Positions 1 to 64,000 of a stretch of 64,000 nt of DNA are shown here, piece after piece. The DNA is taken from the IMG/VR virus record IMGVR_UViG_3300050120_000169, positions 16,088 through 80,087 of that record, one strand, 5' to 3'. Within the stretch, counting starts at the first letter, position 1; each line of letters begins with the position of its first letter. Made by a program: the position numbers and the translations under genes. The notes under the pieces were generated by a model. That model had not been told where the DNA came from, searched no databases, and saw only the letters and a program-made list of their open reading frames with translations. This stretch comes from a virus.

Positions 1-1
1 A

Positions 2-205
2 AACCTGCGCAAGAAGTGGAATATTAATGGTTTCGTGGCCGGGGTGGTTCAATCCACTTCTGACATGAGTACCAGCACGTCGTTGAAGGTGCCAGAGGTG
101 TACGACAACCTCAGCCCATTCGACTTGCAGCTAAACAAGACGCCGTACGGGCGACAGTATATGGCGATTGCCAGCAAATTCAGCGACATCTGGGGTATCA
201 GCTAA
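2..205 (+). CDS. C-terminal end of an unknown protein (5' truncated by window)
   Basis: The frame starting at base 2 is open from the window edge to a TAA at 203-205 and gives the last 67 residues of a protein. I do not recognise it. The stop overlaps the next ATG (TAATG), so the two are translationally coupled. Position directly upstream of head and tail genes suggests a virion or assembly protein; that is inference only. Confidence 0.7.
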   Translation, partial: NLRKKWNINGFVAGVVQSTSDMSTSTSLKVPEVYDNLSPFDLQLNKTPYGRQYMAIASKFSDIWGIS

Positions 206-420
206 TGGAAGTTTTTACGCAAAAGGCCCGCCTGGATTTGGTGGAGGCCTTGGGCCTGGACCCGAAAAGTATTCAGAGCATCAATATTCAACTCGATGGT
301 CAGCAAACGCCGACCGTCACGATTGTGAAATACATTACTGATGACCAGATGAAGGTACTAGGCCAGATGCTCCAGGGCTTTGAACTGGTCGAGAAGTGGG
401 CAATTCCGCTGGAGCAATGA
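205..420 (+). CDS. Small hypothetical protein, 71 aa
   Basis: Starts at the ATG that overlaps the previous stop (TAATG) and ends at TGA 418-420. Acidic/neutral soluble protein with no signal peptide or membrane segment and no motif I recognise. It sits in the virion gene block, so a structural or assembly accessory role is likely but unproven. Confidence 0.7.
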   Translation: MEVFTQKARLDLVEALGLDPKSIQSINIQLDGQQTPTVTIVKYITDDQMKVLGQMLQGFELVEKWAIPLEQ

Positions 421-421
421 C

Positions 422-925
422 GTGATTCTGGTACTTGGTATCATCGATATCCCATACGCGCAAGCTGGGTCAGCGATGAAGAAGGTCAAGAAGGCTCCTA
501 AGGGTAAGGCAACGGCTAAGGCCGCCAAACCCAAGAAGGCTCCTGCCCAACGCGAGGAAACCACGGGTGAAGTAGCTTCGGCGCTGGAAGAAAAGTATCA
601 GATCATGCAGCATTTCTTTGACGAGTATGAAGGTGTGTTCATGTACGACCTGATTGAGGATCTTGAAAAGCAGATTTTCAACTTGAATAACGGATCTCCC
701 GTATTTGAAGGTGGCCCGTTCAAGAGTGGGTTGGAAAAGATGAAGGTATTGTTTGTCCAGTTTTTGGATGATCGGGAAATCGAACATCTGGGCATCCCTG
801 GGGTGCCAACCAAGGCCGCGCTCGACGGAGTGCAGTCGAAGTTCAAGTTATTTAAGGGCGAACGCCGCGCCAGTTTTATCGATACGGGGCTGTACCAACA
901 GTCGTTCAAGGCCTGGACTGAGTAG
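422..925 (+). CDS. Hypothetical protein with Lys/Ala-rich N-terminus
   Basis: I start it at GTG 422 because GGAG lies 7 bases upstream, overlapping the end of the preceding gene. An alternative is ATG 476, which removes a short hydrophobic lead and leaves a very basic N-terminus (MKKVKKAPKGKA), but it has a weak ribosome-binding site. The rest (about 130 residues) is mixed alpha-type and soluble. No family recognised; it belongs to the virion operon. The basic tail could bind DNA, which is speculation. Confidence 0.7.
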   Translation: MILVLGIIDIPYAQAGSAMKKVKKAPKGKATAKAAKPKKAPAQREETTGEVASALEEKYQIMQHFFDEYEGVFMYDLIEDLEKQIFNLNNGSPVFEGGPFKSGLEKMKVLFVQFLDDREIEHLGIPGVPTKAALDGVQSKFKLFKGERRASFIDTGLYQQSFKAWTE

Positions 926-933
926 CACAGCGC

Positions 934-947
934 GCAATCAATTGCGG
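934..947 (+). repeat. Dispersed palindrome copy 1 (GCAATCAATTGCGG)
   Basis: Intergenic copy of the 14-bp element. Its 3' end GCGGAAG acts as the ribosome-binding site of the gene starting at 958. Confidence 0.85.
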
Positions 948-957
948 AAGAACTGAC

Positions 958-1986
958 ATGCCGGGATCAATCGCTGAGTCGTATGAAAGCCAAGGGCCGC
1001 TGAATGCACCACTTCAGCAGGGCCTGGAGACGATTTCCCAGGACCAGGAGATATTGTTCACCCAGTACGTGAAGCTGATCCTACCGCTGGATGGTTATGT
1101 GTTTTGGGTGCGGTCTGATCTGGTGGGGGCGGCTGCGCTGTGCAACTGCTATAACTGCTCGAATCAGCAGGTTACCCCGACTACGCCCTATGTGAATCCT
1201 ACCCAGGCCGTGCTTGGGCCGCCTGGACCCTACCTGAAAGTACAAGGATCTCTGCACTACAGTACGTCTGTACGGCAGTCCGAAGATGAGACGATGGCCG
1301 TGAATAGTGTTATCTTCACCGCCCAGTCGGAAGTCAACGATTTCAACTTGATTGGCCCGACCGTGATGTACATCGGGACGTTTGAAGGCCGCAGATTCGC
1401 CTTCAGCAAGCGCGATGCTTGGTACAAGCAAGCTGGCCTTTATCACTACCAGGGCGACGCCGTGTACCCGGCCCTGGCGAGTCAGCTAGTTGATGATGTA
1501 AGTGCGTTTGACACCACAAACGTAATCGTTAGCAATAGCTTACCGATCTGGCTGGCGCTAAATCAGTTCATGCCTATGTATCCGAGCTTTTTGGTGGAGG
1601 AAAACATACCACCGCCCTATGCCTCAGTGCATATTCCCCCCGACAGTACGACCGCTGTAGCCGCAAGGCCTGCGTGGGGCCACACAGGAACCCATAGCCA
1701 GCTAGTGAAAGAAAAGGTTAAGATCACGGTGTACGGTTTGCGCAACTTCAGTGCGCTGGATTTTCAAGATTACGTTTTTCAAAACAGTCTTGATAACCCG
1801 ACGGTCTGGGGGTTGATGAACATGCCGGTGATGCAGGATGAGAAGCGGATCCAGTCAGAACTGACCGTGATTGCGCAGAAGAAGTCTTTCGAAATGGAAG
1901 TGAATTACTACCAGATTCGAGTCCGAGACATCGCAAGGCAGTTGATCCAAGGAGCAGTACCAGATATTTATCTTGAACCCCTGTAA
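958..1986 (+). CDS. Putative virion structural protein, 342 aa
   Basis: ATG 958 follows the palindrome-derived SD GCGGAAG. The protein is rich in aromatic and beta-forming residues, with a small cysteine cluster (C62, C64, C67) that could bind metal. There is no signal peptide or membrane segment. It lies between small head-side genes and the decoration-like pair ahead of the tail sheath, so a head-tail connector or tail completion role is plausible. I cannot assign a family by eye. Confidence 0.8.
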   Translation: MPGSIAESYESQGPLNAPLQQGLETISQDQEILFTQYVKLILPLDGYVFWVRSDLVGAAALCNCYNCSNQQVTPTTPYVNPTQAVLGPPGPYLKVQGSLHYSTSVRQSEDETMAVNSVIFTAQSEVNDFNLIGPTVMYIGTFEGRRFAFSKRDAWYKQAGLYHYQGDAVYPALASQLVDDVSAFDTTNVIVSNSLPIWLALNQFMPMYPSFLVEENIPPPYASVHIPPDSTTAVAARPAWGHTGTHSQLVKEKVKITVYGLRNFSALDFQDYVFQNSLDNPTVWGLMNMPVMQDEKRIQSELTVIAQKKSFEMEVNYYQIRVRDIARQLIQGAVPDIYLEPL

Positions 1987-2017
1987 GGGGATTTGCTAAC
2001 CAAGTAGGGAGTTCAAA

Positions 2018-2344
2018 ATGTCACAAGGTCCGTTGGGTGTAAGCATCACCAATGTCGAAGGCAGCAACTCCAAGCTGAATTTGACTGCCGGTGCCACGCT
2101 GGTGAAGCCGCAACCGGGTCGCATCCTGTCGCTCGTTATCAATACTCCTGGGTCGACCACGACCACCCCGAGTGTTGTTATGTACGACTCGGCTACGACC
2201 GCAGGTACGGCTACTGCAAACATTGTCTATGCCAGCCCTGACAACGTGGCGGCAGGTACGGTGATTCCGGTGAATTTTCCGGTCCAGAATGGGCTTGTCG
2301 TCGTGCCAGAAACCGGGTGCGTTTGCTCCCTTTCGTACAACTAA
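2018..2344 (+). CDS. Decoration-like virion protein, paralogue A (108 aa)
   Basis: Small beta-rich, Thr/Val/Ala-rich protein. It is a clear paralogue of the next gene: both share a central YDSATTAGTA-AN-VYAS stretch, a V(I)KxQPG(R/K) segment near residue 30 and the same length. Starts at ATG 2018 with GGGAG upstream. Tandem small beta proteins just before tail genes often decorate the head or act as fibres; this assignment is inferred from composition and position. Confidence 0.8.
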   Translation: MSQGPLGVSITNVEGSNSKLNLTAGATLVKPQPGRILSLVINTPGSTTTTPSVVMYDSATTAGTATANIVYASPDNVAAGTVIPVNFPVQNGLVVVPETGCVCSLSYN

Positions 2345-2382
2345 GAGCCGGTGGCTCATTTTTAACGCATTAGGAGTTTAAA

Positions 2383-2700
2383 ATGCCACAAGGTCAAATT
2401 GCATTGGCAAACACCCCGAGCAACGGCTCGAAGTCTGCCCTTGGTCTTACGGATGCAGCAGTTAATCTGGTGAAGTCACAACCGGGTAAGGTGCTGCAAG
2501 CAAATGTGGTTGTTGCCCTGGCTGGCGCGTTGTCGATTTATGACAGTGCGACTACCGCAGGCACCGCCGCAGCAAATCTGGTGTACGCCAGTAGCACGAC
2601 TGTGGCGATTGGCACGATCATTGAACTGGATTTCCCGATGCAGAACGGCATTGTCGCCGTGCTCGGAAGCACCGGTCAAGTCGCGCTGTCATACGTCTAA
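2383..2700 (+). CDS. Decoration-like virion protein, paralogue B (105 aa)
   Basis: Paralogue of the 2018-2344 product, sharing the YDSATTAGTAAANLVYASS-type core and a C-terminal beta segment ending in LSYV. ATG 2383 is preceded by AGGAG. The pair probably arose by tandem duplication and has diverged mainly at the N-terminus. Likely exposed virion protein; function inferred only. Confidence 0.8.
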   Translation: MPQGQIALANTPSNGSKSALGLTDAAVNLVKSQPGKVLQANVVVALAGALSIYDSATTAGTAAANLVYASSTTVAIGTIIELDFPMQNGIVAVLGSTGQVALSYV

Positions 2701-2743
2701 GCACGGTGTGAGAAATAACGTCTAACCTCTAAGGGATTCGGCC

Positions 2744-4123
2744 ATGACGAACGCAATTGTTCAAGTCAGCGTAAGCCAAACCATTGCACCAGCACCAAGT
2801 AAGTTGCAACGGACTGGCGCGATGATTAGTCAGGGGGGTACGACGCTCACCCCGGGGACTTACTCGCTTCTGACGCAGGACTCAGACCTGACGCCGCTTC
2901 TGACGCAGCCTCAGACCAATAGCACGCTTGCCTGGGCGTCGTCGGTTGTGACCGTTACGACTGCGGTGGCTCACGGCTACCCGACCGGCGCGCTAATCAA
3001 CCTGACCATCTCCGGTGCGAACCCTGCCGGTTATAACGGCACGTTCCTGGCGACCATTACCAGCAGCACGCAATTTACTTATCCGCTAACTGGTAACCCC
3101 GGCGCGCAGGTAAGTGCTGGTACGACGGTCAATGCCTTCGTGACCCAACTAGGGGCCATGGTCAACACGTTCTACGACCAGAACGGTCTGTTGAGTGTGT
3201 ATGTGCTTGAGCTTGGCACCGGCACCAGCACGACGGGTATCGCGTCGCTGGAGGCTTACATTGTCGCCAGCCCTGGTTTCTTCTACAGCTACTTGATTCC
3301 GCGTGGCTGGGATGCAGATTCGACTTACCCAGCTTTCCTGGCGAACTACAACGCGCCAAACGCGAAGATTTACTTCTACACGACGGTGACGTTGAGTAGC
3401 TACGCGGCCTTGACCAACAACCAGTTGAACAAGTGCTGCCCGGTGCTGATCGAAAGCACGAGTCCGGCTCTGCCGCCCGACGAGTTCTCGATGGCGGCGA
3501 TGTGGTGGACCACGCTCAATGCCAATCCCAGCAGCACGAACATGGTGCCTCCGCTGTGCTTCAGCTTCCTGATCGGCGTTACTGCCGGTACTTGGACGGG
3601 TCCGCAATTGACTGCGTTCAAGACCAACAATGTCAACTACGTCGGGACCGGCGCAGAAGGCGGGATCAGCAAAGATATCCTGTACTGGGGCAATATGCCT
3701 GACGGCAACCCCTGGAACTACTGGTACTCGGCTGACTGGTCGCAGATCAATTTGGACCTCGATATCAGCAACACGATTATCAACGGTAGCAACACCAGCA
3801 TCAATCCGCTCTACTACAACCAGGACGGTGTGAATCGTCTTCAGGCGACGGCAGTGCAGACGATGCAGGAAGCGATTGCGTACGGCTTGGCGTACGGTAC
3901 GCTGGTGCAAACCCAGCTTGATCCTACGACCTTTGCCAATAACGTGTCGGCTGGCCTGTACCTGGGTTATGTGGTGGTCAACGCCGTGCCGGTGGCGACG
4001 TGGCTGGCATCGAATCCAAGCACGTATTCCGAGGGTATTTACGGGGGCTTGGCCGCGCTCTACACGCCAGCCCGAGGGTTTGAACAGATCCTGTTCAACC
4101 TTAACGTCAGCAACTTGGCATAA
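2744..4123 (+). CDS. Tail sheath protein (contractile tail)
   Basis: Forms the contractile sheath around the tail tube. The C-terminal part (NVSAGLYLGYVVVNAVP ... RGFEQILFNLNVSNLA) and the overall 459-aa length match the DUF3383-type phage sheath pattern as I know it. It is followed directly by the tube gene, the usual order. Residues about 62-118 look like an inserted small beta domain (VTVTTAVAHGYPTG ... NGTFLATI ... FTYPL) that recurs in two baseplate genes of this window. ATG 2744 is preceded by AAGGGATT. Confidence 0.85.
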   Translation: MTNAIVQVSVSQTIAPAPSKLQRTGAMISQGGTTLTPGTYSLLTQDSDLTPLLTQPQTNSTLAWASSVVTVTTAVAHGYPTGALINLTISGANPAGYNGTFLATITSSTQFTYPLTGNPGAQVSAGTTVNAFVTQLGAMVNTFYDQNGLLSVYVLELGTGTSTTGIASLEAYIVASPGFFYSYLIPRGWDADSTYPAFLANYNAPNAKIYFYTTVTLSSYAALTNNQLNKCCPVLIESTSPALPPDEFSMAAMWWTTLNANPSSTNMVPPLCFSFLIGVTAGTWTGPQLTAFKTNNVNYVGTGAEGGISKDILYWGNMPDGNPWNYWYSADWSQINLDLDISNTIINGSNTSINPLYYNQDGVNRLQATAVQTMQEAIAYGLAYGTLVQTQLDPTTFANNVSAGLYLGYVVVNAVPVATWLASNPSTYSEGIYGGLAALYTPARGFEQILFNLNVSNLA

Positions 4124-4135
4124 GGGGTATAGAAC

Positions 4136-4588
4136 ATGGCAACGCAAACTAACCCCCTCATTGCCCAGGGCACGCTTAACCGGCTCCGGGGTAGTGTAGT
4201 GTGGGCGAACTTCCCCACGCTGAATGTCACGGCCCCGTTCTTGAATAAAGAAGGTATCCGGTTGGCCCTGGATGGCGAGGCTACGACTTTCATCCAGACG
4301 ATTACCGGCGCGGTAACTTCGCCGGAACCGTACCAGATGATCACACTCACCATGAACATCCTGAAGACGAACGGTCTTGCAGCGCTGTATCAGGCGCAAA
4401 TGCAGAACTCAACGTTGCTGGGAAATGGCACGGTGATTACCGACACGAACGCCTTGCCGGTCTTCCCGCTGATCAACTGCGCTATCGAGTCGGTGCGCGA
4501 GTTGAGCTTTGCCGGTGAAGATGCGGGCTTTGCGGTGGTGGTTCGTGGCTACTGGATCGTTAATAACGCGCTGTGGAATTTGCTGTAA
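4136..4588 (+). CDS. Tail tube protein
   Basis: 150-aa soluble protein immediately 3' of the sheath gene and 5' of the chaperone, the canonical tube position in contractile-tail phages. It is predicted beta-rich without membrane segments, and its size fits tube proteins (about 140-170 aa). ATG 4136 lies 13 nt after the sheath stop, with GGGGTATAGAAC upstream. Assignment rests on order, size and composition rather than on a unique motif. Confidence 0.75.
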   Translation: MATQTNPLIAQGTLNRLRGSVVWANFPTLNVTAPFLNKEGIRLALDGEATTFIQTITGAVTSPEPYQMITLTMNILKTNGLAALYQAQMQNSTLLGNGTVITDTNALPVFPLINCAIESVRELSFAGEDAGFAVVVRGYWIVNNALWNLL

Positions 4589-4615
4589 AAACCAGCGTAG
4601 TAGGGCACAGACAAA

Positions 4616-5185
4616 ATGACCAAATTAGATAAAAAACTAAATATCGTGCTCCCACTCGATTCTGGGTGGGTACACGCTACCCCTATCTCGTACGATATCT
4701 TCGAGAAGTATTTCGTGAGTATCTCCAAGGCTTTCTCGCGGTTGTTTAACGAGGGCCTTGGCACGTTTGCAGGGCCACGAGTGGCTTACCTGATGCTGAA
4801 GAAGGTGGCTGAAGAAGACGGCAACTGGGAAACACCTAATGGTGACGGTGTGAGCCAGGGGCTGATGAACGAAATTATCCGGTTGTCGAATGTGTTGCTG
4901 CCGGGTGAGCAGGGCTGGACATCACTCCCGTTGTACGAAGCGCTCCGGCAAGGAAAATTGGACCCTGACGAAAAGGCGGAGGTGCTAAACGGCCTTGTTT
5001 TTTTTACTTTGGCTTCGTCGATGGCACGGAAGGCGGACTTGAGGGGGGTGCTCTCTGGGATAGTAAAATTCTGGGATGGGCAAATCACGTTGTCCGACTC
5101 TACGGCTTTTCTAGCCTCCTTGCCGACATTGACACCAGTAGAGCCTACTGGTCCGAAGGAGCCAGCATCGCCCATACCGTCTTGA
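4616..5185 (+). CDS. Tail assembly chaperone, short (zero-frame) form
   Basis: 189-aa protein between the tail tube and tape measure genes, where lambda G-type chaperones lie. It coats the tape measure during tail assembly. The zero-frame product ends in a Pro-rich tail (LPTLTPVEPTGPKEPASP). An eight-T run at 4998-5005 (codons 128-130, GTT TTT TTT) allows a -1 shift into an open frame that runs to 5313, giving a 232-residue G-T-like fusion. Both the order and the slippery run support this role. Confidence 0.8.
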   Translation: MTKLDKKLNIVLPLDSGWVHATPISYDIFEKYFVSISKAFSRLFNEGLGTFAGPRVAYLMLKKVAEEDGNWETPNGDGVSQGLMNEIIRLSNVLLPGEQGWTSLPLYEALRQGKLDPDEKAEVLNGLVFFTLASSMARKADLRGVLSGIVKFWDGQITLSDSTAFLASLPTLTPVEPTGPKEPASPIPS

Positions 5186-5313
5186 ACTGGGTGGTAGAAG
5201 ACGGGTATAGGCAGTTTTTTGGTCAGTCAGACTACGAATTTGAATTCACGTCCGCACAGCATTACAGGAACCGGCACCTTTTGGCGGCGATGAGGCCTCG
5301 GCGGTCCAGATGA
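4998..5313 (+). other. Programmed -1 frameshift site and extension of the tail chaperone
   Basis: T-run at 4998-5005 in the zero-frame context G TTT TTT TTA. A slip by -1 continues as YFGFVDGTEGG... for 102 codons to TGA 5311-5313, 31 nt before the tape measure start. The -1 frame is open from 4969. The extension is acidic/aromatic like real protein and fills what would otherwise be a 158-nt gap. Established precedent: lambda G/GT and its equivalents in many tailed phages. Confidence 0.75.
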
Positions 5314-5319
5314 AATAGC

Positions 5320-5333
5320 GCAATTGATTGCGG
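5320..5333 (+). repeat. Dispersed palindrome copy 2 (GCAATTGATTGCGG)
   Basis: Intergenic copy just after the frameshift extension. GCGGAG at its end serves as ribosome-binding site for the GTG at 5344. Confidence 0.85.
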
Positions 5334-5343
5334 AGCGTGAATC

Positions 5344-7323
5344 GTGGCAGATAAACCAATCCTCAAGATTCCTGTGGACACCCAGGAGTGGGATCAGTTC
5401 GTAGATAAGTTCAATGCCTACCAAAAGGTGTTGGAAACCCAGGGCGAGCAGTGGGCTGACACGAACAAAGGTGTCAAGGAAGTCTCGAAATCCTTCGATC
5501 AAGTAGAAGGGTCGTTCGACAAGTTGGTTAAGGCCGCAGTAAATCCCGCGTTCGCTGATAAGAGTACCGGCACCTTTGCACGCTTTGAGAAAAGCTCGCA
5601 GAAGACTGCTGGGTTCTGGAAAGCCACCGAGCGCTCGCTCGAAAAAACCAGTAAGTATTTCGAAACCTTCGTGCGTTCGGGCATCAAGTGGGAAGGACTC
5701 GCCAAGGGCGGCGGCTTGATCGGTGGGGTGCTAGGTATTGGTGGTGCCATATTGGGCGCTACTGAAAAGGCCTCGAATGACTTTGCTGGTCAAAATAAGC
5801 TGAATCGCTCTCTTGGATTAAAGCCAGGGGAGCAACAGGCGTTCACCAACGCGTTTGGTCCTGCGGGCGCTGATGATGCACTGCTCGCCAAGATGGCAGC
5901 GGCTAAGAACGACCCTAACCAGTGGCACGGGTTGTTGGCGGCTGGTATCAATCAGCAGGAAATCCTAAGTAAGAACCCTGAGCAGCTTGCCGCCGAGTTT
6001 ATGGAAAAGGCGGGGGATCGCTTTAACAAGCTGGGTCCGAATGGCGGCGCTTGGGCGAATTCCACAGGTGTGTCAGAGTTCCTGGACCCTAATCAGCTTC
6101 GGCTTGCTGGTTCGTATAACCACGGCCAGTATCAGGGCTTCCAAGGGCAATACGAGCAAGACGTACCGAAGTTTGCCGCCCAGCAGTCTGTGCTGGATGA
6201 AGCTACCAAGGCCAAACAGGATTTCGATAAGGCGTGGACTCAGCTTGATTTGGCGTTTGACAAGGCGGCGATGAAACTCACGCCGGATGTGGTCAAGCTG
6301 GTAGACGAGTTCGCAGATATGGTGAGTGCGTTTGCTGATTCGAAAGAATTCGCTACGGATGTCAAGGATTTCAAGGAAGACATCCACACTATGGGTGTGG
6401 CCGCCAAGTGGGTAGCTGATCATTTAAATCACCTATTCGGGCTAGACAAGCCGGGTGCCGATAAGAAGACTCACGTAGACCCACAGGGGTGGGGTGGGAA
6501 GCTGTTGTCGTTTGGTAAGTACACCTGGGATGCCATAACTGGGAATCAGTTCACGCCACCTAAATACGATTACGGTGGTGATGACGACACTTCAGATGCG
6601 AATGGTGGCGCACCGAACGGTAGCGCGGGCTATGAAGACAAGATGCTCGACGCGATTAAGATGAACGAGTCGAGCGGTGTGAATGGCAAGACGAACCCTG
6701 ACACGGGCGCGGCTGGCCTGTATGGCATCATGCCCGAAAACTCTACGAAAGCCGGTATCGACCCGATGGATCCGGTGGCTAGTCGCGGATTGGCTAAAAA
6801 GATTTATGACAGTTTCCTCACCAAGTACCACGGTGACAGTGCAAAGGCTCTGGCCGCTTATGACGGCTTCGGCGGCTTGGATAAAGACATTGCCAAGTAC
6901 GGCGATCAGTGGCGCAGCCATATTGACGAATATCAAAGTACAGGTGAGACCATTAAGTATCTGAAGCGCATCGAAAAGCAGGGGCTTAATATTGGCCCCG
7001 GGACTAATGACGCCGATACCAAACCCAGCAAGCTCGACACCACGCCGATTGATGGTATGGATGTGCAACCGTACACGCCAGAAGAAGAGAAGGCGAAAGA
7101 TCAGAGTGATAAGCAGTATGTGAAGGACCAGATGAAGGGCAACCGTAATATGTTTGGGGTATTTCAAGACCTGTTCACCCCTGGTGCTGGGAATAAGTAC
7201 CTACCCCCGGACAATCAGTCCAAGGCTACGTCTGGTCAGCAAGCGCCCTATAACATCAATGTCTCGGTCAGCGCTCCCCCTGGCACTAACACGGCTGTAA
7301 CGGCTGGGGGGCTGGCACAGTGA
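5344..7323 (+). CDS. Tape measure protein with lytic transglycosylase domain
   Basis: 659 aa, GTG start behind the palindrome-derived SD. It sits after the chaperone and before the baseplate genes, as tape measures do. The N-terminal 110 residues are charged and helical; about residues 119-140 form a Gly-rich hydrophobic segment (GLIGGVLGIGGAILGA). Residues about 434-560 resemble an SLT lysozyme-like fold: catalytic Glu near 442 (MNESSG), then GLYGIMP and LAAYDGFGG. Such domains cut peptidoglycan during DNA entry. It is short for a myovirus tape measure, implying a short tail or a second tape protein elsewhere. Confidence 0.8.
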   Translation: MADKPILKIPVDTQEWDQFVDKFNAYQKVLETQGEQWADTNKGVKEVSKSFDQVEGSFDKLVKAAVNPAFADKSTGTFARFEKSSQKTAGFWKATERSLEKTSKYFETFVRSGIKWEGLAKGGGLIGGVLGIGGAILGATEKASNDFAGQNKLNRSLGLKPGEQQAFTNAFGPAGADDALLAKMAAAKNDPNQWHGLLAAGINQQEILSKNPEQLAAEFMEKAGDRFNKLGPNGGAWANSTGVSEFLDPNQLRLAGSYNHGQYQGFQGQYEQDVPKFAAQQSVLDEATKAKQDFDKAWTQLDLAFDKAAMKLTPDVVKLVDEFADMVSAFADSKEFATDVKDFKEDIHTMGVAAKWVADHLNHLFGLDKPGADKKTHVDPQGWGGKLLSFGKYTWDAITGNQFTPPKYDYGGDDDTSDANGGAPNGSAGYEDKMLDAIKMNESSGVNGKTNPDTGAAGLYGIMPENSTKAGIDPMDPVASRGLAKKIYDSFLTKYHGDSAKALAAYDGFGGLDKDIAKYGDQWRSHIDEYQSTGETIKYLKRIEKQGLNIGPGTNDADTKPSKLDTTPIDGMDVQPYTPEEEKAKDQSDKQYVKDQMKGNRNMFGVFQDLFTPGAGNKYLPPDNQSKATSGQQAPYNINVSVSAPPGTNTAVTAGGLAQ

Positions 7324-8567
7324 GGTATTACCGCGTAGTCATTACTGACCCGACCACGAATGAAATTCTGGTGCCGAATTACAACGGTATTCCGGGTTTC
7401 ACACGGGTGGGGAACGATACGAACATTTCGTCGTACACCAGTCTTAATTACGGTCAGACTGTGACTGCGTTTGGCAGCACGAATATGTCAGCCCAGATGG
7501 TGGAAGTAGATATCCCAGTGGGGTTTTTGCATCAGCCTGGGCAGAATGCTTACATCAAGATTCATGGGGTGGGCATTGCCGAAATCGGCCAAGCAGCAGA
7601 TTTACAGGGTATGAACATCGCCGTGTATGGGGGTATGGCCGCTGGCCTACCTTTGGCTAACCCGCTTGAATCAGGGCTGTTGGTCAACGCCATGGTACTC
7701 CAGTCGTTTGGAATTTGGCTGGGACACGAGCAGTCGCTCAATATGTTCATGACTTTTCAAGGTAGTAGTCCTACATCGAACCAAACCTCTGGCAATCCGA
7801 GCAGTACGAGCACTGTGCCAGTCCCGACTACGAATGAAAATCCGGCCAATATTGTCTTTCAATGGCGACCGGGCCAACCCCTGCTCACACCAGTGGTTAA
7901 TACCTTACAAGTTGCGTACCCGAAGTACTCGATTGCCGGAGCCGTGCATAGTGGATTAGTGTGGAGTGGCGCGACTGCCACGGGCTATTTCAATACGCTT
8001 GAGCAGTTTTCTGCCTATTTATATCAAAAGTCACTTTCTATCATTAGTGGCTATGCGCCTATTAATCCACTACCACAGAACTACCCCAGCAATTACCCAG
8101 GGGTGCGGCTTGCATTGCAAAACAATACGATTACGATTCAGGATGGCACGACGCAAACCACGCCGAAGCAGATCCAGTTTATTGATTTGGTGGGCCAACC
8201 GACTTGGAGCCAACGCTATCAAGTGCAGGTGACGTGCGTAATGAGAGCGGATATTAACTGTGGTGATTATGTGCGGCTCCCGCCGTCCCCAGGAATCACC
8301 ACGCTGGGTAGTAACAGTGAGTACTTCAACCCTTCTGGGGGCAACATATACGCGACTGCTAAGGACAGCAGCATCTTCAGCGGGGTTTTTGAAGTGATAG
8401 CTGTTCGACATGTGGGGAATAACCGGGATCCGAATGCTCAGTCCTGGGTGACCACACTCGATTTATTGAATATGTCTTACGGGCAACCAGAGGTCGTAGA
8501 TACCCTGCCAGTCTTGTACAATGGCCCTACTGGTGGTAGCGCATATTCTTTCTATTTGCCGAGTTAG
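7320..8567 (+). CDS. Putative baseplate hub-region protein, 415 aa
   Basis: GTG 7320 overlaps the tape measure stop (GTGA). The protein is beta-rich, Asn/Thr/Gly-rich, with no membrane segment. It is placed between the tape measure and other baseplate genes, which in contractile-tail phages is where hub and tube-cap proteins are encoded. I do not recognise a specific family; a Ser/Thr/Pro-rich linker near residues 150-175 (SSPTSNQTSGNPSSTSTVP) separates two halves. Confidence 0.75.
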   Translation: MRYYRVVITDPTTNEILVPNYNGIPGFTRVGNDTNISSYTSLNYGQTVTAFGSTNMSAQMVEVDIPVGFLHQPGQNAYIKIHGVGIAEIGQAADLQGMNIAVYGGMAAGLPLANPLESGLLVNAMVLQSFGIWLGHEQSLNMFMTFQGSSPTSNQTSGNPSSTSTVPVPTTNENPANIVFQWRPGQPLLTPVVNTLQVAYPKYSIAGAVHSGLVWSGATATGYFNTLEQFSAYLYQKSLSIISGYAPINPLPQNYPSNYPGVRLALQNNTITIQDGTTQTTPKQIQFIDLVGQPTWSQRYQVQVTCVMRADINCGDYVRLPPSPGITTLGSNSEYFNPSGGNIYATAKDSSIFSGVFEVIAVRHVGNNRDPNAQSWVTTLDLLNMSYGQPEVVDTLPVLYNGPTGGSAYSFYLPS

Positions 8568-8569
8568 TC

Positions 8570-9343
8570 ATGCCAAGCTTAGACCAAACGATTTTCAAGC
8601 TAGGTTTTCAAATTTCACCGGTTATTTTGGTGAATGGTGTGGCGTCGCAAATTCCTGGGCAGATGCTACCCATTGTTGCCTTGACTCAAGCGGCTGACTT
8701 CACGCTAGGCCTGTTGAGTGGTGGTGCCAGCTTACCCTCATCGTTGGATCAATATTTTGCCCATTGGAAACCCCTACCCGGTACAACGCTGATTCAAAAC
8801 ACTATCGGCCAGTATCCCTTTGCCAATCAAGCGGTGGCGGCGAACTCGATCATTGCCCAGCCGTTGCAGATCAGTATGTTGATGGCGTGCCCAGTGCAGG
8901 AGGAAGGTGGCTATCCGGCCAAACTGGCTACCATGACGGTATTGGTGCAAACGCTCAATCAGCACAATGCGATGGGGGGCGTATATACAATTGCCACTCC
9001 AGCCCAGATTTACCCGAACTGCATCTTGCTGGCCGTGCGTGATGTGTCTAGTGGGGAGAGCAAGCAGGTACAATTTGCTTACCAGTTCGACTTCGTGCAG
9101 CCGCTGATTACGATCAACCAAGCGACGCAGGTTTATAACTCCCTGATGAACACCATTTCTGGTGGCTTACCCACGAGCTTGACCCCTTCGTGGAGTGGCT
9201 TGTCCTCCACCACGGGTGCCAATTTAGTATCAGCCCCTGGTGCAGCTATTCCCTCTCTCACCAATATGGCTGGTGCAGCGGCTTCGGGGGTTGGGTCTGG
9301 TGCGATTGGTGGTGTGCTAGGTGGCACGGGGATAGGACTATGA
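8570..9343 (+). CDS. Putative baseplate protein, 257 aa
   Basis: ATG 8570 follows the previous stop by 2 nt. The first 200 residues look like a folded domain (QVQFAYQFDFVQPLITINQA is typical of small myovirus baseplate proteins). The C-terminal 50 residues are Ala/Gly/Ser-rich low-complexity (AGAAASGVGSGAIGG). Stop overlaps the next ATG (ATGA). Family not assigned. Confidence 0.75.
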   Translation: MPSLDQTIFKLGFQISPVILVNGVASQIPGQMLPIVALTQAADFTLGLLSGGASLPSSLDQYFAHWKPLPGTTLIQNTIGQYPFANQAVAANSIIAQPLQISMLMACPVQEEGGYPAKLATMTVLVQTLNQHNAMGGVYTIATPAQIYPNCILLAVRDVSSGESKQVQFAYQFDFVQPLITINQATQVYNSLMNTISGGLPTSLTPSWSGLSSTTGANLVSAPGAAIPSLTNMAGAAASGVGSGAIGGVLGGTGIGL

Positions 9344-9825
9344 CTACCGTTCAGTTTCAACCATCACCCACGGCGAATACCCGGTTCCAAGCGACGCTTG
9401 ATAGTCAGGTGTACAACGTGGTTATCAATTGGAATTTGTTCGGTGCCCGGTATTACGTGAATATCTACACGTTGGCGGGTCAGCGTATTGTGACTGAGCC
9501 GTTGATTGGCTCGCCACTGGGTTATGACCTGTCTTCATTGACCAGTGATAACAACATCGCCAGTGCTGTGACGGCGGTGAGTCACACCTACACGGTCGGT
9601 AGTATTGTGCCCTTGCAGATTGCCGGGAACACCCCGACCGCATTTAACGGCACGTTCAATTGCAACATTACCGGCCCGAACAGTTTTACTTATCCCCTGC
9701 CAGGGACGATTGATCAGGCTACACAATTGGGCACGGCCACATACACCCTGAGCCTTACAGCCGGGTATTTCAACAGCACTATGGTGTATTTTCCGGACAA
9801 CGAGCAGATCATCATCACTCCCTAA
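9340..9825 (+). CDS. Baseplate plug-like protein with inserted beta domain
   Basis: 161 aa, ATG 9340 overlapping the preceding TGA. The flanks (RFQATLDSQVYNVVINWN ... YYVNIY and the C-terminal GYFNSTMVYFPDNEQIIIT) form one small beta domain of the DUF6983/plug type as I know it. Residues about 70-125 (SAVTAVSHTYTVGS ... FNGTFNCNI ... FTYPLPG) look like an insertion related to those in the tail sheath and the J-like baseplate protein here. Confidence 0.7.
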   Translation: MTTVQFQPSPTANTRFQATLDSQVYNVVINWNLFGARYYVNIYTLAGQRIVTEPLIGSPLGYDLSSLTSDNNIASAVTAVSHTYTVGSIVPLQIAGNTPTAFNGTFNCNITGPNSFTYPLPGTIDQATQLGTATYTLSLTAGYFNSTMVYFPDNEQIIITP

Positions 9826-9827
9826 GT

Positions 9828-9843
9828 CCGCAATTAATTGCGG
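9828..9843 (+). repeat. Dispersed palindrome copy 3 (CCGCAATTAATTGCGG)
   Basis: Perfect 16-bp palindrome between genes; GCGGAGG at its end is the ribosome-binding site of the GTG at 9852. Confidence 0.9.
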
Positions 9844-9851
9844 AGGAATTC

Positions 9852-10607
9852 GTGACCATTGAACTGAAGAACCCGCTGTTCAAATCGATCCCAGCGGCGA
9901 TTCATAAGCGAGTAGTGAATGCTTTCCAGTTGACAGGGAAGGCGCTCCCTTGCCACGTCACTGCTGTGAATGCTGCACCGAGTGGGGTGCTGATTACCGT
10001 GCAGTTCGATGTCAGTGATATCCACAATTTGCCACAGATTACGATTCCCCTGTTTGGGCCTGAGTACATTCGTTACCCGATCAAGGCAACTGATCTGGGT
10101 GTGGTTATGCCGGTAGATGCTAGTGTGGCTTACACCAGCGGGCAGAGTAGTGGTATTTCTGATTTGAGTGACCCGGCCAACCTTGAGGCGCTGTATTTCA
10201 TGCCGATTGGTAATAAGAACTGGGTATCAGTAGACCCTGATCAGGTGACGATTTATGCCCCCAATGGTGCGACAATACGCGACACGAACAGTGGTGCGGT
10301 CATTGTGTTGCACCCCACGGAGATAACGATTACTGTAGGGTCCAGTAGCTGGGCGATGAACAGTACTAGCGTGACTGTGACTACCACACACTACGTAGTC
10401 AATGCCTCAGCCGATGCCACGATCACCGCGCCACAGATTGTGTTGGATGGTCAGATGACGCAGGGCACCAGTGGCGCGGGCTACCCGGCGACCTTGCAGG
10501 GTCCGGTTACTGTGGTTCACGAGGTTACAGCCGCAAGTATCCCGCTCAGCACTCACTTGCACAGCGATGCTGGTGGCACGGGCGATTCTGGTCCGCCTAT
10601 CCCATAA
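9852..10607 (+). CDS. Baseplate central spike protein
   Basis: 251 aa, GTG start 8 nt after GGAGG. The N-terminal 110 residues form an OB-like region (LPCHVTAVNAAPSGVLITVQFDV). The middle is a repetitive Thr/Val beta-helix-like stretch. The C-terminus ends in STHLHSDAGGTGDSGPP; an HxH pair near the tip followed by Gly/Pro is the iron-binding apex seen in P2 gpV/phi92 gp138-type membrane-piercing spikes. It follows the plug-like gene and precedes the gp25-like wedge gene, the usual order. Confidence 0.85.
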   Translation: MTIELKNPLFKSIPAAIHKRVVNAFQLTGKALPCHVTAVNAAPSGVLITVQFDVSDIHNLPQITIPLFGPEYIRYPIKATDLGVVMPVDASVAYTSGQSSGISDLSDPANLEALYFMPIGNKNWVSVDPDQVTIYAPNGATIRDTNSGAVIVLHPTEITITVGSSSWAMNSTSVTVTTTHYVVNASADATITAPQIVLDGQMTQGTSGAGYPATLQGPVTVVHEVTAASIPLSTHLHSDAGGTGDSGPPIP

Positions 10608-10617
10608 GGAGCATGAA

Positions 10618-10959
10618 ATGCGGGTCTACGGAAGAATTTACAACGGGGGTGTGCCGCAATGGGTTGTGGTGGAAACTGACGCCGCAGGGAATAGCGAGTA
10701 CGTGTACGTGACGTGGCTTATTCAGGTGTTGAAGCTGTGCCTGGGTGAAAGCCCGTTCTACGCGAATTATGGTATCCCGGCTGTGCCTTCAGTTGTGCAG
10801 CAGATCTTCCCAGATTTTTATGTGGCCCAGGTGCAGCAGCAATTTCAGCAGTATTTCGCGTCGCTGATCATTAGCAAGGTGCCGAGCCTCACACCCACGT
10901 ACAACGTGAATATTCTGATGTTCAATGGAACTGTATTTTCCGCAACTATCGCGGGGTAG
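10618..10959 (+). CDS. Baseplate wedge protein, gp25/P2 W-like
   Basis: 113 aa, ATG 10618 with AAGGAG upstream. Size, order (between the spike and J-like genes) and the (Y/F)Y..YGIP, PD(F/Y)...Q..F pattern fit the gp25/W sheath-initiator family. Its last 11 residues (NGTVFSATIAG) recur almost exactly at the end of the downstream homing endonuclease (NGTVFQATIAG) with different codons, so the present 3' end was probably supplied by the homing cassette. Confidence 0.75.
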   Translation: MRVYGRIYNGGVPQWVVVETDAAGNSEYVYVTWLIQVLKLCLGESPFYANYGIPAVPSVVQQIFPDFYVAQVQQQFQQYFASLIISKVPSLTPTYNVNILMFNGTVFSATIAG

Positions 10960-10961
10960 AC

Positions 10962-11585
10962 ATGTTTTATACCTATTTACACCTGACTACTGATGGAAAA
11001 CCTTTTTATATCGGAAAAGGGTGTGGTCATCGAGCTTGGTCGAAAGCGAATCGCAATAACCATTGGCAACGTACTGTTGAGAAATACGGCTTACAAGTAG
11101 TAGTTTTAGCTGAATGGGCAACAGAAGAAGAAGCTTTTGAGCACGAAAAAGTCCTAATTGCGTGTTTCCGTGACATGGGCCACAAATTGGTGAACCGCAC
11201 TGACGGGGGTGGCGGTGTATCTGGATTAGTGATGACTGCTGAGTGGAAGCAGAAAAAACGAGAATTTCGTACAGGCAAAAAACACTCGGTTGAAACTCGA
11301 AAAAAGATAGCAGAGGCTAATAGATTAAGAGTAAAGAAACCAGAAAGTATTGAAAAACAGCGGACAAAAATTATTGGTCGAAAAGCAACTATTGAGCAGC
11401 GTCTTAAGCAGTCCTTAGCGGCGAAAGGGAAGAAAAAGCCAGATGGTTTTGGTGAAAAAATACGTCAAGCAAGAACTGGAGTGCCTAGAACCCCAGAAAC
11501 TATTGAGCGTATGCGACAAGGGGCGCTGGCAACAGCCAAGAGAAAACGTAACGGCACGGTATTCCAGGCGACGATTGCTGGTTGA
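10962..11585 (+). CDS. GIY-YIG-type homing endonuclease
   Basis: 207 aa. N-terminal GIY-YIG-like nuclease (YTYLHLTTDGKPFYIGKG at 3-20, a following HRAW and a Glu-rich helix EEEAFEHEKVLIACF), then basic NUMOD3-like repeats (GKKHSVETRKKI, GRKATIEQRLKQS, GVPRTPETIERMRQG) that bind DNA. It is more AT-rich than its neighbours. It ends in a copy of the wedge protein C-terminus, so the gene appears inserted near the 3' end of that gene, having captured the original tail. Confidence 0.85.
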   Translation: MFYTYLHLTTDGKPFYIGKGCGHRAWSKANRNNHWQRTVEKYGLQVVVLAEWATEEEAFEHEKVLIACFRDMGHKLVNRTDGGGGVSGLVMTAEWKQKKREFRTGKKHSVETRKKIAEANRLRVKKPESIEKQRTKIIGRKATIEQRLKQSLAAKGKKKPDGFGEKIRQARTGVPRTPETIERMRQGALATAKRKRNGTVFQATIAG

Positions 11586-11637
11586 CCAGCACCCGTAAAT
11601 GTTAAACTGTGCGCAGATAAAGAATTAGGTGGAATGA

Positions 11638-13053
11638 ATGTCGACCATCCCGATTATCATGACAACCACGGGTGTGCAGCCGCAGAGTCCGGCTTCACTG
11701 CTCCAGCAGTTGCTTGCGAATGTGGCGGCGACTAACCCCGGCTATACGGCGAATCTTCCAGGCACTCTTATAGAAGACATCAGTTCGACTGACGTGGGCG
11801 CGCTCGCGTTGTGCGATGCGGCCTTTGTCGAGCTTGTGAATAGCATCACCCCTGGCAGTGCCAACGCTTTCATCTTGAATCAGCTTGGTCAGCAGTTTGG
11901 GGTTCCCCAAGGTATGGGGTATAACACGAATGTGAATGTGGTTTTCACCGGCCCAGCAGGCTTCGTGATATCCCAAGGTTTTATCGTCAGTGATGGCGTC
12001 TATCAGTACGTGGTACAAAACCCTGCCATTATTCCCACGAGTGGATCCACTGGGTCGGTCTATTGCCTAGCCCAGCTTTCTGGTACTTGGGCAGTTCCTG
12101 CCGACACGGTGAATGTGATTATCAGCAGTGTGCCGAGCGGTATCACTGTAACCGTGACCAACCCCATTGCGGGAATTCCAGGGAACGGTACGGAGACCAC
12201 GGCGGCTTATCAAGCTCGTGTGGTGCAGGCAGGTTTAAGCACTTGCCAGGGCATGACCACGACCTTGCGCAACGCCCTGCAAGCTGTTAGTGGCGTGCAA
12301 CCGAACTTAGTGTCTGTGCTACAAAAGACAGGGCAGTGGGAGATTATTTGTGGCGGCGGGGATCCATACGAGGTGGCGTTCGCTATCTTTACCGGCCTAG
12401 GCGACATTTCCAACCTGATCGGTAGCACGCTGAGTGTGGCAAGTATCACGAAAGCCAACCCTGGCGTGGTAACTACCAACCAAAACCACGGCTTCACTAC
12501 TGGGCAGGTAATACATATTACCGGCATTGTCGGTATGACCGCGCTTAATGGGGTAGCACTGACGATCACGGTAACGGGCCTGGAATCCTTCACCATCGGG
12601 GTAGATACCACGAGTTACGCGACTTATGTAAGTGGCGGGGTAATTCTGCCCAATCCGCGCAATATTTCAGTCAGTATCAACGATTACCCAGACACGTATG
12701 TAATTCCATTTGTGAATCCTCCACAGCAAGTGGTGGGAATTACCGCGACGTGGAACACCATCAGCACCAACTACATCAGTCCTGCGGCTATTTCGAGCTA
12801 CGCGCAACCACCGATGATTGCTTATGTGAATGCGATCACTGTGGGTCAGCCGTTGAACTTGCTTGACTTGCAGGGCATCTTTCAGACAGCCGTTGCCCCG
12901 ATCCTGCCCGCGTCGCTGCTAATCAGTTTGACTTTTGTTGTGACCATTGACAGTGTTGTGACTGCGCCAGAATCTGGCACCCAAATTATTGTTGGCGACC
13001 CAGAATCGTACTTCTTTACGACTGCCGCTGACATTTCGATTGTCCAGCTATGA
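11638..13053 (+). CDS. Baseplate protein, J/gp47-like
   Basis: 471 aa wedge protein linking the baseplate to fibres. The N-terminal region (PGTLIEDISSTDVGALALCDAAFVELVN) and the middle segment (GNGTETTAAYQARVVQAGL ... AVSGVQ) are characteristic of the baseplate J-like family. Residues about 262-336 carry an extra small beta domain (VVTTNQNHGFTTGQVIHITG) related to those in the sheath and the plug-like protein. ATG 11638 is preceded by TAGGTGG. It overlaps the next gene by 4 nt. Confidence 0.85.
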   Translation: MSTIPIIMTTTGVQPQSPASLLQQLLANVAATNPGYTANLPGTLIEDISSTDVGALALCDAAFVELVNSITPGSANAFILNQLGQQFGVPQGMGYNTNVNVVFTGPAGFVISQGFIVSDGVYQYVVQNPAIIPTSGSTGSVYCLAQLSGTWAVPADTVNVIISSVPSGITVTVTNPIAGIPGNGTETTAAYQARVVQAGLSTCQGMTTTLRNALQAVSGVQPNLVSVLQKTGQWEIICGGGDPYEVAFAIFTGLGDISNLIGSTLSVASITKANPGVVTTNQNHGFTTGQVIHITGIVGMTALNGVALTITVTGLESFTIGVDTTSYATYVSGGVILPNPRNISVSINDYPDTYVIPFVNPPQQVVGITATWNTISTNYISPAAISSYAQPPMIAYVNAITVGQPLNLLDLQGIFQTAVAPILPASLLISLTFVVTIDSVVTAPESGTQIIVGDPESYFFTTAADISIVQL

Positions 13054-13781
13054 GTACGCCTACTGTAGATAGCACTTACGTTGTAGACGGGTACTGGGTA
13101 GACGGGTACACGGTTGATGTTCCTATTACCGAAACCGTTAATAATCCAGTTACCGTGCAGACGGTGATCCCGAGCTATCTGTATTGGGAGTACAACGATG
13201 ATGTGGACTTGCAGGCATTTGTAGCGAGCTATAACTCGATTGCCCAGCAGATTTTGAACACGTTTAACCAGTTGAACTTGCCGGTGTACGCGGGAAACAA
13301 TCTGATTGTTGGCGCGTTGTTGAATTGGGTAGCTTTGGGTATCTACGGGGTGCCCCGGCCTATTTTGTCGAGTGGGAGTGTTTCCGCTGTCGGTACGTAC
13401 AACAGCTATTCGTACAATCAGGCTATTGTTCCTTACGACGATCTGGAATCACTGGGCACTATTACTCAGATTGTGACGAGCGACGATGTGTTCAAGCGCA
13501 TCCTGACGTGGAACTTGTATCGAGGGGATGGGAAGATTTTCAGTATCACTTGGTTGAAACGCCGGGTACTTCGGTTCTTGAACGGCCTTAATGGCACGGA
13601 TCCGGGTATAGATCAAACCTACCTCGTTAGCGTAACATTCAGTAGTGGCACGTTTGAGATTAATCTCGCGGACTATGTGGCGTCTCAGCCTAGTTCGTTG
13701 ATGCCTGCAACACTCCAAGCGGCTATGAAGTCGGGGGTGTTGAATGTGCCGTTTCAGTATTCTTTTGTGGTTAATCTATAA
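13050..13781 (+). CDS. Baseplate protein, P2 I/gp48-like
   Basis: 243 aa, ATG overlapping the J-like stop (ATGA). It follows the J-like gene and precedes the fibre genes, as the second wedge protein does in Mu and P2-type baseplates. The central helical part (DDVDLQAFVASYNSIAQQIL ... LLNWVALGIYGVPRP) is a known pattern in this group. N-terminus has a short duplicated VDGYWVDGYTVD element. Confidence 0.75.
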   Translation: MSTPTVDSTYVVDGYWVDGYTVDVPITETVNNPVTVQTVIPSYLYWEYNDDVDLQAFVASYNSIAQQILNTFNQLNLPVYAGNNLIVGALLNWVALGIYGVPRPILSSGSVSAVGTYNSYSYNQAIVPYDDLESLGTITQIVTSDDVFKRILTWNLYRGDGKIFSITWLKRRVLRFLNGLNGTDPGIDQTYLVSVTFSSGTFEINLADYVASQPSSLMPATLQAAMKSGVLNVPFQYSFVVNL

Positions 13782-13800
13782 GAACCACTGGGGTTAAAAC

Positions 13801-15216
13801 ATGGCTGCACTTATCGAGATCTATGCCAATAATGCCGCTACCACGCTTGCGGCGGGCATCAGTAGCACAGCCACGTCGTTGACGGTGTTGAGCGGCTCAG
13901 GCACGCCTTTTCCTAACCCAGGAGCGAATCAGTTTTTCCGTTTCACCTTGAATGACGCCCTCACTGGCTTGGAATACGAGATCATTTATTGCACGGCCCG
14001 ATCTGGAGACACGTTCAGTGGGTTGCTGCGTGGACAGGAAGGCACGACTGCACTCGCGTGGCTGTCGGCTGATAAGGTGTTTGAGGGTGTGACGGCTGGA
14101 GCCATGGCGAACCTGACGCAGGTTGAAGAAGTTCAACAGAACCTTTTCAATTACGCGACGGATACCGGGGCGGCAAATGCCTATAACATCGCATTCTCAC
14201 CCAGCCTGCAAACCCCCGTCCCAGGTGCGGTGCTTTACTGGATCGCGGCTAATCCCAACACCACGGCAAGCACGGTTATTGTGAATGGCAGTAGTGCTTA
14301 CCCGCTGCTTGGTCAGGGTCGTGCGGCCATGCAGGGAGGCGAAATTAAGTCGTTTTGTGCCATGACTTATGATGCGGCGCTGAGTAGTTACGTGCTGCTG
14401 TCGTCTACTGGGGGTGCTGTACAAGGTGTTCCTACCGTCACCAAGAGTGCTCAGCATCTAACGCTTGGGCAGGCGCAGGCGCAGTTTGCGGCCCTTAACG
14501 GTAACGCAGGTCAGGCTTTTGCAGCCGCCTCGCTGGCTAGTTCGGTGCTTTCCACTGGTAGTGGCACAACGTTGTTGTTGGAAAGTAATACAGCCATTGC
14601 GGCAGTGAATGTGGGCAACACCGCTTATGTGCCGATGTATGTAGGGGCACCCACGACGGGGAATTCTGCGGTCAACCTGACCTATGCCGGTGCAACTTAC
14701 GCGGCAATTAACGGCAGTACTTCCCAGGCATTTTCAGCCAGCAACTTAACTCTCTCGGCTGGCTTGTTGACTAGCACCGCTGGTGCTTTGCAACTTAGAA
14801 ATAACACTCTAGTCGGTTGTTACAACGTGGCTGGTAGCGCTTTCGTGCCCCTGGCTTGCGCCCCGGCGCAAAATGGTAATGAGGTTGTAACTCTTGGGCA
14901 ACTGCAAAACCCCTTGGTGGCTGCGTCTAATGCCTACGGGGTAAATACTTACGTGGGGTGCTCAGTAGCATTTACGGCCCCAGGTCCAGGTTTGTTAATA
15001 GCCTGGGGGTCTCGAAACGATTCAGCGCAAGACGCATCTTCGTACCCAGGCTATTTGTACATAAATGGTAGTGCGTACGCCAGTGATGACACGCTAATGA
15101 CCATGACCCATATGGAAGGTATTTATACGGCTGGTGGTTACAGCAGCGCGGAGTATTACGCTGGAGGCCAATCCTTCACTGTGTGGGTGTGCCTGATTTT
15201 CATCCCCTACGTCTAA
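13801..15216 (+). CDS. Putative tail fibre protein, 471 aa
   Basis: Ala/Gly/Ser/Thr-rich protein typical of phage fibres. The N-terminal 100 residues (IEIYANNAATTLAAGISSTATSLTVLSGSG ... RGQEGTTALAW) match the attachment domain common in fibres of this class. It also contains two similar internal segments (ALNGNAGQAFAAASL at about 230 and AINGSTSQAFSASNLTL at about 301) and a compact C-terminal domain of about 90 residues likely to bind receptor. ATG 13801 preceded by GGGG. Confidence 0.8.
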   Translation: MAALIEIYANNAATTLAAGISSTATSLTVLSGSGTPFPNPGANQFFRFTLNDALTGLEYEIIYCTARSGDTFSGLLRGQEGTTALAWLSADKVFEGVTAGAMANLTQVEEVQQNLFNYATDTGAANAYNIAFSPSLQTPVPGAVLYWIAANPNTTASTVIVNGSSAYPLLGQGRAAMQGGEIKSFCAMTYDAALSSYVLLSSTGGAVQGVPTVTKSAQHLTLGQAQAQFAALNGNAGQAFAAASLASSVLSTGSGTTLLLESNTAIAAVNVGNTAYVPMYVGAPTTGNSAVNLTYAGATYAAINGSTSQAFSASNLTLSAGLLTSTAGALQLRNNTLVGCYNVAGSAFVPLACAPAQNGNEVVTLGQLQNPLVAASNAYGVNTYVGCSVAFTAPGPGLLIAWGSRNDSAQDASSYPGYLYINGSAYASDDTLMTMTHMEGIYTAGGYSSAEYYAGGQSFTVWVCLIFIPYV

Positions 15217-15228
15217 TAGGCACAGAAA

Positions 15229-15750
15229 ATGACTGCAATCTATTACGTTGTACCAGACGGCAAGGGAGGAATTCGTAGCGGTGGTCATTCCCCCGATGGC
15301 ACCTTGCACCCCACAGTGCCCGTGATCGTCTGTACGAAAGAAATTTCTCAGAATTTTATGGGTTACACGGAGGCTAACGGAGTACTCGTGCCTCCCCCTG
15401 CTGAATACGTGCAGGCTCAAGCGGCCAAGAAAACGGCGGATACGGCTCTGTCAGCCGGTATTACCGTAACCAGTACGACTCAGCCGCTAATCGACGGGGT
15501 GTATTCCTTGTCGCAAAGCGCTCGAAACAATATCAATTCGATTGAGAATTTCATCCTCAAACACGGCAAGTTTCCCGGTACTGCTAGTGTTTTGAATTAC
15601 CCGGATAAGCTAGGGGTTATGCACGCCTTTTACGAGGTGCAGACTTTTAGTGATTTCGCCACGGCGATAACCAACTACGTCACAGATCTGAATTCCTACG
15701 CACACGGGTTTATCCCCGCTCTGCCTGAATCCACTGTGGTTATCGCCTGA
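15229..15750 (+). CDS. Fibre-associated protein with DUF4376-like C-terminal half
   Basis: 173 aa. N-terminal half is short and variable; the C-terminal half from about residue 65 has a helical pattern (KKTADTALSAGITV ... LIDGVYSLSQSARNNINSIENFI) and a closing FATAITNYVTDLN helix like the DUF4376 module that accompanies phage tail fibres. Probably a fibre chaperone or minor tip protein. Confidence 0.65.
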   Translation: MTAIYYVVPDGKGGIRSGGHSPDGTLHPTVPVIVCTKEISQNFMGYTEANGVLVPPPAEYVQAQAAKKTADTALSAGITVTSTTQPLIDGVYSLSQSARNNINSIENFILKHGKFPGTASVLNYPDKLGVMHAFYEVQTFSDFATAITNYVTDLNSYAHGFIPALPESTVVIA

Positions 15751-15764
15751 GCACGGAGTACGAC

Positions 15765-16034
15765 ATGACCGTAACTGTATATCTTCGTGCCAATCAGTCT
15801 GCTGCGCTTTCTTGGTCGCAGGTGGACGGCAACTTCACGGCCTTGGCGACACAAGTTAATACCAATACCGCAGATATTGCGGCTTTGGGTGGTGCGCAGG
15901 GTGGACCTACAAGCAGCCGCCCGTCTGTACCAACGCTGTATCAGTACTATGTAGATACCACTTTGGGATACCCAGTATGGTGTACCGTGGTAAGTCCCCC
16001 CACTTGGGTCAACGCAGCAGGAGTCGCGTCGTGA
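15765..16034 (+). CDS. Small fibre-like protein, 89 aa
   Basis: ATG 15765 with GGAG upstream. Contains a Trp-Ser-Gln-Val-Asp-Gly-Asn-Phe motif (SWSQVDGNFTALATQVNTN) seen at the head of phage fibre proteins, then a short coiled region and a C-terminal beta stretch. Stop overlaps the GTG of the tailspike gene (GTGA). Likely a virion adaptor. Confidence 0.7.
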   Translation: MTVTVYLRANQSAALSWSQVDGNFTALATQVNTNTADIAALGGAQGGPTSSRPSVPTLYQYYVDTTLGYPVWCTVVSPPTWVNAAGVAS

Positions 16035-18340
16035 TTATCAAAAACATCAAGAAATTCATCACCTTACTGTGGCTGTTTCCGCAATTGATTGCGGGTACGG
16101 CGATGGCTCAGACTTACCATGTGCAGAACTTGGTAGTTGGCGGCACCAGTACTTTTGCCACTCGCCCGGTGTTCAACAGCAACACGCCTTATGACACGGG
16201 TAACTTGACCATCGGCAATTATGCGACGCTGGCGAGTCCGACCTTCACCGGAACACCCGTTGTGCCCGGGTATCTGACTACCGGCACCGCAGTCAGCACC
16301 TATGCTCCAATCAATGCCCCGACCTTCACAGGCGTAGGCACGATTCCGAGTGGGTGGTCGATTGCCGGTTACTTGACTAGCTCGACAGCGGCCAGTACTT
16401 ACGCCCCCCTCAGCACCCCAACCTTCACCGGTACGGTGACGGCCACTACCTTTGCAGGAGCAGGTACGAGTTTGACGGGTACGGCAGCATCGTTGAATAT
16501 TGGCGGCAATGCTGCAACAGCGACGAGCGCCACGACCGCAACTAAGATTGCGTCCGGTGCAGCGAACCAGATCTTGTACCAGTCTGGAGCGGGTGTTACC
16601 GCGTTTTTAACCGCCCCGACCAGTGCCAGTACTTACCTCGAATGGAATGGCACGGCCTTTACCTGGGGTGCAGGAGGCGGCGGTGGGGGGAGCGGTACAG
16701 TTACGAGTGTGGCTATCAGTGGAGGCACCACGGGCCTAACGTGGACTGGTAGCCCCATTACCACGAGTGGCACCTTTACCCTTGCCGGTTTGCTTGTACC
16801 CGCCAACGGCGGCACGGGCGTAGCAAGTCCTACTGCACACGGTGTTCTGGTAGCTGAGGGTTCCTCGGCTATGACTACGGCTACCATCGGTACAGCAGGT
16901 AATACGATTGTTGACCAAGGCAGTGGCGCAGATCCTAAATTCCAGTCCAGTGGTCAGATTATTCTGACTGGTGCGGACCCTACCGGGGTGGCTGACAGCA
17001 CCACGGCGATTCAAAATGCTGTTACCACGGCTGTCGTAAATGGTGAGAAGCTTTCGATCCCCCCGGGCACGTACAAGATTAGTGCGGCAATTTCCGTACC
17101 GTTTGGTACTGGCTACAGTATTTCAGGCAACAGTCGTGGTGGTACGATCATCAGTCAGACAGCGGCGAACACGGCCATTTTCAATCTTGCCAGCGGTAGC
17201 GGAGGGGTGGGCGGTCATTCCTTTGCCTTCACTGATATGACTTTGCAGTGGGCGAGCGCCCCGACGATTAGCCAAGCGCACTCGATTGGGATCAGTTTTA
17301 ACAACAGCGCTGAATCCTTCTACGACTTCCAGATCCAGCGACTGACCTGTACCAACGGTTACGAGTGCGTGGGCATCGACAACGCGACTGACACCACAGT
17401 ATGGGGAGTGTCAATGCGCGATATCGTGGTTGGTAACACTGCCTGTAGCGCGATTGACTTCAGCGAAGGCGGCACCGGCCAACCAAGTATCTCGATTGAT
17501 GGTGTGTACGCCACGGCCAGCAACATGGACGTGAGTTGCCCAGTTATCAACGTGGCAAACAATGACAGCGGGTGGTTTAACCACATCGAAGTCAATGCCG
17601 TGCCACACGGAAACACCGTGCTCTATGCTACCGGCCAGTTTGCGATTGGCACGATCAAGATCGAGCAGGGCACATACACCAACGGTCAGTATATTTACCG
17701 GTTCATCAATGCCCACGTCACGGCTAATAACCTGTTGGCAGAAGATTTGACCATCAGTGCCAGCGGTAGCGAAGTGTATGGCCTGGATATCAACGGCGGC
17801 GGGGGTGGCACTACGGCCACCATCGGTAACTACAATCTGACGTTTGCGATCGGCATTACCGGATCCTTTTATCTGGTCAACAGCGGCACAGCCCCGACCT
17901 TTACTGCCCGGTTCCTGAATCAGCCGAACGGGTTGATTGGTACGGCCAACGCGTTTTTGACCCAAGTGCCTGCCAGCGCCAGCGCGGACGGGGTATCTGT
18001 GGATGATTGGCAACAAAAGCGAATGACTGCCGATACTGGTGATGCCAGCACCACCTATGCAATTGGTAATCCGAACATGATTTTGTACAACACGCCCCTA
18101 ACTGCGGGTCGTACGGTCGAGTTCACTGATCCGTCTAACAGCATTACTGACACCAACCTGTATAATGGTGCCGAAGTGTGTGTGGTACGGACTGCTGCGG
18201 CTACGGGGGCATCGGTGATTACTGTAGAGCAGTTTCAGGCTGGTGCGATTGGCACCACGATTGCGGCGGGACAGTCTGAGTGCTTTATGTGGAAACGTTC
18301 GGTCACTAACTGGGTAGAGGTGAGCAAAAGCAGCCTGTAA
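16031..18340 (+). CDS. Tailspike/tail fibre with pectate-lyase-like fold and a signal peptide-like N-terminus
   Basis: 769 aa, GTG start overlapping the previous stop. Residues 1-26 look like a Sec signal peptide: a basic start (MIIKNIKKF), a hydrophobic core and an Ala-x-Ala site (GTAMA^Q). Residues 40-230 are repeats of the LxSPTFTGT type common in fibre stalks. From about 305 on, GADPTGVADSTTAIQNAV and SIPPGTYKIS mark a right-handed beta-helix (pectate lyase-like), used by tailspikes to bind or cut polysaccharide. Palindrome copy 4 lies inside the signal region, encoding PQLIAG. Confidence 0.8.
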   Translation: MIIKNIKKFITLLWLFPQLIAGTAMAQTYHVQNLVVGGTSTFATRPVFNSNTPYDTGNLTIGNYATLASPTFTGTPVVPGYLTTGTAVSTYAPINAPTFTGVGTIPSGWSIAGYLTSSTAASTYAPLSTPTFTGTVTATTFAGAGTSLTGTAASLNIGGNAATATSATTATKIASGAANQILYQSGAGVTAFLTAPTSASTYLEWNGTAFTWGAGGGGGGSGTVTSVAISGGTTGLTWTGSPITTSGTFTLAGLLVPANGGTGVASPTAHGVLVAEGSSAMTTATIGTAGNTIVDQGSGADPKFQSSGQIILTGADPTGVADSTTAIQNAVTTAVVNGEKLSIPPGTYKISAAISVPFGTGYSISGNSRGGTIISQTAANTAIFNLASGSGGVGGHSFAFTDMTLQWASAPTISQAHSIGISFNNSAESFYDFQIQRLTCTNGYECVGIDNATDTTVWGVSMRDIVVGNTACSAIDFSEGGTGQPSISIDGVYATASNMDVSCPVINVANNDSGWFNHIEVNAVPHGNTVLYATGQFAIGTIKIEQGTYTNGQYIYRFINAHVTANNLLAEDLTISASGSEVYGLDINGGGGGTTATIGNYNLTFAIGITGSFYLVNSGTAPTFTARFLNQPNGLIGTANAFLTQVPASASADGVSVDDWQQKRMTADTGDASTTYAIGNPNMILYNTPLTAGRTVEFTDPSNSITDTNLYNGAEVCVVRTAAATGASVITVEQFQAGAIGTTIAAGQSECFMWKRSVTNWVEVSKSSL
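16079..16094 (+). repeat. Dispersed palindrome copy 4 (in gene)
   Basis: CCGCAATTGATTGCGG inside the tailspike reading frame, encoding Pro-Gln-Leu-Ile-Ala-Gly within the signal-like segment. Confidence 0.85.
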
Positions 18341-18372
18341 TTGGGGATATGTAACTAGTGCTGGGGATTACC

Positions 18373-18567
18373 ATGCCTGAGTACCCACGAAGCGACAAAG
18401 AGCGCATTGCGGCTTTGGAAAAGGATAACGAGAACATCCATATCAACATGGGGTCTTTCGTTACCCGGGATGAGTTCACCTCAGTTAAACTGATCGCGTA
18501 TGGCTTCGTCGCAATCGTATTGTCCTCGGTCTTGATCTCAATCATGGGGAGGTTCGTTTTTAAATGA
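18373..18567 (+). CDS. Small protein with one C-terminal membrane segment
   Basis: 64 aa from ATG 18373, chosen because GGGG lies 6 nt upstream; GTG 18358 is an alternative. A charged N-terminal half (SDKERIAALEKDNENIHINMG) is followed by one membrane helix (LIAYGFVAIVLSSVLISIMG). It is first of three small membrane proteins before the endolysin, so a holin, antiholin or spanin role is plausible but cannot be separated by sequence. Confidence 0.7.
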   Translation: MPEYPRSDKERIAALEKDNENIHINMGSFVTRDEFTSVKLIAYGFVAIVLSSVLISIMGRFVFK

Positions 18568-18722
18568 AACAACTTCTAAAAGAATGCCGTGAGTGCTGGT
18601 TGGTTACCAGTTTCATAACCGTCTTGTTTATCGCAAACGGGGTCAACATGTGGGTTTCGGTTTCAACGAGCCACGATCCCAGCCTACCGGTGATACTGCG
18701 ATTGCTCGACATCTTTCGATAA
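18564..18722 (+). CDS. Small membrane protein, 52 aa
   Basis: ATG 18564 overlaps the previous stop (ATGA), ends TAA 18720-18722. A hydrophobic stretch (WLVTSFITVLFIANGVNMW) spans the membrane once and the C-terminus is short and polar. Position before the endolysin suggests a lysis-cassette member. Codon phase and overlap support it as real. Confidence 0.6.
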   Translation: MKQLLKECRECWLVTSFITVLFIANGVNMWVSVSTSHDPSLPVILRLLDIFR

Positions 18723-18731
18723 GGTGCCATC

Positions 18732-19031
18732 ATGACCGAGAAAACAATAATCTACAAAACACCCTGCGTTTGGCTGTGGGTTTCGCTGATTCTGTTCTCG
18801 GGCATCTGTGGTGGCATAACCGGCTTGTACACGGGTGTGCATGTGGCCGAGCAAACGCAGCAGACGAAGGTAGAAGTCAAGACTAATCAGATACTAGACA
18901 AAGTTGCGAGTAAATTAGACTCCAGCAAGTTGGAGCCAAAGAGAGTGGATTGCGTTAGACCTCCTGCCGCCCCGGCCCCCGCTGACAAGCCGAGTTGGTT
19001 CCACTGGTGGAATGGCAGCAACAAGCACTAG
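18732..19031 (+). CDS. Membrane-anchored protein with periplasmic tail (spanin-like?)
   Basis: 99 aa. One N-terminal membrane helix (VWLWVSLILFSGICGGITG), then an 80-residue soluble tail with a helical centre and a Pro/Ala-rich end. This single-pass, tail-out shape is that of an inner-membrane spanin, though no lipoprotein partner is visible here. It immediately precedes the endolysin gene, with only the palindrome between them. Confidence 0.65.
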   Translation: MTEKTIIYKTPCVWLWVSLILFSGICGGITGLYTGVHVAEQTQQTKVEVKTNQILDKVASKLDSSKLEPKRVDCVRPPAAPAPADKPSWFHWWNGSNKH

Positions 19032-19047
19032 CCGCAATCAATTGCGG
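19032..19047 (+). repeat. Dispersed palindrome copy 5 (CCGCAATCAATTGCGG)
   Basis: Intergenic; GCGGAG at its end is the ribosome-binding site for the endolysin GTG at 19056. Confidence 0.85.
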
Positions 19048-19055
19048 AGAAAATC

Positions 19056-19709
19056 GTGACGTTCGCCCAGTACGAGATAGACTTTATCAACAGCCTGCAA
19101 ATGGCCGCCCAAACCAGCATGGAAATGACCGGTGTTCCTGCGTCGTTTGTCATTGCTGAGGGTGCGCTTGAATCCAACTGGGGGCGCAGCGGGTTGGTGG
19201 CGGAGGCCATGAATATCTTTGGTGTGAAGGCCGATGTCAGTTGGACCGGCCCGGTGTACATCATGCGCACGCGTGAGTGCATTCAGGGCAAGTGGGTGAT
19301 TCAGGAAGCCCGCTGGCGCAAGTACAGCAGTTGGCTGGATTCCATTACCGATCATGCCCAGTTCTTTTTACAGAACCCCCGGTACAAGCCAGCATTGCTA
19401 TGTCAGACCGGGCCTGCTTTCGCGGTGGCAGCGGCTAAAGCAGGGTATGCTACGGATCCTGACTACGCGGCAAAGATCACTGAAATCATTACCGAGCACG
19501 GCCTACAGACTCTGGATAATGTGACGTTGCTCAAGCCAGGAGTTACCCAAGTGGCCCCGGCTCCTACCCCTGCCGTAGTAGTGCCTGTGGCCCCACCAGC
19601 ACCGCCCCTAGCCTTGGTTGCTGCTACGCCTGTAGCTGCCCCACTAGCTCACCCCGGCCCGACCGTGCCGCCATTTAGCTTCTTAGAATGGTTTAAAAAT
19701 CTGTTTTGA
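19056..19709 (+). CDS. Endolysin, glucosaminidase (FlgJ-like) type
   Basis: 217 aa, GTG start. Cuts peptidoglycan glycan strands for lysis. Residues about 5-150 match the glucosaminidase fold: ALESNWGRS (catalytic Glu about 38), NIFGVKA, then the YSSWLDSITDHAQFF and YKPAL segments. The last 55 residues are Ala/Pro-rich low-complexity ending in a hydrophobic patch (FSFLEWFKNLF). No signal peptide, so export needs a holin. Third-codon usage matches virion genes. Confidence 0.85.
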   Translation: MTFAQYEIDFINSLQMAAQTSMEMTGVPASFVIAEGALESNWGRSGLVAEAMNIFGVKADVSWTGPVYIMRTRECIQGKWVIQEARWRKYSSWLDSITDHAQFFLQNPRYKPALLCQTGPAFAVAAAKAGYATDPDYAAKITEIITEHGLQTLDNVTLLKPGVTQVAPAPTPAVVVPVAPPAPPLALVAATPVAAPLAHPGPTVPPFSFLEWFKNLF

Positions 19710-19714
19710 GTCCT

Positions 19715-19742
19715 TTGACAAATCCGGTATTGGTGCTATAGT
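19715..19742 (+). promoter_or_regulatory. Sigma-70-type promoter P1
   Basis: TTGACA 19715-19720 and TATAGT 19737-19742 with a 16-bp spacer, right after the endolysin stop. It starts the early region. Confidence 0.85.
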
Positions 19743-19912
19743 ACGGACATGCGGTGGGCTTCCAAAACCTGAAATTCACGGGCAGTGCGGCCCTGACACC
19801 GCACCCAACAGGCATTAACTGAACCAGCAGTCACCTGGGACTGACCATGAATCATGGAAAATCATGGAAGGGTGTGTGGCCCGCTCTAAACCGCTAGGAA
19901 CGGAGGGCAAGA
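19743..19912 (+). ncRNA. Structured 5' leader after P1
   Basis: No convincing gene in these 170 nt. It contains a long-range stem TGCGGTG (about 19751) with CACCGCA (about 19797), an inner GGGC/GCCC stem, and three nearby ATCATGG repeats. It could be an untranslated leader or a processed RNA. Function unknown. Confidence 0.45.
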
Positions 19913-20098
19913 ATGTTTGCGGGATTGATCCCCCGTTACGTACCGTGCAAGCCACGGATTGCAACATCGTTCGGTGCTAGTAGACGTACTAGCCGGATGG
20001 CTCACGAAACGGGCTATTGGTCACGGACGAGTGACGCCGGAAGGGAAAGTCATAACCGGTACGATTCCGGGGAACCCGAGCACGGTCATGAATTTTGA
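19913..20098 (+). CDS. Doubtful small reading frame, 61 aa
   Basis: ATG 19913 has a good GGAGGG SD at 5-nt spacing, as other early genes here do, and ends at 20098, overlapping the HNH start. The sequence is polar, Arg/Ser/Glu-rich and resembles nothing I know. It may be the genuine first gene of this transcript or an accident inside an RNA element next to a homing gene. Confidence 0.35.
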   Translation: MFAGLIPRYVPCKPRIATSFGASRRTSRMAHETGYWSRTSDAGRESHNRYDSGEPEHGHEF

Positions 20099-20447
20099 GA
20101 AAACATGTAAGCGCCACGGTGTTACTAAACATCGGTATGTTAAGCGCAAAGGTTACGCTGATAGAGAGCAGTGCTGTAGGTGCAACACGGAAGCTGTGCT
20201 TAAACGAAGACGACGTATCAAAGATATGGCTATAGCCTATAAAGGCGGAAAATGCCAAAAATGCGGGTACGCAAAATGCAAAACTGCGTTAGAGTTTCAT
20301 CACCGTGATCGTGCAGCCAAAGAGTTCGCCATAGGCACTGATGGGGACACAAGAAGTTGGGAACGCGTGAAAAAAGAGTTAGATAAGTGTGATTTATTGT
20401 GCTCCAATTGCCACCGAGAAACGCACGAAGAACTAGATTTTGCGTGA
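20088..20447 (+). CDS. HNH endonuclease
   Basis: 119 aa from ATG 20088. Zinc-ribbon HNH nuclease: an N-terminal CCRC pair (residues about 26-29), CQKCGYAKC, then the core LEFHHRD and LLCSNCHRETHEE. AT-rich relative to its neighbours, as mobile genes usually are. The stop is followed within 4 nt by what looks like the 3' half of a tRNA, so the gene is probably a homing endonuclease inserted in a tRNA locus. Confidence 0.8.
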   Translation: MNFEKTCKRHGVTKHRYVKRKGYADREQCCRCNTEAVLKRRRRIKDMAIAYKGGKCQKCGYAKCKTALEFHHRDRAAKEFAIGTDGDTRSWERVKKELDKCDLLCSNCHRETHEELDFA

Positions 20448-20450
20448 TTG

Positions 20451-20493
20451 TTAATCAATGGCTAGGTGGGTTCGATCCCCATACCCGGAGCCA
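20451..20493 (+). tRNA. Orphan tRNA 3' half (T arm, acceptor and CCA)
   Basis: T arm GTGGG-TTCGATC-CCCAT (20466-20482), ac-ceptor strand ACCCGGA (20483-20489), discriminator G and encoded CCA. The matching 5' strand would be TCCGGGT; I find no such tRNA-like 5' half upstream or downstream. The closest is TCCGGGG at about 20066, without a convincing D arm. Either an HNH-disrupted tRNA remnant or one half of a split gene. Confidence 0.55.
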
Positions 20494-20510
20494 GCCTCAA
20501 TGGAGTGAGA

Positions 20511-20735
20511 ATGCCAAAGTATCCTTTTTCAGGTGAAATCACGATACATCTATCAATCCTGGGCATGGAAGAATGCCAAGCAAAGATAGGGGCGTTTATT
20601 TCCGGCCAGCCCAACATGATGGAAATGACTCCGTTTAATATTGAGTGGCTACGCGACGTAGCTACCCAGATCGTAAAAGATACGCTTCGAGTTGAACTCG
20701 AATTACGCGATATGCACACCCAAGAAAAACTATGA
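20511..20735 (+). CDS. Hypothetical protein, 74 aa
   Basis: ATG 20511 with GGAG 6 nt upstream. Soluble, mixed charge, two Met-rich central turns (GQPNMMEMTP). Overlaps the AAA+ gene start (ATGA), so the two are likely co-translated. No family recognised. Confidence 0.7.
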   Translation: MPKYPFSGEITIHLSILGMEECQAKIGAFISGQPNMMEMTPFNIEWLRDVATQIVKDTLRVELELRDMHTQEKL

Positions 20736-21922
20736 CCATGCTTGAGCACGCGCTGAAGGCACGCATTCCTGTTATTGCCGCACAGACAGACGATTTGGTT
20801 CATGTTGGAGAAGTCCTTCAGGTTTGGGCACAAAAGCTTGCTGTAGATTGGTCTACCCTGAGCGATAAAGCGCCGCTGATGGCGAAGCACGTCTATTACA
20901 CGACCGACGAAAAGGCCGTTACCCTCATCAACTATCGCAGGCTTGAAGCGGCGGCGTGCAGTTTGGTGGTGCTAAACAGCACTAAGCCAAACTCCCTGGC
21001 CTTTGAAACCGGCCAAGTACCTGTCAGCAGGGAAATGATCGAGAAGGACATGGCAGGGTTTATTCAAGCTGCGCAGCAACCAGTTCTTAGCCGGATCATG
21101 AATGGCATGAGCCTTAAGGCCGCCCATGATTGTCTAGTACTCACCATCGCCCGTACAGGCGGCGCGGCACCGACTGAGGTACGTCGTACCCGGCTGATGC
21201 TGACCGGTGGCCTGCGCGGGTTGATTCCACTTGAAACTGAAGAAGAGGTGTTTTATGCGTGGCCGCCGAAATTGTTGGAATGGGTGGAAACGAACAGTAA
21301 ATTCTTTAGTTCTCCCCAGACCCCCCATAAGCTGGTTCCGAGAGGGTTGTTGCTCGCAGGCCCAGCAGGAACAGGGAAGACTATGGCGGCCCGCGAAATT
21401 GCGCACAGACTCAAAATTCCGCTTTACCGGCTCGACATTGCGCAAGCCCTCAACCGATATATTGGTGAGAGTGAGAACCAAGTCAGCCGTATCCTGGCTC
21501 TGGCCGAACAGGAAAGCCCGTGTGTCGTACTTCTTGATGAAGTAGAAAAGATTTTTCAGCACAGTGATGACGGCGGCACGGTGACGCGGATCCTTAGTCA
21601 GATCCTGTGGTGGCTTAGTGAGCATCGCAGCAGGGTGCTTACGATCATGACCACCAATGACATCAAGAAGATTCCGCCAGAACTGTATCGTCCTGGGCGG
21701 TTGGATCAGGTATTCTACCTACCCCGCTTGGCACTTAAGGACGCCGAGGATTTTGCGCTCGATGTGTTTAGAGACGTGCTTGATCCTGGTCTATTGACGG
21801 TTAAGGTAGTCCTTAAGCTACATGCGGCGCTTCACGCTATTGGGCGTACCGAACTATCGCACGCGGAAGTCAGCGAGACCGTGTACTCACAAATTAAACA
21901 ATCTAACTGGCTTACTTTATGA
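20732..21922 (+). CDS. AAA+ ATPase
   Basis: 396 aa. C-terminal AAA+ module: Walker A GPAGTGKT at about 210-217, Walker B VVLLDEVEK at about 265-273, a sensor-1 Asn (TIMTTNDIKKIP) and RPGRLDQVF at about 320, typical of the FtsH/proteasome/Cdc48-like clade. The N-terminal 200 residues are unlike known domains and may recruit substrate. No protease or helicase domain is present, so it likely remodels a protein target, host or phage. Starts ATG 20732 (or 20738). Confidence 0.85.
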   Translation: MTMLEHALKARIPVIAAQTDDLVHVGEVLQVWAQKLAVDWSTLSDKAPLMAKHVYYTTDEKAVTLINYRRLEAAACSLVVLNSTKPNSLAFETGQVPVSREMIEKDMAGFIQAAQQPVLSRIMNGMSLKAAHDCLVLTIARTGGAAPTEVRRTRLMLTGGLRGLIPLETEEEVFYAWPPKLLEWVETNSKFFSSPQTPHKLVPRGLLLAGPAGTGKTMAAREIAHRLKIPLYRLDIAQALNRYIGESENQVSRILALAEQESPCVVLLDEVEKIFQHSDDGGTVTRILSQILWWLSEHRSRVLTIMTTNDIKKIPPELYRPGRLDQVFYLPRLALKDAEDFALDVFRDVLDPGLLTVKVVLKLHAALHAIGRTELSHAEVSETVYSQIKQSNWLTL

Positions 21923-22116
21923 AAACTGTGTACGTGATTTTTTACGAAGGCCCCGAGTGGAATGACCCGATAGAGGGCTATGTATCTAACCACAGGGCTA
22001 AAACCCGGGCGGCAGAACTTAACAAGATGCGGAATATAACCGACAAATCAGCGTCGTTGGACGCCTTGAGCGAGTACGTGGTCAAATCGATAACCATCAT
22101 GGATATGCCGTCATGA
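21919..22116 (+). CDS. Hypothetical protein, 65 aa
   Basis: ATG overlaps the AAA+ stop (ATGA). Small soluble protein, alpha/beta mix (KTVYVIFYEGPEW start). No family recognised. Co-transcribed with the ATPase. Confidence 0.65.
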   Translation: MKTVYVIFYEGPEWNDPIEGYVSNHRAKTRAAELNKMRNITDKSASLDALSEYVVKSITIMDMPS

Positions 22117-22445
22117 GCAAAGCCAACCACGAAGACACCATTAACGACTTGCAGAAGGCGGTGAATGCTTTGGAAAAAGACGCCCTCCGTTGGACATTCT
22201 TCACCCATCTGCCCCGGTCATTGCAATTGGACATGATTGAAAGCTATAAAAACCCATTCGCACTTAACCGAGCACTGGCTGAGCTTATGGACCGGCCAGC
22301 AAACCCATATGAGTACCCGGGTAACGACGAACGGTTGTTCGAAGAAGCTGGAATCGAGGCTGACACCTATCGAGGCGGAGGCTGGTTTGCGCTGCGCACG
22401 ATGTTGATCAACTTTCACAAACGTTGTCAGGCTCTAAAAATTTGA
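22113..22445 (+). CDS. Hypothetical protein, 110 aa
   Basis: ATG overlaps the previous stop (ATGA). Helical; an N-terminal heptad-like segment (TINDLQKAVNALEKDALRW) could be a coiled coil. No recognised family. Confidence 0.7.
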   Translation: MSKANHEDTINDLQKAVNALEKDALRWTFFTHLPRSLQLDMIESYKNPFALNRALAELMDRPANPYEYPGNDERLFEEAGIEADTYRGGGWFALRTMLINFHKRCQALKI

Positions 22446-22449
22446 TAGA

Positions 22450-22465
22450 CCGCAATTAATTGCGG
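22450..22465 (+). repeat. Dispersed palindrome copy 6 (CCGCAATTAATTGCGG)
   Basis: Perfect palindrome between the previous gene and promoter P2, not next to a start codon. Confidence 0.9.
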
Positions 22466-22484
22466 AGAACGCGTAAAAAACATT

Positions 22485-22512
22485 TTGACAAACTGCCGGG
22501 CTTACCTATACT
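22485..22512 (+). promoter_or_regulatory. Sigma-70-type promoter P2
   Basis: TTGACA 22485-22490, TATACT 22507-22512, 16-bp spacer. Confidence 0.85.
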
Positions 22513-22562
22513 ACGTTCATGACATAACGAATTAACGATTTCACACCGGCATGGAGGCCATC

Positions 22563-22748
22563 ATGGAAGCTACTCTCACCGCACACGAAGCATTCCTACG
22601 CGAAGTGGCTGAATGGCGCGTCTACTATTTGGACCTCCTGCGTGACGGTATGGAAACCCTGGCACTTCGTCAAAAAACGCGTGAAGACATTTTTGCCAAA
22701 CGCGTCGCAGCCCTCGAAGCTTGCCGGATTTACTCAGCAGCTTACTAG
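22563..22748 (+). CDS. Hypothetical early protein, 61 aa
   Basis: ATG 22563 chosen because GGAGG precedes it by 6 nt; ATG 22551 contains that SD. Helical, charged. First gene after P2; no family recognised. Confidence 0.7.
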   Translation: MEATLTAHEAFLREVAEWRVYYLDLLRDGMETLALRQKTREDIFAKRVAALEACRIYSAAY

Positions 22749-22756
22749 GAGACATC

Positions 22757-22888
22757 ATGGATAACTGCGGCCTTTGCATGAGTTTTTACTTCGACGCAAT
22801 CAACAATGTCGGGTACTTGCGTTTTACCCTCGAAGGGTACGAAGAATTTCTGTCCGACGAATATCTGTTGGAGCACGGGTTCATCTAA
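22757..22888 (+). CDS. Small early protein, 43 aa
   Basis: ATG 22757 with AGGAG upstream, ends TAA 22886-22888. Acidic and aromatic (FTLEGYEEFLSDEYLLEHG). Its spacing and SD match its neighbours in the P2 operon. Function unknown. Confidence 0.6.
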   Translation: MDNCGLCMSFYFDAINNVGYLRFTLEGYEEFLSDEYLLEHGFI

Positions 22889-22923
22889 ACCCGCCAGCAG
22901 CCTTTAACCCACTGGAGACTGTC

Positions 22924-22992
22924 ATGAGCAAACTTATTACACTGGCGATCATCGGCACGGCTGTCGTGATGTCCTTTGCTGCCTGGGTCTAA
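22924..22992 (+). CDS. Tiny membrane peptide, 22 aa
   Basis: ATG 22924 after GGAG; encodes a single hydrophobic helix (MSKLITLAIIGTAVVMSFAA). Very short, but the SD and position are like other genes here. Confidence 0.45.
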   Translation: MSKLITLAIIGTAVVMSFAAWV

Positions 22993-23002
22993 TCCAAAAC
23001 AT

Positions 23003-23030
23003 TTGACAAATCGGGCAGATGCCATATACT
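23003..23030 (+). promoter_or_regulatory. Sigma-70-type promoter P3
   Basis: TTGACA 23003-23008, TATACT 23025-23030, 16-bp spacer. Confidence 0.85.
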
Positions 23031-23059
23031 GCCCCCTATCCTAACCAATGGAGTGGACA

Positions 23060-23782
23060 ATGAGTAAAAAAGAGATTCCGGTTATTTTTCGAGGCGACCG
23101 GCGATTCTATCGCGTGATTGGGGTGCAAGACGATGTGTTTTACGGGTTGAATCTCGAAATCAGTCAGCACTCCCACGGGGTCATGAATCTGATCTTGGCG
23201 CTGGCCTGCATTGGCGACCCGCCCAAGACCACACCATTCAAGAAGCGCGCTCATGGTGCGTTCCTGATGGCTTACGAGGAAAACCCGGATCCCGACACCA
23301 AACCGGTCGTTGTGCAGGGGTGGCGTCTGGACAAGATCGAGCGCAAGCTGGGTAAGAACCTGTCGGCCTTCGAAGGGACTCAGCACATCATGGATCAAGT
23401 ACCTGCCATGAAGGCGTGGCTGGATGAGACCATGGAAAATGCTGGCATCGTACCGCTGTACAACGATGTGGGTGAGATTTTCCAGTATTTCTTCGGCAAA
23501 GACAACATGCCGGAGGCCGAGCGCTTCCCACTGGAATTGCCGGTTGTGGGTAAATCTGCGGATGGGGTCACTGATGTGGCCTTCACCATGGATTACAGCA
23601 AGTACAAGGGCGGTGCGATTGATCCGGCCAGTGGTGAAATTCTGCCCGAGGATCCGATGTTAGGCGATGTAGGCGACGCCAGCACCGATACCGGCCATAT
23701 GCCCCATGGATGGAAGGCACAGTCCGAGGGCGGCCCAATAGATGGCGCTGATGCTGACGCCCAAGACCCGGAGGACATGTAA
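23060..23782 (+). CDS. Hypothetical protein, 240 aa
   Basis: ATG 23060 preceded by GGAG (the ATG at 23048 overlaps that SD). Soluble protein whose C-terminal 60 residues are strongly acidic (LGDVGDAS ... DGADADAQDPEDM), as in DNA-mimic or chaperone tails. No known motif. First gene after P3, so likely expressed early. Confidence 0.75.
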   Translation: MSKKEIPVIFRGDRRFYRVIGVQDDVFYGLNLEISQHSHGVMNLILALACIGDPPKTTPFKKRAHGAFLMAYEENPDPDTKPVVVQGWRLDKIERKLGKNLSAFEGTQHIMDQVPAMKAWLDETMENAGIVPLYNDVGEIFQYFFGKDNMPEAERFPLELPVVGKSADGVTDVAFTMDYSKYKGGAIDPASGEILPEDPMLGDVGDASTDTGHMPHGWKAQSEGGPIDGADADAQDPEDM

Positions 23783-23784
23783 CC

Positions 23785-23970
23785 ATGAAGCTGCTATCGA
23801 CCAACCATAAAGTCGAGAAAGTCCGTTCGTTACGGCCTAGTGACTTAAACAACTGGGAACAGGGCTTTAGAGACACCATCGAGCGGTTGGCCTTGGCTAA
23901 CAAAATCGGTGACTTGACCGATAACCAGCTTGATGTACTTGACCGGTTGTACGAGAAACATTTTACCTAG
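23785..23970 (+). CDS. Hypothetical protein, 61 aa
   Basis: Starts 3 nt after the previous stop. Helical, charged (GDLTDNQLDVLDRLYEKHF). No recognised family. Confidence 0.65.
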   Translation: MKLLSTNHKVEKVRSLRPSDLNNWEQGFRDTIERLALANKIGDLTDNQLDVLDRLYEKHFT

Positions 23971-23979
23971 GAGTCTATT

Positions 23980-24081
23980 ATGATTTTCACCCCATATGAA
24001 ATGGGTTGGGCAATTTCAGTCGGTATCATTATTGGCTTTGCCTTACATGGCGTGTGTCGAATGATGCTTATTCGGAAATAA
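23980..24081 (+). CDS. Small membrane protein, 33 aa
   Basis: ATG 23980 after AGGAG; ends TAA 24079-24081. One membrane helix (MGWAISVGIIIGFALHGV) with a basic C-terminus. Small but well placed with a good SD. Confidence 0.55.
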   Translation: MIFTPYEMGWAISVGIIIGFALHGVCRMMLIRK

Positions 24082-24150
24082 AGTCCAGCCCTAGGCCTCG
24101 CGTGCGGGGTCTATAGACGGATTTTCCCGTCGCTTACGGAGTTAGTCATA

Positions 24151-24657
24151 ATGGCAAATAAGAAACCCTTGTTTCAGAAGCAAGGTGCATGGGCGACTGG
24201 ACTGGCAACACGTCCGGTCTTTATCGATGGCCTTACGCACTCGTTGTTTTACCTGATCGTCGGCTGCAAAAACAGCGCAGACAGCTATCAAGCGGTCGTC
24301 GTTGGTCGGTTCGCACCTGACGTGTTCAAGATCAAGTTCTATGGCAAGTTCGAGGATTTCGGCTTCACCAAGAGCAGCATTTCCGACAAGTTCGGTGGCA
24401 GTAGCTTTCTGGATCGCAGCGACAAAGACGACGCGGGCTACCAGCGCTATTACACCAACCGTGACGGCTTGGCGAAGATCCTGAAGGCCTTGGGCGAAAC
24501 CCGTGGCGTGACTGTGGCACCGCTGGAGCAAGTGCTCGATGCCTATAACATGCCGCAACCCGAGCGCGCCAAGATCGCCAATCAGGTGCATCCTGCGCGT
24601 GGCGGCCACCGCCCGACCCTGCCGTTCAAACCGGTGCCGGTTTTGCAACACGCTTGA
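24151..24657 (+). CDS. Hypothetical protein, 168 aa
   Basis: ATG 24151 follows a short hairpin region (GACGG/CCGTC near 24115-24130) and a GGAG. Soluble, with codon use like well-expressed genes. Not recognised. Last gene before a terminator. Confidence 0.75.
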   Translation: MANKKPLFQKQGAWATGLATRPVFIDGLTHSLFYLIVGCKNSADSYQAVVVGRFAPDVFKIKFYGKFEDFGFTKSSISDKFGGSSFLDRSDKDDAGYQRYYTNRDGLAKILKALGETRGVTVAPLEQVLDAYNMPQPERAKIANQVHPARGGHRPTLPFKPVPVLQHA

Positions 24658-24678
24658 CCCTCGCCAGGATCGGCCTGA

Positions 24679-24703
24679 CCCCGCTTGAATCTAGGCGGGG
24701 TTT
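24679..24703 (+). terminator. Rho-independent terminator overlapping promoter P4
   Basis: CCCCGC (24679-24684) pairs with GCGGGG (24695-24700), followed by TTT. Its loop holds the -35 of the next promoter. Confidence 0.65.
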
Positions 24704-24713
24704 CTGCTATAGT
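24685..24713 (+). promoter_or_regulatory. Sigma-70-type promoter P4
   Basis: TTGAAT 24685-24690 and TATAGT 24708-24713 with a 17-bp spacer; the -35 lies in the terminator loop. It drives the replication genes. Confidence 0.7.
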
Positions 24714-24842
24714 AGTTACACATTCCAGTGCCGACACACTAGAAAAAGTACCAAGCTCAAGAGCCTTTGAGTGTGTGACTCTTTAATTCTTTCGGGAATC
24801 CCGGTGTCGGCTGGGGGGTCATGCACTTAAGGGCTTTTTCTT
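24714..24842 (+). ncRNA. Structured 5' leader before the initiator-like gene
   Basis: About 130 nt without a gene. GCCGAC (24730) pairs with GTCGGC (24806), CACACT with AGTGTG inside it, and CGGGA with TCCCG. The layout suggests a folded leader that could control translation of the next gene. Confidence 0.5.
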
Positions 24843-25874
24843 ATGAGTCTCTGGACCGATCTATCAGCACGCGGGCGTAATCTGGTGTTACACGAACTGG
24901 AGCGCGTGTTCGATCCTAATACTGGGCGATTCTTGTCCCAGCTTCTTTACTGGTATTCCCCCGACTCCAAGCATGACACCCGAGCGACTGTCCAATACGA
25001 TGGGCGATCCTGGGTGGCGCGCACCAAAGAGCAGTGGATTATCGACACCAACATGTCAGAGTGGCGGATCCGGGTGGCTATGGAGCGCCTGCTTGAACTT
25101 GGTTTGATCGAGCGGCAAATACTTCCCTACCACAACCAGCAAGTCCGGCACCTGTGGCTAAATGTCCCGGCCCTGGTGGAGTTCATTGCACAAAACGATG
25201 CACGCGAAGAACTGTCTCAGGAGCAGGGGGAGTGTGAATTCCTCACGACCCCCGTGAGTGTTCCTCACGCCCTCTATAAATACAAAGAATTAGAAGAGAG
25301 CTTTACAGTCACAGCCCCTGGACAAGCCCCAGGGACTAACACCCATACCCTGGCTGACTTATCACAGGGACAGGAGAACACAACCATGAACATCAATGAC
25401 GTCCTGGCAAACAAAAAGATAGCTGCCCCCGTGGCGAATGTAACGCCCTCGGTACTGGCACTCTTTTGGAAGAAACGACAGGCCGAGTACATCGGGGGGT
25501 ATGTCAAGGATTTGACTGGCAAACAACTAGGTCAGCTTAAATTCTTACTGAAGGGTGTCGGCCCCGAGCGATCCCTCGCGGTGATTAATTTCGTGTTCGA
25601 GAACTGGGCGCGCTTTGCCCTGCAAGTAAAGTCTGACAAAGGATTGTTGACTGTTCCTGCGGCCCCGGACATTGGCTTTTTGACCGCTTATCACGACATC
25701 GCCGTGCAATTGATTGCGGAAAAACAGCCGACCTCGCCAGTGAGTGCAAAACCGGTTATCATACCGGTAACGCCAAAACTGGAGAAAAACCCGGAACCGG
25801 CTGAGGTTGAGAAGAAAATGAGTTACGAAGAAATGATGGGGTACGTGGCTTCGGTTAAGGCCGGTAAGGAGTAG
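24843..25874 (+). CDS. Winged-helix replication initiator-like protein
   Basis: 343 aa. The N-terminal 115 residues (SQLLYWYS, WVARTKEQWIIDTNMSEWRIRVAMERLLELGLIE) are the winged-helix pattern of phage replication initiators and DnaD-like proteins. The middle is a low-complexity linker; the C-terminal part (about 190-260) is a second helical domain, and the last 60 residues are Pro/Lys/Glu-rich. It opens the replication module just before the helicase. ATG 24843, weak SD AAGGG. Palindrome copy 7 lies in frame (VQLIAE). Confidence 0.7.
   Translation: MSLWTDLSARGRNLVLHELERVFDPNTGRFLSQLLYWYSPDSKHDTRATVQYDGRSWVARTKEQWIIDTNMSEWRIRVAMERLLELGLIERQILPYHNQQVRHLWLNVPALVEFIAQNDAREELSQEQGECEFLTTPVSVPHALYKYKELEESFTVTAPGQAPGTNTHTLADLSQGQENTTMNINDVLANKKIAAPVANVTPSVLALFWKKRQAEYIGGYVKDLTGKQLGQLKFLLKGVGPERSLAVINFVFENWARFALQVKSDKGLLTVPAAPDIGFLTAYHDIAVQLIAEKQPTSPVSAKPVIIPVTPKLEKNPEPAEVEKKMSYEEMMGYVASVKAGKE
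25706..25719 (+). repeat. Dispersed palindrome copy 7 (in gene)
   Basis: GCAATTGATTGCGG inside the initiator-like gene, encoding Gln-Leu-Ile-Ala. Confidence 0.85.
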
Positions 25875-25876
25875 TC

Positions 25877-26419
25877 GTGAGCGCTGTAGCGGAGCAGAAA
25901 CCAGTCGAAGTGATCGATAAGACCGTTCACTGGCAAATTCTGAAGGAAATGACGCGTGTTTGCGAAATTGCAAACGTGCCGCCTCAGTTCGTCCGTAATT
26001 CGATGAAAAGTTACTGTACCGACAGTGAGATAGAGTGGGTGCGGACGTTCAATGTCACGCGCAAGGATGGCCTGGGAGGTTTATGCCTGACCGGAGCGGA
26101 TTCTATTACGCGTTGCATGGCCGTTACCGGTACGCTGGTGCGGCATTTTGTTGATGCTCGACTGATGACGCTGAATAACGTGGTGGGTAGCCCCGAGGCC
26201 GCAGTATTGCCGACCGTACTGGTGATTCCGAATTTCTACGTCAAGAGCACGGCAGGTAAGCAGTTGACCGGCTGGCAGGTTCAAACGCTGTTCGATGTGA
26301 TGCTGGCGCGATTCAGTGCCAACAAACCGACCGTGGTTTATGTCGAGGACAAGAAGGCCCTCGCATTGGATTACGGCGCGCAGATGGCCGACCACATACA
26401 GCAATTCGCGCAAGCCTAA
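25877..26419 (+). CDS. Hypothetical protein in replication module, 180 aa
   Basis: GTG 25877. Lies between the initiator-like and helicase genes, the place of helicase loaders, but I see no Walker motif. The C-terminal half (GKQLTGWQVQTLFDVMLARFSANKPTVVYVEDKKALALDYG) looks like an alpha/beta domain. Loader function is only a positional guess. Confidence 0.7.
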   Translation: MSAVAEQKPVEVIDKTVHWQILKEMTRVCEIANVPPQFVRNSMKSYCTDSEIEWVRTFNVTRKDGLGGLCLTGADSITRCMAVTGTLVRHFVDARLMTLNNVVGSPEAAVLPTVLVIPNFYVKSTAGKQLTGWQVQTLFDVMLARFSANKPTVVYVEDKKALALDYGAQMADHIQQFAQA

Positions 26420-26437
26420 GATACGGAAGGATATAAA

Positions 26438-26884
26438 ATGGCGGTGAACCGTTACAGTCACCCTGTACACGGCATGAAGGGAACGCCGACTTATCAATCA
26501 TGGGAATCCATGAAGCGGCGTTGCAAAGACCCGAAGAAGAAATATGTTCAGCGCGGGATTAAAGTTTGCGAGCGCTGGGAAAGTTTTCTGAATTTTTTGG
26601 CAGATATGGGGATTAGGCCAGAAGGCACGACCTTAGAACGCCAAAATAATGATAAAGGTTATGCGCCTGGAAATTGTATATGGGCCACCATGAAAGAGCA
26701 GTCAAGAAACAAAACTTCAAATGTTTTCTTGACGTTTGACAATGAAACTCTATGTACAGCCGACTGGGCTAGAAAAACTGGTATCAGCCATAAGGTGATT
26801 CGGGAACGAGTCAACCGAGGCTGGTCCGTAGAAGATGCACTAACAATTAAGCCCGTAGTCGGAGCAAATAGTCATGGCTGTTAA
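26438..26884 (+). CDS. HNH homing endonuclease inserted at the helicase start
   Basis: 148 aa. Pattern TYQSWESMKRRC ... RGIKVCERWESFLNFLADMG ... LERQNNDKGYAPGNCIWAT is the HNH-like nuclease typical of phage homing genes, followed by a C-terminal HTH-like region (TADWARKTGISHKVIRERVNRG). Its first four residues (MAVN) equal those of the overlapping helicase gene but with other codons (ATGGCGGTGAAC versus ATGGCTGTTAAT), suggesting insertion into the helicase start with a recoded replacement. Confidence 0.8.
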   Translation: MAVNRYSHPVHGMKGTPTYQSWESMKRRCKDPKKKYVQRGIKVCERWESFLNFLADMGIRPEGTTLERQNNDKGYAPGNCIWATMKEQSRNKTSNVFLTFDNETLCTADWARKTGISHKVIRERVNRGWSVEDALTIKPVVGANSHGC

Positions 26885-28169
26885 TCTCGGTCTTCGGGCG
26901 ATTCGTCGCCTCTGCGAACAACAGGAAACATACGAGTGGTATAAGTCAAAACTGAGTCCGTTGTTGTTTAAACCGAACGAACAGCCAGTTTTTAAGTGGG
27001 TTGACGATTTCGTACGGACTCACCACGCACTACCTCAAATCGATACGTTGGTGAAATACTTCCCCGCCGTGGCTGATGTCCCGGCGACCGAAGTAGCTAG
27101 TTATTACGTGGACTTGCTGGAGAACGATTACTGCTTTTCGAAAATCGTGCAGTGTGGTCAGGATAGTGCCAACCTACTGAAAGAGAATAATGCGGCCTGG
27201 AAGCCAGCCGCCGAGATCCTGCGGCGAACGCTTAACGACATTTCCCGCCAGCAGTATCGGGAAAAGATTATGGATTTCGGAGCCGAGGCCAATAGTTTGT
27301 TGACCAAGACCTATTACGGCTTGGAGAAAGTGCCGAATATCAGCGGTTTTGGCTGGCCGTACATGGATGAAATGGGTGGGGCGATGCCCGGGGACGTGGT
27401 GAGCTTCATTGGACGCCCACAAATGGGTAAGTCTTGGCTCACGTTGTACACCGCGCTACATAACTGGCGAGTGCGCAAGCACAGTGTGTTGTTCGTCAGC
27501 ATGGAAATGAGTCACTTGCCAATCGCCCAACGTGCGGCGACGATGATTGCCCACACGAATTTGACGCAGTTAAAGCACGGGCACCATTCGGACAAGGGTT
27601 ATTCGACGCAGACCGAGAAGCTGTTTTTCTCCAGTATGGAGACGATCACCAGTCCAGTCGAAGACGGTGGCGCACGGTTGTACATTGTTGACGGTAACCT
27701 AGCAGCGGACATGGAGGACATCTTCTCCCTGGCTGATCAATTGGGATGTCAGACGGTGATTATTGACGGCGCTTATCTTTGCCGCCACAAAAACGGACGC
27801 CTGGACCGATTCACACGAGCGGCTGAAAACTGCGAAAGCATGAAGCGCTACAGCAATGACCTGATGCTCGCCAGCTTTGCTAGTTGGCAGTTCAACCGGC
27901 AGGCGGCGGATAAGCAGAAGAAAAAAGGCGGCACGGCTGAAATTGGGTTGGAAGACATCGGGTACTCGGATGCCATTCCCCAGATCAGTAGTATCGTGCT
28001 GGGGCTATTCCAAGAAGACGGGGTGGAGACTATGACCAAGAAAAACATCCGGGTCATGAAAGGCCGGGGTGGCGAGGTAGGTGAGTTCGACATTGGGTGG
28101 GATTTCAACACTATGAATTTTGATCAAATCGGGATTAAGACCGAGGATTTTCAAAATATTTATATTTGA
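26874..28169 (+). CDS. Replicative DNA helicase, DnaB-like
   Basis: 431 aa. Unwinds DNA ahead of the fork. Walker A GRPQMGKS at 180-187, then the H1a-type motif LFVSMEMSHLPIAQR, Walker B QTVIIDG at about 292, and motifs GGTAEIGLEDIGYSD and RVMKGRGGEVGEF resembling the DnaB/T7 gp4 family. The N-terminal 130 residues are a helical DnaB-type domain. ATG 26874 overlaps the HNH end by 11 nt with GGAG 9 nt upstream. Primase is encoded separately at 32087. Confidence 0.85.
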   Translation: MAVNLGLRAIRRLCEQQETYEWYKSKLSPLLFKPNEQPVFKWVDDFVRTHHALPQIDTLVKYFPAVADVPATEVASYYVDLLENDYCFSKIVQCGQDSANLLKENNAAWKPAAEILRRTLNDISRQQYREKIMDFGAEANSLLTKTYYGLEKVPNISGFGWPYMDEMGGAMPGDVVSFIGRPQMGKSWLTLYTALHNWRVRKHSVLFVSMEMSHLPIAQRAATMIAHTNLTQLKHGHHSDKGYSTQTEKLFFSSMETITSPVEDGGARLYIVDGNLAADMEDIFSLADQLGCQTVIIDGAYLCRHKNGRLDRFTRAAENCESMKRYSNDLMLASFASWQFNRQAADKQKKKGGTAEIGLEDIGYSDAIPQISSIVLGLFQEDGVETMTKKNIRVMKGRGGEVGEFDIGWDFNTMNFDQIGIKTEDFQNIYI

Positions 28170-28193
28170 CAAATATCGAATTCGGCTTATAAT
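28166..28193 (+). promoter_or_regulatory. Sigma-70-type promoter P5
   Basis: TTGACA 28166-28171 overlaps the helicase stop; TATAAT 28188-28193; 16-bp spacer. Confidence 0.9.
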
Positions 28194-28389
28194 GCAATCT
28201 GGTTGGGTGGCGGATTGCGCCGGAACCCCCAGGCGGCTGGGTGTCTCCCGTGCGATTTGCCGCTCGACCGCCTTAACAAGTGCGGTTAAGCGGATAGGTT
28301 GTTTGATCATGCCCACCTGGGGGATGCCCAGGGGTTGTATGGCTGGCAGGCTGTCTACTTAACCGCATTTCAACCTCAATGGAGTGACT
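28194..28389 (+). ncRNA. Structured leader RNA after P5
   Basis: About 190 nt with no gene. A 10-bp perfect inverted repeat TGCGGTTAAG (about 28279) and CTTAACCGCA (about 28358) encloses a CCTGGG/CCCAGG hairpin. Upstream, CCCA/TGGG and GGCGG/CCGCC stems form another structure. It looks like an RNA element, either a leader of the following gene or a separate small RNA. Confidence 0.55.
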
Positions 28390-29187
28390 ATGACCGTATT
28401 ACATGAATTACTTGCAGCAGAAAAGACGGTGACCAGTGCGCGTGACCGCCTCACCGAAGACACAGACAACAAGTTCGGCAAGCAGGAATCCTTCTTTACC
28501 GGGGGCACCAAAACCCTCGAAATGTTGGGTGACGATCAAGCCAATAAGTCCATCGAAGCCGCAGCGCGGGCCGACAAGGAACTGGCAACCACTGTGGTAG
28601 CGACACTTGACTACTACCTGACGTATTGGGCCAAGGCCGAGACGTTACTGGCGCAAAAGAACCTGACCAATACCCGGGCACTGGCTGACCTCGAATTTCG
28701 CGGCACCACGATTGCCAACGATGTACCGGTTGACGAACTGATGGGCCTGGAAGTGCGGCTGACGGATTTTCGTAAGCTGGCTTTGCGGATCCCCACGCTC
28801 GATGCCAGCCGGGAATGGCAGTACGATACGAGTGCCGAGCAACAGGGCACCTATCGGGCGGTCAAGCCTACTGTTACGACCAAAACCGAGAAGGTGGAAG
28901 TACCGGTTATTCTGGTGCAACCGACCAAGGAACACCCGGCACAGGTCAAGATCAGTAGCGCGGACAAGGTGGTGGGCACGTTCACGACCCAGCATACCAG
29001 CGGCGCTATTGCGGCGATTCAGAAGGCCAATTTGCTGGCGGTGATCGATGATCTGATCATTTCTGTCAAGGCCGCCCGGGTGCGTGCTAACTCGGTAGAA
29101 GTCAGCAAGGTCCCGGGTTTGGGCGAAACGATCAAAACACTGTTGATGGAGCCGTTGAAGGCGGCCCCGATCAACAATGCGGTATAA
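28390..29187 (+). CDS. Conserved phage hypothetical protein, 265 aa
   Basis: ATG 28390 with GGAG 5 nt upstream. The layout (LHELLAAEKTV start, then VPVDELMGLEVRLTDFRKLALRIPTLDASREWQYD, then KVEVPVILVQPTKEHPAQVK) resembles a family of phage proteins found beside replication genes (DUF7873-like, from memory). Soluble, mixed alpha/beta. Role unknown. It has its own promoter and a folded leader, so it is probably abundant. Confidence 0.75.
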   Translation: MTVLHELLAAEKTVTSARDRLTEDTDNKFGKQESFFTGGTKTLEMLGDDQANKSIEAAARADKELATTVVATLDYYLTYWAKAETLLAQKNLTNTRALADLEFRGTTIANDVPVDELMGLEVRLTDFRKLALRIPTLDASREWQYDTSAEQQGTYRAVKPTVTTKTEKVEVPVILVQPTKEHPAQVKISSADKVVGTFTTQHTSGAIAAIQKANLLAVIDDLIISVKAARVRANSVEVSKVPGLGETIKTLLMEPLKAAPINNAV

Positions 29188-29238
29188 ACAGTAAGTGCGA
29201 AACAGGTAGCGTTATCGTTATAGTTGGCGTCGGGTTAG

Positions 29239-29266
29239 GTTGGTTCGAATCCAACCCGTCCCGCCA
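29239..29266 (+). tRNA. tRNA A, 3' half placed before its 5' half
   Basis: T arm GTTGG-TTCGAAT-CCAAC (29239-29255), acceptor strand CCGTCCC (29256-29262), discriminator G, encoded CCA (29264-29266). It pairs perfectly, 7 of 7, with GGGACGG at 29299-29305, which starts the 5' half downstream. No normal 5' half lies upstream: only about 50 nt separate it from a CDS. Confidence 0.7.
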
Positions 29267-29272
29267 AGTTTT

Positions 29273-29288
29273 CCGCAATTAACTGCGG
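29273..29288 (+). repeat. Dispersed palindrome copy 8 (variant CCGCAATTAACTGCGG)
   Basis: One mismatch from the consensus. Lies in the 32-nt linker between the two halves of permuted tRNA A. Confidence 0.8.
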
Positions 29289-29298
29289 AGGATTTCAC

Positions 29299-29340
29299 GG
29301 GACGGTGGCCGAGTGGATACAGGCCCACATGCGAATGTGG
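29299..29340 (+). tRNA. tRNA A, 5' half
   Basis: Acceptor strand GGGACGG (29299-29305), TG, D arm GCC-GAGTGGATACA-GGC. It is followed by CCACAT-GCGA-ATGTGG (29325-29340), a perfect 6-bp hairpin with a GNRA loop rather than a normal anticodon arm. The anticodon therefore cannot be assigned; this hairpin may belong to intron-like sequence. Confidence 0.65.
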
Positions 29341-29452
29341 AAAGACCCAGTTTATGATTTTCGTATCACCTGTCAGCATTGTCTTATGCAACAGCGGCAA
29401 AAGTAGTCCGGCAAGCAGCTTCGCGCACCCCTGATAAGAGCGCGAAGCATAA
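29341..29452 (+). other. Structured spacer between tRNA A 5' half and tRNA B 3' half
   Basis: 112 nt with a 9-bp perfect stem GCTTCGCGC (29418-29426) with GCGCGAAGC (29440-29448) just before tRNA B, and a segment AAAAGTAGTCC that recalls the P7 strand of group I introns. No gene. Confidence 0.45.
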
Positions 29453-29486
29453 GTCAAGGTCATCGGTTCGAACCCGGTCGCCTCCT
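29453..29486 (+). tRNA. tRNA B, 3' half placed before its 5' half
   Basis: Anticodon-stem strand GTCAA (29453-29457), variable loop GGTC, T arm ATCGG-TTCGAAC-CCGGT, acceptor strand CGCCTCC (29479-29485) and T. CGCCTCC pairs 7 of 7 with GGAGGCG at 29979, and GTCAA pairs with TTGGC at 30004 (one G-U). CATAA directly upstream hints at a CAU anticodon, but the loop cannot be closed canonically. Confidence 0.7.
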
Positions 29487-29506
29487 CCTGAGTAACTTGT
29501 AAAACT

Positions 29507-29968
29507 ATGAATGCTAAGCAGTACATTCTTGACCGGAGTTTGGAAATAGGGGATTGCTGGATATGGCAGCAATCTACGGATAAGAATGGTTACGGTTGTG
29601 CCTGTTTTAATGGTGTGTATTTAGGCGCTCACCGGCTTTCATTCATGGCTTTTGTTGGGGAAATACCTTCTGGTATAAAAGTGTTACATACTTGCGATAT
29701 TCCTTCTTGTGTGCGACCACAACATCTATTTCTTGGAAGTCATCAAGACAACATGGATGATATGGTTAAAAAAGGGAGGTCTGCCAAGGGTGTGCATATG
29801 AATACTGGAAGTGCGCACGGTTCAGCGGTTTTGACGGAAGACCAAGTTTTACTAATTCGCAAACTTTGTGAAGAAGGTAGGTCACAAAATTCAGTGGAAA
29901 GAGAATTTGGATTGTCCAAAGGACTAGTGAATAAAATAGTGCGTAGAAAACTATGGACCCACATATAG
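29507..29968 (+). CDS. HNH homing endonuclease between the halves of tRNA B
   Basis: 153 aa. HNH_3-type nuclease: DCWIWQQSTDKNGYG, then AHRLSFMAFVGEIP, VLHTCDIPSCVRPQHLFLGSHQDNMDDM. A C-terminal HTH (LTEDQVLLIRKLCEEGRSQNSVEREFGLS in parts) binds DNA. AT-rich against its surroundings. It fills almost all of the 492-nt gap between the 3' half (ends 29486) and the 5' half (starts 29979) of tRNA B. Confidence 0.85.
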   Translation: MNAKQYILDRSLEIGDCWIWQQSTDKNGYGCACFNGVYLGAHRLSFMAFVGEIPSGIKVLHTCDIPSCVRPQHLFLGSHQDNMDDMVKKGRSAKGVHMNTGSAHGSAVLTEDQVLLIRKLCEEGRSQNSVEREFGLSKGLVNKIVRRKLWTHI

Positions 29969-29978
29969 GTTACTGAGC

Positions 29979-30010
29979 GGAGGCGTAGCTCAGCGGTAGA
30001 GCATTGGCTA
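29979..30010 (+). tRNA. tRNA B, 5' half
   Basis: Acceptor strand GGAGGCG (29979-29985), TA, D arm GCTC-AGCGGTA-GAGC, A26, anticodon-stem strand TTGGC (30004-30008). The sequence then runs into AATTGAG, a start seen in some group I tRNA introns. No downstream 3' half exists; its partner is at 29453. Confidence 0.7.
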
Positions 30011-30150
30011 ATTGAGTTATCGTAACTGGCTTGGATGTGATGAAAAACGCAGTTGGGTGAAAGCCGAAGTCCCCAGCAGGAGTCGGGCATGACAAATGCG
30101 CGGGGGCTTTCTAACTGGCCTTGGACACAGGACCGGGCAGAAAGCGCACT
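30011..30150 (+). other. Structured RNA after tRNA B 5' half (possible intron half)
   Basis: No gene in these 140 nt. AGTTA-TCG-TAACT hairpin near 30014, and AGTT..GAAAGCC pairing with GGCTTTC..AACT (about 30051-30115) around a GTCCC-rich centre. May be the 5' half of a permuted intron or a leader of the next gene. Confidence 0.4.
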
Positions 30151-30164
30151 TCAATGGAGTGACC

Positions 30165-30347
30165 GTGATTGATACCACACAAACCCCGTATTACAAGGGT
30201 TACAAAGCCTTCCTAGATTACAACCGGGGCGATACCCCCATGCCTGACAACCCATTTGTAGAAGGTAGCAATGATTACGGGCGGTGGGTTGATGGGTATG
30301 GCGATGCTCTTGGCGACTGGGAAGCCTGGATGGAAAGCGATATTTAG
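30165..30347 (+). CDS. Hypothetical protein, 60 aa
   Basis: GTG 30165 after GGAG (5-nt spacing). Aromatic/acidic (YYKGYKAFLDYNRG, DYGRWVDGYGDALGDWEAW), a pattern found in small phage proteins of the ribosome modulation factor-like size class, but I do not claim homology. Confidence 0.65.
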   Translation: MIDTTQTPYYKGYKAFLDYNRGDTPMPDNPFVEGSNDYGRWVDGYGDALGDWEAWMESDI

Positions 30348-30356
30348 GAGCAGCAC

Positions 30357-31193
30357 ATGGCATTGAATTTTGTTGGTGGTAAGCCGGTAAAAGTGGATAA
30401 GAAGATTATCCCTGTTGAAGAAATAAAAACCCCCGCTCCCCCTCCTTCGGGGGACTTCAAGTATTCGGATAAAGAACTGGCCGCGTTCCTGCTTGAGCAA
30501 GCACAGCAAATCAAGGCTGCGACTGCTGTACCGGGTTCGTTGTTGACCGCACAAGAACCGGAAAAGATACCGATCTACGTCAATGTTACGCATACAGTGG
30601 CCCCCGCCCCCTCGATTTTTGGATCATCGGGCATTCTAAACAACGAATTGTATGCCCAAGGCGTCACGCCACCCCCCGGGACGGTATTGGCCGATGGCAC
30701 GACCACGTACTTGAGTAAGCTGCAAATCCCCGTTTCGGAATTAACGGTCGAGGACCAAGTAAAGCTTTCTCAGGACCAAGAACCGCAGTCAATTGCGGTG
30801 GAACAGGCGCACTCGGAAGTGCTGACGTTGGTAGACGAGTACACCGAACTGCAAGCGGAAATCGATGCCGTTGACATTTCTGCCCAGTTGAAAGCCCAGG
30901 AAACGATCAAAAAGCGGCTGGCGCAGATTGCCAAATCCGATAATTACCCGTCGAATAAACCCGTACAGCTATGCGGCACGCATGGCAACTACGTGGAGTT
31001 CAGCGCGGCGGCCAACTCGGTGAAGATCACCGACAAGGCGGGTATGGCGATGTATCTCGGTGCGCCAGTGTGGATTGAGCACACCGAAATGACGCTGGCC
31101 GAAGCCAAGAAGATCCTCAGCGAAAACGAACTTGCCAAGTACACGTCTAACGTCCCGGGTAGTCGGACGCTCAAAACCGTTTATAAGGGGTAG
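30357..31193 (+). CDS. Hypothetical protein, 278 aa
   Basis: ATG 30357 after AGGAG. N-terminal third is Pro-rich and probably disordered; residues about 155-200 are strongly helical (EVLTLVDEYTELQAEIDAV ... LKAQETIKKRL), likely coiled coil; the C-terminal 80 residues are compact. No recognised family. Palindrome copy 9 lies in frame (QSIAVE). Confidence 0.75.
   Translation: MALNFVGGKPVKVDKKIIPVEEIKTPAPPPSGDFKYSDKELAAFLLEQAQQIKAATAVPGSLLTAQEPEKIPIYVNVTHTVAPAPSIFGSSGILNNELYAQGVTPPPGTVLADGTTTYLSKLQIPVSELTVEDQVKLSQDQEPQSIAVEQAHSEVLTLVDEYTELQAEIDAVDISAQLKAQETIKKRLAQIAKSDNYPSNKPVQLCGTHGNYVEFSAAANSVKITDKAGMAMYLGAPVWIEHTEMTLAEAKKILSENELAKYTSNVPGSRTLKTVYKG
30784..30797 (+). repeat. Dispersed palindrome copy 9 (variant GCAGTCAATTGCGG)
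   Basis: In-frame variant with one change, encoding Gln-Ser-Ile-Ala. Confidence 0.75.
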
Positions 31194-31195
31194 TC

Positions 31196-31375
31196 ATGGT
31201 AGATACCGATGTCCTAATTGCGGCCTTGGCTGACCAGCACGATATTATTGACTCGCTGTTGGCCGAGCTTATTACTGCGAAACCCGGATGGTTCCCTACA
31301 CAAAGTCCGTTGTGGCTGCGAATTGTATCCGCGCACGAGATTTTGGTGGAGGCCCAACGTGAGCAAAAAGGGTAA
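31196..31375 (+). CDS. Hypothetical protein, 59 aa
   Basis: ATG 31196, 2 nt after the preceding stop (AAGGGG upstream), ends TAA 31373-31375. Helical and soluble (DVLIAALADQHDIIDSLLAE). Overlaps the next gene by 17 nt in another frame. No recognised family. Confidence 0.6.
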   Translation: MVDTDVLIAALADQHDIIDSLLAELITAKPGWFPTQSPLWLRIVSAHEILVEAQREQKG

Positions 31376-31556
31376 GCCTAAGTTTTATGTGCCCTGTACT
31401 CCGGCTGGCACGCCCTGCGTGTGGAATGCCGGAAAGACTGAGCAAGAAGCGTGGGAGAACCTCATGATGGATGCCAGTCATATGCCGTACACAGGCATAG
31501 ATGCGTTCAAAGCTCGGGGCTACACAGTGGAGGAATGGGATTATGATCCGCGATGA
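31359..31556 (+). CDS. Hypothetical protein, 65 aa
   Basis: GTG 31359 after GGAGG. A compact domain with two cysteines (YVPCTPAGTPCVWN) and EEAW-type helix, like small HicB-size phage proteins; no assignment claimed. Confidence 0.65.
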   Translation: MSKKGKPKFYVPCTPAGTPCVWNAGKTEQEAWENLMMDASHMPYTGIDAFKARGYTVEEWDYDPR

Positions 31557-31866
31557 AGTAAAGCCGGATTGGCTACAACTTTGTTTCGACAATAACTACA
31601 TCGATTTTGTGGAGTTTCCCGAGGGTGCGGCGTATGAAAACGCGGCTATCCACAAATTCATGTACACCTGGGGTATCCTTGCGGGCTTGAATTCCTGTGG
31701 GTACGAAAACCGCTGGTGTTACTCTACAGAAGAAGATGCACACCGGGCGCTGATGGACTGGCGATTACGTGGTGGTGAGGAAGAACCCGATGGCTGGCAC
31801 CGTGAATTAGCACACGGTCGCCGCCGTCCAGATGGAGACGCAAGCCGTGAATACATCAACTGGTAA
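31543..31866 (+). CDS. Hypothetical protein, 107 aa
   Basis: ATG 31543 overlaps the preceding gene's end by 14 nt. Soluble, with Trp/Tyr-rich centre (HKFMYTWGILAGLNSCGYENRW cut here to show the style). No family recognised. Confidence 0.65.
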   Translation: MIRDEVKPDWLQLCFDNNYIDFVEFPEGAAYENAAIHKFMYTWGILAGLNSCGYENRWCYSTEEDAHRALMDWRLRGGEEEPDGWHRELAHGRRRPDGDASREYINW

Positions 31867-32083
31867 AGGCCCGCACATCTGCTGGGTAGTGTATGAGCAC
31901 CCGTTGGACTTCCCTGATGGGTATGTGGCCCGACAGTTCATTAATGGCAAGCCTACGGAAACTTGCTTGCGCTTTAAGGAACTAGGGCAACTTCGGGTTA
32001 TACTCTGCTGGAATTACCCGGAAATTCGCTATTTTCCGCGCCATGCGAGTGACGAACCGCAGATCAAAGAAATGTGGATGTAG
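31847..32083 (+). CDS. Hypothetical protein, 78 aa
   Basis: GTG 31847 preferred (GGAG 9 nt upstream); ATG 31832 is possible. Beta-rich, soluble. It overlaps the previous gene by 20 nt and is followed 3 nt later by the primase gene. No family recognised. Confidence 0.6.
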   Translation: MNTSTGKGPHICWVVYEHPLDFPDGYVARQFINGKPTETCLRFKELGQLRVILCWNYPEIRYFPRHASDEPQIKEMWM

Positions 32084-32086
32084 AGC

Positions 32087-33094
32087 ATGAATCTTGAACA
32101 GGGGCGGGCGTTCTTGGAATGCCTGGGCGTCAAGCAATCCAAAATGAAGTCGGATGCGAAGTGGTTGCGCTGTAGCTGCCCGTTGGCTAGATGGACACAC
32201 CAACACCATAAAGATAGTAACCCCAGCTTTGCCCTATCACTGGATAGCACGCAGGCCCCCTTCTATACCTGTTTTACCTGCTTTAGTGGTAGTGCTGAGG
32301 ACCTACTCCAAACGCTCGAACTGTACACCCGGGAAACCCCCGAGCTACAGCATATGTACAACTTCGCACGGGCGCATGAGATCCTAGATGACGCGGAGTT
32401 GATGCTGCCGGTGATGGGCGAGTACACCGAGGGTGTAAGCGAGGAACATAAGAAATTCGTGCCTTGGCCCGAAACCTACCTGCAATCATTTATACGTGCC
32501 AGTCAGCATCCACTACCGGCTGAGTACCTAATGTCCCCAAAGGATCACTTAAATGAATTTGGACAAAAATGTAGAGCAATCCCTGCCGAGCGGCTCATCA
32601 CTTTTGACGTCAGGTACGATCCAAGCAAGGGGATGGTGGTGTTTCCTTACCGGGATGCATATGGGCGACTGGCCGGTATGCGAGGGCGTTCCCTTACCGA
32701 AAAGAAGCACTATGACTATACATGGCAAGGTGTTAATAACGCTGGTTTAGTGTGGTACAACGAGCAATGCCTGGACACCTTACCGGGCTGGGTAGTGGTG
32801 GTAGAAGGGCAAATTGATGCCCTACGCGTGAGTGAGCGCTGGCCTAAGGTAGTGGCTAACATGACGGCCAAACCCAGCACGTCCAAGCTTGAGAAGCTGA
32901 TGCACGCCCAGGGCACAATCCTAATCCCTGATGCTGATGCGGGCGGGGTAAATAGTGTCAAGCGCTACATTGAGTACCACCAGATGCACGATCAACCCCT
33001 ACGGGTTTTACACCTCCCAGACCTAGGGCAGAAGTTGGATCCAGACGACTGTGATCCAGATTATCTTCATTCTCGAATTTTGGAGATACTTTAA
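32087..33094 (+). CDS. DNA primase (zinc finger plus TOPRIM)
   Basis: 335 aa. Makes RNA primers for replication. Zinc-binding N-terminus with C29, C31, His near 38-41, C62 and C65 around WTHQHHKDSNPSF, as in CHC2/T7-type primases. TOPRIM core: VVVVEGQIDALR at about 235-246 (catalytic Glu about 240) and DADAGG at about 281-286. No helicase domain, consistent with the separate DnaB-like helicase at 26874. Confidence 0.85.
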   Translation: MNLEQGRAFLECLGVKQSKMKSDAKWLRCSCPLARWTHQHHKDSNPSFALSLDSTQAPFYTCFTCFSGSAEDLLQTLELYTRETPELQHMYNFARAHEILDDAELMLPVMGEYTEGVSEEHKKFVPWPETYLQSFIRASQHPLPAEYLMSPKDHLNEFGQKCRAIPAERLITFDVRYDPSKGMVVFPYRDAYGRLAGMRGRSLTEKKHYDYTWQGVNNAGLVWYNEQCLDTLPGWVVVVEGQIDALRVSERWPKVVANMTAKPSTSKLEKLMHAQGTILIPDADAGGVNSVKRYIEYHQMHDQPLRVLHLPDLGQKLDPDDCDPDYLHSRILEIL

Positions 33095-33100
33095 TATCAT

Positions 33101-33128
33101 TTGACAAACCCCAGATTCGGCGTACAAT
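33101..33128 (+). promoter_or_regulatory. Sigma-70-type promoter P6
   Basis: TTGACA 33101-33106, TACAAT 33123-33128, 16-bp spacer, just after the primase stop. Drives the ssDNA-binding protein gene. Confidence 0.85.
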
Positions 33129-33185
33129 CCAGATAGTGCCAGGGAGCACTTTTTGAGGTTTAGTCCTGATTATCTGGAGTTCAAT

Positions 33186-33959
33186 ATGACTGTCTCATGG
33201 CTGAAACAAGGTGAAGCTAGTGTTGTAATTGCAAAACAAGAAGAAGCCGCATATGAAATGCGCAAGGAAGAACAGGGAAAAATGTCCCGGTTCTGGATGA
33301 AGGAAGGTGAAGAATGCCGAATTACGTTTGTGGACGGCGATCTTGACCCAGAAAAGCAGATTTTGATCCCGCCTCGTTATTACGAGCACATGTTGTACCT
33401 CGATGGCAGTTGGAATAACCACTTTGTTTGTCCTGAGAAAACGGCCCCTCACCTGGGTGACAAATGCCCTATCTGTGCGGGCAACGAGTACCCCTACCTC
33501 GCATCGCTTTTCACCATCATCGACCACCGCGAGTGGCAAAGCCAGAAGAACCCTGGCAAGGTCTACAAGGACCAAGCCAAGTTGTTTGTAGCTAAGGCCA
33601 AGACCGTAGAACTATTGAACAAGATCGCGGTTAAGCGTGGCGGCCTCGCTGGCTGCACGTTTGACGTGATGCGGATCGGTGAAAAGAGCGCCAATGTGGG
33701 TACGAACTTCGATTTCGTGGAGAAACAATCCATTGAGGTGCTGAAGGAAAAATACGTGCAGGAATGGACCGACCCGAAGACCAACAAAACCACCAAGATT
33801 TGCGTGTTTGTCCCAGCGAAATACGAAGAACAGATCGTGTTCCGCAGTGGTGCGCAACTTGAGGCCAAGGGTTTCGGCGCACCGAAGGTCAGCGGCTACA
33901 GCAGCAACACCCCGTCAGCCGGTGCTGGCGATATGACTGACTACGCAAACCAACTGTAA
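33186..33959 (+). CDS. Single-stranded DNA-binding protein (gp32-like)
   Basis: 257 aa from ATG 33186 (GGAG upstream). N-terminal basic helix, then a core with a zinc-site pattern (C82, H89, C94, C97 in VCPEKTAPHLGDKCPICAG), as in T4 gp32-type proteins. The last 25 residues are Gly/Ser/Ala-rich and acidic-tipped, the usual partner-binding tail. It has its own promoter, fitting the large amounts needed at forks. Confidence 0.8.
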   Translation: MTVSWLKQGEASVVIAKQEEAAYEMRKEEQGKMSRFWMKEGEECRITFVDGDLDPEKQILIPPRYYEHMLYLDGSWNNHFVCPEKTAPHLGDKCPICAGNEYPYLASLFTIIDHREWQSQKNPGKVYKDQAKLFVAKAKTVELLNKIAVKRGGLAGCTFDVMRIGEKSANVGTNFDFVEKQSIEVLKEKYVQEWTDPKTNKTTKICVFVPAKYEEQIVFRSGAQLEAKGFGAPKVSGYSSNTPSAGAGDMTDYANQL

Positions 33960-34084
33960 GTCAACGGGGCGAGCAATTAGGCAAAGGAAGTGTATCCTCC
34001 ACACTTTCCTGCCAGCACCTTATCCCAGTGGGTGTTTGCCGAATAGATTGGGAATCGCTCGCCCCCCCCCCTAATGGAGTAAAA
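33960..34084 (+). ncRNA. Structured leader before the SF2 helicase gene
   Basis: A 9-bp stem GGGGCGAGC (33966-33974) with GCTCGCCCC (34057-34065) encloses a second stem AGGAAGTGT (33985) with ACACTTTCCT (34001). A ten-C run (34062-34071) follows, then the SD GGAG. The fold could be an attenuator or translational control element. Confidence 0.55.
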
Positions 34085-35428
34085 ATGACTTTACGCGTGC
34101 TGGACGTACAGCCGAAGTTCACGTCCGCTATGGCGGTTTATGACTTTAATTTGGCGATTGAGGCCAAGTTCAAATTCATGAGCAGATTTGGCGACCCGGT
34201 GAATATGTCATACCGTGAAGGCAACTTGCTGTACGTGCCGCGTGAAGTAGTTCCTGTAGGCAAGGAAGATTACCGAGTTAGCAACAAGGTGTCCGCAATC
34301 AATTGCGCGATTGTGCCACGTAACGCCGAGCAGATACCCCTTTCGTCTAAATCATTAGACCTGCTTCGAAGCGGACAAAATCATGTTTTTAATGCGCCTA
34401 CTGGATGGGGCAAGAGTGTAGTAGGTGGTTTTATAGCCGCAGCGTTAGGTCAGACGACAATTATTATTGTCAATAAGACAGACCTGATGGATAGCTGGTA
34501 CGACGCCTTAGTAAATGTGCTAGGCATACCACCGAAACTGGTGGGCAAGGTGCAGCAGGACACCTGTAACTGGCAGGGAAAGCAGTTTGTGATCGCTATG
34601 GCGCATAGCGTGTGCAAGGAAGACAGATACCCCGATGAAATGTACCGGTATTTTGGGTTCATGATTGTCGATGAAGTAGATGCGATGGCCCCGGATTTCT
34701 TTGCCGGAATCTTCTCCAAATTCCCGGCGCGATACCGGTTAGGGTTCTCAGCCACCACTGACCGATCAGACGGTAAATGGAAGATCCTGACATACAATAT
34801 CGGTCCCGTATTGGTGCAAGGTACGATTCTCCCGATGGTGCCCAAGATTCTGGTCAAGAAGACCAAGTGGCGCATCCCCCGGTGGAAGAAGTGGGTAGAC
34901 GGGGAGGTAAAGGAAGAACCGATACCGCACAGCCCTGGACGCATGACGCTGGTAACTAAGGCCATGGCAAGCAGCTTGCCTCGTAATATGGAAATTGTTG
35001 AGTTCGTTAAGGCCGCGTACAAGGCTGACCGGACTACTTTGATACTGAGTGACTTAAGGGATGGACATCTTGACCCCCTGTTCTTGTTGTTGACCAAACA
35101 GGCAGGGATACCCGGCGATAAGATTGGTTATTACGTTGGGGGCATGACCAAGCAGGAATTAGAGGTAACGAAAAAGGCCAAGGTAGTGCTGGCGACTTAC
35201 AAGATGGTAAATAGAGGCACGAACGTCCCACATTGGGACTCCCTGGTACTAGCTACACCTAAATGTGATGTACGTCAGGCAGTGGGCCGGGTTATTCGGT
35301 TTATGACTGATAAAAAACAACCCGTTGTATTGGATCTTGTGGATGTAGATCCGATTTTTCATACCTTTCATTTATCACGGGTGAAGTATTATTACAGTAT
35401 TAAAGCAGAAATTGTGAGGATGGACTGA
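34085..35428 (+). CDS. SF2 DNA helicase, UvsW/RecG-like
   Basis: 447 aa from ATG 34085; an upstream ATG at 34028 lies in the folded leader and lacks an SD. Helicase motifs: Q-like region, Walker A NAPTGWGKS at about 103-111, motif II IVDEVD at about 194-199, SATTDR (motif III), and C-terminal motifs with LATYKMVNRGTNVPHW and QAVGRVIRF (motif VI). This is the T4 UvsW arrangement used for branch migration and recombination-dependent replication. Palindrome copy 10 lies in frame. Confidence 0.85.
   Translation: MTLRVLDVQPKFTSAMAVYDFNLAIEAKFKFMSRFGDPVNMSYREGNLLYVPREVVPVGKEDYRVSNKVSAINCAIVPRNAEQIPLSSKSLDLLRSGQNHVFNAPTGWGKSVVGGFIAAALGQTTIIIVNKTDLMDSWYDALVNVLGIPPKLVGKVQQDTCNWQGKQFVIAMAHSVCKEDRYPDEMYRYFGFMIVDEVDAMAPDFFAGIFSKFPARYRLGFSATTDRSDGKWKILTYNIGPVLVQGTILPMVPKILVKKTKWRIPRWKKWVDGEVKEEPIPHSPGRMTLVTKAMASSLPRNMEIVEFVKAAYKADRTTLILSDLRDGHLDPLFLLLTKQAGIPGDKIGYYVGGMTKQELEVTKKAKVVLATYKMVNRGTNVPHWDSLVLATPKCDVRQAVGRVIRFMTDKKQPVVLDLVDVDPIFHTFHLSRVKYYYSIKAEIVRMD
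34293..34308 (+). repeat. Dispersed palindrome copy 10 (variant, in gene)
   Basis: CCGCAATCAATTGCGC in frame in the SF2 helicase, encoding Ser-Ala-Ile-Asn-Cys-Ala. Confidence 0.75.
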
Positions 35429-35430
35429 TC

Positions 35431-35862
35431 ATGACCGATGACGCATTCAACCGCTGGTACAAGAATCACAAGAAGGACTTTAACGACAAGCGGAAAAGTC
35501 GCTACCATACTGATCCCGAGTACAAGAAGCGGGTGTTGGCGGCCAGTCGGCAAACCCGAGAAGATCGGCGTAAAGGTGTGGTGAAGTCGGCTACTAGTCA
35601 GAGTGGGGTGGTAAATCTGTCGGCCTTAGCCGAGGACCTAGAGATATCGGTTTGGACGCTTCGGAACTGGATGGCTAACGATTATTTTCCAAGACCCCAG
35701 ATAGAGGGTGGGGGGCTATGGTTCACGCCCTGGCAAGTAGCACTCGTGGCACTGATTCAAGAATTCATGAAAGATAACAACGTTCGACGCCTAAGCGCCG
35801 CCCAGCGCCAAGATTTACAAAAAGTCTTGACCTATATCCATGCCCATTGGGGTGATGCATGA
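35431..35862 (+). CDS. HTH DNA-binding protein (MerR-like fold)
   Basis: 143 aa. A very basic N-terminal 55 residues (KNHKKDFNDKRKSRYH), then a winged HTH of MerR/excisionase type (LSALAEDLEISVWTLRNWMANDYFPRPQ ... WFTPWQVALVALI). May be a regulator or a DNA-structuring protein in the replication block. Overlaps the next gene by 4 nt. Confidence 0.7.
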   Translation: MTDDAFNRWYKNHKKDFNDKRKSRYHTDPEYKKRVLAASRQTREDRRKGVVKSATSQSGVVNLSALAEDLEISVWTLRNWMANDYFPRPQIEGGGLWFTPWQVALVALIQEFMKDNNVRRLSAAQRQDLQKVLTYIHAHWGDA

Positions 35863-36215
35863 GTGTAACTATCCACAAACCTAATCCGTACGCCAAACAT
35901 CTGGTTAGTGAGCCAGTGAAGGGCACCACGACTGTAACCCATGTCCAAACCCTGGGGAAAGGTCAAAAAGAAGAAAAGCTACTATCGTCAACCGATGAAC
36001 TGGTAAGCAAAGGTCTGATTGTCCCCAAGGAGCAGCTTCACATGTTGGAGGTAGGGGGCGGTACGACGATCAACCTGGGCAATTTCGAATCGGCACGAAT
36101 TGATGTACGGCTCACAGCGCCATGTACAAAGGCTGATTTGATGGAAACCTACGAATTTGCCAGCGATTGGGTAAGCGAACGCATTATTGCGGCAGTCAAA
36201 GCCGCTAAGGGGTAG
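35859..36215 (+). CDS. Hypothetical protein, 118 aa (RecA neighbour)
   Basis: ATG overlaps the previous stop. Soluble; the C-terminal half (GTTINLGNFESARIDVRLTAPCTKADLMETYEFASDWV in pieces) resembles small phage proteins found beside recA/uvsX. No firm family. Three nt before RecA. Confidence 0.7.
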   Translation: MSVTIHKPNPYAKHLVSEPVKGTTTVTHVQTLGKGQKEEKLLSSTDELVSKGLIVPKEQLHMLEVGGGTTINLGNFESARIDVRLTAPCTKADLMETYEFASDWVSERIIAAVKAAKG

Positions 36216-36218
36216 ACC

Positions 36219-37475
36219 ATGCCAGTTACAGTAGGAAAACCCGGCACGAAACCGGGACCGGTAAAAATTACAGCGGATGTAAAATCGATAGTGCCTGTCA
36301 ATGCCCCGGAACCGGCTAAGAAAAAAATAACCAGTGAGTTGTCGGTTGTATTGGCTCAGATCAAAAAGGATAAAGGCGATAAGGTTGTCTACCGGGGGCG
36401 CGATGTTCCTGATGTAAAACGCTGCCCAACTGGCGATTTTGAGTTTGATTTCAATACCGGTGGGGGCTTCCCGCGTGGGCGCATATCGCTCATTTACGGG
36501 CCTGAGTCTAGCTGCAAGACCACGTTTGCTCTACGTGCCGCCGCAGTGGCGCAGCGCGGCCCGAAAGAATGTAATAAGGTGGTGTTTGTGGATGTAGAGC
36601 ACTCCTTTGATACGGCGCGGGCCGAGGAACTGAGTGTGGATGTAGACGAATTGATTGTGGTTAAGCCCGGTTACGGCGAAGAAGCGGCGGACATTATCGT
36701 TGCTGTGATTGCCGCTGAGGATGTCGCAATGGTTATTGTTGATTCCCTGGCCGCCATGATTTCTACGGCTGAGATTGATAAATCAATGGAGAAGTTCGAC
36801 GTTGGCACCAGCGCGATCCTAATTAAGCGCATGACCAATAAGGTTAATAACCAGCTTTCAGCCGAGGCCAAGCGAGATCATTACCCGGCTGTGATCCTGA
36901 TCAATCAGATTCGGTACAAGGTTGGTGTGGTATTTGGCAACCCGGAAACGACACCGGGCGGGAAAAACCCGCATTTCTTGTCTGCGTTGACCGTTCGGGT
37001 GAGTGGCAAGAACAAGATTGTTGGTGCCGTGAATCCAGATAAACCGTCATATAAAGAATTGACTTGCGACATTATCAAAGCCAAGGTGGGCATCATCCGC
37101 AGCCACTTTGAGTTCGATATGGCGATGTTTGCACATGGCGACCTACTGGCTGGGGAAACCAAAAGTTGGGGGCTGGTAAAAGACGAACTTCAGGCGGCTG
37201 GGTTGTTGAAGAAAGGCCCGAAGGAAAAGGGTTGGGAACTGGAAGGAAAAGTGTACCCAACTCAGCAGGTGATCGAAGACACGTACTACGCCGAAGCCGA
37301 CTTCTCGTTGCACCTCCAGCAGTTGGTGATTGCCCAGTACGATGGCAAGAAGACGGTTTTTGATAACACCAAGAAATTCCTGGCACAATCTGATCAAGAA
37401 GTGGAAGCTCAGCCAATTGATACGACGGGGGGGATGCTTTTCCAGGAGTCTAAAGATGTCGAATCCATATCTTGA
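36219..37475 (+). CDS. RecA-like recombinase (UvsX-type role)
   Basis: 418 aa. Strand-exchange protein. Walker A reads GPESSCKT at 94-101 with Cys where RecA has Gly; T4 UvsX also departs here. Other RecA marks: VVFVDVEHSFD, MVIVDSLAAM (Walker B), VILINQIRYKVGVVFGNPETTPGG (loop 2), and a long C-terminal tail. The N-terminal 60 residues are Pro/Lys-rich and extra. It anchors the recombination set with the resolvases and the UvsW-like helicase. Confidence 0.9.
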   Translation: MPVTVGKPGTKPGPVKITADVKSIVPVNAPEPAKKKITSELSVVLAQIKKDKGDKVVYRGRDVPDVKRCPTGDFEFDFNTGGGFPRGRISLIYGPESSCKTTFALRAAAVAQRGPKECNKVVFVDVEHSFDTARAEELSVDVDELIVVKPGYGEEAADIIVAVIAAEDVAMVIVDSLAAMISTAEIDKSMEKFDVGTSAILIKRMTNKVNNQLSAEAKRDHYPAVILINQIRYKVGVVFGNPETTPGGKNPHFLSALTVRVSGKNKIVGAVNPDKPSYKELTCDIIKAKVGIIRSHFEFDMAMFAHGDLLAGETKSWGLVKDELQAAGLLKKGPKEKGWELEGKVYPTQQVIEDTYYAEADFSLHLQQLVIAQYDGKKTVFDNTKKFLAQSDQEVEAQPIDTTGGMLFQESKDVESIS

Positions 37476-37824
37476 ACGAGCCGCCAAAAAGCTAATTGGC
37501 GACACAGGACGGGCTAGTGAGAAGCGCGTGGCTCGCTCAATGGGCGGTCGGCTGCAACCAGCCAGTGGGGCTGTGGACGGCCACAAGGGTGATTTCAAGC
37601 TAAAACGACGAATGAAGTTTTTGGCTGAGGCAAAAAGTACCACTGGTGATACACTCAAACTCGATCTTGGGTGGTTAATGAAAATTACATCTGAAGCGTT
37701 GGCCCAACGTGCTAAACCCATGCTGGTGGTGAGCTTTACCACTCCCGAGGGCAAACTTCGCGGGCTAAAGGAAGACTGGGTGTGTATCCCACGCCACGTA
37801 TTCGATGAGTTGACGGAGGAATGA
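37456..37824 (+). CDS. PD-(D/E)XK nuclease, Holliday-junction resolvase-like
   Basis: 122 aa from ATG 37456, inside the end of recA (GGAG upstream). RASEKRVARSMGGRLQPASGAVDG, D46, then E58-A-K60 (FLAEAKST): the ExK-type active site of small resolvase-like nucleases. It overlaps recA by 20 nt, so translation is coupled. Likely resolves branched DNA; substrate not shown here. Confidence 0.75.
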   Translation: MSNPYLERAAKKLIGDTGRASEKRVARSMGGRLQPASGAVDGHKGDFKLKRRMKFLAEAKSTTGDTLKLDLGWLMKITSEALAQRAKPMLVVSFTTPEGKLRGLKEDWVCIPRHVFDELTEE

Positions 37825-37826
37825 AA

Positions 37827-38081
37827 ATGATGGATTGTACTGAGGCAGAAACCCGGTTGGCGAAATGTGTTGAAATGCTGGAAGAACAATTTCGGGGGGA
37901 ATTTCATTTCGCGGTGTTTGTGATGCGGCGTCCCATTGATGGGGAACCGGATTCAGATGTCATTGAAGGCACGTATATGAGCACGTTGCCAAACCCTGAG
38001 TTACGGTCCTGTGTAGTTGGTATGATTGATGGCACGGATCCTGACGATATAGAGCAGATTCAAGGTAGTTCGATCAACTAG
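37827..38081 (+). CDS. Hypothetical protein, paralogue of next gene (84 aa)
   Basis: ATG 37827 preferred (GGAGG 9 nt upstream; ATG 37821 also possible). Shares with the next gene an N-terminal helix (AETRLAKCVEMLEEQFRGEFHFAVFVMRR in pieces) and an overall acidic character. No assigned function. Confidence 0.65.
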   Translation: MMDCTEAETRLAKCVEMLEEQFRGEFHFAVFVMRRPIDGEPDSDVIEGTYMSTLPNPELRSCVVGMIDGTDPDDIEQIQGSSIN

Positions 38082-38092
38082 CGAGGTTTGTC

Positions 38093-38338
38093 ATGACCGG
38101 TGATGAAGCTGACAAAAAGATGCGCAAATGCGTTGATTACATCCAAAAGCAGTTTGGGCAGGGTGAAACGGCTTTTGGACTGGTCGTGGTTGTACGAACT
38201 GATGAAGACCCTGAGGGGGATTTAGGCTATAGCGGCTCAATGACCCTGCGCGAAACCGGCGATGTAATCCAAGCCTATCTCGAAGGCGAAGGCCCAGCCG
38301 ACGAGCGTGGCGATTTCAAACCCATCCTGTTGAACTAG
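38093..38338 (+). CDS. Hypothetical protein, paralogue of previous gene (81 aa)
   Basis: ATG 38093 with GAGG upstream. Matches the previous product in the pattern DKKMRKCVDYIQKQFG ... FGLVVVVR. A tandem duplicate, strongly acidic. Function unknown. Confidence 0.65.
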   Translation: MTGDEADKKMRKCVDYIQKQFGQGETAFGLVVVVRTDEDPEGDLGYSGSMTLRETGDVIQAYLEGEGPADERGDFKPILLN

Positions 38339-38345
38339 GACTACC

Positions 38346-39239
38346 GTGACCGCTGGCTGGCTTAAAGAAGCTGTGATTGGGATGGGCACTCCACAGGTGT
38401 CGATCATCCAGCGCATCAAGGCAAATCTGGGCGGTCATACTCAACCCAGGGCCAAGGACGTGGTACACGCGTCGGACGCCACGAAGCCTAACTTTTGCCC
38501 ACGACATTGGGCGTTGCTGGATATCGAAAAGAAAAAGATCCCCGAGGAATACATATCGACGGCCTTGGCCGCCACGTTCGACGTAGGACGCGCCACGGCG
38601 GACTTGGTAACCGAGCATTGGCTAGGCGACTCGGCCATCGGTAATTGGAAATGTGCGACCTGCGGTGAGCAGCGATCCTTCTGTTCGAAACCCAAGAACG
38701 GGTGCGCAAAGCAGTTAGGATGCAACTGGCGTTATAAGGAAGTGGTATTCGAGTCCAAGGAGTACGGTGTTAGTGGATCAATTGACGTAATGGTGGACCT
38801 TGGCGCGGCGCTGGTGGCAGCGACCGAGCTAAAGATTATCAAGGTCGAGGACTTTGCCGAGATCAAACAACCGTTGGCCGAACACGTACTACGCACCCAA
38901 ATGTATTTGAAGCTGATTTCCGATAGCAATTCCGCGTACAAGAACCGGATCAACTTGCACGAGGCCCGAGTGTTTTATGCCAGCCGAGGTTACGGTAAGG
39001 CCAATTTGGATCACAATAAAGAGGTTCTGCCGTTCAAGGAATTTGTGGTCAAGCGCAACGACGAACGGGTAGTGCCGCTGCTCAAGAACGCCCAGCAGGT
39101 TATGATTTTTAGACAGACTGGGGAGATGCCAAGCGGTATCTGCACGTTACCCAGTGACAAGTACGCTAAGCACTGTACAACCTGCAAGGGCTGTTTCTCG
39201 GGCCAATACCCGGCTGCACAACCGTCTTTGGAGTTGTGA
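38346..39239 (+). CDS. RecB/Cas4-like nuclease with Fe-S-type cysteines
   Basis: 297 aa, GTG start. Cysteine near residue 50 (NFCPRHWALLD) and a C-terminal cluster (HCTTCKGCF) are spaced as in Cas4/AddB iron-sulfur nucleases. PD-(D/E)XK residues: GVSGSIDVMVDL and TELKIIK. A second zinc-type cluster (CATCGEQRSFCSKPKNGC in part) lies between them. It probably processes DNA ends in recombination, next to RecA and the resolvase; not evidence for CRISPR. Confidence 0.75.
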   Translation: MTAGWLKEAVIGMGTPQVSIIQRIKANLGGHTQPRAKDVVHASDATKPNFCPRHWALLDIEKKKIPEEYISTALAATFDVGRATADLVTEHWLGDSAIGNWKCATCGEQRSFCSKPKNGCAKQLGCNWRYKEVVFESKEYGVSGSIDVMVDLGAALVAATELKIIKVEDFAEIKQPLAEHVLRTQMYLKLISDSNSAYKNRINLHEARVFYASRGYGKANLDHNKEVLPFKEFVVKRNDERVVPLLKNAQQVMIFRQTGEMPSGICTLPSDKYAKHCTTCKGCFSGQYPAAQPSLEL

Positions 39240-39913
39240 TGGTAGTCGCGTACACGAACCACAATCCACAACCGGTGTTGGCCGTGCCTGCGCCTAAGAA
39301 AGCGATGTCAGTATTGGGTAGTAGCGCCAAGAATACAGAGTTCAACGGCAGCGACGAGTGGTACACGCCACAATTCTGTATCGACATGGCCCGGGAAGTA
39401 CTCGGACATATTGATTTAGATCCGGCGTCTAGCTTTCAGGCCAACTTTCGGGTGCACGCTGATCATTACTTCACGGCTGAAGAGGATGGACTAAGCAAAC
39501 CGTGGACACATCCATATGGAGGTGTGGCGTTACCGAGCAAAATATGGCTTAACCCGCCTAACTCGTTAATGACGCGTTTTGCCAAGAAAATCGTCACGGA
39601 GATAGAGGCCGGTCATGTTGAGTCTATGATTGTGGTCATCAACACCCGCTGCGATACCGGTTGGTTTATTGACATGTTTAAGCGCTTTGGCGGGTACTTC
39701 ACCCGGGGCCGCGTTGGGTTCGAAAAGCACAATGCAGAGACCGGAGAGCTAATAAGCAGTACGGATGGCGGTGCGCCGACCGGGCAAGTATTTTTTTATC
39801 ATGGACCTGATCGAGAAAAATTCGTATCGGTATTTAGTCGTTACGAGGGGTATTACGTGCCACCCGAATCGGTGACGCGTTTTTCCGGTAAGAAGTGGCG
39901 AGGGTCGAAATGA
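39239..39913 (+). CDS. DNA N6-adenine methyltransferase, phage Dam type
   Basis: 224 aa from ATG 39239 (GGAG 5 nt upstream; GTG 39236 overlaps). Pattern DEWYTPQFCIDMAREVLGHIDLDPAS, then KIWLNPPNS (the catalytic D/NPPY/N motif), VVINTRCDTGWFIDMF and GRVGF is the PF05869-type Dam family. It would methylate adenines in a short site to protect phage DNA. Four-nt overlap with the preceding gene. Confidence 0.85.
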   Translation: MVVAYTNHNPQPVLAVPAPKKAMSVLGSSAKNTEFNGSDEWYTPQFCIDMAREVLGHIDLDPASSFQANFRVHADHYFTAEEDGLSKPWTHPYGGVALPSKIWLNPPNSLMTRFAKKIVTEIEAGHVESMIVVINTRCDTGWFIDMFKRFGGYFTRGRVGFEKHNAETGELISSTDGGAPTGQVFFYHGPDREKFVSVFSRYEGYYVPPESVTRFSGKKWRGSK

Positions 39914-40416
39914 TTGTTGTTGGCATTGATCCGAGCACCTGGGTAGGCCTAGCCAGAAGTGACGGCCATGGCGACATCATGGGCAAGTGTGTACACGTAG
40001 ATCTGGTTGGCTGGGAACGCGTGCAATTGATTGCGGAAAACGTGTACAGAACCCTGGAGGTTTGGGAGCCAGAGTTGGCGGTAATAGAAAATTATGCCCT
40101 AGGGATGAAAAAAAGCCCCGATACCCTAGTGACACTGATCGCAATCGGTACTATGATTAGATCCTCGTTGTACAACTTGAACATCCCCTGGATTGAAATT
40201 AGACCCAGTACGCTCAAGAAATGGACAACCGGTAAAGGCAATGCCAAGAAGCCACAGATGGCGGAAGCAGTGAAGAATCGGTGGGGTTACACTTCCCCCT
40301 CTGATGACATTGTAGATGCAGCGGCCCTCGCAGAAATGGGCCACATTCTTGTAGCAAATGGGTTAAAAAATCTTCCAGACGGAGTAAAACATGGACTCAG
40401 CAACTTTCAAGCGTGA
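39910..40416 (+). CDS. RuvC-like Holliday junction resolvase
   Basis: 168 aa from ATG 39910. RNase H-fold carboxylates: GIDPSTWVG (D7), VIENYA (E60), and DDIVDAAALA (D132, D136), the RuvC arrangement. A central helix (KSPDTLVTLIAIGTMIR) and KKPQMAEAV support it. It resolves junctions near the end of replication. Overlaps the next gene by 26 nt. Palindrome copy 11 lies in frame (QLIAEN). Confidence 0.8.
   Translation: MIVVGIDPSTWVGLARSDGHGDIMGKCVHVDLVGWERVQLIAENVYRTLEVWEPELAVIENYALGMKKSPDTLVTLIAIGTMIRSSLYNLNIPWIEIRPSTLKKWTTGKGNAKKPQMAEAVKNRWGYTSPSDDIVDAAALAEMGHILVANGLKNLPDGVKHGLSNFQA
40023..40036 (+). repeat. Dispersed palindrome copy 11 (in gene)
   Basis: GCAATTGATTGCGG in frame in the RuvC-like gene, encoding Gln-Leu-Ile-Ala. 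Confidence 0.85.
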
Positions 40417-41113
40417 CGTATTCCGCACGGTGGGAGTGAAGACGGCTAAATTTGGGTTGCGCAACACCGCTCGATCTAACGCAGACGCGAATTTGTTTCA
40501 CGGAATTATGGGTTTGAACACCGAAGTAGGCGGTATGCTGCAAGGCCTCCAGCCTTATCTCCTGGGATTCCAGCTTAGCCCGGAACTATTGCAAAACGCG
40601 TTCTTGTCGCTGGGCGGTGTGGGCTACTATGCCGTGATGGTCGCCAAGACTCTCAAGGTCAAAGTACCCGGTGCGGGCAAGAAATCCAAGCTGAAAGACA
40701 TGACGCCCACCGAGGCGCTGCTGACCCTTGACCAGCTTGCGGGTGATCTGCTGTATGCGGCGATGGGTGTTTTCCATTCTGGCGAAGTCAGCAAGGCGGA
40801 TGCGGCAGTGGCTATTGAGCAGTTCATGAAAGTCTTGTGGCCGGTGGCTTACGACCTCGTGAGTGTGCCTATGTCTGACGTGTTCGAGAACTACGTCGAG
40901 CGGATTGCCCCGGCATACCCAGTAGGCCTATTTTCCACCAATGAGGAAATGATCGGCAATGCCAAGACGGCCATGCTTGCCGATGAAGACCAGCACATTC
41001 AGCAATACGTGGATGCGCGTAAGCAGGCACAGGCGGTTAAAAAGTCAGCCAAGTTGGCAGTGAAGCTGGCGAAAGAAGGGATGGACAAAGCCGAGAAAGC
41101 TGAAGCGGCCTAG
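40391..41113 (+). CDS. MazG-like fold protein, probably degenerate
   Basis: 240 aa. LFHGIMGLNTEVGGMLQGL and the following LSLGGVGYYAVMVAKTL align by pattern with the EExxE and EElgDxlWY motifs of MazG-like nucleotide pyrophosphohydrolases, but the acidic metal ligands are mostly replaced. C-terminus is a Lys/Ala helix (AVKKSAKLAVKLAKEGMDKA). If right, it may be a non-catalytic relative of the MazG-like enzyme at 62585. Confidence 0.6.
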   Translation: MDSATFKRDVFRTVGVKTAKFGLRNTARSNADANLFHGIMGLNTEVGGMLQGLQPYLLGFQLSPELLQNAFLSLGGVGYYAVMVAKTLKVKVPGAGKKSKLKDMTPTEALLTLDQLAGDLLYAAMGVFHSGEVSKADAAVAIEQFMKVLWPVAYDLVSVPMSDVFENYVERIAPAYPVGLFSTNEEMIGNAKTAMLADEDQHIQQYVDARKQAQAVKKSAKLAVKLAKEGMDKAEKAEAA

Positions 41114-41114
41114 T

Positions 41115-41128
41115 GCAATTGATTGCGG
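41115..41128 (+). repeat. Dispersed palindrome copy 12
   Basis: GCAATTGATTGCGG between the previous stop and promoter P7. Confidence 0.85.
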
Positions 41129-41135
41129 AAACCCT

Positions 41136-41163
41136 TTGACAAATGGGGCGCACGCGTTATAAT
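41136..41163 (+). promoter_or_regulatory. Sigma-70-type promoter P7
   Basis: TTGACA 41136-41141, TATAAT 41158-41163, 16-bp spacer; consensus at the -10. Confidence 0.9.
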
Positions 41164-41206
41164 CAATTCATAAGTTTTAATGAAACATACACAGACGGAG
41201 TATCAC

Positions 41207-42022
41207 ATGACCGACGAAGTAATGACAGACGCAGAAGAACAGCAACCCCTCGAAAAAGTTGACGTAGGGGTGAAATCCAAAGGCAAGGCCACGGGTAACA
41301 CCATCGCAGACGTGGCGGCCAAGGTCGAAGGACTGACCAAAACCAAAGCCCGCAATCGTGCCGACGAACTGGCTGAAAACATCGAAGCCAATTACTTCGA
41401 ACTGGGCGGCGTGCTGAAGGTGATCATGGATAACGGGTGGTTCGAAGGCTATGACAGCTTCCAAACCTTCGTGTTTGAACGCTATGGTTTCCAGAAGCGC
41501 AAGGCCGAGTACCTGATGGGTCTGTATGACCATCTGGTGACCAAGCAAATCCCGTGGGAAAAAGTCGCACATCTGGGTTGGACTAAGGTTGCAATCCTGG
41601 CCTCTGTACTGACGCTCGAAAACCTTGACGAATGGGTGGCACGAGCCGAAGCATCGACGGTGCTGCAATTGACGGCTATGATCAAGGCCAAACCAGAAAG
41701 CGGCGGCGAGTCCACCACCAGTGACGAGGTGGTTACGCTCAAGTACAAGTTTCACAAGGATCAGGCTGAAACGATCCAAACCGGGCTTGCCAAGGCCAAG
41801 GGCGATTTCCAGACCGAGTATGATACGGTCGCAATGGAAAACGTGTTTGCTGGCTATCTGGCAGGGCAATTCGGCGCGGCACCTTCAGCAGGGGGCGACC
41901 TCAAGGCGATCATGAAGGACGCTGGGTGGGAAGCCGTCTTGGGAGCTTTCGATGAACTGTTCCCCGAAATCAATCTGGCAGTAACGCTACCCGGTACGGA
42001 CGCCGAGCAAGCAGCGGCGTAA
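41207..42022 (+). CDS. Hypothetical protein, 271 aa (related to 51539 gene)
   Basis: ATG 41207 after CGGAG. Soluble, helical. Central region (FQTFVFERYGFQKRKAEYLMGLYD ... IPWEKVAHLGWTKVAILASVLT) matches in pattern the 51539-52261 product. The order of a short HTH-like helix pair followed by a wider helical domain recalls some DNA-binding proteins, but no family is assigned. Stands alone between its promoter and two terminators, so probably highly expressed. Confidence 0.75.
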   Translation: MTDEVMTDAEEQQPLEKVDVGVKSKGKATGNTIADVAAKVEGLTKTKARNRADELAENIEANYFELGGVLKVIMDNGWFEGYDSFQTFVFERYGFQKRKAEYLMGLYDHLVTKQIPWEKVAHLGWTKVAILASVLTLENLDEWVARAEASTVLQLTAMIKAKPESGGESTTSDEVVTLKYKFHKDQAETIQTGLAKAKGDFQTEYDTVAMENVFAGYLAGQFGAAPSAGGDLKAIMKDAGWEAVLGAFDELFPEINLAVTLPGTDAEQAAA

Positions 42023-42031
42023 CGCGTCTCC

Positions 42032-42065
42032 AGCACTGCTTCATTCCCCATGGGGCAGTGCTTTT
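42032..42065 (+). terminator. Rho-independent terminator 1
   Basis: AGCACTGC (42032-42039) pairs with GCAGTGCT (42055-42062), then TTT. Confidence 0.75.
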
Positions 42066-42070
42066 CTAGC

Positions 42071-42105
42071 GGGAAGGCTTTTTAACCCGGCCTTCCCCTT
42101 TTTTA
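42071..42105 (+). terminator. Rho-independent terminator 2
   Basis: GGGAAGGC (42071-42078) pairs with GCCTTCCC (42090-42097), followed by a run of T. In tandem with terminator 1. Confidence 0.85.
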
Positions 42106-42125
42106 CCTCTAAAGGAGTAGATGCC

Positions 42126-42404
42126 GTGTCGGTAACCATTATCCGGCCCGTTTCATCGCCCAAAACTCCGCCCGTTGCAGATCCTGCTGTACCCCACGAG
42201 TACAATATTCTTGATGCCCTTGCTGAATTGCATTCGCATAAAGGTACGCTTATGCTCGTACACCGGAGTTCACCAGAGGCTTATCAGGTGCTGGCGTACG
42301 ACAAAGACACCGGACGGGTTAAGTTGAAAGGCCCACACGGGCAATTGCTGCACCCTGTTGTGACGGCGCGTGAAGCTGCGCTATACACCCCGTTGTGGAG
42401 GTAG
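42126..42404 (+). CDS. Hypothetical protein, 92 aa
   Basis: GTG 42126 with GGAG 8 nt upstream. Contains LMLVHRSSPEAYQVLAYDKDTGRVKLKG, a small beta-barrel-like segment. No recognised family. First gene after the tandem terminators. Confidence 0.65.
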   Translation: MSVTIIRPVSSPKTPPVADPAVPHEYNILDALAELHSHKGTLMLVHRSSPEAYQVLAYDKDTGRVKLKGPHGQLLHPVVTAREAALYTPLWR

Positions 42405-42407
42405 AAC

Positions 42408-42626
42408 GTGAACAAAGAGCAAGTACTTCAGGAGCTAGTGGGTAAGCTGCGTGAGCTTGACCTTGATGACGGAGTGGTTGGCATCATTGCCGTCAAAGGC
42501 CGCAACGAAACCACGACCGTGCAGGCATTCAGCACGGCTCATAACAGTTTGATGGCGATTGACTACGCCCAGATCGTGCTCGATATAGCGTCGGCTATCA
42601 AACACCGAGTTCGGTCCATCGTCTAA
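42408..42626 (+). CDS. Hypothetical protein, 72 aa
   Basis: GTG 42408 after GGAGG. Alpha/beta (KEQVLQELVGKLRELDLDDG ... VVGIIAVKG). No recognised family. Confidence 0.65.
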   Translation: MNKEQVLQELVGKLRELDLDDGVVGIIAVKGRNETTTVQAFSTAHNSLMAIDYAQIVLDIASAIKHRVRSIV

Positions 42627-42627
42627 T

Positions 42628-43092
42628 ATGCTAAGCAAAGAACAAGCAGCCAAATATATGGTACTCGCATGGCTGAAGGATTGGTCCGTGCGGCTGTACC
42701 TGGGCACAATTTACCAGACGAACATTCCAGAAGATCCAAAGCAAATCCATAAGGATTACCCTTGGATGCCAGTGTTGGAAAGTTTGTATTTCCATGGCCG
42801 AGGTCGTAAGTATTGCCGTACCTTTATTGCAATGACTTACCCAGATCTGAATAATGCCCTATGCGACGCGGCGGATAATAAGGCGCTGTTGGCTTTGGCT
42901 CCGCGCATCTTGGGCCTGAATAACAAGAATATCCAACTGCAAACGATGTTGCGGAAACCAGATTATGCTGAATGTAAGCGTAGTCAGCTTGACTTTCAGG
43001 CAAATCGGATGATGTCGGACAGCAAGCGGGAAGAACGAAAAAATGCCCTTCGTAGTAACTGGGGAACCGTTAAAGGGAAATGTAACTCATGA
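42628..43092 (+). CDS. Hypothetical protein, 154 aa
   Basis: ATG 42628, 1 nt after the previous stop. Helical and basic. Overlaps the PIG-L gene by 4 nt, so it probably belongs to the same operon. No recognised family. Confidence 0.65.
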   Translation: MLSKEQAAKYMVLAWLKDWSVRLYLGTIYQTNIPEDPKQIHKDYPWMPVLESLYFHGRGRKYCRTFIAMTYPDLNNALCDAADNKALLALAPRILGLNNKNIQLQTMLRKPDYAECKRSQLDFQANRMMSDSKREERKNALRSNWGTVKGKCNS

Positions 43093-43763
43093 AAACCCTT
43101 ATTGTGTCTTGCCACCCTGATGACGAAGCGATTAGTTGCGGGGGGTTGATTCAGAACCGCTTACGGGACGGCCACAGGGTATTTGTGTTGGCGATGTGTG
43201 GCCGGTATTACCAGTACCCAGATCCCGATAAGATGAAAGAGCTACGTCAGGCCCAGCACGCTGAGCTACAGGCTAGTTTGAATGTCCTGGGTAAGAATTA
43301 TCTGGACCAGATAGCCTACGATTTTTGTGATTACTCCAATGGCGAACCCACCAAGGAGGGGTATCACAAGTGGCTGGACGTGATTGAAGACCACCTCGTA
43401 CGGGGGTACGATGAAGTGGTTATTCCAAATCCCTACGATAACCATCAAGACCACCGGCATTTGCACGAGTGCTGTAAAATCGCCCTGCGCTCGTACAACC
43501 TGGGCGCGGTTAAGCGGATCCTGATGTGGCACGCCCTAGACGGTAGCTATCAGGAACGGTCAACATGGTTCGAACCTATGACCCTCGGCCAGCTTGAAAA
43601 TAAGAAGAACGCCCTGTTGTGTTACCGCACTGAAGTACGGCCCCTGCCACACCCTAGGGCACTGGATAACCTTGATGCTCACGCACGAGTAACCGGTAGT
43701 CAGGCAGGGTTGCTGTACGCCGAGCCTTTTACCGTCTATATGATTCGTGGAGAATTAGAATGA
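43089..43763 (+). CDS. PIG-L/LmbE-type N-acetyl-sugar deacetylase
   Basis: 224 aa. Zinc-dependent hydrolase that removes acetyl groups from GlcNAc-type compounds. The HPDDE motif is at residues 9-13 (CHPDDEAISCGG), and NPYDNHQDHRHLH at about 117 supplies the second metal His. It forms an operon with the methyltransferase-like and glycosyltransferase genes (4-nt overlap to the next), suggesting a sugar-based modification. Confidence 0.85.
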   Translation: MKTLIVSCHPDDEAISCGGLIQNRLRDGHRVFVLAMCGRYYQYPDPDKMKELRQAQHAELQASLNVLGKNYLDQIAYDFCDYSNGEPTKEGYHKWLDVIEDHLVRGYDEVVIPNPYDNHQDHRHLHECCKIALRSYNLGAVKRILMWHALDGSYQERSTWFEPMTLGQLENKKNALLCYRTEVRPLPHPRALDNLDAHARVTGSQAGLLYAEPFTVYMIRGELE

Positions 43764-44452
43764 AAATCGAACAAATTGATGTGAGTTTGGCGTCGGCTCA
43801 GGCATCGTCAAATTTCTTTAACGCGTTGTCGAAAGTGTACGATCTGTCGAATATGGAGGTGCTCGATGCCTTCGCCCGTAATGGGCAACTGACGGTTAGC
43901 CATTATGCCCACTGGGTAAAGGCCGTAGACTGTTGGGAGTTTTGCGATGAGCATCGGGAGGCGCTGCAATCAATTGCGGGTGTGCGTGAGGTGGTAATCG
44001 GCTGTTCGTATGACTTGTCCGATGCCGAACGTATCATGGAAGTGAGCAAGTACGACATGGTGGTAATTGATGCCCCACAAAGCTTCCATAACAGTAATCA
44101 CGGTGGTCCGATGTGTGGGCATTTGGATTTTCTGACGGACTACACCGAACACCTGTTGAAAGACCGGGCACTGGTTATGTTGTACGTCAACAAGGTGCCT
44201 TACGATCCGGCGAAGGAAGGACACCACGGGCTAGACTCGTACGAGAACTTCGATTTTGATATGTGGATGAAGCGCCGATTAGAGTTTTACGGCTGGGTGG
44301 ACATCAATGAGCAGGTTGCCTTACAGGCCTACGAGGATGTTTTTCACCGGATGGGCCGCAAGATCAAGTCGGTTTTCATGCACCCCCTGCCGGATAATGT
44401 TCCCGGCAAACCGCCTGCATTCTATATGGTGCTCGAAACGGTCAAGGTATAG
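43760..44452 (+). CDS. SAM-dependent methyltransferase-like protein
   Basis: 230 aa, ATG overlapping the PIG-L stop. Rossmann-type pattern: NMEVLDAFARNGQLTVSHY (motif I-like) with AVDCWEF (acidic at strand 2), then YDMVVIDAPQ (motif IV-like). The glycine-rich loop is weak, so catalytic status is uncertain. Located between a deacetylase and a glycosyltransferase. Palindrome copy 13 lies in frame (LQSIAGV). Confidence 0.65.
   Translation: MKIEQIDVSLASAQASSNFFNALSKVYDLSNMEVLDAFARNGQLTVSHYAHWVKAVDCWEFCDEHREALQSIAGVREVVIGCSYDLSDAERIMEVSKYDMVVIDAPQSFHNSNHGGPMCGHLDFLTDYTEHLLKDRALVMLYVNKVPYDPAKEGHHGLDSYENFDFDMWMKRRLEFYGWVDINEQVALQAYEDVFHRMGRKIKSVFMHPLPDNVPGKPPAFYMVLETVKV
43966..43979 (+). repeat. 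Dispersed palindrome copy 13 (in gene)
   Basis: GCAATCAATTGCGG in frame, encoding Gln-Ser-Ile-Ala. Confidence 0.85.
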
Positions 44453-44454
44453 AC

Positions 44455-45885
44455 ATGAAAATTCTTGTGGATCCGGTCTACACCCAGCGTGTTCGCATTT
44501 GCTCCGGCAGCTATCTTGCGTGGCAGATAGTCGAGGAAATGAGCAAGCGCCGCGAGGATGTATTTTTCTATATGATCCTGCCCGAAGAAAAAATGGAGCA
44601 GGCGGACTGGGATTGGATCAACAGTAGGCCCTACCGCGACCGAGTTACGCTGCTAGACATGTACACCAATCCGGTGGATCGGTTGAGTGAGTTGTACATG
44701 CTGCGCGATGGCTTGCATAAAATCTTGCACCCGCTTAACCGTAATACCTGGGATATCGATATTGTGGTCAGTGGCCGGATCCCGGTGTTGAAACATATGA
44801 TGATCCACAGTAGTAGACCGGGCGGTAAGCTACGTAGTGCCAGGGCGTTCTTTGGCACTGACAACATGCCCTGCCTGCCTGGACGGGACACAGTTCCGTG
44901 GCATGAGCACGCGTACGCCGACACGATTATGTCCTATGCTATGTCGGACGGAATCTTGATCAGTGGTATGTGGATGAAGAAGCTGATCGCGCACACGGCC
45001 CGTGAAGTATTGTCACCAGCTTGGCAGAAACGTGCGTTGGCAAACGTGTACGGCGCGAACCTGATCAAGCTGGAGCGGCTCAAGATGGGACGAGATTATG
45101 TTCCCGGTAAGGATTTCAATATCGGCTTTACCGGGCGCATTACCGGCACTCGGAATTTTGAGGGGGTGGCTGAGTTATTCCGTAAGCAATTCAGTTTCCC
45201 GCTTGGGCCAAACAAGGCCTGCCTTAAATTCAGTATCAGTACGAACAGTCAGTGTGTTGGGGCGGCTGACGCGGGGGAGATCGATTTTATCGACTATCAG
45301 ATGAATGACCGGGCGGCCTTTTACACATTTTTGGAGACCCAGCATCTGGTGGTCAACTTGAGTTCTACCGAGGACTTTTCGATTACCACGCACGAGACGT
45401 TGCGGCATGGCGTGCCGATGATTGTGTATGATCGGCCCTGGACTGAATTTTTAGGCCCAGACTACCCGTTCCGGGTAAAGGGTGAAACCGAGGCCTATGC
45501 ATTGATTAACGCGTTTGTGGCCGATTATCCGAAGATGTACAAGCTATTCTCGGATTGGGAAAGCACTTGGTGGAAGAACTATGTGGAAAGTCCTGAAACC
45601 AACGTGACTACCAGCGAAAAGTTGATTCAACTGATCAATGATTTCGAAATCAAGCGGGCCGAGGCATTCCTTAAGCAGGGGGCTATGGCACGGGAGCGGC
45701 TGCAATCAATTGCGGAAACCGAACTGGATTTGACCGAGATAGCCTTTGAAAGCATCCCCAAAGGCGACCGGGTAACATCGCTGGCGCTGGGGCGTGTACC
45801 TAATACCTTGGTGTGGAAAGTCATTGCATACGAACTTGGTTATACTGATACAGCTAAAACCGGCATTATGGTAAGGAAGACCTAA
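44455..45885 (+). CDS. Glycosyltransferase, GT-B (GT4-like)
   Basis: 476 aa. C-terminal signature STEDFSITTHETLRHGVPMIV is the GT4 ExFxxxxxE nucleotide-sugar site, and FNIGFTGRITGTRNFEGVAELF opens the second Rossmann half. It would transfer a sugar to DNA, protein or a small molecule; the acceptor is not visible. It neighbours the PIG-L deacetylase, methyltransferase-like and ParB-like genes. Palindrome copy 14 lies in frame (LQSIAET). Confidence 0.75.
   Translation: MKILVDPVYTQRVRICSGSYLAWQIVEEMSKRREDVFFYMILPEEKMEQADWDWINSRPYRDRVTLLDMYTNPVDRLSELYMLRDGLHKILHPLNRNTWDIDIVVSGRIPVLKHMMIHSSRPGGKLRSARAFFGTDNMPCLPGRDTVPWHEHAYADTIMSYAMSDGILISGMWMKKLIAHTAREVLSPAWQKRALANVYGANLIKLERLKMGRDYVPGKDFNIGFTGRITGTRNFEGVAELFRKQFSFPLGPNKACLKFSISTNSQCVGAADAGEIDFIDYQMNDRAAFYTFLETQHLVVNLSSTEDFSITTHETLRHGVPMIVYDRPWTEFLGPDYPFRVKGETEAYALINAFVADYPKMYKLFSDWESTWWKNYVESPETNVTTSEKLIQLINDFEIKRAEAFLKQGAMARERLQSIAETELDLTEIAFESIPKGDRVTSLALGRVPNTLVWKVIAYELGYTDTAKTGIMVRKT
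45702..45715 (+). repeat. Dispersed palindrome copy 14 (in gene)
   Basis: GCAATCAATTGCGG in frame in the glycosyltransferase gene, encoding Gln-Ser-Ile-Ala. Confidence 0.85.
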
Positions 45886-46737
45886 ATGGATGCGCTGGAA
45901 AAGACCAAAGCCCTAGGCCGTGTTTTTCTGCCGGTGGAAGCGCTTGAGCCAAATAAAGATAACCCAAACACGATGTCGGACGCAGAATTTAATATGTTGT
46001 CCGATAACATCGAGAAGACTGGGATTACCGATCCAATTTTTGTTCGGCTTATTTCGCCAGGACAGTACCGTATTGTCGGTGGACACCACCGCTGGGAAGT
46101 GGCAAAGCTCCTGGGGTTTGTTGAAGTCCCATGCACTGTGATCGATGATCCCGAGTTCGATGATGATGCAGAAAAGTATCAAATGGTGCGTATGAACGTG
46201 ATTCGAGGTCGCATGACCCCGGATAAGTTCCTTAAGTTGTACAACAGTCTCAATAAGAAGCATGGGGCTGAAATCATGGCCGAGGCCTTCGGTTTTGTTG
46301 ACGAAGAACAGTTCAAGAAGCTCACCAAGCAGATGAGCGCTACCTTACCACCGGAACTCCAAGGGGATTTTGAGAAGGCGGCCAAAGAAATCAAGACTAT
46401 CGACGGCCTCTCTAAACTACTTAACGGGATGTTCAGTAAATATGGTAATACTCTCGACTATAACTTTATGTTGCTAGATTATGGCGGGAGAGATAGTGTG
46501 TGGATTCGTATGGCAGCTTCTGAAAAGAAAAAGCTGGTGTCCTTAGGGTATAAATGTGTAGATGGGTCGGTTAGTTTGGATTCTGTGTTGAATGGGTTGA
46601 TTGACTTTTCTTTATCAGACAAAGGTAGCCAGATATTGGCTCAATTGATAAAAGAAGGGAAGAAAGTTACACTTTCGGATGGGATTGAATTACCCACTCT
46701 GGAGAATTTAGATGAGCACCCTAAAGGGCACTATTAG
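45886..46737 (+). CDS. ParB/sulfiredoxin-fold protein
   Basis: 283 aa. N-terminal ParB nuclease-like motifs: PVEALEPNKDNPN, EKTGITDPIFVR, YRIVGGHHRWEVAKLLGFVEVPC. Such proteins bind CTP or DNA and often accompany DNA-modification or packaging genes in phages. The last third is more AT-rich than the start, as if altered by the neighbouring HNH insertion, whose start overlaps this end by 26 nt. Confidence 0.8.
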   Translation: MDALEKTKALGRVFLPVEALEPNKDNPNTMSDAEFNMLSDNIEKTGITDPIFVRLISPGQYRIVGGHHRWEVAKLLGFVEVPCTVIDDPEFDDDAEKYQMVRMNVIRGRMTPDKFLKLYNSLNKKHGAEIMAEAFGFVDEEQFKKLTKQMSATLPPELQGDFEKAAKEIKTIDGLSKLLNGMFSKYGNTLDYNFMLLDYGGRDSVWIRMAASEKKKLVSLGYKCVDGSVSLDSVLNGLIDFSLSDKGSQILAQLIKEGKKVTLSDGIELPTLENLDEHPKGHY

Positions 46738-47233
46738 AAAAGCTGGGAAGAAAGTAAGGGATTGGTTAGGTGATATTAAAGCTGTGCAATTGATTGCGGA
46801 AGGGTGCGGTGAATGTATGCCCTATACTGGTCGAGTAGATAAAAACGGGTATGGTAGATGCCCCTGGGAAGGGGTTGGAAATACTTTAACGCATCGGTTA
46901 GCCTATGCAGTGGCTCATGACTTATCACTAACAGATATCGAGGGTGTAGTGGTTCGACACACTTGTGATAACCCTCCGTGTTGTAACCCTAATCATTTAG
47001 TTGTCGGGACACACGGGGATAATTGCAAAGATAAAATTATTCGCGGAAGACTTCCGGTTGGAGAAGACGCAGGTCCGTCTAAATTGACCGAAGCCCAAGT
47101 TAGAGAAATTAAAACTAGATTATTGGGCGGAGAACGTGGCAAAGTGTTAGCAAAAGAGTTTGGCGTCCACGTGATGACGATTAGTGATATCAAGCGTGGG
47201 GCCACATGGAGGCATGTAAATGTCCAAGTTTAA
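46712..47233 (+). CDS. HNH homing endonuclease (HNH_3 type)
   Basis: 173 aa. CGECMPYTGRVDKNGYG, LTHRLAYAVAH, VVRHTCDNPPCCNPNHLVVGTHGDN: the HNH_3 core, then a C-terminal HTH (LTEAQVREIKTRLL). ATG 46712 has GGAG 7 nt upstream and lies inside the ParB-like gene's end; its own end overlaps the next gene by 14 nt. AT-rich; palindrome copy 15 lies in frame (VQLIAEG). Confidence 0.85.
   Translation: MSTLKGTIRKAGKKVRDWLGDIKAVQLIAEGCGECMPYTGRVDKNGYGRCPWEGVGNTLTHRLAYAVAHDLSLTDIEGVVVRHTCDNPPCCNPNHLVVGTHGDNCKDKIIRGRLPVGEDAGPSKLTEAQVREIKTRLLGGERGKVLAKEFGVHVMTISDIKRGATWRHVNVQV
46786..46799 (+). repeat. Dispersed palindrome copy 15 (in HNH gene)
   Basis: GCAATTGATTGCGG in frame near the HNH gene start, encoding Gln-Leu-Ile-Ala. 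Confidence 0.85.
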
Positions 47234-47702
47234 GCGTATCGAAGAACTGCCTGCCACAGTGCTATTGGATGTGCGGGCGGGTATATACGAGCCGATAATC
47301 CTGGCCCAGTACTTGCAAAAGCAGGGGTATTTTACTGACGTAGCCGAGGCTACCTTGACCCAATTAGTTGGGGCTTATCGCAAAAGTTTGAAGATCCCCG
47401 AGGGGACTTCCGAAGACTCGGTGCCTGACGAGTTCAACCCCCTGGCAGAAATCCTGGCAGTAGCCAAACAGCAGAAAGAACGCGTCCGGCTGGCAGTGTC
47501 TAAAGAAAAAGAAATCAATATGCCGCTCGACGCCACGAACAAGGTGATTCAAGAGTACCAGCAGACATTAGCGCTCATGCAGAAGATGCAGATCGAACGT
47601 GATTTGGCAGATACTAAGGTAAAACTACCAGCGGGATCCAATAATGTGACGGCTCGTATCAAAGATATGATGCGCTGGGCGAACACGCAAGACCGAGAGT
47701 AA
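47220..47702 (+). CDS. Hypothetical helical protein, 160 aa
   Basis: ATG 47220 inside the HNH end. Helical, charged; the C-terminal half (VIQEYQQTLALMQKMQIERDLADTKV in pieces) likely forms a coiled coil. Next to a ParB-like protein, it could be a small packaging or DNA-binding factor; this is positional guesswork. Confidence 0.65.
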   Translation: MSKFKRIEELPATVLLDVRAGIYEPIILAQYLQKQGYFTDVAEATLTQLVGAYRKSLKIPEGTSEDSVPDEFNPLAEILAVAKQQKERVRLAVSKEKEINMPLDATNKVIQEYQQTLALMQKMQIERDLADTKVKLPAGSNNVTARIKDMMRWANTQDRE

Positions 47703-47707
47703 CGGGT

Positions 47708-48325
47708 ATGAAAATTATTGCTGAGAGGCATAAGGACGGACACCGGCAGTGGTTGTGTGTCTGCTTGTGTGGTAAAGAGGGGTGGTTCAAGGCCTCCCCC
47801 GGCACTGCTGGGCCACCAGAAACTTGTAGATGCAACAAGACAGTAGTGGTAAATCCCAAGAAGGTGGGTGCCCCCAACTTCCGCCATGGAAAATCGACCA
47901 CCAGAGTCCATGTGATGTGGACTACCATGAAGCAGCGGTGCCTAAATACTCGATCTACGATCTATGCGGAATACGGTGGTAGAGGCATCAAGATTTGTGA
48001 GCGCTGGCTGTCCTTTGATAATTTTTATGCCGATATGGGGGATCCGCCAGAAGGCATGATGTTAGGGCTTTACCCTAACCCCGATGGGAATTACGAGCCG
48101 GGTAATTGCGCCTGGGTTACGCGTGCAGAGAATAAAAGAAAAGCCCATAAGTACACTATCGATGGTGTATCTAAGACACTTAAGGAGTGGGCTAAAGCAA
48201 CGGGCTTGCCGTACAGTACGTTGTACAACAGGTTGGTGATCAACAAGATGGATCCGATAAAGGCCGTTACAAAAAATCGAGCAACGGTAGAAACTAAAAC
48301 TGGTGTATCTCATAGGTGCCTATAA
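47708..48325 (+). CDS. HNH homing endonuclease (AP2-like)
   Basis: 205 aa. N-terminal zinc-ribbon-like part (WLCVCLCGKEGW ... CRCN), then VMWTTMKQRCLN ... GGRGIKICERWLSFDNFYADMG and GNYEPGNCAWVTRAEN, the same nuclease style as the 26438 gene, with a C-terminal HTH (LKEWAKATGLPYSTLYNRL). The stop overlaps the next ATG (TAATG). Confidence 0.8.
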   Translation: MKIIAERHKDGHRQWLCVCLCGKEGWFKASPGTAGPPETCRCNKTVVVNPKKVGAPNFRHGKSTTRVHVMWTTMKQRCLNTRSTIYAEYGGRGIKICERWLSFDNFYADMGDPPEGMMLGLYPNPDGNYEPGNCAWVTRAENKRKAHKYTIDGVSKTLKEWAKATGLPYSTLYNRLVINKMDPIKAVTKNRATVETKTGVSHRCL

Positions 48326-48633
48326 TGAGTCTGACCAATGACCCTAATGATCCTGGCCTAAAAAAGATTGGACCAGACAATTTACAAGAAAAGTACCTCG
48401 TATTGTCCGAGGAAGAACGGGCGAAAGGCTTCGTTCGCCCTTACCGCGACGCATACCGGCATGACGTGTGCGGGGCTGTGACCGTGATGGGACGTGCCCT
48501 GTCGGAGACTTATGCCCGGGATCCCTATTTTTACAGCGGTACTTATTGTGTGCGATGCAAGAACCATTATCCGGTGGGTGAATTCCACTGGTATGAGTTC
48601 GACGGCACCGAGGGACCGACGCTAGGTGAGTAA
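48325..48633 (+). CDS. Zinc-finger-like hypothetical protein, 102 aa
   Basis: ATG 48325, overlapping the HNH stop. Contains a C-x..C-x2-C-like set (HDVCGAV ... YCVRCKNHYP) that may bind zinc. No family assigned. Confidence 0.65.
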   Translation: MSLTNDPNDPGLKKIGPDNLQEKYLVLSEEERAKGFVRPYRDAYRHDVCGAVTVMGRALSETYARDPYFYSGTYCVRCKNHYPVGEFHWYEFDGTEGPTLGE

Positions 48634-48700
48634 TATGTCATGCGGCTGGCAAGTAAGAACACCATCCCCTATAATTAAACAGTTGTCCGGGGGGTGGGCC

Positions 48701-48859
48701 ATGACCGAAGATGAGCTACAAAAAGAGATTCGGGTATTGGATTTGCTACCGCCATGGCAGAGAAAGGTGTACCTAGAAGAAGTACAAAAAGCCAGAGGCG
48801 TTGCTGTGGCAAACCGCATGAGATTGGCTCTGGTGGAGTACTGGAAGTCTCAGCGGTAA
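48701..48859 (+). CDS. Hypothetical protein, 52 aa
   Basis: ATG 48701 preferred, as MTEDELQKEIRVLDLLPP reads like a natural start with GGGGTGGG upstream; ATG 48635 would add 22 residues. Helical and basic. No recognised family. Confidence 0.5.
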   Translation: MTEDELQKEIRVLDLLPPWQRKVYLEEVQKARGVAVANRMRLALVEYWKSQR

Positions 48860-48867
48860 AGATTGAC

Positions 48868-48881
48868 GCAATCAATTGCGG
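48868..48881 (+). repeat. Dispersed palindrome copy 16
   Basis: GCAATCAATTGCGG with GCGGAG end, between gene and promoter P8; no start codon used nearby. Confidence 0.85.
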
Positions 48882-48928
48882 AGTGGCTGTGATCGAAATC
48901 TTTTTACGTTAGACTTTCAAATACTTCT

Positions 48929-48956
48929 TTGACAAACGTAGAGATTGCGCTATAGT
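48929..48956 (+). promoter_or_regulatory. Sigma-70-type promoter P8
   Basis: TTGACA 48929-48934, TATAGT 48951-48956, 16-bp spacer. Confidence 0.85.
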
Positions 48957-49015
48957 TGAATCACTGAAACGAAACACCCTTTTTAAACGAAACACACCGG
49001 CACGGAGGCCACCAA

Positions 49016-49441
49016 ATGAACACCACCACCAAAATCGCTCGCATCTACGTCCGCGACGAAACGCTGCTCGATCTGATCACCACGCATTGCAAGAAAACCG
49101 ACAAGACCAGTGAAGTGACCAAAACCCTCAAGGGCCTGGGCTTCAGCGCTTCACCCTCCCGCGTGAATCGCCTGATGGGCCGCTACGCTAAAAAGGCAGG
49201 GGTGGGCAAAATCACGGCGCTGACTGACAACAAGAAGGTGTTGTTGAACGCGGTCAAGGCTCACGCCATCGAGCACTACGAAGAAGGCGGTTGGGATTAC
49301 GTGGTTGAAACTTTCAACGACCAGGATATCTTGGACGTGATCGACAACTCGTGGACGGTGCCGGGTGCAATCGCTCGGGTCGCAAAACACGCCAAGGCAA
49401 TTGCTGACCAACACCAAGAAGTAATGGCCGGAGCCTACTAA
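49016..49441 (+). CDS. Hypothetical early protein, 141 aa
   Basis: ATG 49016 after CGGAGG (8-nt spacing). Soluble, mixed helical; two short HTH-like runs (SPSRVNRLMGRYAKKAG). No recognised family. First gene after P8. Confidence 0.7.
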   Translation: MNTTTKIARIYVRDETLLDLITTHCKKTDKTSEVTKTLKGLGFSASPSRVNRLMGRYAKKAGVGKITALTDNKKVLLNAVKAHAIEHYEEGGWDYVVETFNDQDILDVIDNSWTVPGAIARVAKHAKAIADQHQEVMAGAY

Positions 49442-49442
49442 A

Positions 49443-49697
49443 ATGGGCTTTGTCAGCAAAACCGAACAGGTACGAGCCGCCATCCGCGCAGGGGATCGCC
49501 GGGTGGCCCTCAAGCTGGCTTCGGACTTCCGGGTGGGCATTACCACCGAACAGCGCAAAGCACTCAAGAAGGGTTACGAGTGCCTGCACTACGCGGACAC
49601 CTATAAACAAATGGGTGTGGACACTGACGAGGCCATCAAATACGCGTGGTGGCTGCTTACCACCATGCCGGTGATTACCGGGGCAAAAAATGTTTAA
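49443..49697 (+). CDS. Conserved-type hypothetical protein, 84 aa
   Basis: ATG 49443 just after the previous stop. Basic helical start (SKTEQVRAAIRAGDRRVALKLA) and EQRKALKKGYECLHYAD. This arrangement is seen in phage proteins of unknown role; no function assigned. Confidence 0.7.
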   Translation: MGFVSKTEQVRAAIRAGDRRVALKLASDFRVGITTEQRKALKKGYECLHYADTYKQMGVDTDEAIKYAWWLLTTMPVITGAKNV

Positions 49698-49896
49698 AGT
49701 TTGCGTGCATTTGGGCCAGGGCTTCCCAGATACGGCTTTCGTGCTGGATGATAACCCTTACAAGGGGGACTTCCAGGCGGACACCGAAGAACTCGGCTTG
49801 GCGTTCTTGACTCATATTCGCCGCCGCTATCCTGACGTCGTGTATAAGCTGGTGGAGGTGGATCAACGCGGTTTGACCTTGCGGGTGGTTCAATGA
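49690..49896 (+). CDS. Hypothetical protein, 68 aa
   Basis: ATG 49690 inside the previous gene's end. Beta/alpha (FKVCVHLGQGFPDTAFVLDD). No recognised family. Confidence 0.6.
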   Translation: MFKVCVHLGQGFPDTAFVLDDNPYKGDFQADTEELGLAFLTHIRRRYPDVVYKLVEVDQRGLTLRVVQ

Positions 49897-50012
49897 TCAA
49901 GAATCGTAAAGGCGGCAAGTTGGTGACGACTGGCTTATTCGTGTTGGCTTACGGGCCAGAATTGATCGGCGGGGCAATCTTGATTGCCTGGGCCATGGTT
50001 GTCTGTCTATAA
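49893..50012 (+). CDS. Small membrane protein, 39 aa
   Basis: ATG overlaps the previous stop. A membrane helix (LIGGAILIAWAMVVCL) preceded by a basic start. Small but supported by the overlap. Confidence 0.5.
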   Translation: MIKNRKGGKLVTTGLFVLAYGPELIGGAILIAWAMVVCL

Positions 50013-50021
50013 GAAATATAT

Positions 50022-50049
50022 TTGACAAACTCAGTGTCTGTACTATACT
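50022..50049 (+). promoter_or_regulatory. Sigma-70-type promoter P9
   Basis: TTGACA 50022-50027, TATACT 50044-50049, 16-bp spacer. Confidence 0.85.
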
Positions 50050-50089
50050 GAAATTGCAGGACAACTTTCACACTAGCACGGAGGCTATC

Positions 50090-50608
50090 ATGACCAAGAC
50101 CGAACAGCAGGCCGCTATCAAGGCCACGATTCAAGAATTGCTTGCCACCAGCGACCGCGCAGTTGAACGCGGGCTTTTGCGCATCTACGAACGCCAAACC
50201 GCTGACGAGCAAGCCAGCGACACCACACACCACCATAACGCCCGGGGTTTCACTGGCCTGGACGCAGATTTTCTTTCCCGTGCCGCCAAGGGTTGTTTGC
50301 GGTACGGTCACCTCACCGACCGGCAAATGCCGTATGTCAGGAGCAAGATGATGAAATATTGGGCACAGCTTGCGGAAGTCGCAGCAGCGAACGGCAAACC
50401 CATTTTGGCCGCTGATGATGCGGCAGCAGAAGTACGCAAGGCAGAAGATGCACGGGTGGCCCAGGTGACCACTCATGAGGATGACGTGGCGGATGAACGC
50501 CGTTGGGATGCGGAAATCCAGCAGGCCGAGGCAGCGGAAGAACAGCGCCGGATGGATTACAAGTTTGGGATTACCAGCCCGCAAGCCCCGCTTGGTAATA
50601 GTTATTAA
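50090..50608 (+). CDS. Hypothetical early protein, 172 aa
   Basis: ATG 50090 after CGGAGG. Helical, Ala/Glu-rich, with a His triple (TTHHHNARGFTGLDADFLSR). No recognised family. First gene after P9. Confidence 0.7.
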   Translation: MTKTEQQAAIKATIQELLATSDRAVERGLLRIYERQTADEQASDTTHHHNARGFTGLDADFLSRAAKGCLRYGHLTDRQMPYVRSKMMKYWAQLAEVAAANGKPILAADDAAAEVRKAEDARVAQVTTHEDDVADERRWDAEIQQAEAAEEQRRMDYKFGITSPQAPLGNSY

Positions 50609-50797
50609 GGCGACGAGTATAAACCCGACTGCGTGTATCAGCACGCGGCGTAATGAAGCAGCATATGGCACATGTGTCCGCGCTTTTTCCAAGGGTTATG
50701 CGCGGTAAGTAAGTCTCCTCTCCAGAGCATCGGAGTTCCAGTCCTAGCCGGGGGGACAATGTGCCTTACCCGGCACCCCTAATTTCTGGAGGATATG
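50609..50797 (+). other. Structured intergenic region, 189 nt
   Basis: No gene. Hairpins GCGTG/CACGC (50631-50646) and CCGCGC (50678) with GCGCGG (50700). It could be a processed RNA; nothing identifies it. Confidence 0.4.
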
Positions 50798-51196
50798 ATG
50801 TCGACAATTAAGAATACAGAAGAAATTCTGTTGAAGAAGGCCCTCATTACCTTGAATGCCCTGGGCGCTCGGTATGTGATTCTGATCGGTGATGCCCAGT
50901 ACAACTCAGAATTGCCGCTGGAAGAACCAAAGAAAAAAATCAAACGCGTGTCCGACCCGACGAAACCCAAAAATGGGCCGTATGTGAAAGAAGCGCTGGA
51001 GCCACTTCAGCCTGGGGGTATGCGAATCATCATCATGCAACCGGGGGACGATTTTGAGCGGTTTTGTTCGAATGTGGGTGCGTACTGCCACCACCATTTC
51101 ACGCCCCCGGGCTATGCGGGCAAGGGTAGTGGTGAGTTCTACGGCTTTGAACGCAATCCCGAGCAGAAGACCGTCACGGTCTATCGGTTCAAATAG
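50798..51196 (+). CDS. Hypothetical protein, 132 aa
   Basis: ATG 50798 (GGAGG 5 nt upstream; ATG 50795 is too close to the SD). Alpha/beta, soluble, with a Cys-Asn..His-His-His stretch (CSNVGAYCHHHFTPPGY). No recognised family. Confidence 0.65.
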   Translation: MSTIKNTEEILLKKALITLNALGARYVILIGDAQYNSELPLEEPKKKIKRVSDPTKPKNGPYVKEALEPLQPGGMRIIIMQPGDDFERFCSNVGAYCHHHFTPPGYAGKGSGEFYGFERNPEQKTVTVYRFK

Positions 51197-51206
51197 GCAT
51201 CAGCGC

Positions 51207-51220
51207 GCAATCAATTGCGG
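51207..51220 (+). repeat. Dispersed palindrome copy 17
   Basis: GCAATCAATTGCGG; GCGGAGG serves as ribosome-binding site for the GTG at 51229. Confidence 0.85.
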
Positions 51221-51228
51221 AGGCTTGA

Positions 51229-51462
51229 GTGGAGAAGAATAGGATTCTGAACGAGGACGTCATTAGCACTAGAGTTGTATGTAGAAGGCTAGGGATTGGG
51301 GTGTCCGTTGATTTTTTACGATCCTGCGGCCTTATCCCAGTAATTGTGAACGGTAAAACCAATTATTGGCGTTTGTCGGATGTACCTCTGATGTGTGTGG
51401 CGATTGCTAAGAACTTATCTGACAGGGCCAGCGGGATTCTACGTGAGCCTTACGAAGATTAA
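51229..51462 (+). CDS. HTH-like small protein, 77 aa
   Basis: GTG 51229 behind the palindrome SD. The pattern of a short N-terminal HTH (VVCRRLGIGVSVDFLRSC) and YWRLSDVPLM helix resembles MerR/excisionase-like DNA-binding proteins. Probably a small regulator. Confidence 0.55.
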   Translation: MEKNRILNEDVISTRVVCRRLGIGVSVDFLRSCGLIPVIVNGKTNYWRLSDVPLMCVAIAKNLSDRASGILREPYED

Positions 51463-51466
51463 ATAT

Positions 51467-51494
51467 TTGACAAATTTAGTATGAGTGCTAAAGT
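51467..51494 (+). promoter_or_regulatory. Sigma-70-type promoter P10
   Basis: TTGACA 51467-51472, TAAAGT 51489-51494, 16-bp spacer; weak -10. Confidence 0.7.
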
Positions 51495-51538
51495 TGAACT
51501 GCCAAATAATGGCTTTTTTAACACTTGGAGTTATGGAA

Positions 51539-52261
51539 ATGGCTAAGACCCCCGAAGATTTTGAAAAGCAAGACCCTGTGAATCAGAATTTTTTCAGTAA
51601 GGATTCTGAAATTGACCCTGCCCTAAGTGGCCGTGAGGCGCGCATTGTGCGTGTGAAATCACTTTTGGCGAAGGGCGGTCGGTTATCCATGGAAAAAGCG
51701 GAAGCTCTTTACTGGGTAAAGGCTAAAGGGGATTATAAGGAGAACAAGAATGACACGACTACGTGGCCCCAGTTTGTGGAACAAGAATTCCATATGCGAG
51801 GACAGGAGGCTTCTGTTCTAGTCCGTACTTACGATTATTTTCGCAGTAGGCAAATCTATTGGAAAGAAATCAAAGACGTAGATTTCTATAAGTTGGTTCT
51901 CATGTCTCGGTATGGGAACACTGATAAGCAGAACATCAAGGAACGGGTAATCCAGGCCCAGATGATGTTATCCGATGATTTCAAGGACATGCTTCAAGGG
52001 GTTAGTAAATCCGTGTCGGCAAAATGTACCAAAAAGACGCGCCCATTGCATTGGACTGACGACCAAAAAGCTTATGTCATAGGTGTTGCCAAACAACATC
52101 ATGTGCCCACGGATAAGGCATCCCTGTCGGATATCCTTTTTGATATGGCTAAAGCTCTGGACGAAGTATCTTTAGAACCAAAGGGCGACCTTATTCAACA
52201 CATGAAAATGATTGGCAAGGAGGCAGCGCAAGCCGCACTTGCTCAAGCGTTTAATAGCTAA
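51539..52261 (+). CDS. Hypothetical protein, 240 aa (related to 41207 gene)
   Basis: ATG 51539 (GGAG 8 nt upstream; ATG 51533 is too close). Pattern WPQFVEQEFHMRGQEASVLVRTYDYF ... WKEIKDVDFYKLVLMSRYG parallels the FQTFVFERYGF...YLMGLYD ... WEKVAHLGWTKVAILASV region of the 41207 product, so the two probably share a fold. No function assigned. Confidence 0.7.
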   Translation: MAKTPEDFEKQDPVNQNFFSKDSEIDPALSGREARIVRVKSLLAKGGRLSMEKAEALYWVKAKGDYKENKNDTTTWPQFVEQEFHMRGQEASVLVRTYDYFRSRQIYWKEIKDVDFYKLVLMSRYGNTDKQNIKERVIQAQMMLSDDFKDMLQGVSKSVSAKCTKKTRPLHWTDDQKAYVIGVAKQHHVPTDKASLSDILFDMAKALDEVSLEPKGDLIQHMKMIGKEAAQAALAQAFNS

Positions 52262-52279
52262 TTCAGTGAGATCCATAAA

Positions 52280-52678
52280 ATGGTAACTTTCCCCCCTACA
52301 ACGGTTGCAAAACTATTGAAAGTCTCTGTCAACACTTTGGCAGAAATGGTTGAGGGGGGAATAGTCCCAAAACCTGACGGCAATAACGGGAGGCCCTATT
52401 GGGACGTGTCAACATACCACGCTATCAAAAACGCCTATTTCCCCCCGCCTTTGCCTGCTTTTGTGGGGGGTGTTCGAACTGGGAGACGTAGATCCGTAAT
52501 TTGTGTAGAGAAAAATTATAGATTTACATCTATAGCAAAAGCCGCTAGTTGGATTTATGAGAGTGCCCTTTGTGCCAATGAGCACGCCGCTTCGGTTTCT
52601 ATAGGGAACGCTTGTCGCGGTAATAAAAGACTTAAATCCTATATGGGTTTTACTTGGAAATATGAGGAAAATATTTGA
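52280..52678 (+). CDS. HTH protein fused to a NUMOD1-like DNA-binding module
   Basis: 132 aa. N-terminal MerR-like HTH (TTVAKLLKVSVNTLAEMVEGG), then VICVEKNYRFTSIAKAASW ... IGNACRGNKRLKSYMGFTWKYE, the NUMOD1 repeat style found in homing endonucleases. No nuclease domain follows. Either a truncated homing gene or a regulator that recruited this module. Confidence 0.65.
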   Translation: MVTFPPTTVAKLLKVSVNTLAEMVEGGIVPKPDGNNGRPYWDVSTYHAIKNAYFPPPLPAFVGGVRTGRRRSVICVEKNYRFTSIAKAASWIYESALCANEHAASVSIGNACRGNKRLKSYMGFTWKYEENI

Positions 52679-52702
52679 CAATCCCAGTTATTGACCTATA
52701 GT
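52675..52702 (+). promoter_or_regulatory. Sigma-70-type promoter P11
   Basis: TTGACA 52675-52680, TATAGT 52697-52702, 16-bp spacer; overlaps the preceding stop. Confidence 0.85.
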
Positions 52703-52750
52703 TAAATCACTGGGAAACACAACACGTAACACACATCAATGGAGTGAATC

Positions 52751-53053
52751 ATGACAACCACCAGCCAACAAGTCGCAGAAACCATCCTGATCCAACTCGG
52801 TGGCCGCAAGTTTGTGGCGATGACCGGAGCCAGTAAATTCCTGGCAATCAAGGACGGCCTCTCATTTTTCATTCCACAGTCCAAGGGGATCCGCAAGGTC
52901 ACTATCGTGCTGGGCGGCAATGACCTCTACCGTGTCGATTTCTACGGTGTGCGCAAAGATGTGATCACCTACAAGGGTGGCAGCACTGACGTGTATTTTG
53001 ACCGCCTCCAAGACATTTTCACCGAGGCCACTGGCCTTTATACCCACCTATAA
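52751..53053 (+). CDS. Conserved-type hypothetical early protein, 100 aa
   Basis: ATG 52751 after GGAG. The pattern ILIQLGGRKFVAMTGASKF ... LSFFIP recalls a common small phage protein of unknown role. Soluble; first gene after P11. Confidence 0.7.
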   Translation: MTTTSQQVAETILIQLGGRKFVAMTGASKFLAIKDGLSFFIPQSKGIRKVTIVLGGNDLYRVDFYGVRKDVITYKGGSTDVYFDRLQDIFTEATGLYTHL

Positions 53054-53060
53054 GGAAATC

Positions 53061-53285
53061 ATGGCAATCCAAAAAATTCGTAAGCACGCCGTCCATCGGA
53101 CAGTAGACGATGCGGCAATTGAACGCTTGCACGGCGGCACTATCAAGGATGTCAGCGTGGAGTTGTTGGGGGAGCAGATCATTTCCCTACGCTTCACCCT
53201 GTCCGATGGTGCGGACGTCACTATCAGCCCCATGCGTAACGAGATTGGCGGCATGGGGTACATCAAATTGAATACGAGTCTGTAG
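53061..53285 (+). CDS. Hypothetical protein, 74 aa
   Basis: ATG 53061 after AAGGA. Small beta-type (VSVELLGEQIISLRFTLSDG). No recognised family. Confidence 0.65.
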   Translation: MAIQKIRKHAVHRTVDDAAIERLHGGTIKDVSVELLGEQIISLRFTLSDGADVTISPMRNEIGGMGYIKLNTSL

Positions 53286-53286
53286 C

Positions 53287-53601
53287 ATGAGCAAATTCAA
53301 GGTAGGCGACCGGGTGCGAGCGGTGAATGGAGATCACCCAACTGATATTTACTACAGCTATACCGGTACAGTTGTTGACCCTCACGGCCAAGAGCCATGG
53401 TACGTCCATGTACAGCGTGATGATGGTATGGAGGGCAATGGTTATCACGGCTCGTGGCTGGCTTCGGAAGATAAATTGGAATTACTGGTTGATGGCCCTG
53501 ACCAATCATGTTTGCCGAAATCTAAACCCAAGCACGTCATGGGTCTTGATCCCGAAGAATTCGATTGGGACGCCCACAAAACGTTTATTAAGGGGTTGTG
53601 A
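53287..53601 (+). CDS. SH3-like hypothetical protein, 104 aa
   Basis: ATG 53287. KFKVGDRVRAVNGDHP ... YSYTGTVVD ... WYVHVQRDDG ... WLASEDKLEL is the pattern of KOW/SH3-like barrel proteins. C-terminus is short and polar. Role unknown. Confidence 0.65.
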   Translation: MSKFKVGDRVRAVNGDHPTDIYYSYTGTVVDPHGQEPWYVHVQRDDGMEGNGYHGSWLASEDKLELLVDGPDQSCLPKSKPKHVMGLDPEEFDWDAHKTFIKGL

Positions 53602-53768
53602 TGGTTACGAAAGAGCTACTTCAGCAGACGCTCGATGCCCTGATTGAGGCCCAATCTCACTTAGATTATTGTGGCTATGGCGACTCCTGGGAACGGGAAT
53701 GTGCAGCAGCCCAAGATTTAGAAGGCAAAATTCAGCGAGCTATTGACGCGGCACAGAAGGAGTTGTAA
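53601..53768 (+). CDS. Hypothetical protein, 55 aa
   Basis: ATG 53601 at the previous stop (TGATG), ends TAA 53766-53768. Helical (ELLQQTLDALIEAQSHLDY). The stop overlaps the next ATG (TAATG). No recognised family. Confidence 0.6.
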   Translation: MVTKELLQQTLDALIEAQSHLDYCGYGDSWERECAAAQDLEGKIQRAIDAAQKEL

Positions 53769-53989
53769 TGGGCTACCGGGCCGAATGCCTATGCTCGACT
53801 AAACGCCTACCTCAGTGTCAAGCACGGAGACTGTGGGGCTACGCCAATGACACTTCGGCCACGGATTTTCAATGCACCAAACGTGCCCGCTACCGAGTAG
53901 GTGGTAGGTATTACTGTATGCGCCATGCGGAAATTGCGGCGCTGCGAATGTTGGAAAATGAGATAGAAGGGCAAGGGAGTCTATTATGA
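53768..53989 (+). CDS. Zinc-finger-like hypothetical protein, 73 aa
   Basis: ATG 53768 overlapping the previous stop (TAATG). Cysteines (CLCSTK, PQCQARR, FQCTKRARYRV, YYCMRHAE) suggest a zinc-ribbon domain. Role unknown. Confidence 0.6.
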   Translation: MGYRAECLCSTKRLPQCQARRLWGYANDTSATDFQCTKRARYRVGGRYYCMRHAEIAALRMLENEIEGQGSLL

Positions 53990-54186
53990 TCGACAACCCA
54001 TTGACGGAAGAAAAGAAAGCCACCATTGATGCCATGACCCAGTTAGAACTCTGTAGAGAGTGGCGCTTCGGTAAGATTGGCGACATTTTCTGGCAGGGAG
54101 AAGCCGGTGAGTACGCGAAAGAACGGCTATGGCGTCATTACGGTGGCTTCACTCCAGAAATTTCCAAGGAGCTAGGCTGGGGTTGA
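53986..54186 (+). CDS. Hypothetical protein, 66 aa
   Basis: ATG overlaps the previous stop. Helical, acidic N-terminus (EEKKATIDAMTQLELCREWRFG in part). No recognised family. Confidence 0.6.
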   Translation: MIDNPLTEEKKATIDAMTQLELCREWRFGKIGDIFWQGEAGEYAKERLWRHYGGFTPEISKELGWG

Positions 54187-54193
54187 AATACAT

Positions 54194-54221
54194 TTGACAA
54201 TCGAGACGGGCACACTATAAT
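54194..54221 (+). promoter_or_regulatory. Sigma-70-type promoter P12
   Basis: TTGACA 54194-54199, TATAAT 54216-54221, 16-bp spacer. Confidence 0.9.
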
Positions 54222-54257
54222 TCGTACATGGAAACCCCCGCAATGGAGTGCATCGAA

Positions 54258-55286
54258 ATGACCGAATCCTTATCACTTTTTGGGCAAAATATTCCGGTCG
54301 ATATTCTTCGGGCATACCGCAATAAGTGGCCGGAAATGGCCGATGAGAAATTTTGGGATGCGGCCTGCTCGGCTCTGGAACTTTACGCACCCCCACCTAA
54401 ATCCCTGACGATTAAAAATCCAGAAAGAAAATGGGAACTGGTTTCCGCCTATCAAAAGACTGTACGGCGCGGTGACTTGCCCCTGGCCTTACGATTGGTC
54501 AGCGCAATGTGTAGTTTGCCGGGGGAACTCCCTTACTTTTGGCGGCGCATATGCACAACCGCTGCTGAGGATATAGGCCCAGGAGACGACGGTGTAATGA
54601 ATCTGGTCATGGCTTGCTCGGAAATTTACACACCGAAAAAGACTGCCGAATGGCAATACCCGATTCTCTGCTTTATCACGGAAATGATGTGCATGGCCGA
54701 ACGATCACGGGCCTATTGTGCCATGGCGATTATTGACGGTCAGATTAAGGCGGGAGTGATGCCCCAGGGGCTGACCGATGACGAAAAGAAGTTGGTCTCG
54801 GCAATTCGGAAATGCAATGATGCTACGGGATGGGCAATTACGAACGCATGGCGCGGCGAGGGTATGCTCAAATTTCAATTGATCGAGTACCCTCTGCACT
54901 TGGAATCTAACGGGTACACAGCACCAGAACCGATGATGATCAAGGGCCTACCTAATTACGCCTACGATATGCATACTAGAGTAGGGAAATCGGTCTGTGC
55001 GAAACTTACGGGCTACGCGGTATTAAAAGATTTCTTCGTCAAAAACCCTACGCTGGAAAATAAAGCGGTTGCGGTGGGATGGGCACTATTCTTTGAGGAA
55101 GGCGGTAAAATTGCCGGGGAACTGATCAACGAAACCCTAACGGGCCTGGAAGCAAAATTTATTGCCGCTAAATTCGGATGGAAACTTGAATCGTGGTTGG
55201 CATTGCGCACTATAATTGCAAAATTGCTGGCTGATGGGTCAGTGAATGAACAGCGGGTTAAGGTAGCAAATTTGCAGGGGTACTGA
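54258..55286 (+). CDS. Clamp-loader/MgsA lid-like helical protein without an ATPase core
   Basis: 342 aa from ATG 54258 (GGAG upstream). The segment KTVRRGDLPLALRLV ... YFWRRICTTAAEDIGPGDD matches in pattern the C-terminal lid domain of RarA/MgsA-type AAA+ proteins (KsiRGsDpdAAlyWl ... RRLvrfAsEDIG). No Walker motifs are present. It could act with another ATPase or as a free clamp-loader-like subunit. The C-terminal 120 residues are extra and helical. Confidence 0.65.
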   Translation: MTESLSLFGQNIPVDILRAYRNKWPEMADEKFWDAACSALELYAPPPKSLTIKNPERKWELVSAYQKTVRRGDLPLALRLVSAMCSLPGELPYFWRRICTTAAEDIGPGDDGVMNLVMACSEIYTPKKTAEWQYPILCFITEMMCMAERSRAYCAMAIIDGQIKAGVMPQGLTDDEKKLVSAIRKCNDATGWAITNAWRGEGMLKFQLIEYPLHLESNGYTAPEPMMIKGLPNYAYDMHTRVGKSVCAKLTGYAVLKDFFVKNPTLENKAVAVGWALFFEEGGKIAGELINETLTGLEAKFIAAKFGWKLESWLALRTIIAKLLADGSVNEQRVKVANLQGY

Positions 55287-55288
55287 AT

Positions 55289-55504
55289 ATGATCCTGCTT
55301 CAAGTAATGCGGGGCGCTAAGTGGGTATCTGTTAGTACCTTGTCGGTTTTAAGGAAGGGTGATGTCTATCGCACGCGCACCGGCTTGAATAGCTGGGGAG
55401 AGCCTAAGACTGCACAAGCTCACGCCCGACGTAGGCCGCACCCCAGCTATCCCGACGTGACAGTGTGGATGGTAGATGGAATGGTAGAGACAATTAAGCG
55501 CTAA
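55289..55504 (+). CDS. Hypothetical protein, 71 aa
   Basis: ATG 55289, 2 nt after the previous stop. Basic, beta-type (GAKWVSVSTLSVLRKGDVYRTR). No recognised family. Confidence 0.6.
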   Translation: MILLQVMRGAKWVSVSTLSVLRKGDVYRTRTGLNSWGEPKTAQAHARRRPHPSYPDVTVWMVDGMVETIKR

Positions 55505-55508
55505 GCGC

Positions 55509-55522
55509 GCAATCAATTGCGG
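55509..55522 (+). repeat. Dispersed palindrome copy 18
   Basis: GCAATCAATTGCGG; GCGGAG serves the ATG at 55531. Confidence 0.85.
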
Positions 55523-55530
55523 AGTAGCAC

Positions 55531-55890
55531 ATGAAGGATGACATTCTAGCAACTCGGTGTGACAGGGCATTGCAGAAGCTGGCGAAGTGGCGAACTCTAC
55601 TCACCGGCTGGCAACTGGGAACCCGGCCCAAGGGCGACCCAGAAGGCGACGCAGTGCGGGATCAACGCGAGACCCTGTTGTTGATGAGGGTAGAGGTCAA
55701 TACCTTGGCCCACCTACTTCTCAGCAAGAAGGTGTTCACCCAGCAGGAATTTCAGCAGACGCTGATTACCGAATGCGAGGCGATGCAAAAAATGTTGGAG
55801 GCTCGCTTCCCGGGGGTGGTGGCTGAAGATTATGGATTGCGTATGGACATGCAAAAGGCCGCCGAGACTATGAAGAATTGGAAGCCGTAG
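55531..55890 (+). CDS. Hypothetical protein, 119 aa
   Basis: ATG 55531 behind the palindrome SD. Helical, soluble. Its stop overlaps the start of the HNH gene (TAGTG). No recognised family. Confidence 0.65.
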   Translation: MKDDILATRCDRALQKLAKWRTLLTGWQLGTRPKGDPEGDAVRDQRETLLLMRVEVNTLAHLLLSKKVFTQQEFQQTLITECEAMQKMLEARFPGVVAEDYGLRMDMQKAAETMKNWKP

Positions 55891-56390
55891 TGCTCATTCA
55901 AAGCCAATTGAAGGAAGTGCTAGATTACCACCCTGAAACTGGTTTATTTGTGTGGAAGGTGCGGGCAAGTAATAGAGTTGGAGTTGGGGTAGTTGCTGGG
56001 ACTACGAACAAAGATGGGTATATTGTAATTGGGTACAAAGGATGCCGCTATATGGCGCACCTATTAGCCTACTTGTGGATGGAAGGAGTATATCTGATTG
56101 GAGAGGTTGATCATAAAGACACTAACCCATCAAATAACAGGTGGGTGAATCTACGTCCAGCTACTCGTACCGAAAATGCTAGGAATACAAACACCCCCAA
56201 GTCGAATAGTTCTGGTGCAAAAGGGGTAACATGGCATAGGGCTAGTAAGAAGTGGCGGGCTTTTATAAAAGTTAATGGTAAGCAGATACATCTGGGTTTA
56301 TTTAGTAGCTTTGATGAAGCTGTAGCCAAACGTGCCAAGGCAACAGTTGAATTACACGGGGAATTTTCAAACTATGAGGTGAAACCATGA
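55890..56390 (+). CDS. HNH homing endonuclease with AP2 domain
   Basis: 166 aa from GTG 55890. NKDGYIVIGYKGCRYMAHLLAY, then VDHKDTNPSNNRWVNLRPAT are the HNH core; SGAKGVTWHRASKKWRAFIKVNGK and HLGLFSSFDEAVAKRAKA are the AP2 DNA-binding part. AT-rich. It overlaps the previous stop (TAGTG), and its own stop overlaps the next ATG. Confidence 0.85.
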   Translation: MLIQSQLKEVLDYHPETGLFVWKVRASNRVGVGVVAGTTNKDGYIVIGYKGCRYMAHLLAYLWMEGVYLIGEVDHKDTNPSNNRWVNLRPATRTENARNTNTPKSNSSGAKGVTWHRASKKWRAFIKVNGKQIHLGLFSSFDEAVAKRAKATVELHGEFSNYEVKP

Positions 56391-56572
56391 CCGTACTAAC
56401 GTTCTCGTTTTTGTATGCCGTCATTCTCTGGGTGGTTGTCATACTGGTGGGTGTGGGGGCTGACAAGCTGGACGCCAAGAAGCGTTACATCGCGGCTCGG
56501 TGGACCAGTCTGGTGGAGGCTATCCTGTGTATGCTGGCGGCTATGTACACCATTATGTGTTTTATGGCTTAG
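56387..56572 (+). CDS. Membrane protein, 61 aa
   Basis: ATG overlaps the HNH stop. Two membrane helices (FSFLYAVILWVVVILVGVG and LVEAILCMLAAMYTIMCFM) joined by a basic loop, a hairpin with both ends on the same side. Role unknown. Confidence 0.65.
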   Translation: MTVLTFSFLYAVILWVVVILVGVGADKLDAKKRYIAARWTSLVEAILCMLAAMYTIMCFMA

Positions 56573-56579
56573 GAGCAGT

Positions 56580-56771
56580 ATGGACACGCTACGTGCCAAG
56601 TTTCAAGGTGGACCGCGAGATAAGAAAACCCGAAGTCTCAAGGGGGTGAGTTTCCCGCTGACCATCGAAGTCCCAGAAGACTGTGGGTTTCACAACGTGC
56701 GCGGCCACTACTGTAAGCGGGGCGAGAGCCAGGGCGTGACTGCGACCTATGAGTGGGTGCCAGCGACATGA
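56580..56771 (+). CDS. Hypothetical protein, 63 aa
   Basis: ATG 56580 after AGGAG. Basic, beta-type with a Cys-Gly..His pattern (EDCGFHNVRGHYCKRGE). No recognised family. Confidence 0.6.
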   Translation: MDTLRAKFQGGPRDKKTRSLKGVSFPLTIEVPEDCGFHNVRGHYCKRGESQGVTATYEWVPAT

Positions 56772-57076
56772 TCACCAACAAATCGAAGCACAGCAAGCGT
56801 GCGATGCTACAGGATCACCTGAATCGGGCGGTCATGGAGAATGAGCAGCTTACCTGGGAAATCACGGCGATGGCCCAGCACTTTTCCCGGCTCAAGCAGT
56901 TGTTGGAAGAAAATGGTGCCCAACGGATTCACTTAGAGGCGGAGATTGCAAAATGCAAGAAAAAGAAGGCTACCAGTACAAAACGACCTGGGCCGCTACA
57001 GGTAGCGCTCTCTGCGAGGCTATTGAAAGCAAAAACTGGGACCAAGCGGAGTTTGTCTACCGCGAAGCGGAAGTAG
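56768..57076 (+). CDS. Hypothetical coiled-coil protein, 102 aa
   Basis: ATG 56768 overlaps the previous stop. Residues 15-65 are heptad-like (ENEQLTWEITAMAQHFSRLKQLLEE in pieces). The last 35 residues are Lys/Arg-rich and lie over the next gene in another frame. The overlap (124 nt) is large, so either this C-terminus is not real protein or the two frames are linked by a frameshift. Confidence 0.5.
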   Translation: MITNKSKHSKRAMLQDHLNRAVMENEQLTWEITAMAQHFSRLKQLLEENGAQRIHLEAEIAKCKKKKATSTKRPGPLQVALSARLLKAKTGTKRSLSTAKRK

Positions 57077-57219
57077 AGTACCAGCGATATAACGGAAGTA
57101 GAAGCGACTACGCGGTGGCCTTGGCGACATTCAAAGCCCTCCAGGCGGCACGGGCGGCGGTGGCAGCGGCAGAAGCTGCGCAATTGATTGCGGGTGGCAC
57201 GGGTAAGCCGAAGAAATAA
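56953..57219 (+). CDS. Hypothetical protein, 88 aa
   Basis: ATG 56953 in an A-rich run. Contains a tyrosine-rich start, then a helical Ala-rich end with palindrome copy 19 in frame (AAQLIAGG). It overlaps the previous gene by 124 nt. Its codon use is typical of the phage, so this frame is probably real. Confidence 0.6.
   Translation: MQEKEGYQYKTTWAATGSALCEAIESKNWDQAEFVYREAEVEYQRYNGSRSDYAVALATFKALQAARAAVAAAEAAQLIAGGTGKPKK
57180..57193 (+). repeat. Dispersed palindrome copy 19 (in gene)
   Basis: GCAATTGATTGCGG in frame, encoding Gln-Leu-Ile-Ala. Confidence 0.85.
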
Positions 57220-57222
57220 TCT

Positions 57223-57250
57223 TTGACAAACGTAGATAATGCCCTATACT
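57223..57250 (+). promoter_or_regulatory. Sigma-70-type promoter P13
   Basis: TTGACA 57223-57228, TATACT 57245-57250, 16-bp spacer. Confidence 0.85.
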
Positions 57251-57289
57251 GGAATTACTGAATCGCAACACACCGCCACGGAGGGCATC

Positions 57290-57463
57290 ATGACCAACAA
57301 AACTTTTCACGACTACCAAGACGCAGCTAACGCAGCCCTTACCGAACTTGGTTTGCCGATTCAGTTTTTTTGGGGCACCTCCAAGGAAGCCATGAAGGTG
57401 ATTGCCAACCGCTTTCAAGCGCAAGCCAAAGCCCAACGCGACGCCGCTCTCAAGGCCAATTAA
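57290..57463 (+). CDS. Hypothetical early protein, 57 aa
   Basis: ATG 57290 after CGGAGGG. Helical, soluble. No recognised family. First gene after P13. Confidence 0.65.
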   Translation: MTNKTFHDYQDAANAALTELGLPIQFFWGTSKEAMKVIANRFQAQAKAQRDAALKAN

Positions 57464-57472
57464 GGAGACGCG

Positions 57473-57679
57473 ATGAACATCGATCAAATTATTGCCCTGG
57501 CGATCCAGCACGAAGGTACGGACGATAGTGCCATTCTGGCCCGCGAAGATGCACAGTTTCTGCTCACCGAGCGCCAGCACGTAACCAGTGCTTACGACCG
57601 GGCGTTGACATCACTGCGCCACAGTGTCGGGGTGTTTCACCCTGACTACAAACGCGCTGCAACGGGTCTTAGCGCATGA
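57473..57679 (+). CDS. Hypothetical protein, 68 aa
   Basis: ATG 57473 after AAGGAG. Helical (INIDQIIALAIQHEG...). No recognised family. Confidence 0.65.
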   Translation: MNIDQIIALAIQHEGTDDSAILAREDAQFLLTERQHVTSAYDRALTSLRHSVGVFHPDYKRAATGLSA

Positions 57680-57804
57680 GTCTCTTTCTTTGGCTGATGG
57701 GCTTGATCTGGACACCAAGCCCTAAGCCCTACCCGATGTGCCGCCCCAACGTAGTGGGCCGCACGCACAGAACGGCAGACGCCGCCCCCGATGAATATGG
57801 TTAG
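57676..57804 (+). CDS. Small hydrophobic protein, 42 aa
   Basis: ATG overlaps the previous stop (ATGA). Short hydrophobic start (MSLFLWLMGLIWTPSP), Pro/Arg-rich end. The overlap favours it as real. Confidence 0.45.
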   Translation: MSLFLWLMGLIWTPSPKPYPMCRPNVVGRTHRTADAAPDEYG

Positions 57805-57910
57805 GTAAGCGACAACCGAAACTATAGATACTGAGTGTCCAGTTGAAAACGTTGATGGGTATAAGCGAACGGTCCCGCGTTCTATCGGGACCACCTTTAA
57901 GGAGCGTGAA

Positions 57911-58078
57911 ATGGGTATCAGAGGTGCATACGCCGTATGCGAAAAACACGGCTCAGAAATTGCGAAGGGCGTGGGCAAGAAAATGGTCCGCGCACCGGTC
58001 CCCAAGACCAAGAAACAGCGGTATCATTCTGGCTGTCCGCAGTGCAAGAAGGACGCTCGGGATGCCGTAGCGCTGTAA
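57911..58078 (+). CDS. Zinc-finger-like protein, 55 aa
   Basis: ATG 57911 after AAGGAG, ends TAA 58076-58078. C10..H13 and C42PQC45 could bind zinc; very basic centre (GKKMVRAPVPKTKKQRY). A hairpin GGTCCCG/CGGGACC lies just upstream (about 57873-57894). It immediately precedes the tRNA cluster. Function unknown. Confidence 0.6.
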   Translation: MGIRGAYAVCEKHGSEIAKGVGKKMVRAPVPKTKKQRYHSGCPQCKKDARDAVAL

Positions 58079-58104
58079 GAATACGGGCTTTATGGCATGG
58101 GTGC

Positions 58105-58136
58105 TGGGTAAGAGAAGCTTCCTAGGTAAGCCTCTT
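58105..58136 (+). other. Hairpin before orphan tRNA C 3' half
   Basis: GTAAGAG pairs with CTCTTAC and, inside, GCTT with AAGC around a 7-nt loop. Similar in place to the 9-bp stem before tRNA B, so it may be an intron-like end. Confidence 0.4.
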
Positions 58137-58171
58137 ACTTAACAGCGGTTCAAATCCGCTGGGGTCCACCA
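58137..58171 (+). tRNA. Orphan tRNA C, 3' half
   Basis: T arm AGCGG-TTCAAAT-CCGCT (58144-58160), acceptor strand GGGGTCC (58161-58167), A, encoded CCA. The partner would be GGACCCC; I do not find it nearby in either direction. Sits 5 nt before tRNA-Ser. Confidence 0.55.
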
Positions 58172-58176
58172 GTTTT

Positions 58177-58264
58177 GGAAGTGTGGCTGAGTGGGTTAAG
58201 GCAGCGGTCTTGAAAACCGTCGAGTCGAAAGGCTCCGTGGGTTCGAATCCTACCACTTCCGCCA
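58177..58264 (+). tRNA. tRNA-Ser (UGA anticodon)
   Basis: Full cloverleaf: acceptor GGAAGTG/CACTTCC, D arm, anticodon arm GCGGT-CTTGAAA-ACCGT (anticodon TGA 58211-58213), long variable arm, T arm, G and encoded CCA. Reads UCA codons. Confidence 0.9.
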
Positions 58265-58415
58265 GATGTACGTGTGGATAGGGTGGTCCCCGTGCCCCCG
58301 AAAGGCACGTAAGCAATGAGGGAGTAAAACGTGAGACGACCTGTTCCCTCCTTCGGTTGGTACGAATCTCGACTAGCTATCGGGAATATTTCAACCGGGG
58401 TCGGTCGGCCAGTAC
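58265..58415 (+). other. Structured spacer inside the tRNA cluster
   Basis: 151 nt with no gene. TACGTG/CACGTA (58269-58311) with an inner GTGCC/GGCAC, and GAGGGA with TCCCTC further on. May hold a degenerate tRNA or processed RNA. Confidence 0.4.
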
Positions 58416-58498
58416 ATGCGGGTGGCTGAGTGGACTAAGGCACTGGCCTGCAAAGCCAGCGAACTTCGGTTCCGTGGGTTCGAATCCCACCCCGCATT
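58416..58498 (+). tRNA. tRNA with Cys anticodon GCA and long variable arm
   Basis: Acceptor ATGCGGG/CCCGCAT, Ser-like D arm (GCTGAGTGG..TAAGGC), anticodon arm CTGGC-CTGCAAA-GCCAG (anticodon GCA 58450-58452), variable arm with a GAAC-TTCG-GTTC stem, T arm GTGGG-TTCGAAT-CCCAC, discriminator T, no encoded CCA. GCA and U73 are Cys identity elements, but the long arm is of class II (Ser/Leu/Tyr) type. Confidence 0.85.
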
Positions 58499-58501
58499 AA
58501 C

Positions 58502-58577
58502 GGGCGTGTAGCGCAATTGGTAGAGCACTTGATTCTGAGTCAAGAGGTTCTAGGTTCGAGACCTAGCGCGCCTGCCA
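58502..58577 (+). tRNA. tRNA-Gln (CUG anticodon)
   Basis: Acceptor GGGCGTG/CGCGCCT, anticodon arm CTTGA-TTCTGAG-TCAAG (anticodon CTG 58535-58537), class I variable loop, T arm CTAGG-TTCGAGA-CCTAG, G and encoded CCA. Reads CAG. Confidence 0.85.
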
Positions 58578-58592
58578 CTTAAAGGGGTAACT

Positions 58593-58796
58593 GTGGTAAC
58601 CACATCAGTTGGTCTGCATGGCGGTATATTCACCGATGACGGGGGAACTATTACCTATTCCCCCAGTAAGCAGCTTGTGCGGGATTTGAACCCTGGCTGG
58701 CGCTTCTGGAAGGCTTCACGCGCTCGCCAGTGCATGGAAGACGAGATTGTGGCGTACTGGGAAGCAATGTTTGACAAGGATATGGAGAAATCATGA
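58593..58796 (+). CDS. Hypothetical protein, 67 aa
   Basis: GTG 58593 with AAGGGG upstream. Soluble (TTSVGLHGGIFTDDGGTITY). Next gene's ATG overlaps the stop. No recognised family. Confidence 0.6.
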   Translation: MVTTSVGLHGGIFTDDGGTITYSPSKQLVRDLNPGWRFWKASRARQCMEDEIVAYWEAMFDKDMEKS

Positions 58797-58996
58797 GCTA
58801 CAAAACGTATGAAGAATTGGGCAACGCTGTAGTCGCTTCGCCCACGCATAGCCTGCGAGTACGCATAGGCCCAGTGGAAGTTGGCGGCACGTACGACAGC
58901 ACGACGCGGATCCTTGTGTGGCAGGCGGAATTTGCTGTGCGCAATGAAGAATATGTCAAGAACCTGCTGAGCATTTACGGCGAAGCTATTCATTAA
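58793..58996 (+). CDS. Hypothetical protein, 67 aa
   Basis: ATG overlaps the previous stop. Small beta/alpha. No recognised family. Confidence 0.6.
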   Translation: MSYKTYEELGNAVVASPTHSLRVRIGPVEVGGTYDSTTRILVWQAEFAVRNEEYVKNLLSIYGEAIH

Positions 58997-58997
58997 C

Positions 58998-59013
58998 CCG
59001 CAATTAATTGCGG
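58998..59013 (+). repeat. Dispersed palindrome copy 20 (CCGCAATTAATTGCGG)
   Basis: Perfect palindrome; GCGGAGG serves the ATG at 59021. Confidence 0.9.
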
Positions 59014-59020
59014 AGGAACC

Positions 59021-59200
59021 ATGCTATTAGTCCTGTACATGGAGTACCTGGGCAGGTGTGTAGCTTCGGGTAGATTCGCCTTAGCCCCGTTGTCCTATAA
59101 GCCCTGGCTAGATTCGCTCACGAGCTACGCTGAAGACACAGGCGCAACGTTTGGCGAAATGGTCCGAGAAGAAATTGATCCCACTTGGGTAGGAGACTAG
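59021..59200 (+). CDS. Hypothetical protein, 59 aa
   Basis: ATG 59021 behind the palindrome SD, ends TAG 59198-59200. Aromatic and soluble. No recognised family. Confidence 0.6.
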   Translation: MLLVLYMEYLGRCVASGRFALAPLSYKPWLDSLTSYAEDTGATFGEMVREEIDPTWVGD

Positions 59201-59202
59201 CC

Positions 59203-59352
59203 GTGGAATTCCTATGGGCACTTCTCGGTGCTGCTGCTCTGGTGTGCGTTATCCACTTCGGTATGTTGGCTTATGACTGCAACCAGTCAGGCGGGACACT
59301 GGTAAAAGCCGTGATGCCGTTTGAGTTTGTATGCATCAATACCCAGCGATAA
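59203..59352 (+). CDS. Membrane protein, 49 aa
   Basis: GTG 59203 after AGGAG, ends TAA 59350-59352. One N-terminal membrane helix (FLWALLGAAALVCVIHFGM). Role unknown. Confidence 0.55.
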   Translation: MEFLWALLGAAALVCVIHFGMLAYDCNQSGGTLVKAVMPFEFVCINTQR

Positions 59353-59357
59353 ACCCT

Positions 59358-59385
59358 TTGACAAATTGCCGTGATGCTTTACAAT
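59358..59385 (+). promoter_or_regulatory. Sigma-70-type promoter P14
   Basis: TTGACA 59358-59363, TACAAT 59380-59385, 16-bp spacer. Confidence 0.85.
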
Positions 59386-59417
59386 GAACTCTGGTAACAA
59401 CCGCCATGGAGGGCAAA

Positions 59418-59603
59418 ATGAGTAACTTTGAACAGAAAGAGCAAGAACACATCACGGCCTACCAGCAAGGCCGTAACGACCGTCAGGCTAATAGGCCTCA
59501 CCGCGCTCCGCGCAGCGATGGCACCGAGTGGGCATATAACACCGGCTGGCATGATGGCAAAAAGAATTTCACCGAGAAGAAACCCCCATGTCCCATTTTG
59601 TAG
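59418..59603 (+). CDS. Hypothetical early protein, 61 aa
   Basis: ATG 59418 (the ATG at 59406 lies in the SD). Polar, basic. First gene after P14. No recognised family. Confidence 0.65.
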   Translation: MSNFEQKEQEHITAYQQGRNDRQANRPHRAPRSDGTEWAYNTGWHDGKKNFTEKKPPCPIL

Positions 59604-59881
59604 TCCGCCGTTTGCTCAAGCACGATGGCAATGTAGAAGTCCTGGGCGATCCCATGTCGATGGCTCAGATACGCACTTTACTAACGGCTGACAGCCTGGA
59701 TGTAGTAGTTTTACAGAATGGCATGGTAATGATTGTTGATGATAATGGCATCGAGCGCAAACTGCCGGTCAACCCTATGGCAACTGAAATGTATTTGCGG
59801 CGCTGTGTACCGGGCGCTGTGGCAAAGATCTACGGGGATGTGGTGATAGTGCCAGATGCGGATTTTGATCCCGTACAATAA
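59588..59881 (+). CDS. DUF3846-like protein, 97 aa
   Basis: ATG 59588 inside the previous end. VVLQNGMVMIVDDNGIERKLPVNPMATEMYL ... IYGDVVIVPD (in pieces) is the DUF3846 pattern of small phage and plasmid proteins. Function unknown. Confidence 0.7.
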   Translation: MSHFVVRRLLKHDGNVEVLGDPMSMAQIRTLLTADSLDVVVLQNGMVMIVDDNGIERKLPVNPMATEMYLRRCVPGAVAKIYGDVVIVPDADFDPVQ

Positions 59882-59910
59882 TGGGCTTAGTCCATATAAG
59901 GAGAACTCCA

Positions 59911-60096
59911 ATGAACCAGCACCAACCGAGAAAGCACAAACCCCACTGCCGTTACTGCGTGAAGGAAGCTGTGGATCAACACGATGATGGATCACATGTG
60001 TGTGAGGATCATCAGAAACACACGCGGTGGGGGCAGGTAGCGGTCGCCATGTTGGACCGGCCCTACGATGAATGCCAGATAGACGAACCCAAGTAG
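59911..60096 (+). CDS. Zinc-finger-like protein, 61 aa
   Basis: ATG 59911 chosen for AAGGAG upstream; ATG 59881 is possible. CxxC/H set (HCRYCVKEAVDQHDDGSHVCEDH) likely binds zinc. Role unknown. Confidence 0.6.
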   Translation: MNQHQPRKHKPHCRYCVKEAVDQHDDGSHVCEDHQKHTRWGQVAVAMLDRPYDECQIDEPK

Positions 60097-60115
60097 CAGT
60101 CTCTAAACAGACCGT

Positions 60116-60131
60116 CCGCAATCAATTGCGG
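60116..60131 (+). repeat. Dispersed palindrome copy 21 (CCGCAATCAATTGCGG)
   Basis: Followed by CGGCC and a T-run, so it may also act as a weak terminator just before thyX. Confidence 0.85.
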
Positions 60132-60155
60132 CGGCCTTTTTTATGTGGGGTAAAA

Positions 60156-61889
60156 ATGACCGGTGCCGTACGACTCATAGCATTAACCAAACCCGTGATA
60201 GACGAATGTATAACAGCCGAGGATCTAGTGGCCTTCTGCGCTCGTGTTAGCAACCCAGCGAATCAGGCCAACCACGACACAGCAGGTAAGTTGTTGAAAT
60301 ATCTGGCGAAGAACAAGCACTGGTCCCCATTTGAAATGGTTAATGTGGTACTGGAAATCACGACGACCCGGGACATTGCCCGTCAGATCTTGCGACACCG
60401 ATCTTTCAGTTTTCAGGAATTTTGTGTTACTGGGGACACTCGGATTACCTTGGAATTGCCCAACGGAGTGGCAAAGGGGAAACGGGCTGCATACACCAGA
60501 ACTATTGAACAGTTATACCGCCTTCAACAAGAATCCCCTAAACGTTTGCCCAAGTGTGTCCGAGTTTTTGATGAGAACACTAGGGCTTTTGTCACGGCCC
60601 CGATCAAAGAAGTATTCCAGACGGGAGTTAAGCCTGTTTTTCGTATCACGATGGCGAACGGAAAAACCATTGATTGCACTAAGGAGCATAAATTCCTTAC
60701 TCAAGAGGGTTTTATACCTATTGAAGACGCAATTGGTCTTAAGGTGCTTGGCACAAAGGCTGTAATGACCAACCCCAATACTTTTCTAGCCTGTAATGGA
60801 GTTACTGCACACCAGGATCGTGATTGGTTAGTGGCCTCCAAGAGTCGCTCTATTCAGGCAGGTTCTGGACTACAAGGCATAGCCAAAGAGGCGGGGGTAA
60901 CAACCCATACCATACGTAAGTGGTTGAAACACCATCAAGTACAGTTCACCAAGAAAGAGGTGTCTTCTTATACACCCGCTTGGAATAGAGGGGTCACAGG
61001 GTACAGCACGGGTAAGCGTAGTCTTACGACTATTCAAAAAATGAGAGCTTCGGCAAAGAAGGGGGCGGATTCCAATTTGTGGCGCGGGGGAGTTAGCAGG
61101 TCGGAAAGACTACGTATTGCTGACTGGTGCACGGCTCACAGGGCAGAATTTTTAATCAAGGCTGGGTATAAGTGCCAACGCTGTCGTAGTAGCTTGAAAC
61201 TAGAACTCCACCATATGCAGACAGTTGCTGCTCGTCCTGATCTGGCTTATGACAAAGAGAACATAGAAGTTCTGTGTAACGTTTGTCATGACAAACACCA
61301 TGCTTTGAACGGGGACGCCAAAAAATGGCGTGAAAAACATAAAGGCCACACACTAACAGTGGAGTGGTGCAAAGTAAGTAAAGTGGAATTTCTAGGTGAT
61401 CACATGACTTACGACCTAGAAGTTCAGCATGACTCCCATAACTATGTGGGGAATGGTCTGGTTGTGCATAACAGTCAACGCTACGCGGCTGTAGTGGACT
61501 TCGCGGAGCCACGCGAGGCGCGGATGCAGGATGCCAAGAACAGACAGAACAGTACCCCGGCTGATGACGCGTTGCTGGCTGGTTGGTGGGAGCAGGCACA
61601 AGCAACGCATATTACGAACACAGAGAAGCTATACAAGACGGCGCTCGATGCAGGTATTGCCAAGGAAGTGGCCCGGTCGGTGTTGCCAGAGGGTCTTACG
61701 ACCAGCCGCCTATATATGTCGGGGTCGCTCAGGAGTTGGATTCACTACGTGCTACTGCGCACGGGCAATGGCACCCAGTTAGAACACCGGCATATCGCGC
61801 TGCGCTGTCAGGGGGTGCTGGTTGAGCAGTTCCCTGCACTTTCAGTACTTTTCGAGACAGAACATGACCAAGCTGACAGTACTCATTGA
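60156..61889 (+). CDS. thyX: Flavin-dependent thymidylate synthase ThyX, interrupted by an intein
   Basis: Makes dTMP from dUMP using FAD and methylene-THF. 577 aa precursor from ATG 60156 (GGGG upstream). N-extein 1-89 (... RHRSFSFQEF, the ThyX motif RHRxxSxNE-type), intein 90-439, then SQRY, completing RHR...SxxxxSQRY. The C-extein has the remaining ThyX body (TSRLYMSGSLRSWIHYVLLR, QLEHRHIALRCQ). The spliced enzyme would be about 227 residues, usual for ThyX. Overlaps the next gene by 26 nt. Confidence 0.9.
   Translation: MTGAVRLIALTKPVIDECITAEDLVAFCARVSNPANQANHDTAGKLLKYLAKNKHWSPFEMVNVVLEITTTRDIARQILRHRSFSFQEFCVTGDTRITLELPNGVAKGKRAAYTRTIEQLYRLQQESPKRLPKCVRVFDENTRAFVTAPIKEVFQTGVKPVFRITMANGKTIDCTKEHKFLTQEGFIPIEDAIGLKVLGTKAVMTNPNTFLACNGVTAHQDRDWLVASKSRSIQAGSGLQGIAKEAGVTTHTIRKWLKHHQVQFTKKEVSSYTPAWNRGVTGYSTGKRSLTTIQKMRASAKKGADSNLWRGGVSRSERLRIADWCTAHRAEFLIKAGYKCQRCRSSLKLELHHMQTVAARPDLAYDKENIEVLCNVCHDKHHALNGDAKKWREKHKGHTLTVEWCKVSKVEFLGDHMTYDLEVQHDSHNYVGNGLVVHNSQRYAAVVDFAEPREARMQDAKNRQNSTPADDALLAGWWEQAQATHITNTEKLYKTALDAGIAKEVARSVLPEGLTTSRLYMSGSLRSWIHYVLLRTGNGTQLEHRHIALRCQGVLVEQFPALSVLFETEHDQADSTH
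60423..61472 (+). mobile_element. Intein with HNH homing domain in ThyX
   Basis: 350 residues from Cys1 (CVTGDTRI, block A) to His-Asn (GLVVHN, block G), with Ser as +1. Block B-like GKTIDCTKEHKFLTQEG. The middle carries an HTH (IAKEAGVTTHTIRKWL), and a zinc HNH domain (CQRCRSS ... LHHMQT ... VLCNVCHDKHH). Block F: EFLGDHMTYDLEV. All splicing residues look intact. Confidence 0.9.
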
Positions 61890-62484
61890 TGGGCAGTGTG
61901 CGGTAATCACGCTTGAGGCCGACGAGGTTGAGATAAATTCGCCAGAAGGTGTGACGTTCAAGCTACCGGAGCAAGGCACAGCAGGTTGGCCGGGTACGCC
62001 TGGAAACCCGCCTGGGCATGGCAAAAGTCCACCCGTAGTGCCCAATTGCTTGGTGACCGGCACCACAGGGCATCTATGCGACCCGGAAGGTGTCAACCAC
62101 CCCCAGCACTACAACAGTCACCCCTGTGGGCTGGAAGTGATACAAGTCACGAACTACCTAGGGTCATTCAACCTAGGATGTGTGTTCAAGTATGTGGTTC
62201 GTACTGACTCGAAAGATGGGTTGAAGGATCTTAAGAAAGCTCTGTGGTATGCCGACGAAGAAACGAGAAATCGAGAATATTGGGATGCTCGATCAACGTT
62301 GAAGCTTAACGTTCATCGCTGGACTGTCTTGCGTAATAACCTTGAGCAGTTTATCAAATTCGAGCCGGATGCCCATGTACGCAACGTGCTGGGTGCGCTA
62401 TTTAAAATGTATTTTGAAGATGGCACACCGGAAGTGCTGCGAAAAGCCGTGGGGTTCCTGCATCAAGAGCGAGGTGGGAAATGA
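61864..62484 (+). CDS. DUF3310-type protein (nucleotide-kinase-like annotation), 206 aa
   Basis: ATG 61864 inside the end of thyX. After a Pro/Gly-rich linker, GVNHPQHYNSHPCGLEVIQV ... FNLGCVFKYVVRTDSKDGLKDLKKALWYADEE (in pieces) is the DUF3310 pattern. Such genes often sit near nucleotide metabolism genes in phages. Overlap with thyX supports coupling. Confidence 0.75.
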   Translation: MTKLTVLIDGQCAVITLEADEVEINSPEGVTFKLPEQGTAGWPGTPGNPPGHGKSPPVVPNCLVTGTTGHLCDPEGVNHPQHYNSHPCGLEVIQVTNYLGSFNLGCVFKYVVRTDSKDGLKDLKKALWYADEETRNREYWDARSTLKLNVHRWTVLRNNLEQFIKFEPDAHVRNVLGALFKMYFEDGTPEVLRKAVGFLHQERGGK

Positions 62485-62573
62485 AGAACCGTATGGCAAG
62501 CACTAAAACATGGGTGGCAATCAATCTCACGATTGTCTTTGTGCTGTTGTTGGCAATGAGGCTATACGCCTAA
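62481..62573 (+). CDS. Small membrane protein, 30 aa
   Basis: ATG overlaps the previous stop (ATGA), ends TAA 62571-62573. One membrane helix (VAINLTIVFVLLLAMRLYA). Confidence 0.5.
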   Translation: MKNRMASTKTWVAINLTIVFVLLLAMRLYA

Positions 62574-62584
62574 AGGAGTAGTAA

Positions 62585-63067
62585 ATGGCTGATTTTATTG
62601 AACGCGTACTAGAATTTAATCGCGCTGCGGGGCGTCCCGAGACTTTCGACACGCATCTGGTGTCCGCGCATATCGGCTATCAGATGGAAGAAATGTCCGA
62701 GAAGTTGTTGCTCGGGGTGATGGCTGGCGCACAGACGGCTGAGTCCCAGCTTCACGCCTGGGCAGTCAAGCACATGGCGAACGAGTTGCACTTGATGGGC
62801 CTGAAATTCAAAAATGGGTTCTACGATGAGCTTGTCGGCCACGCGAACAAGAAGGAACTGCTCGATGCCGATATCGACCTCGCGGTCTTTACGATGGGCA
62901 GTATGATGGTCCAGGGCGCTGATGTCCTGGGGGCCACCAACGAGGTGTGCAGCGCAAACGAACGAAAGAAGTTCGAAGACGGTACTTATCACAAATCTAC
63001 GGAGGGTAAAATAATTAAACCGATTGGGTGGGTTCCACCCGACATGACGCCTTATGTTGGGAAATAA
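62585..63067 (+). CDS. MazG-like nucleotide pyrophosphohydrolase
   Basis: 160 aa, ATG 62585 after AGGAG. FNRAAG ... GYQMEEMSEKL (Glu pair of the metal site), LLDADIDLAVFTMGSMMVQGAD and EVCSANERKKFEDGTYHKS ... WVPPDM form the MazG/PRA-PH-like alpha-helical pattern. It hydrolyses (d)NTPs or alarmone-related nucleotides to monophosphates. Its place beside thyX fits dNTP pool control. Confidence 0.8.
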   Translation: MADFIERVLEFNRAAGRPETFDTHLVSAHIGYQMEEMSEKLLLGVMAGAQTAESQLHAWAVKHMANELHLMGLKFKNGFYDELVGHANKKELLDADIDLAVFTMGSMMVQGADVLGATNEVCSANERKKFEDGTYHKSTEGKIIKPIGWVPPDMTPYVGK

Positions 63068-63070
63068 TCT

Positions 63071-63098
63071 TTGACAAACCGCTGACTTTGGCTATACT
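63071..63098 (+). promoter_or_regulatory. Sigma-70-type promoter P15
   Basis: TTGACA 63071-63076, TATACT 63093-63098, 16-bp spacer. Confidence 0.85.
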
Positions 63099-63163
63099 GG
63101 AATCTGCTCCAACCGCAACGGAGTGCAGCCAAATTTGGCACCCAACTTTTATAGGACACAGAC

Positions 63164-63613
63164 ATGTACACGACAAAACCAACGTTCATCCACATACGCA
63201 GCGGCTATGACGCAGACGGTCGCCCTTTGCCGCATGGCGGTAAAACCATTGCTTTCGATATCTTGCACTACAAGGACGAGGCCGAAGTCGAATGCCAAGC
63301 CGTCCAGTACTACATCGCTGTTTGCCCCCGCAAGCAGAACTACAACCGCAAGATCGGCGCGCAGGTTGCGCTGGGCCGCCTGCTTCCCAAACGCCAGAGC
63401 ACGGCGGAAAAACACCCGATCAGTACCCTGTACTTGAACAAAGACGACGATGTACAGGTCAAGTTGCTCAATCATCTGGGGCTGGCGTTTCCGCAAACGG
63501 TAACGGCGGCAGCAGTGGCAGAAAAAGTGGCCGAAGTCGATCCGAATTTGGCGGCGGCAGTGGCTGAATCGCAAGCTGTCGAAGGTGTCGGGCTTTATAC
63601 CGAGGCCGATTGA
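63164..63613 (+). CDS. Hypothetical early protein, 149 aa
   Basis: ATG 63164 after ATAGGACA. Beta/alpha; the middle (AVQYYIAVCPRKQNYNRKIGAQVALGRLL in pieces) reads as a small folded domain, with an Ala-rich end. No recognised family. Confidence 0.7.
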   Translation: MYTTKPTFIHIRSGYDADGRPLPHGGKTIAFDILHYKDEAEVECQAVQYYIAVCPRKQNYNRKIGAQVALGRLLPKRQSTAEKHPISTLYLNKDDDVQVKLLNHLGLAFPQTVTAAAVAEKVAEVDPNLAAAVAESQAVEGVGLYTEAD

Positions 63614-63615
63614 CC

Positions 63616-63957
63616 ATGGGCTACTGTGAAATTACGGGCGTAGACTTGGAGGAGTTTATCCAGGCGGTCTACGCCTTGAGTTGTCCGGTCGGCCTGGGGA
63701 TGTTGCATTACAAACCCGACCCGTTGTCCAAGGAAGATATCAGCGAATGGGTGGCGTCGATAGCCGCACACCAAGGCGGTAACGATATCGCGTTGAACAT
63801 GGATTATGTGCTGGGCCGATGTTGCAAGATGGTGGTGTGGCGACGGCAGGATCGGTTGTATATCCGTGATGACTGGTACGACCATTCTCCAGATGAACTA
63901 GCCCAGTTGTTGAACCGGGTCGGCAGGGCTGATGCGCCAAAGGTCAATAGCATTTGA
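63616..63957 (+). CDS. Hypothetical protein, 113 aa
   Basis: ATG 63616 (TTG 63610 would add two residues). Soluble. Its TGA overlaps the TTG that may start the next gene. No recognised family. Confidence 0.6.
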   Translation: MGYCEITGVDLEEFIQAVYALSCPVGLGMLHYKPDPLSKEDISEWVASIAAHQGGNDIALNMDYVLGRCCKMVVWRRQDRLYIRDDWYDHSPDELAQLLNRVGRADAPKVNSI

Positions 63958-64000
63958 CCGTAACAATCACTAACCCGAAGCGATGCAGTAAGTGCAAGCG
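63954..64000 (+). CDS. N-terminal start of a further gene (3' truncated)
   Basis: Frame from TTG 63954, overlapping the previous stop (TTGA), runs to the window edge and reads MTVTITNPKRCSKCK..., a zinc-ribbon-like start. Only 15 residues are visible. Confidence 0.4.
   Translation, partial: MTVTITNPKRCSKCK

What the first reader, a model, noticed from the sequence alone, without database searches (positions are those of the whole stretch)
58416..58498. tRNA with Cys anticodon and long variable arm
The anticodon GCA and discriminator U73 are Cys-type, yet the tRNA has a 4-bp variable stem with a UUCG loop, and D and T arms almost identical to the neighbouring tRNA-Ser. Bacterial tRNA-Cys normally has a short variable loop. 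It may be a Ser-derived tRNA that changed identity, or a tRNA that could misread Cys codons as Ser.
Basis: partly seen in the sequence, partly recalled or inferred. Interest (0 to 1): 0.72.

Follow-up and report, generated by a model that had tools for sequence, protein, structure and literature searches.

The report
Phage cysteine tRNA with serine-like arm
A phage carries a cysteine-reading tRNA that has the long side arm normally found on serine tRNAs; it is one of a recurring phage group whose discriminator base and acceptor stem look cysteine-type, so it is probably charged with cysteine rather than swapping serine into proteins.

Summary
A 7/5 tRNA gene at 58416-58498 has anticodon GCA, U73 and a 4-bp variable stem with a UUCG loop. 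Its D and T arms match the adjacent tRNA-Ser at 34 of 37 positions, the closest same-contig pair among those compared. It is not unique. Patterns blind to position 73 found 55 other unique class II GCA tRNAs (the 56 form 43 clusters at 90% identity), almost all viral and including phiCbK and CcrColossus. Of all 56, 54 have U73, the major CysRS determinant. The G2:C71 pair is near-universal in phage tRNA-Ser (72/73) but present in only 16/56 of these, as in ordinary phage tRNA-Cys (24/63). The window's acceptor stem (A1:U72, U2:A71, U73) is strongly Cys-like. About 6% of sampled phage GCA tRNAs are class II. None was found in the Gammaproteobacteria sampled. Long arms also occur on other class I isotypes in phages. 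Most likely this is a Cys-charged tRNA, possibly built on a Ser body. It stands apart by a Ser-type arm geometry (2 of 56) plus A1:U72, so partial SerRS charging cannot be excluded without experiments. No paper held here discusses class II tRNA-Cys in phages; selC* tRNA-Cys is the nearest known kind.

The parts
58416..58498 (+). tRNA-Cys(GCA), class II, 7/5 acceptor/T stems, U73
   Evidence: ARAGORN, Rfam RF00005 55.4 bits
58416..58422 (+). acceptor 5' strand AUGCGGG (A1:U72, U2:A71)
   Evidence: sequence; Cys-like by acceptor log-likelihood ratio +9.35 nats
58425..58441 (+). D arm GCU...GGC; with positions 8, 9 and 26, 18/20 identical to neighbouring tRNA-Ser
58450..58452 (+). anticodon GCA (loop CUGCAAA 58448-58454)
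58460..58473 (+). long variable arm C-GAAC-UUCG-GUUC-C (1 nt, 4 bp, 1 nt: Ser-type geometry)
58474..58490 (+). T arm, 16/17 identical to neighbouring tRNA-Ser
58498..58498 (+). discriminator U73; no encoded CCA follows (AAC)
58177..58264 (+). neighbouring tRNA-Ser(UGA), G1:C72, G2:C71, G73, CCA encoded; possible parent of the D, T and variable arms
58502..58577 (+). tRNA-Gln(CUG), 3 nt downstream, probably co-transcribed with the Cys gene
   Evidence: co-transcription inferred from spacing

Best explanation
This is a working phage tRNA-Cys that carries a class II (long) variable arm. Shown: the cloverleaf, GCA anticodon, U73, non-Ser acceptor stem, and membership of a recurring phage group with conserved U73. 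Inferred: the gene is co-transcribed with the tRNA-Gln 3 nt downstream; RNase P cuts at the Gln 5' end, the 3' tail is trimmed and the host enzyme adds CCA. Host CysRS, which reads U73 and the GCA anticodon, charges it with cysteine despite the long arm, and it decodes UGC and UGU in phage mRNAs. Its D, T and variable arms probably came from a tRNA-Ser, likely the adjacent one or its relative, with a new anticodon arm, acceptor stem and discriminator. Loss of G1:C72, G2:C71 and G73 would reduce SerRS charging. The long arm is probably tolerated rather than needed; phage tRNAs of several other class I isotypes also carry such arms while keeping their own discriminators.
For: U73 and GCA are the major Cys determinants in E. 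coli and yeast (PMC9976931). Patterns that ignored position 73 gave 58 class II GCA tRNAs (window included) in viral contigs, 57 with U73; in the non-redundant set 54 of 56, in 43 clusters at 90% identity, 29 at 80%. Phage tRNA-Ser in the same data: mostly G73 (59/73). G2:C71: Ser 72/73, class II Cys 16/56 (p = 4e-19), class I phage Cys 24/63 (no difference, p = 0.33). Acceptor-stem classifier: leave-one-out correct for 60/64 Ser and 55/57 class I Cys; 44/55 class II Cys called Cys-like, window +9.35 nats, +11.5 with position 73. Other class I isotypes with long arms: 17/500 in an open sample, 41/474 in contigs that have a class II Cys. The phage has 213 Cys codons in 68 ORFs (12.7 per 1000), including the first residue of the ThyX intein and CxxC pairs in its HNH domain.
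Against: No charging data exist here. The window's arm has the Ser geometry, seen in only 2 of 56 class II Cys tRNAs, and serine identity rests mainly on the variable arm and not on the anticodon (PMC9976931). A1:U72 is rare (1 of 56 in the class II set; 5 of 63 class I phage Cys), and a review states that ordinary CysRS would not recognise A1:U72 in selC* tRNA-Cys (PMC7609411). E. coli tRNA-Cys uses G15-G48, while this one has G15-C48 by direct reading. U73 could in part be shared ancestry within clusters.
Confidence: 0.72

Rival explanations
1. It is read by host SerRS through its Ser-type arm and inserts serine at some or most Cys codons (mistranslating or dual-identity tRNA).
For: Ser-type 1-4-1 arm, D/T arms 34/37 identical to the neighbouring tRNA-Ser, serine identity independent of the anticodon and resting mainly on the variable arm; G73 not required for unmodified E. 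coli transcripts in vitro (PMC9976931).
Against: G1:C72 and G2:C71, absolutely conserved in E. [quoted passage not shown] U73 instead of G73; the related group is U73 in 54/56; functional Cys residues are encoded by UGC/UGU in this phage.
Confidence: 0.14
2. It is a passenger or non-translational gene: a remnant or decoy (for example a bait for anticodon nucleases) that is not charged.
For: No encoded CCA, A1:U72, and a poorly formed tRNA-like call at 58085 nearby suggests decay in the cluster.
Against: All five stems are intact, with Watson-Crick pairs except one G-U in the D stem; conserved T-loop bases; Rfam 55.4 bits; U73 kept across diverged relatives, many of which also lack an encoded CCA.
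Confidence: 0.1
3. It belongs to the selC*/allo-tRNA type (tRNA-Sec-like tRNA-Cys with its own CysRS*).
For: Class II arm, U73, GCA and A1:U72; A1:U72 is reported for Desulfobacterales selC* tRNA-Cys (PMC7609411).
Against: 7/5 rather than 8/4 or 9/3, no A51a bulge.
Confidence: 0.02
4. Mis-read variable region of an ordinary short-loop tRNA-Cys.
For: None beyond the prior that tRNA-Cys is class I.
Against: Acceptor, T and variable stems pair perfectly around a 14-nt variable region; two programs agree.
Confidence: 0.02

Closest known systems
Class II tRNA-Cys of phiCbK, CcrColossus, Karma, Rogue and Brevundimonas phages (GenBank 'tRNA-Cys')
   Same: Phage-encoded, GCA; U73, long variable arm and 7/5 stems read directly in the Caulobacter phage cases.
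   Different: They have G1:C72, encoded CCA and arms of other geometry; the annotations, and the phiCbK genome paper as far as its tRNA passages were read, do not remark on the arm.
selC* tRNA-Cys (Mukai et al. 2017, as reviewed in PMC7609411)
   Same: Cys identity elements (U73, GCA) on a class II body; A1:U72 in Desulfobacterales.
   Different: 8/4 acceptor/T stems with A51a bulge, bacterial, in some groups linked to selB*/cysS*; the window tRNA is 7/5.
Allo-tRNAs (class II, 8/4 or 9/3, Ser isoacceptors; PMC7609411)
   Same: Class II body; from my own knowledge, their anticodons need not be Ser anticodons.
   Different: Suggested to be SerRS-charged, with a 12-bp acceptor domain; the window tRNA has U73 and lacks G2:C71.
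Ordinary bacterial and phage tRNA-Cys (class I)
   Same: GCA, U73, similar acceptor-stem statistics, D arm often GCCGAGTGG..RGC.
   Different: 4-5 nt variable loop.

Membership tests
tRNA-Cys | GCA anticodon in a 7-nt loop | tested here: met
tRNA-Cys | discriminator U73 | tested here: met
   54/56 in the class II group
tRNA-Cys | short (4-5 nt) variable loop | tested here: not met
   14-nt region with a 4-bp stem; hence 'class II variant', not a canonical tRNA-Cys
tRNA-Cys | charged by CysRS | not testable with these tools
   needs aminoacylation assay
tRNA-Ser | long variable arm with Ser geometry (1 nt, 4 or more bp, 1 nt) | tested here: met
tRNA-Ser | G1:C72 and G2:C71 | tested here: not met
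   A1:U72, U2:A71; phage Ser G2:C71 72/73
tRNA-Ser | G73 | tested here: not met
   U73
selC* tRNA-Cys | 8/4 acceptor/T stems with A51a bulge | tested here: not met
   7-bp acceptor, perfect 5-bp T stem
selC* tRNA-Cys | linked selB*/cysS* genes (in some groups) | not tested
   no dedicated search made; the contig is a linear record whose completeness is not given

The most novel reading that the evidence does not exclude
The tRNA has dual identity: its Ser-type arm lets SerRS compete with CysRS, so the phage makes part of its proteome with Ser at Cys codons during infection.
Probability: 0.1. Interest if true: 0.85.

Novelty: new variant of a known kind. Interest (0 to 1): 0.5.

Why it matters
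In textbook terms a bacterial long variable arm marks Ser, Leu or Tyr (and Sec) tRNAs. Here a recurring phage group carries it on tRNA-Cys with Cys identity elements, and smaller numbers of phage tRNAs for His, Asn, Lys, Thr and others carry it too. That suggests the arm is compatible with other identities in nature and gives ready-made test cases, some in cultured phages of Caulobacter crescentus, for how CysRS and SerRS share or reject a tRNA. It also warns that isotype prediction from tRNA body type can be wrong for phages.

Tried and rejected
The search for related loci with the 352-aa protein upstream of the tRNAs found no relatives, so conservation of the gene in close relatives of this phage could not be tested. 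blastn of the tRNA alone against annotated phages returned tRNA-Ser genes at 75-78%, which by itself would have suggested a plain Ser relative. The scan of bacterial genomes returned mainly class I tRNA-Cys because a second GGTTC in the 3' strand fits the pattern; only 2 class II U73 cases (L104, L134, both on short MAG contigs that may be phage) and one G73 case (L112) were real by ARAGORN. This also showed that a 'GGCCGAGTGG' D arm is ordinary for tRNA-Cys, so the D arm alone does not prove Ser origin. Spacing patterns in 369 and 185 genomes of the class of G001 (Neiella marina, Gammaproteobacteria) gave only non-tRNA matches; a class I positive control rang in 73 of 94. ARAGORN calls some Ser tRNAs one base out of register, which inflates their apparent U73 (13/73), so G2:C71 is the cleaner contrast. 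Paper searches found no discussion of class II tRNA-Cys in phages, but most subscription papers are not held. A consensus scan found no credible promoter or terminator around the tRNAs.

Full report
What is there. The window is bases 16,088-80,087 of an 80,087-base virus record. Between small ORFs lie tRNA-Ser(UGA) at 58177, tRNA-Cys(GCA) at 58416 and tRNA-Gln(CUG) at 58502, plus a poorly formed tRNA-like call at 58085. The Cys gene matches Rfam tRNA at 55.4 bits over 58416-58498. It has 7/5 stems, a 14-nt variable region (C-GAAC-UUCG-GUUC-C), G15-C48 by direct reading, A1:U72, U2:A71, U73 and no encoded CCA. The phage has a contractile-tail sheath 45% identical to Klebsiella phage Chronis and relatives, and a UvsX-like recombinase 51-52% identical to Stenotrophomonas phages Summit, DLP_3 and DLP_5, so a gammaproteobacterial host is likely but not shown.

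Relation to the neighbouring tRNA-Ser. D arm 18/20 and T arm 16/17 are identical, while the acceptor and the anticodon arm (9 of 17) are not. Among 37 class II Cys/Ser pairs from the same contig this is the closest, and only 0.08% of 5,295 pairs from different contigs reach it. The variable arm has 1 unpaired nt, 4 bp and 1 unpaired nt. This is the common Ser geometry (41 of 73 phage Ser) and rare in class II Cys (2 of 56), where a Tyr-like 1-3-3 form is frequent (21 of 56). So a Ser body for this gene is credible; the D arm alone would be weak evidence because ordinary tRNA-Cys often has a similar D arm.

A recurring phage group. Patterns fixing the D loop, the Cys anticodon loop and the T arm, with room for a long arm but blind to position 73, were scanned over the viral contigs. 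ARAGORN confirms 58 class II GCA tRNAs including the window, 57 with U73. With the open sample and the genome scan the non-redundant set is 56, 54 with U73, in 43 clusters at 90%, 29 at 80% and 15 at 75% identity. Cultured phages are included: CcrColossus, Karma and Rogue among the loci, and by similarity phiCbK and several Brevundimonas phages, mostly annotated simply as tRNA-Cys; the tRNA passages of the phiCbK genome paper do not mention the arm. In an open sample that allowed both arm lengths, 4 of 62 GCA tRNAs were class II, about 6%; this leaves out two class II loci already held, so it is a slight underestimate. Spacing scans of 369 and 185 genomes of one bacterial class found none.

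Which synthetase. U73 and GCA are the major Cys determinants; serine identity rests on the variable arm, with G1-C72 and G2-C71 absolutely conserved in E. [quoted passage not shown] In the phage tRNAs here G2:C71 is in 72/73 Ser, 16/56 class II Cys and 24/63 class I Cys (Fisher p = 4e-19 for Ser against class II Cys; 0.33 for class II against class I Cys). Related sequences are counted here, so the p-value is not to be taken literally. A simple acceptor-stem classifier gives the window tRNA +9.35 nats towards Cys, above the 95th percentile of class I Cys (8.6). Hence the acceptor end looks Cys-type and the arm looks Ser-type. That the arm can go with other identities is supported by long arms on class I isotypes that keep their own discriminators, such as His C73 and most Asn G73: 17 of 500 in the open sample and 41 of 474 in contigs with a class II Cys. 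Some single ARAGORN calls in those counts may be wrong.

Mechanism proposed. Inferred steps: co-transcription with tRNA-Gln, RNase P cleavage, 3' trimming, CCA addition by the host, CysRS charging, and decoding of the phage's 213 UGC/UGU codons (12.7 per 1000). Those codons include the first Cys of the ThyX intein and CxxC pairs of its HNH domain, where Ser would be expected to harm function, although host tRNA-Cys would also read them. The main open point is A1:U72, rare in phage tRNA-Cys and reported as a problem for ordinary CysRS with selC* tRNA-Cys (PMC7609411), together with the Ser-type arm; this leaves room for partial SerRS charging.

Placement. It is a tRNA-Cys variant that fails the short-loop criterion of canonical tRNA-Cys, fails the acceptor and discriminator criteria of tRNA-Ser, and fails the 8/4 criterion of selC* tRNA-Cys. 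I file it as a new variant of a known kind: class II, 7/5, phage-encoded tRNA-Cys. The group exists in public records but I found no paper in the held library that discusses it; that is a limited search.

Noticed in passing
58085-58171: ARAGORN calls a tRNA-Phe(GAA) with GU-rich acceptor, odd anticodon stem and a 20-nt variable arm; Rfam does not reach its cut-off. It has a good T arm and an encoded CCA, and looks like a decayed or unusual tRNA.
   Followed up: partly
60072-61889: ThyX-type thymidylate synthase interrupted by an intein with an HNH domain. The intein starts at Cys (TGT, 60423) after RHRSFSFQEF, ends in VVHN before SQRY, and so sits inside the ThyX signature motif.
   Followed up: partly
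L019, L035, L053, L060, L158, L160, L172, L203 and others: Long stem-loop variable arms on phage tRNAs for Asn, His, Lys, Thr, Glu, Asp, Ile, Met, Pro and Trp, most with the usual discriminators of those isotypes: 17 of 500 in an open sample, 41 of 474 in contigs with class II tRNA-Cys.
   Followed up: partly
L032, L037, L048: Caulobacter-type phages also carry a class II tRNA with CAU anticodon and U73; its identity is unclear.
   Followed up: no
L112 (Verrucomicrobia MAG QHPG01000202.1): Class II GCA tRNA with G73, Ser-like at the discriminator: a candidate for a Ser-charged tRNA that reads Cys codons, or a pseudogene.
   Followed up: no
H110-H113 (Pseudomonas phages phiHQ, PA1C, LBG22, BRkr): A region 78% similar to the CcrColossus class II tRNA-Cys, annotated tRNA-Asn in three of the four records (LBG22 has no annotation).
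   Followed up: no
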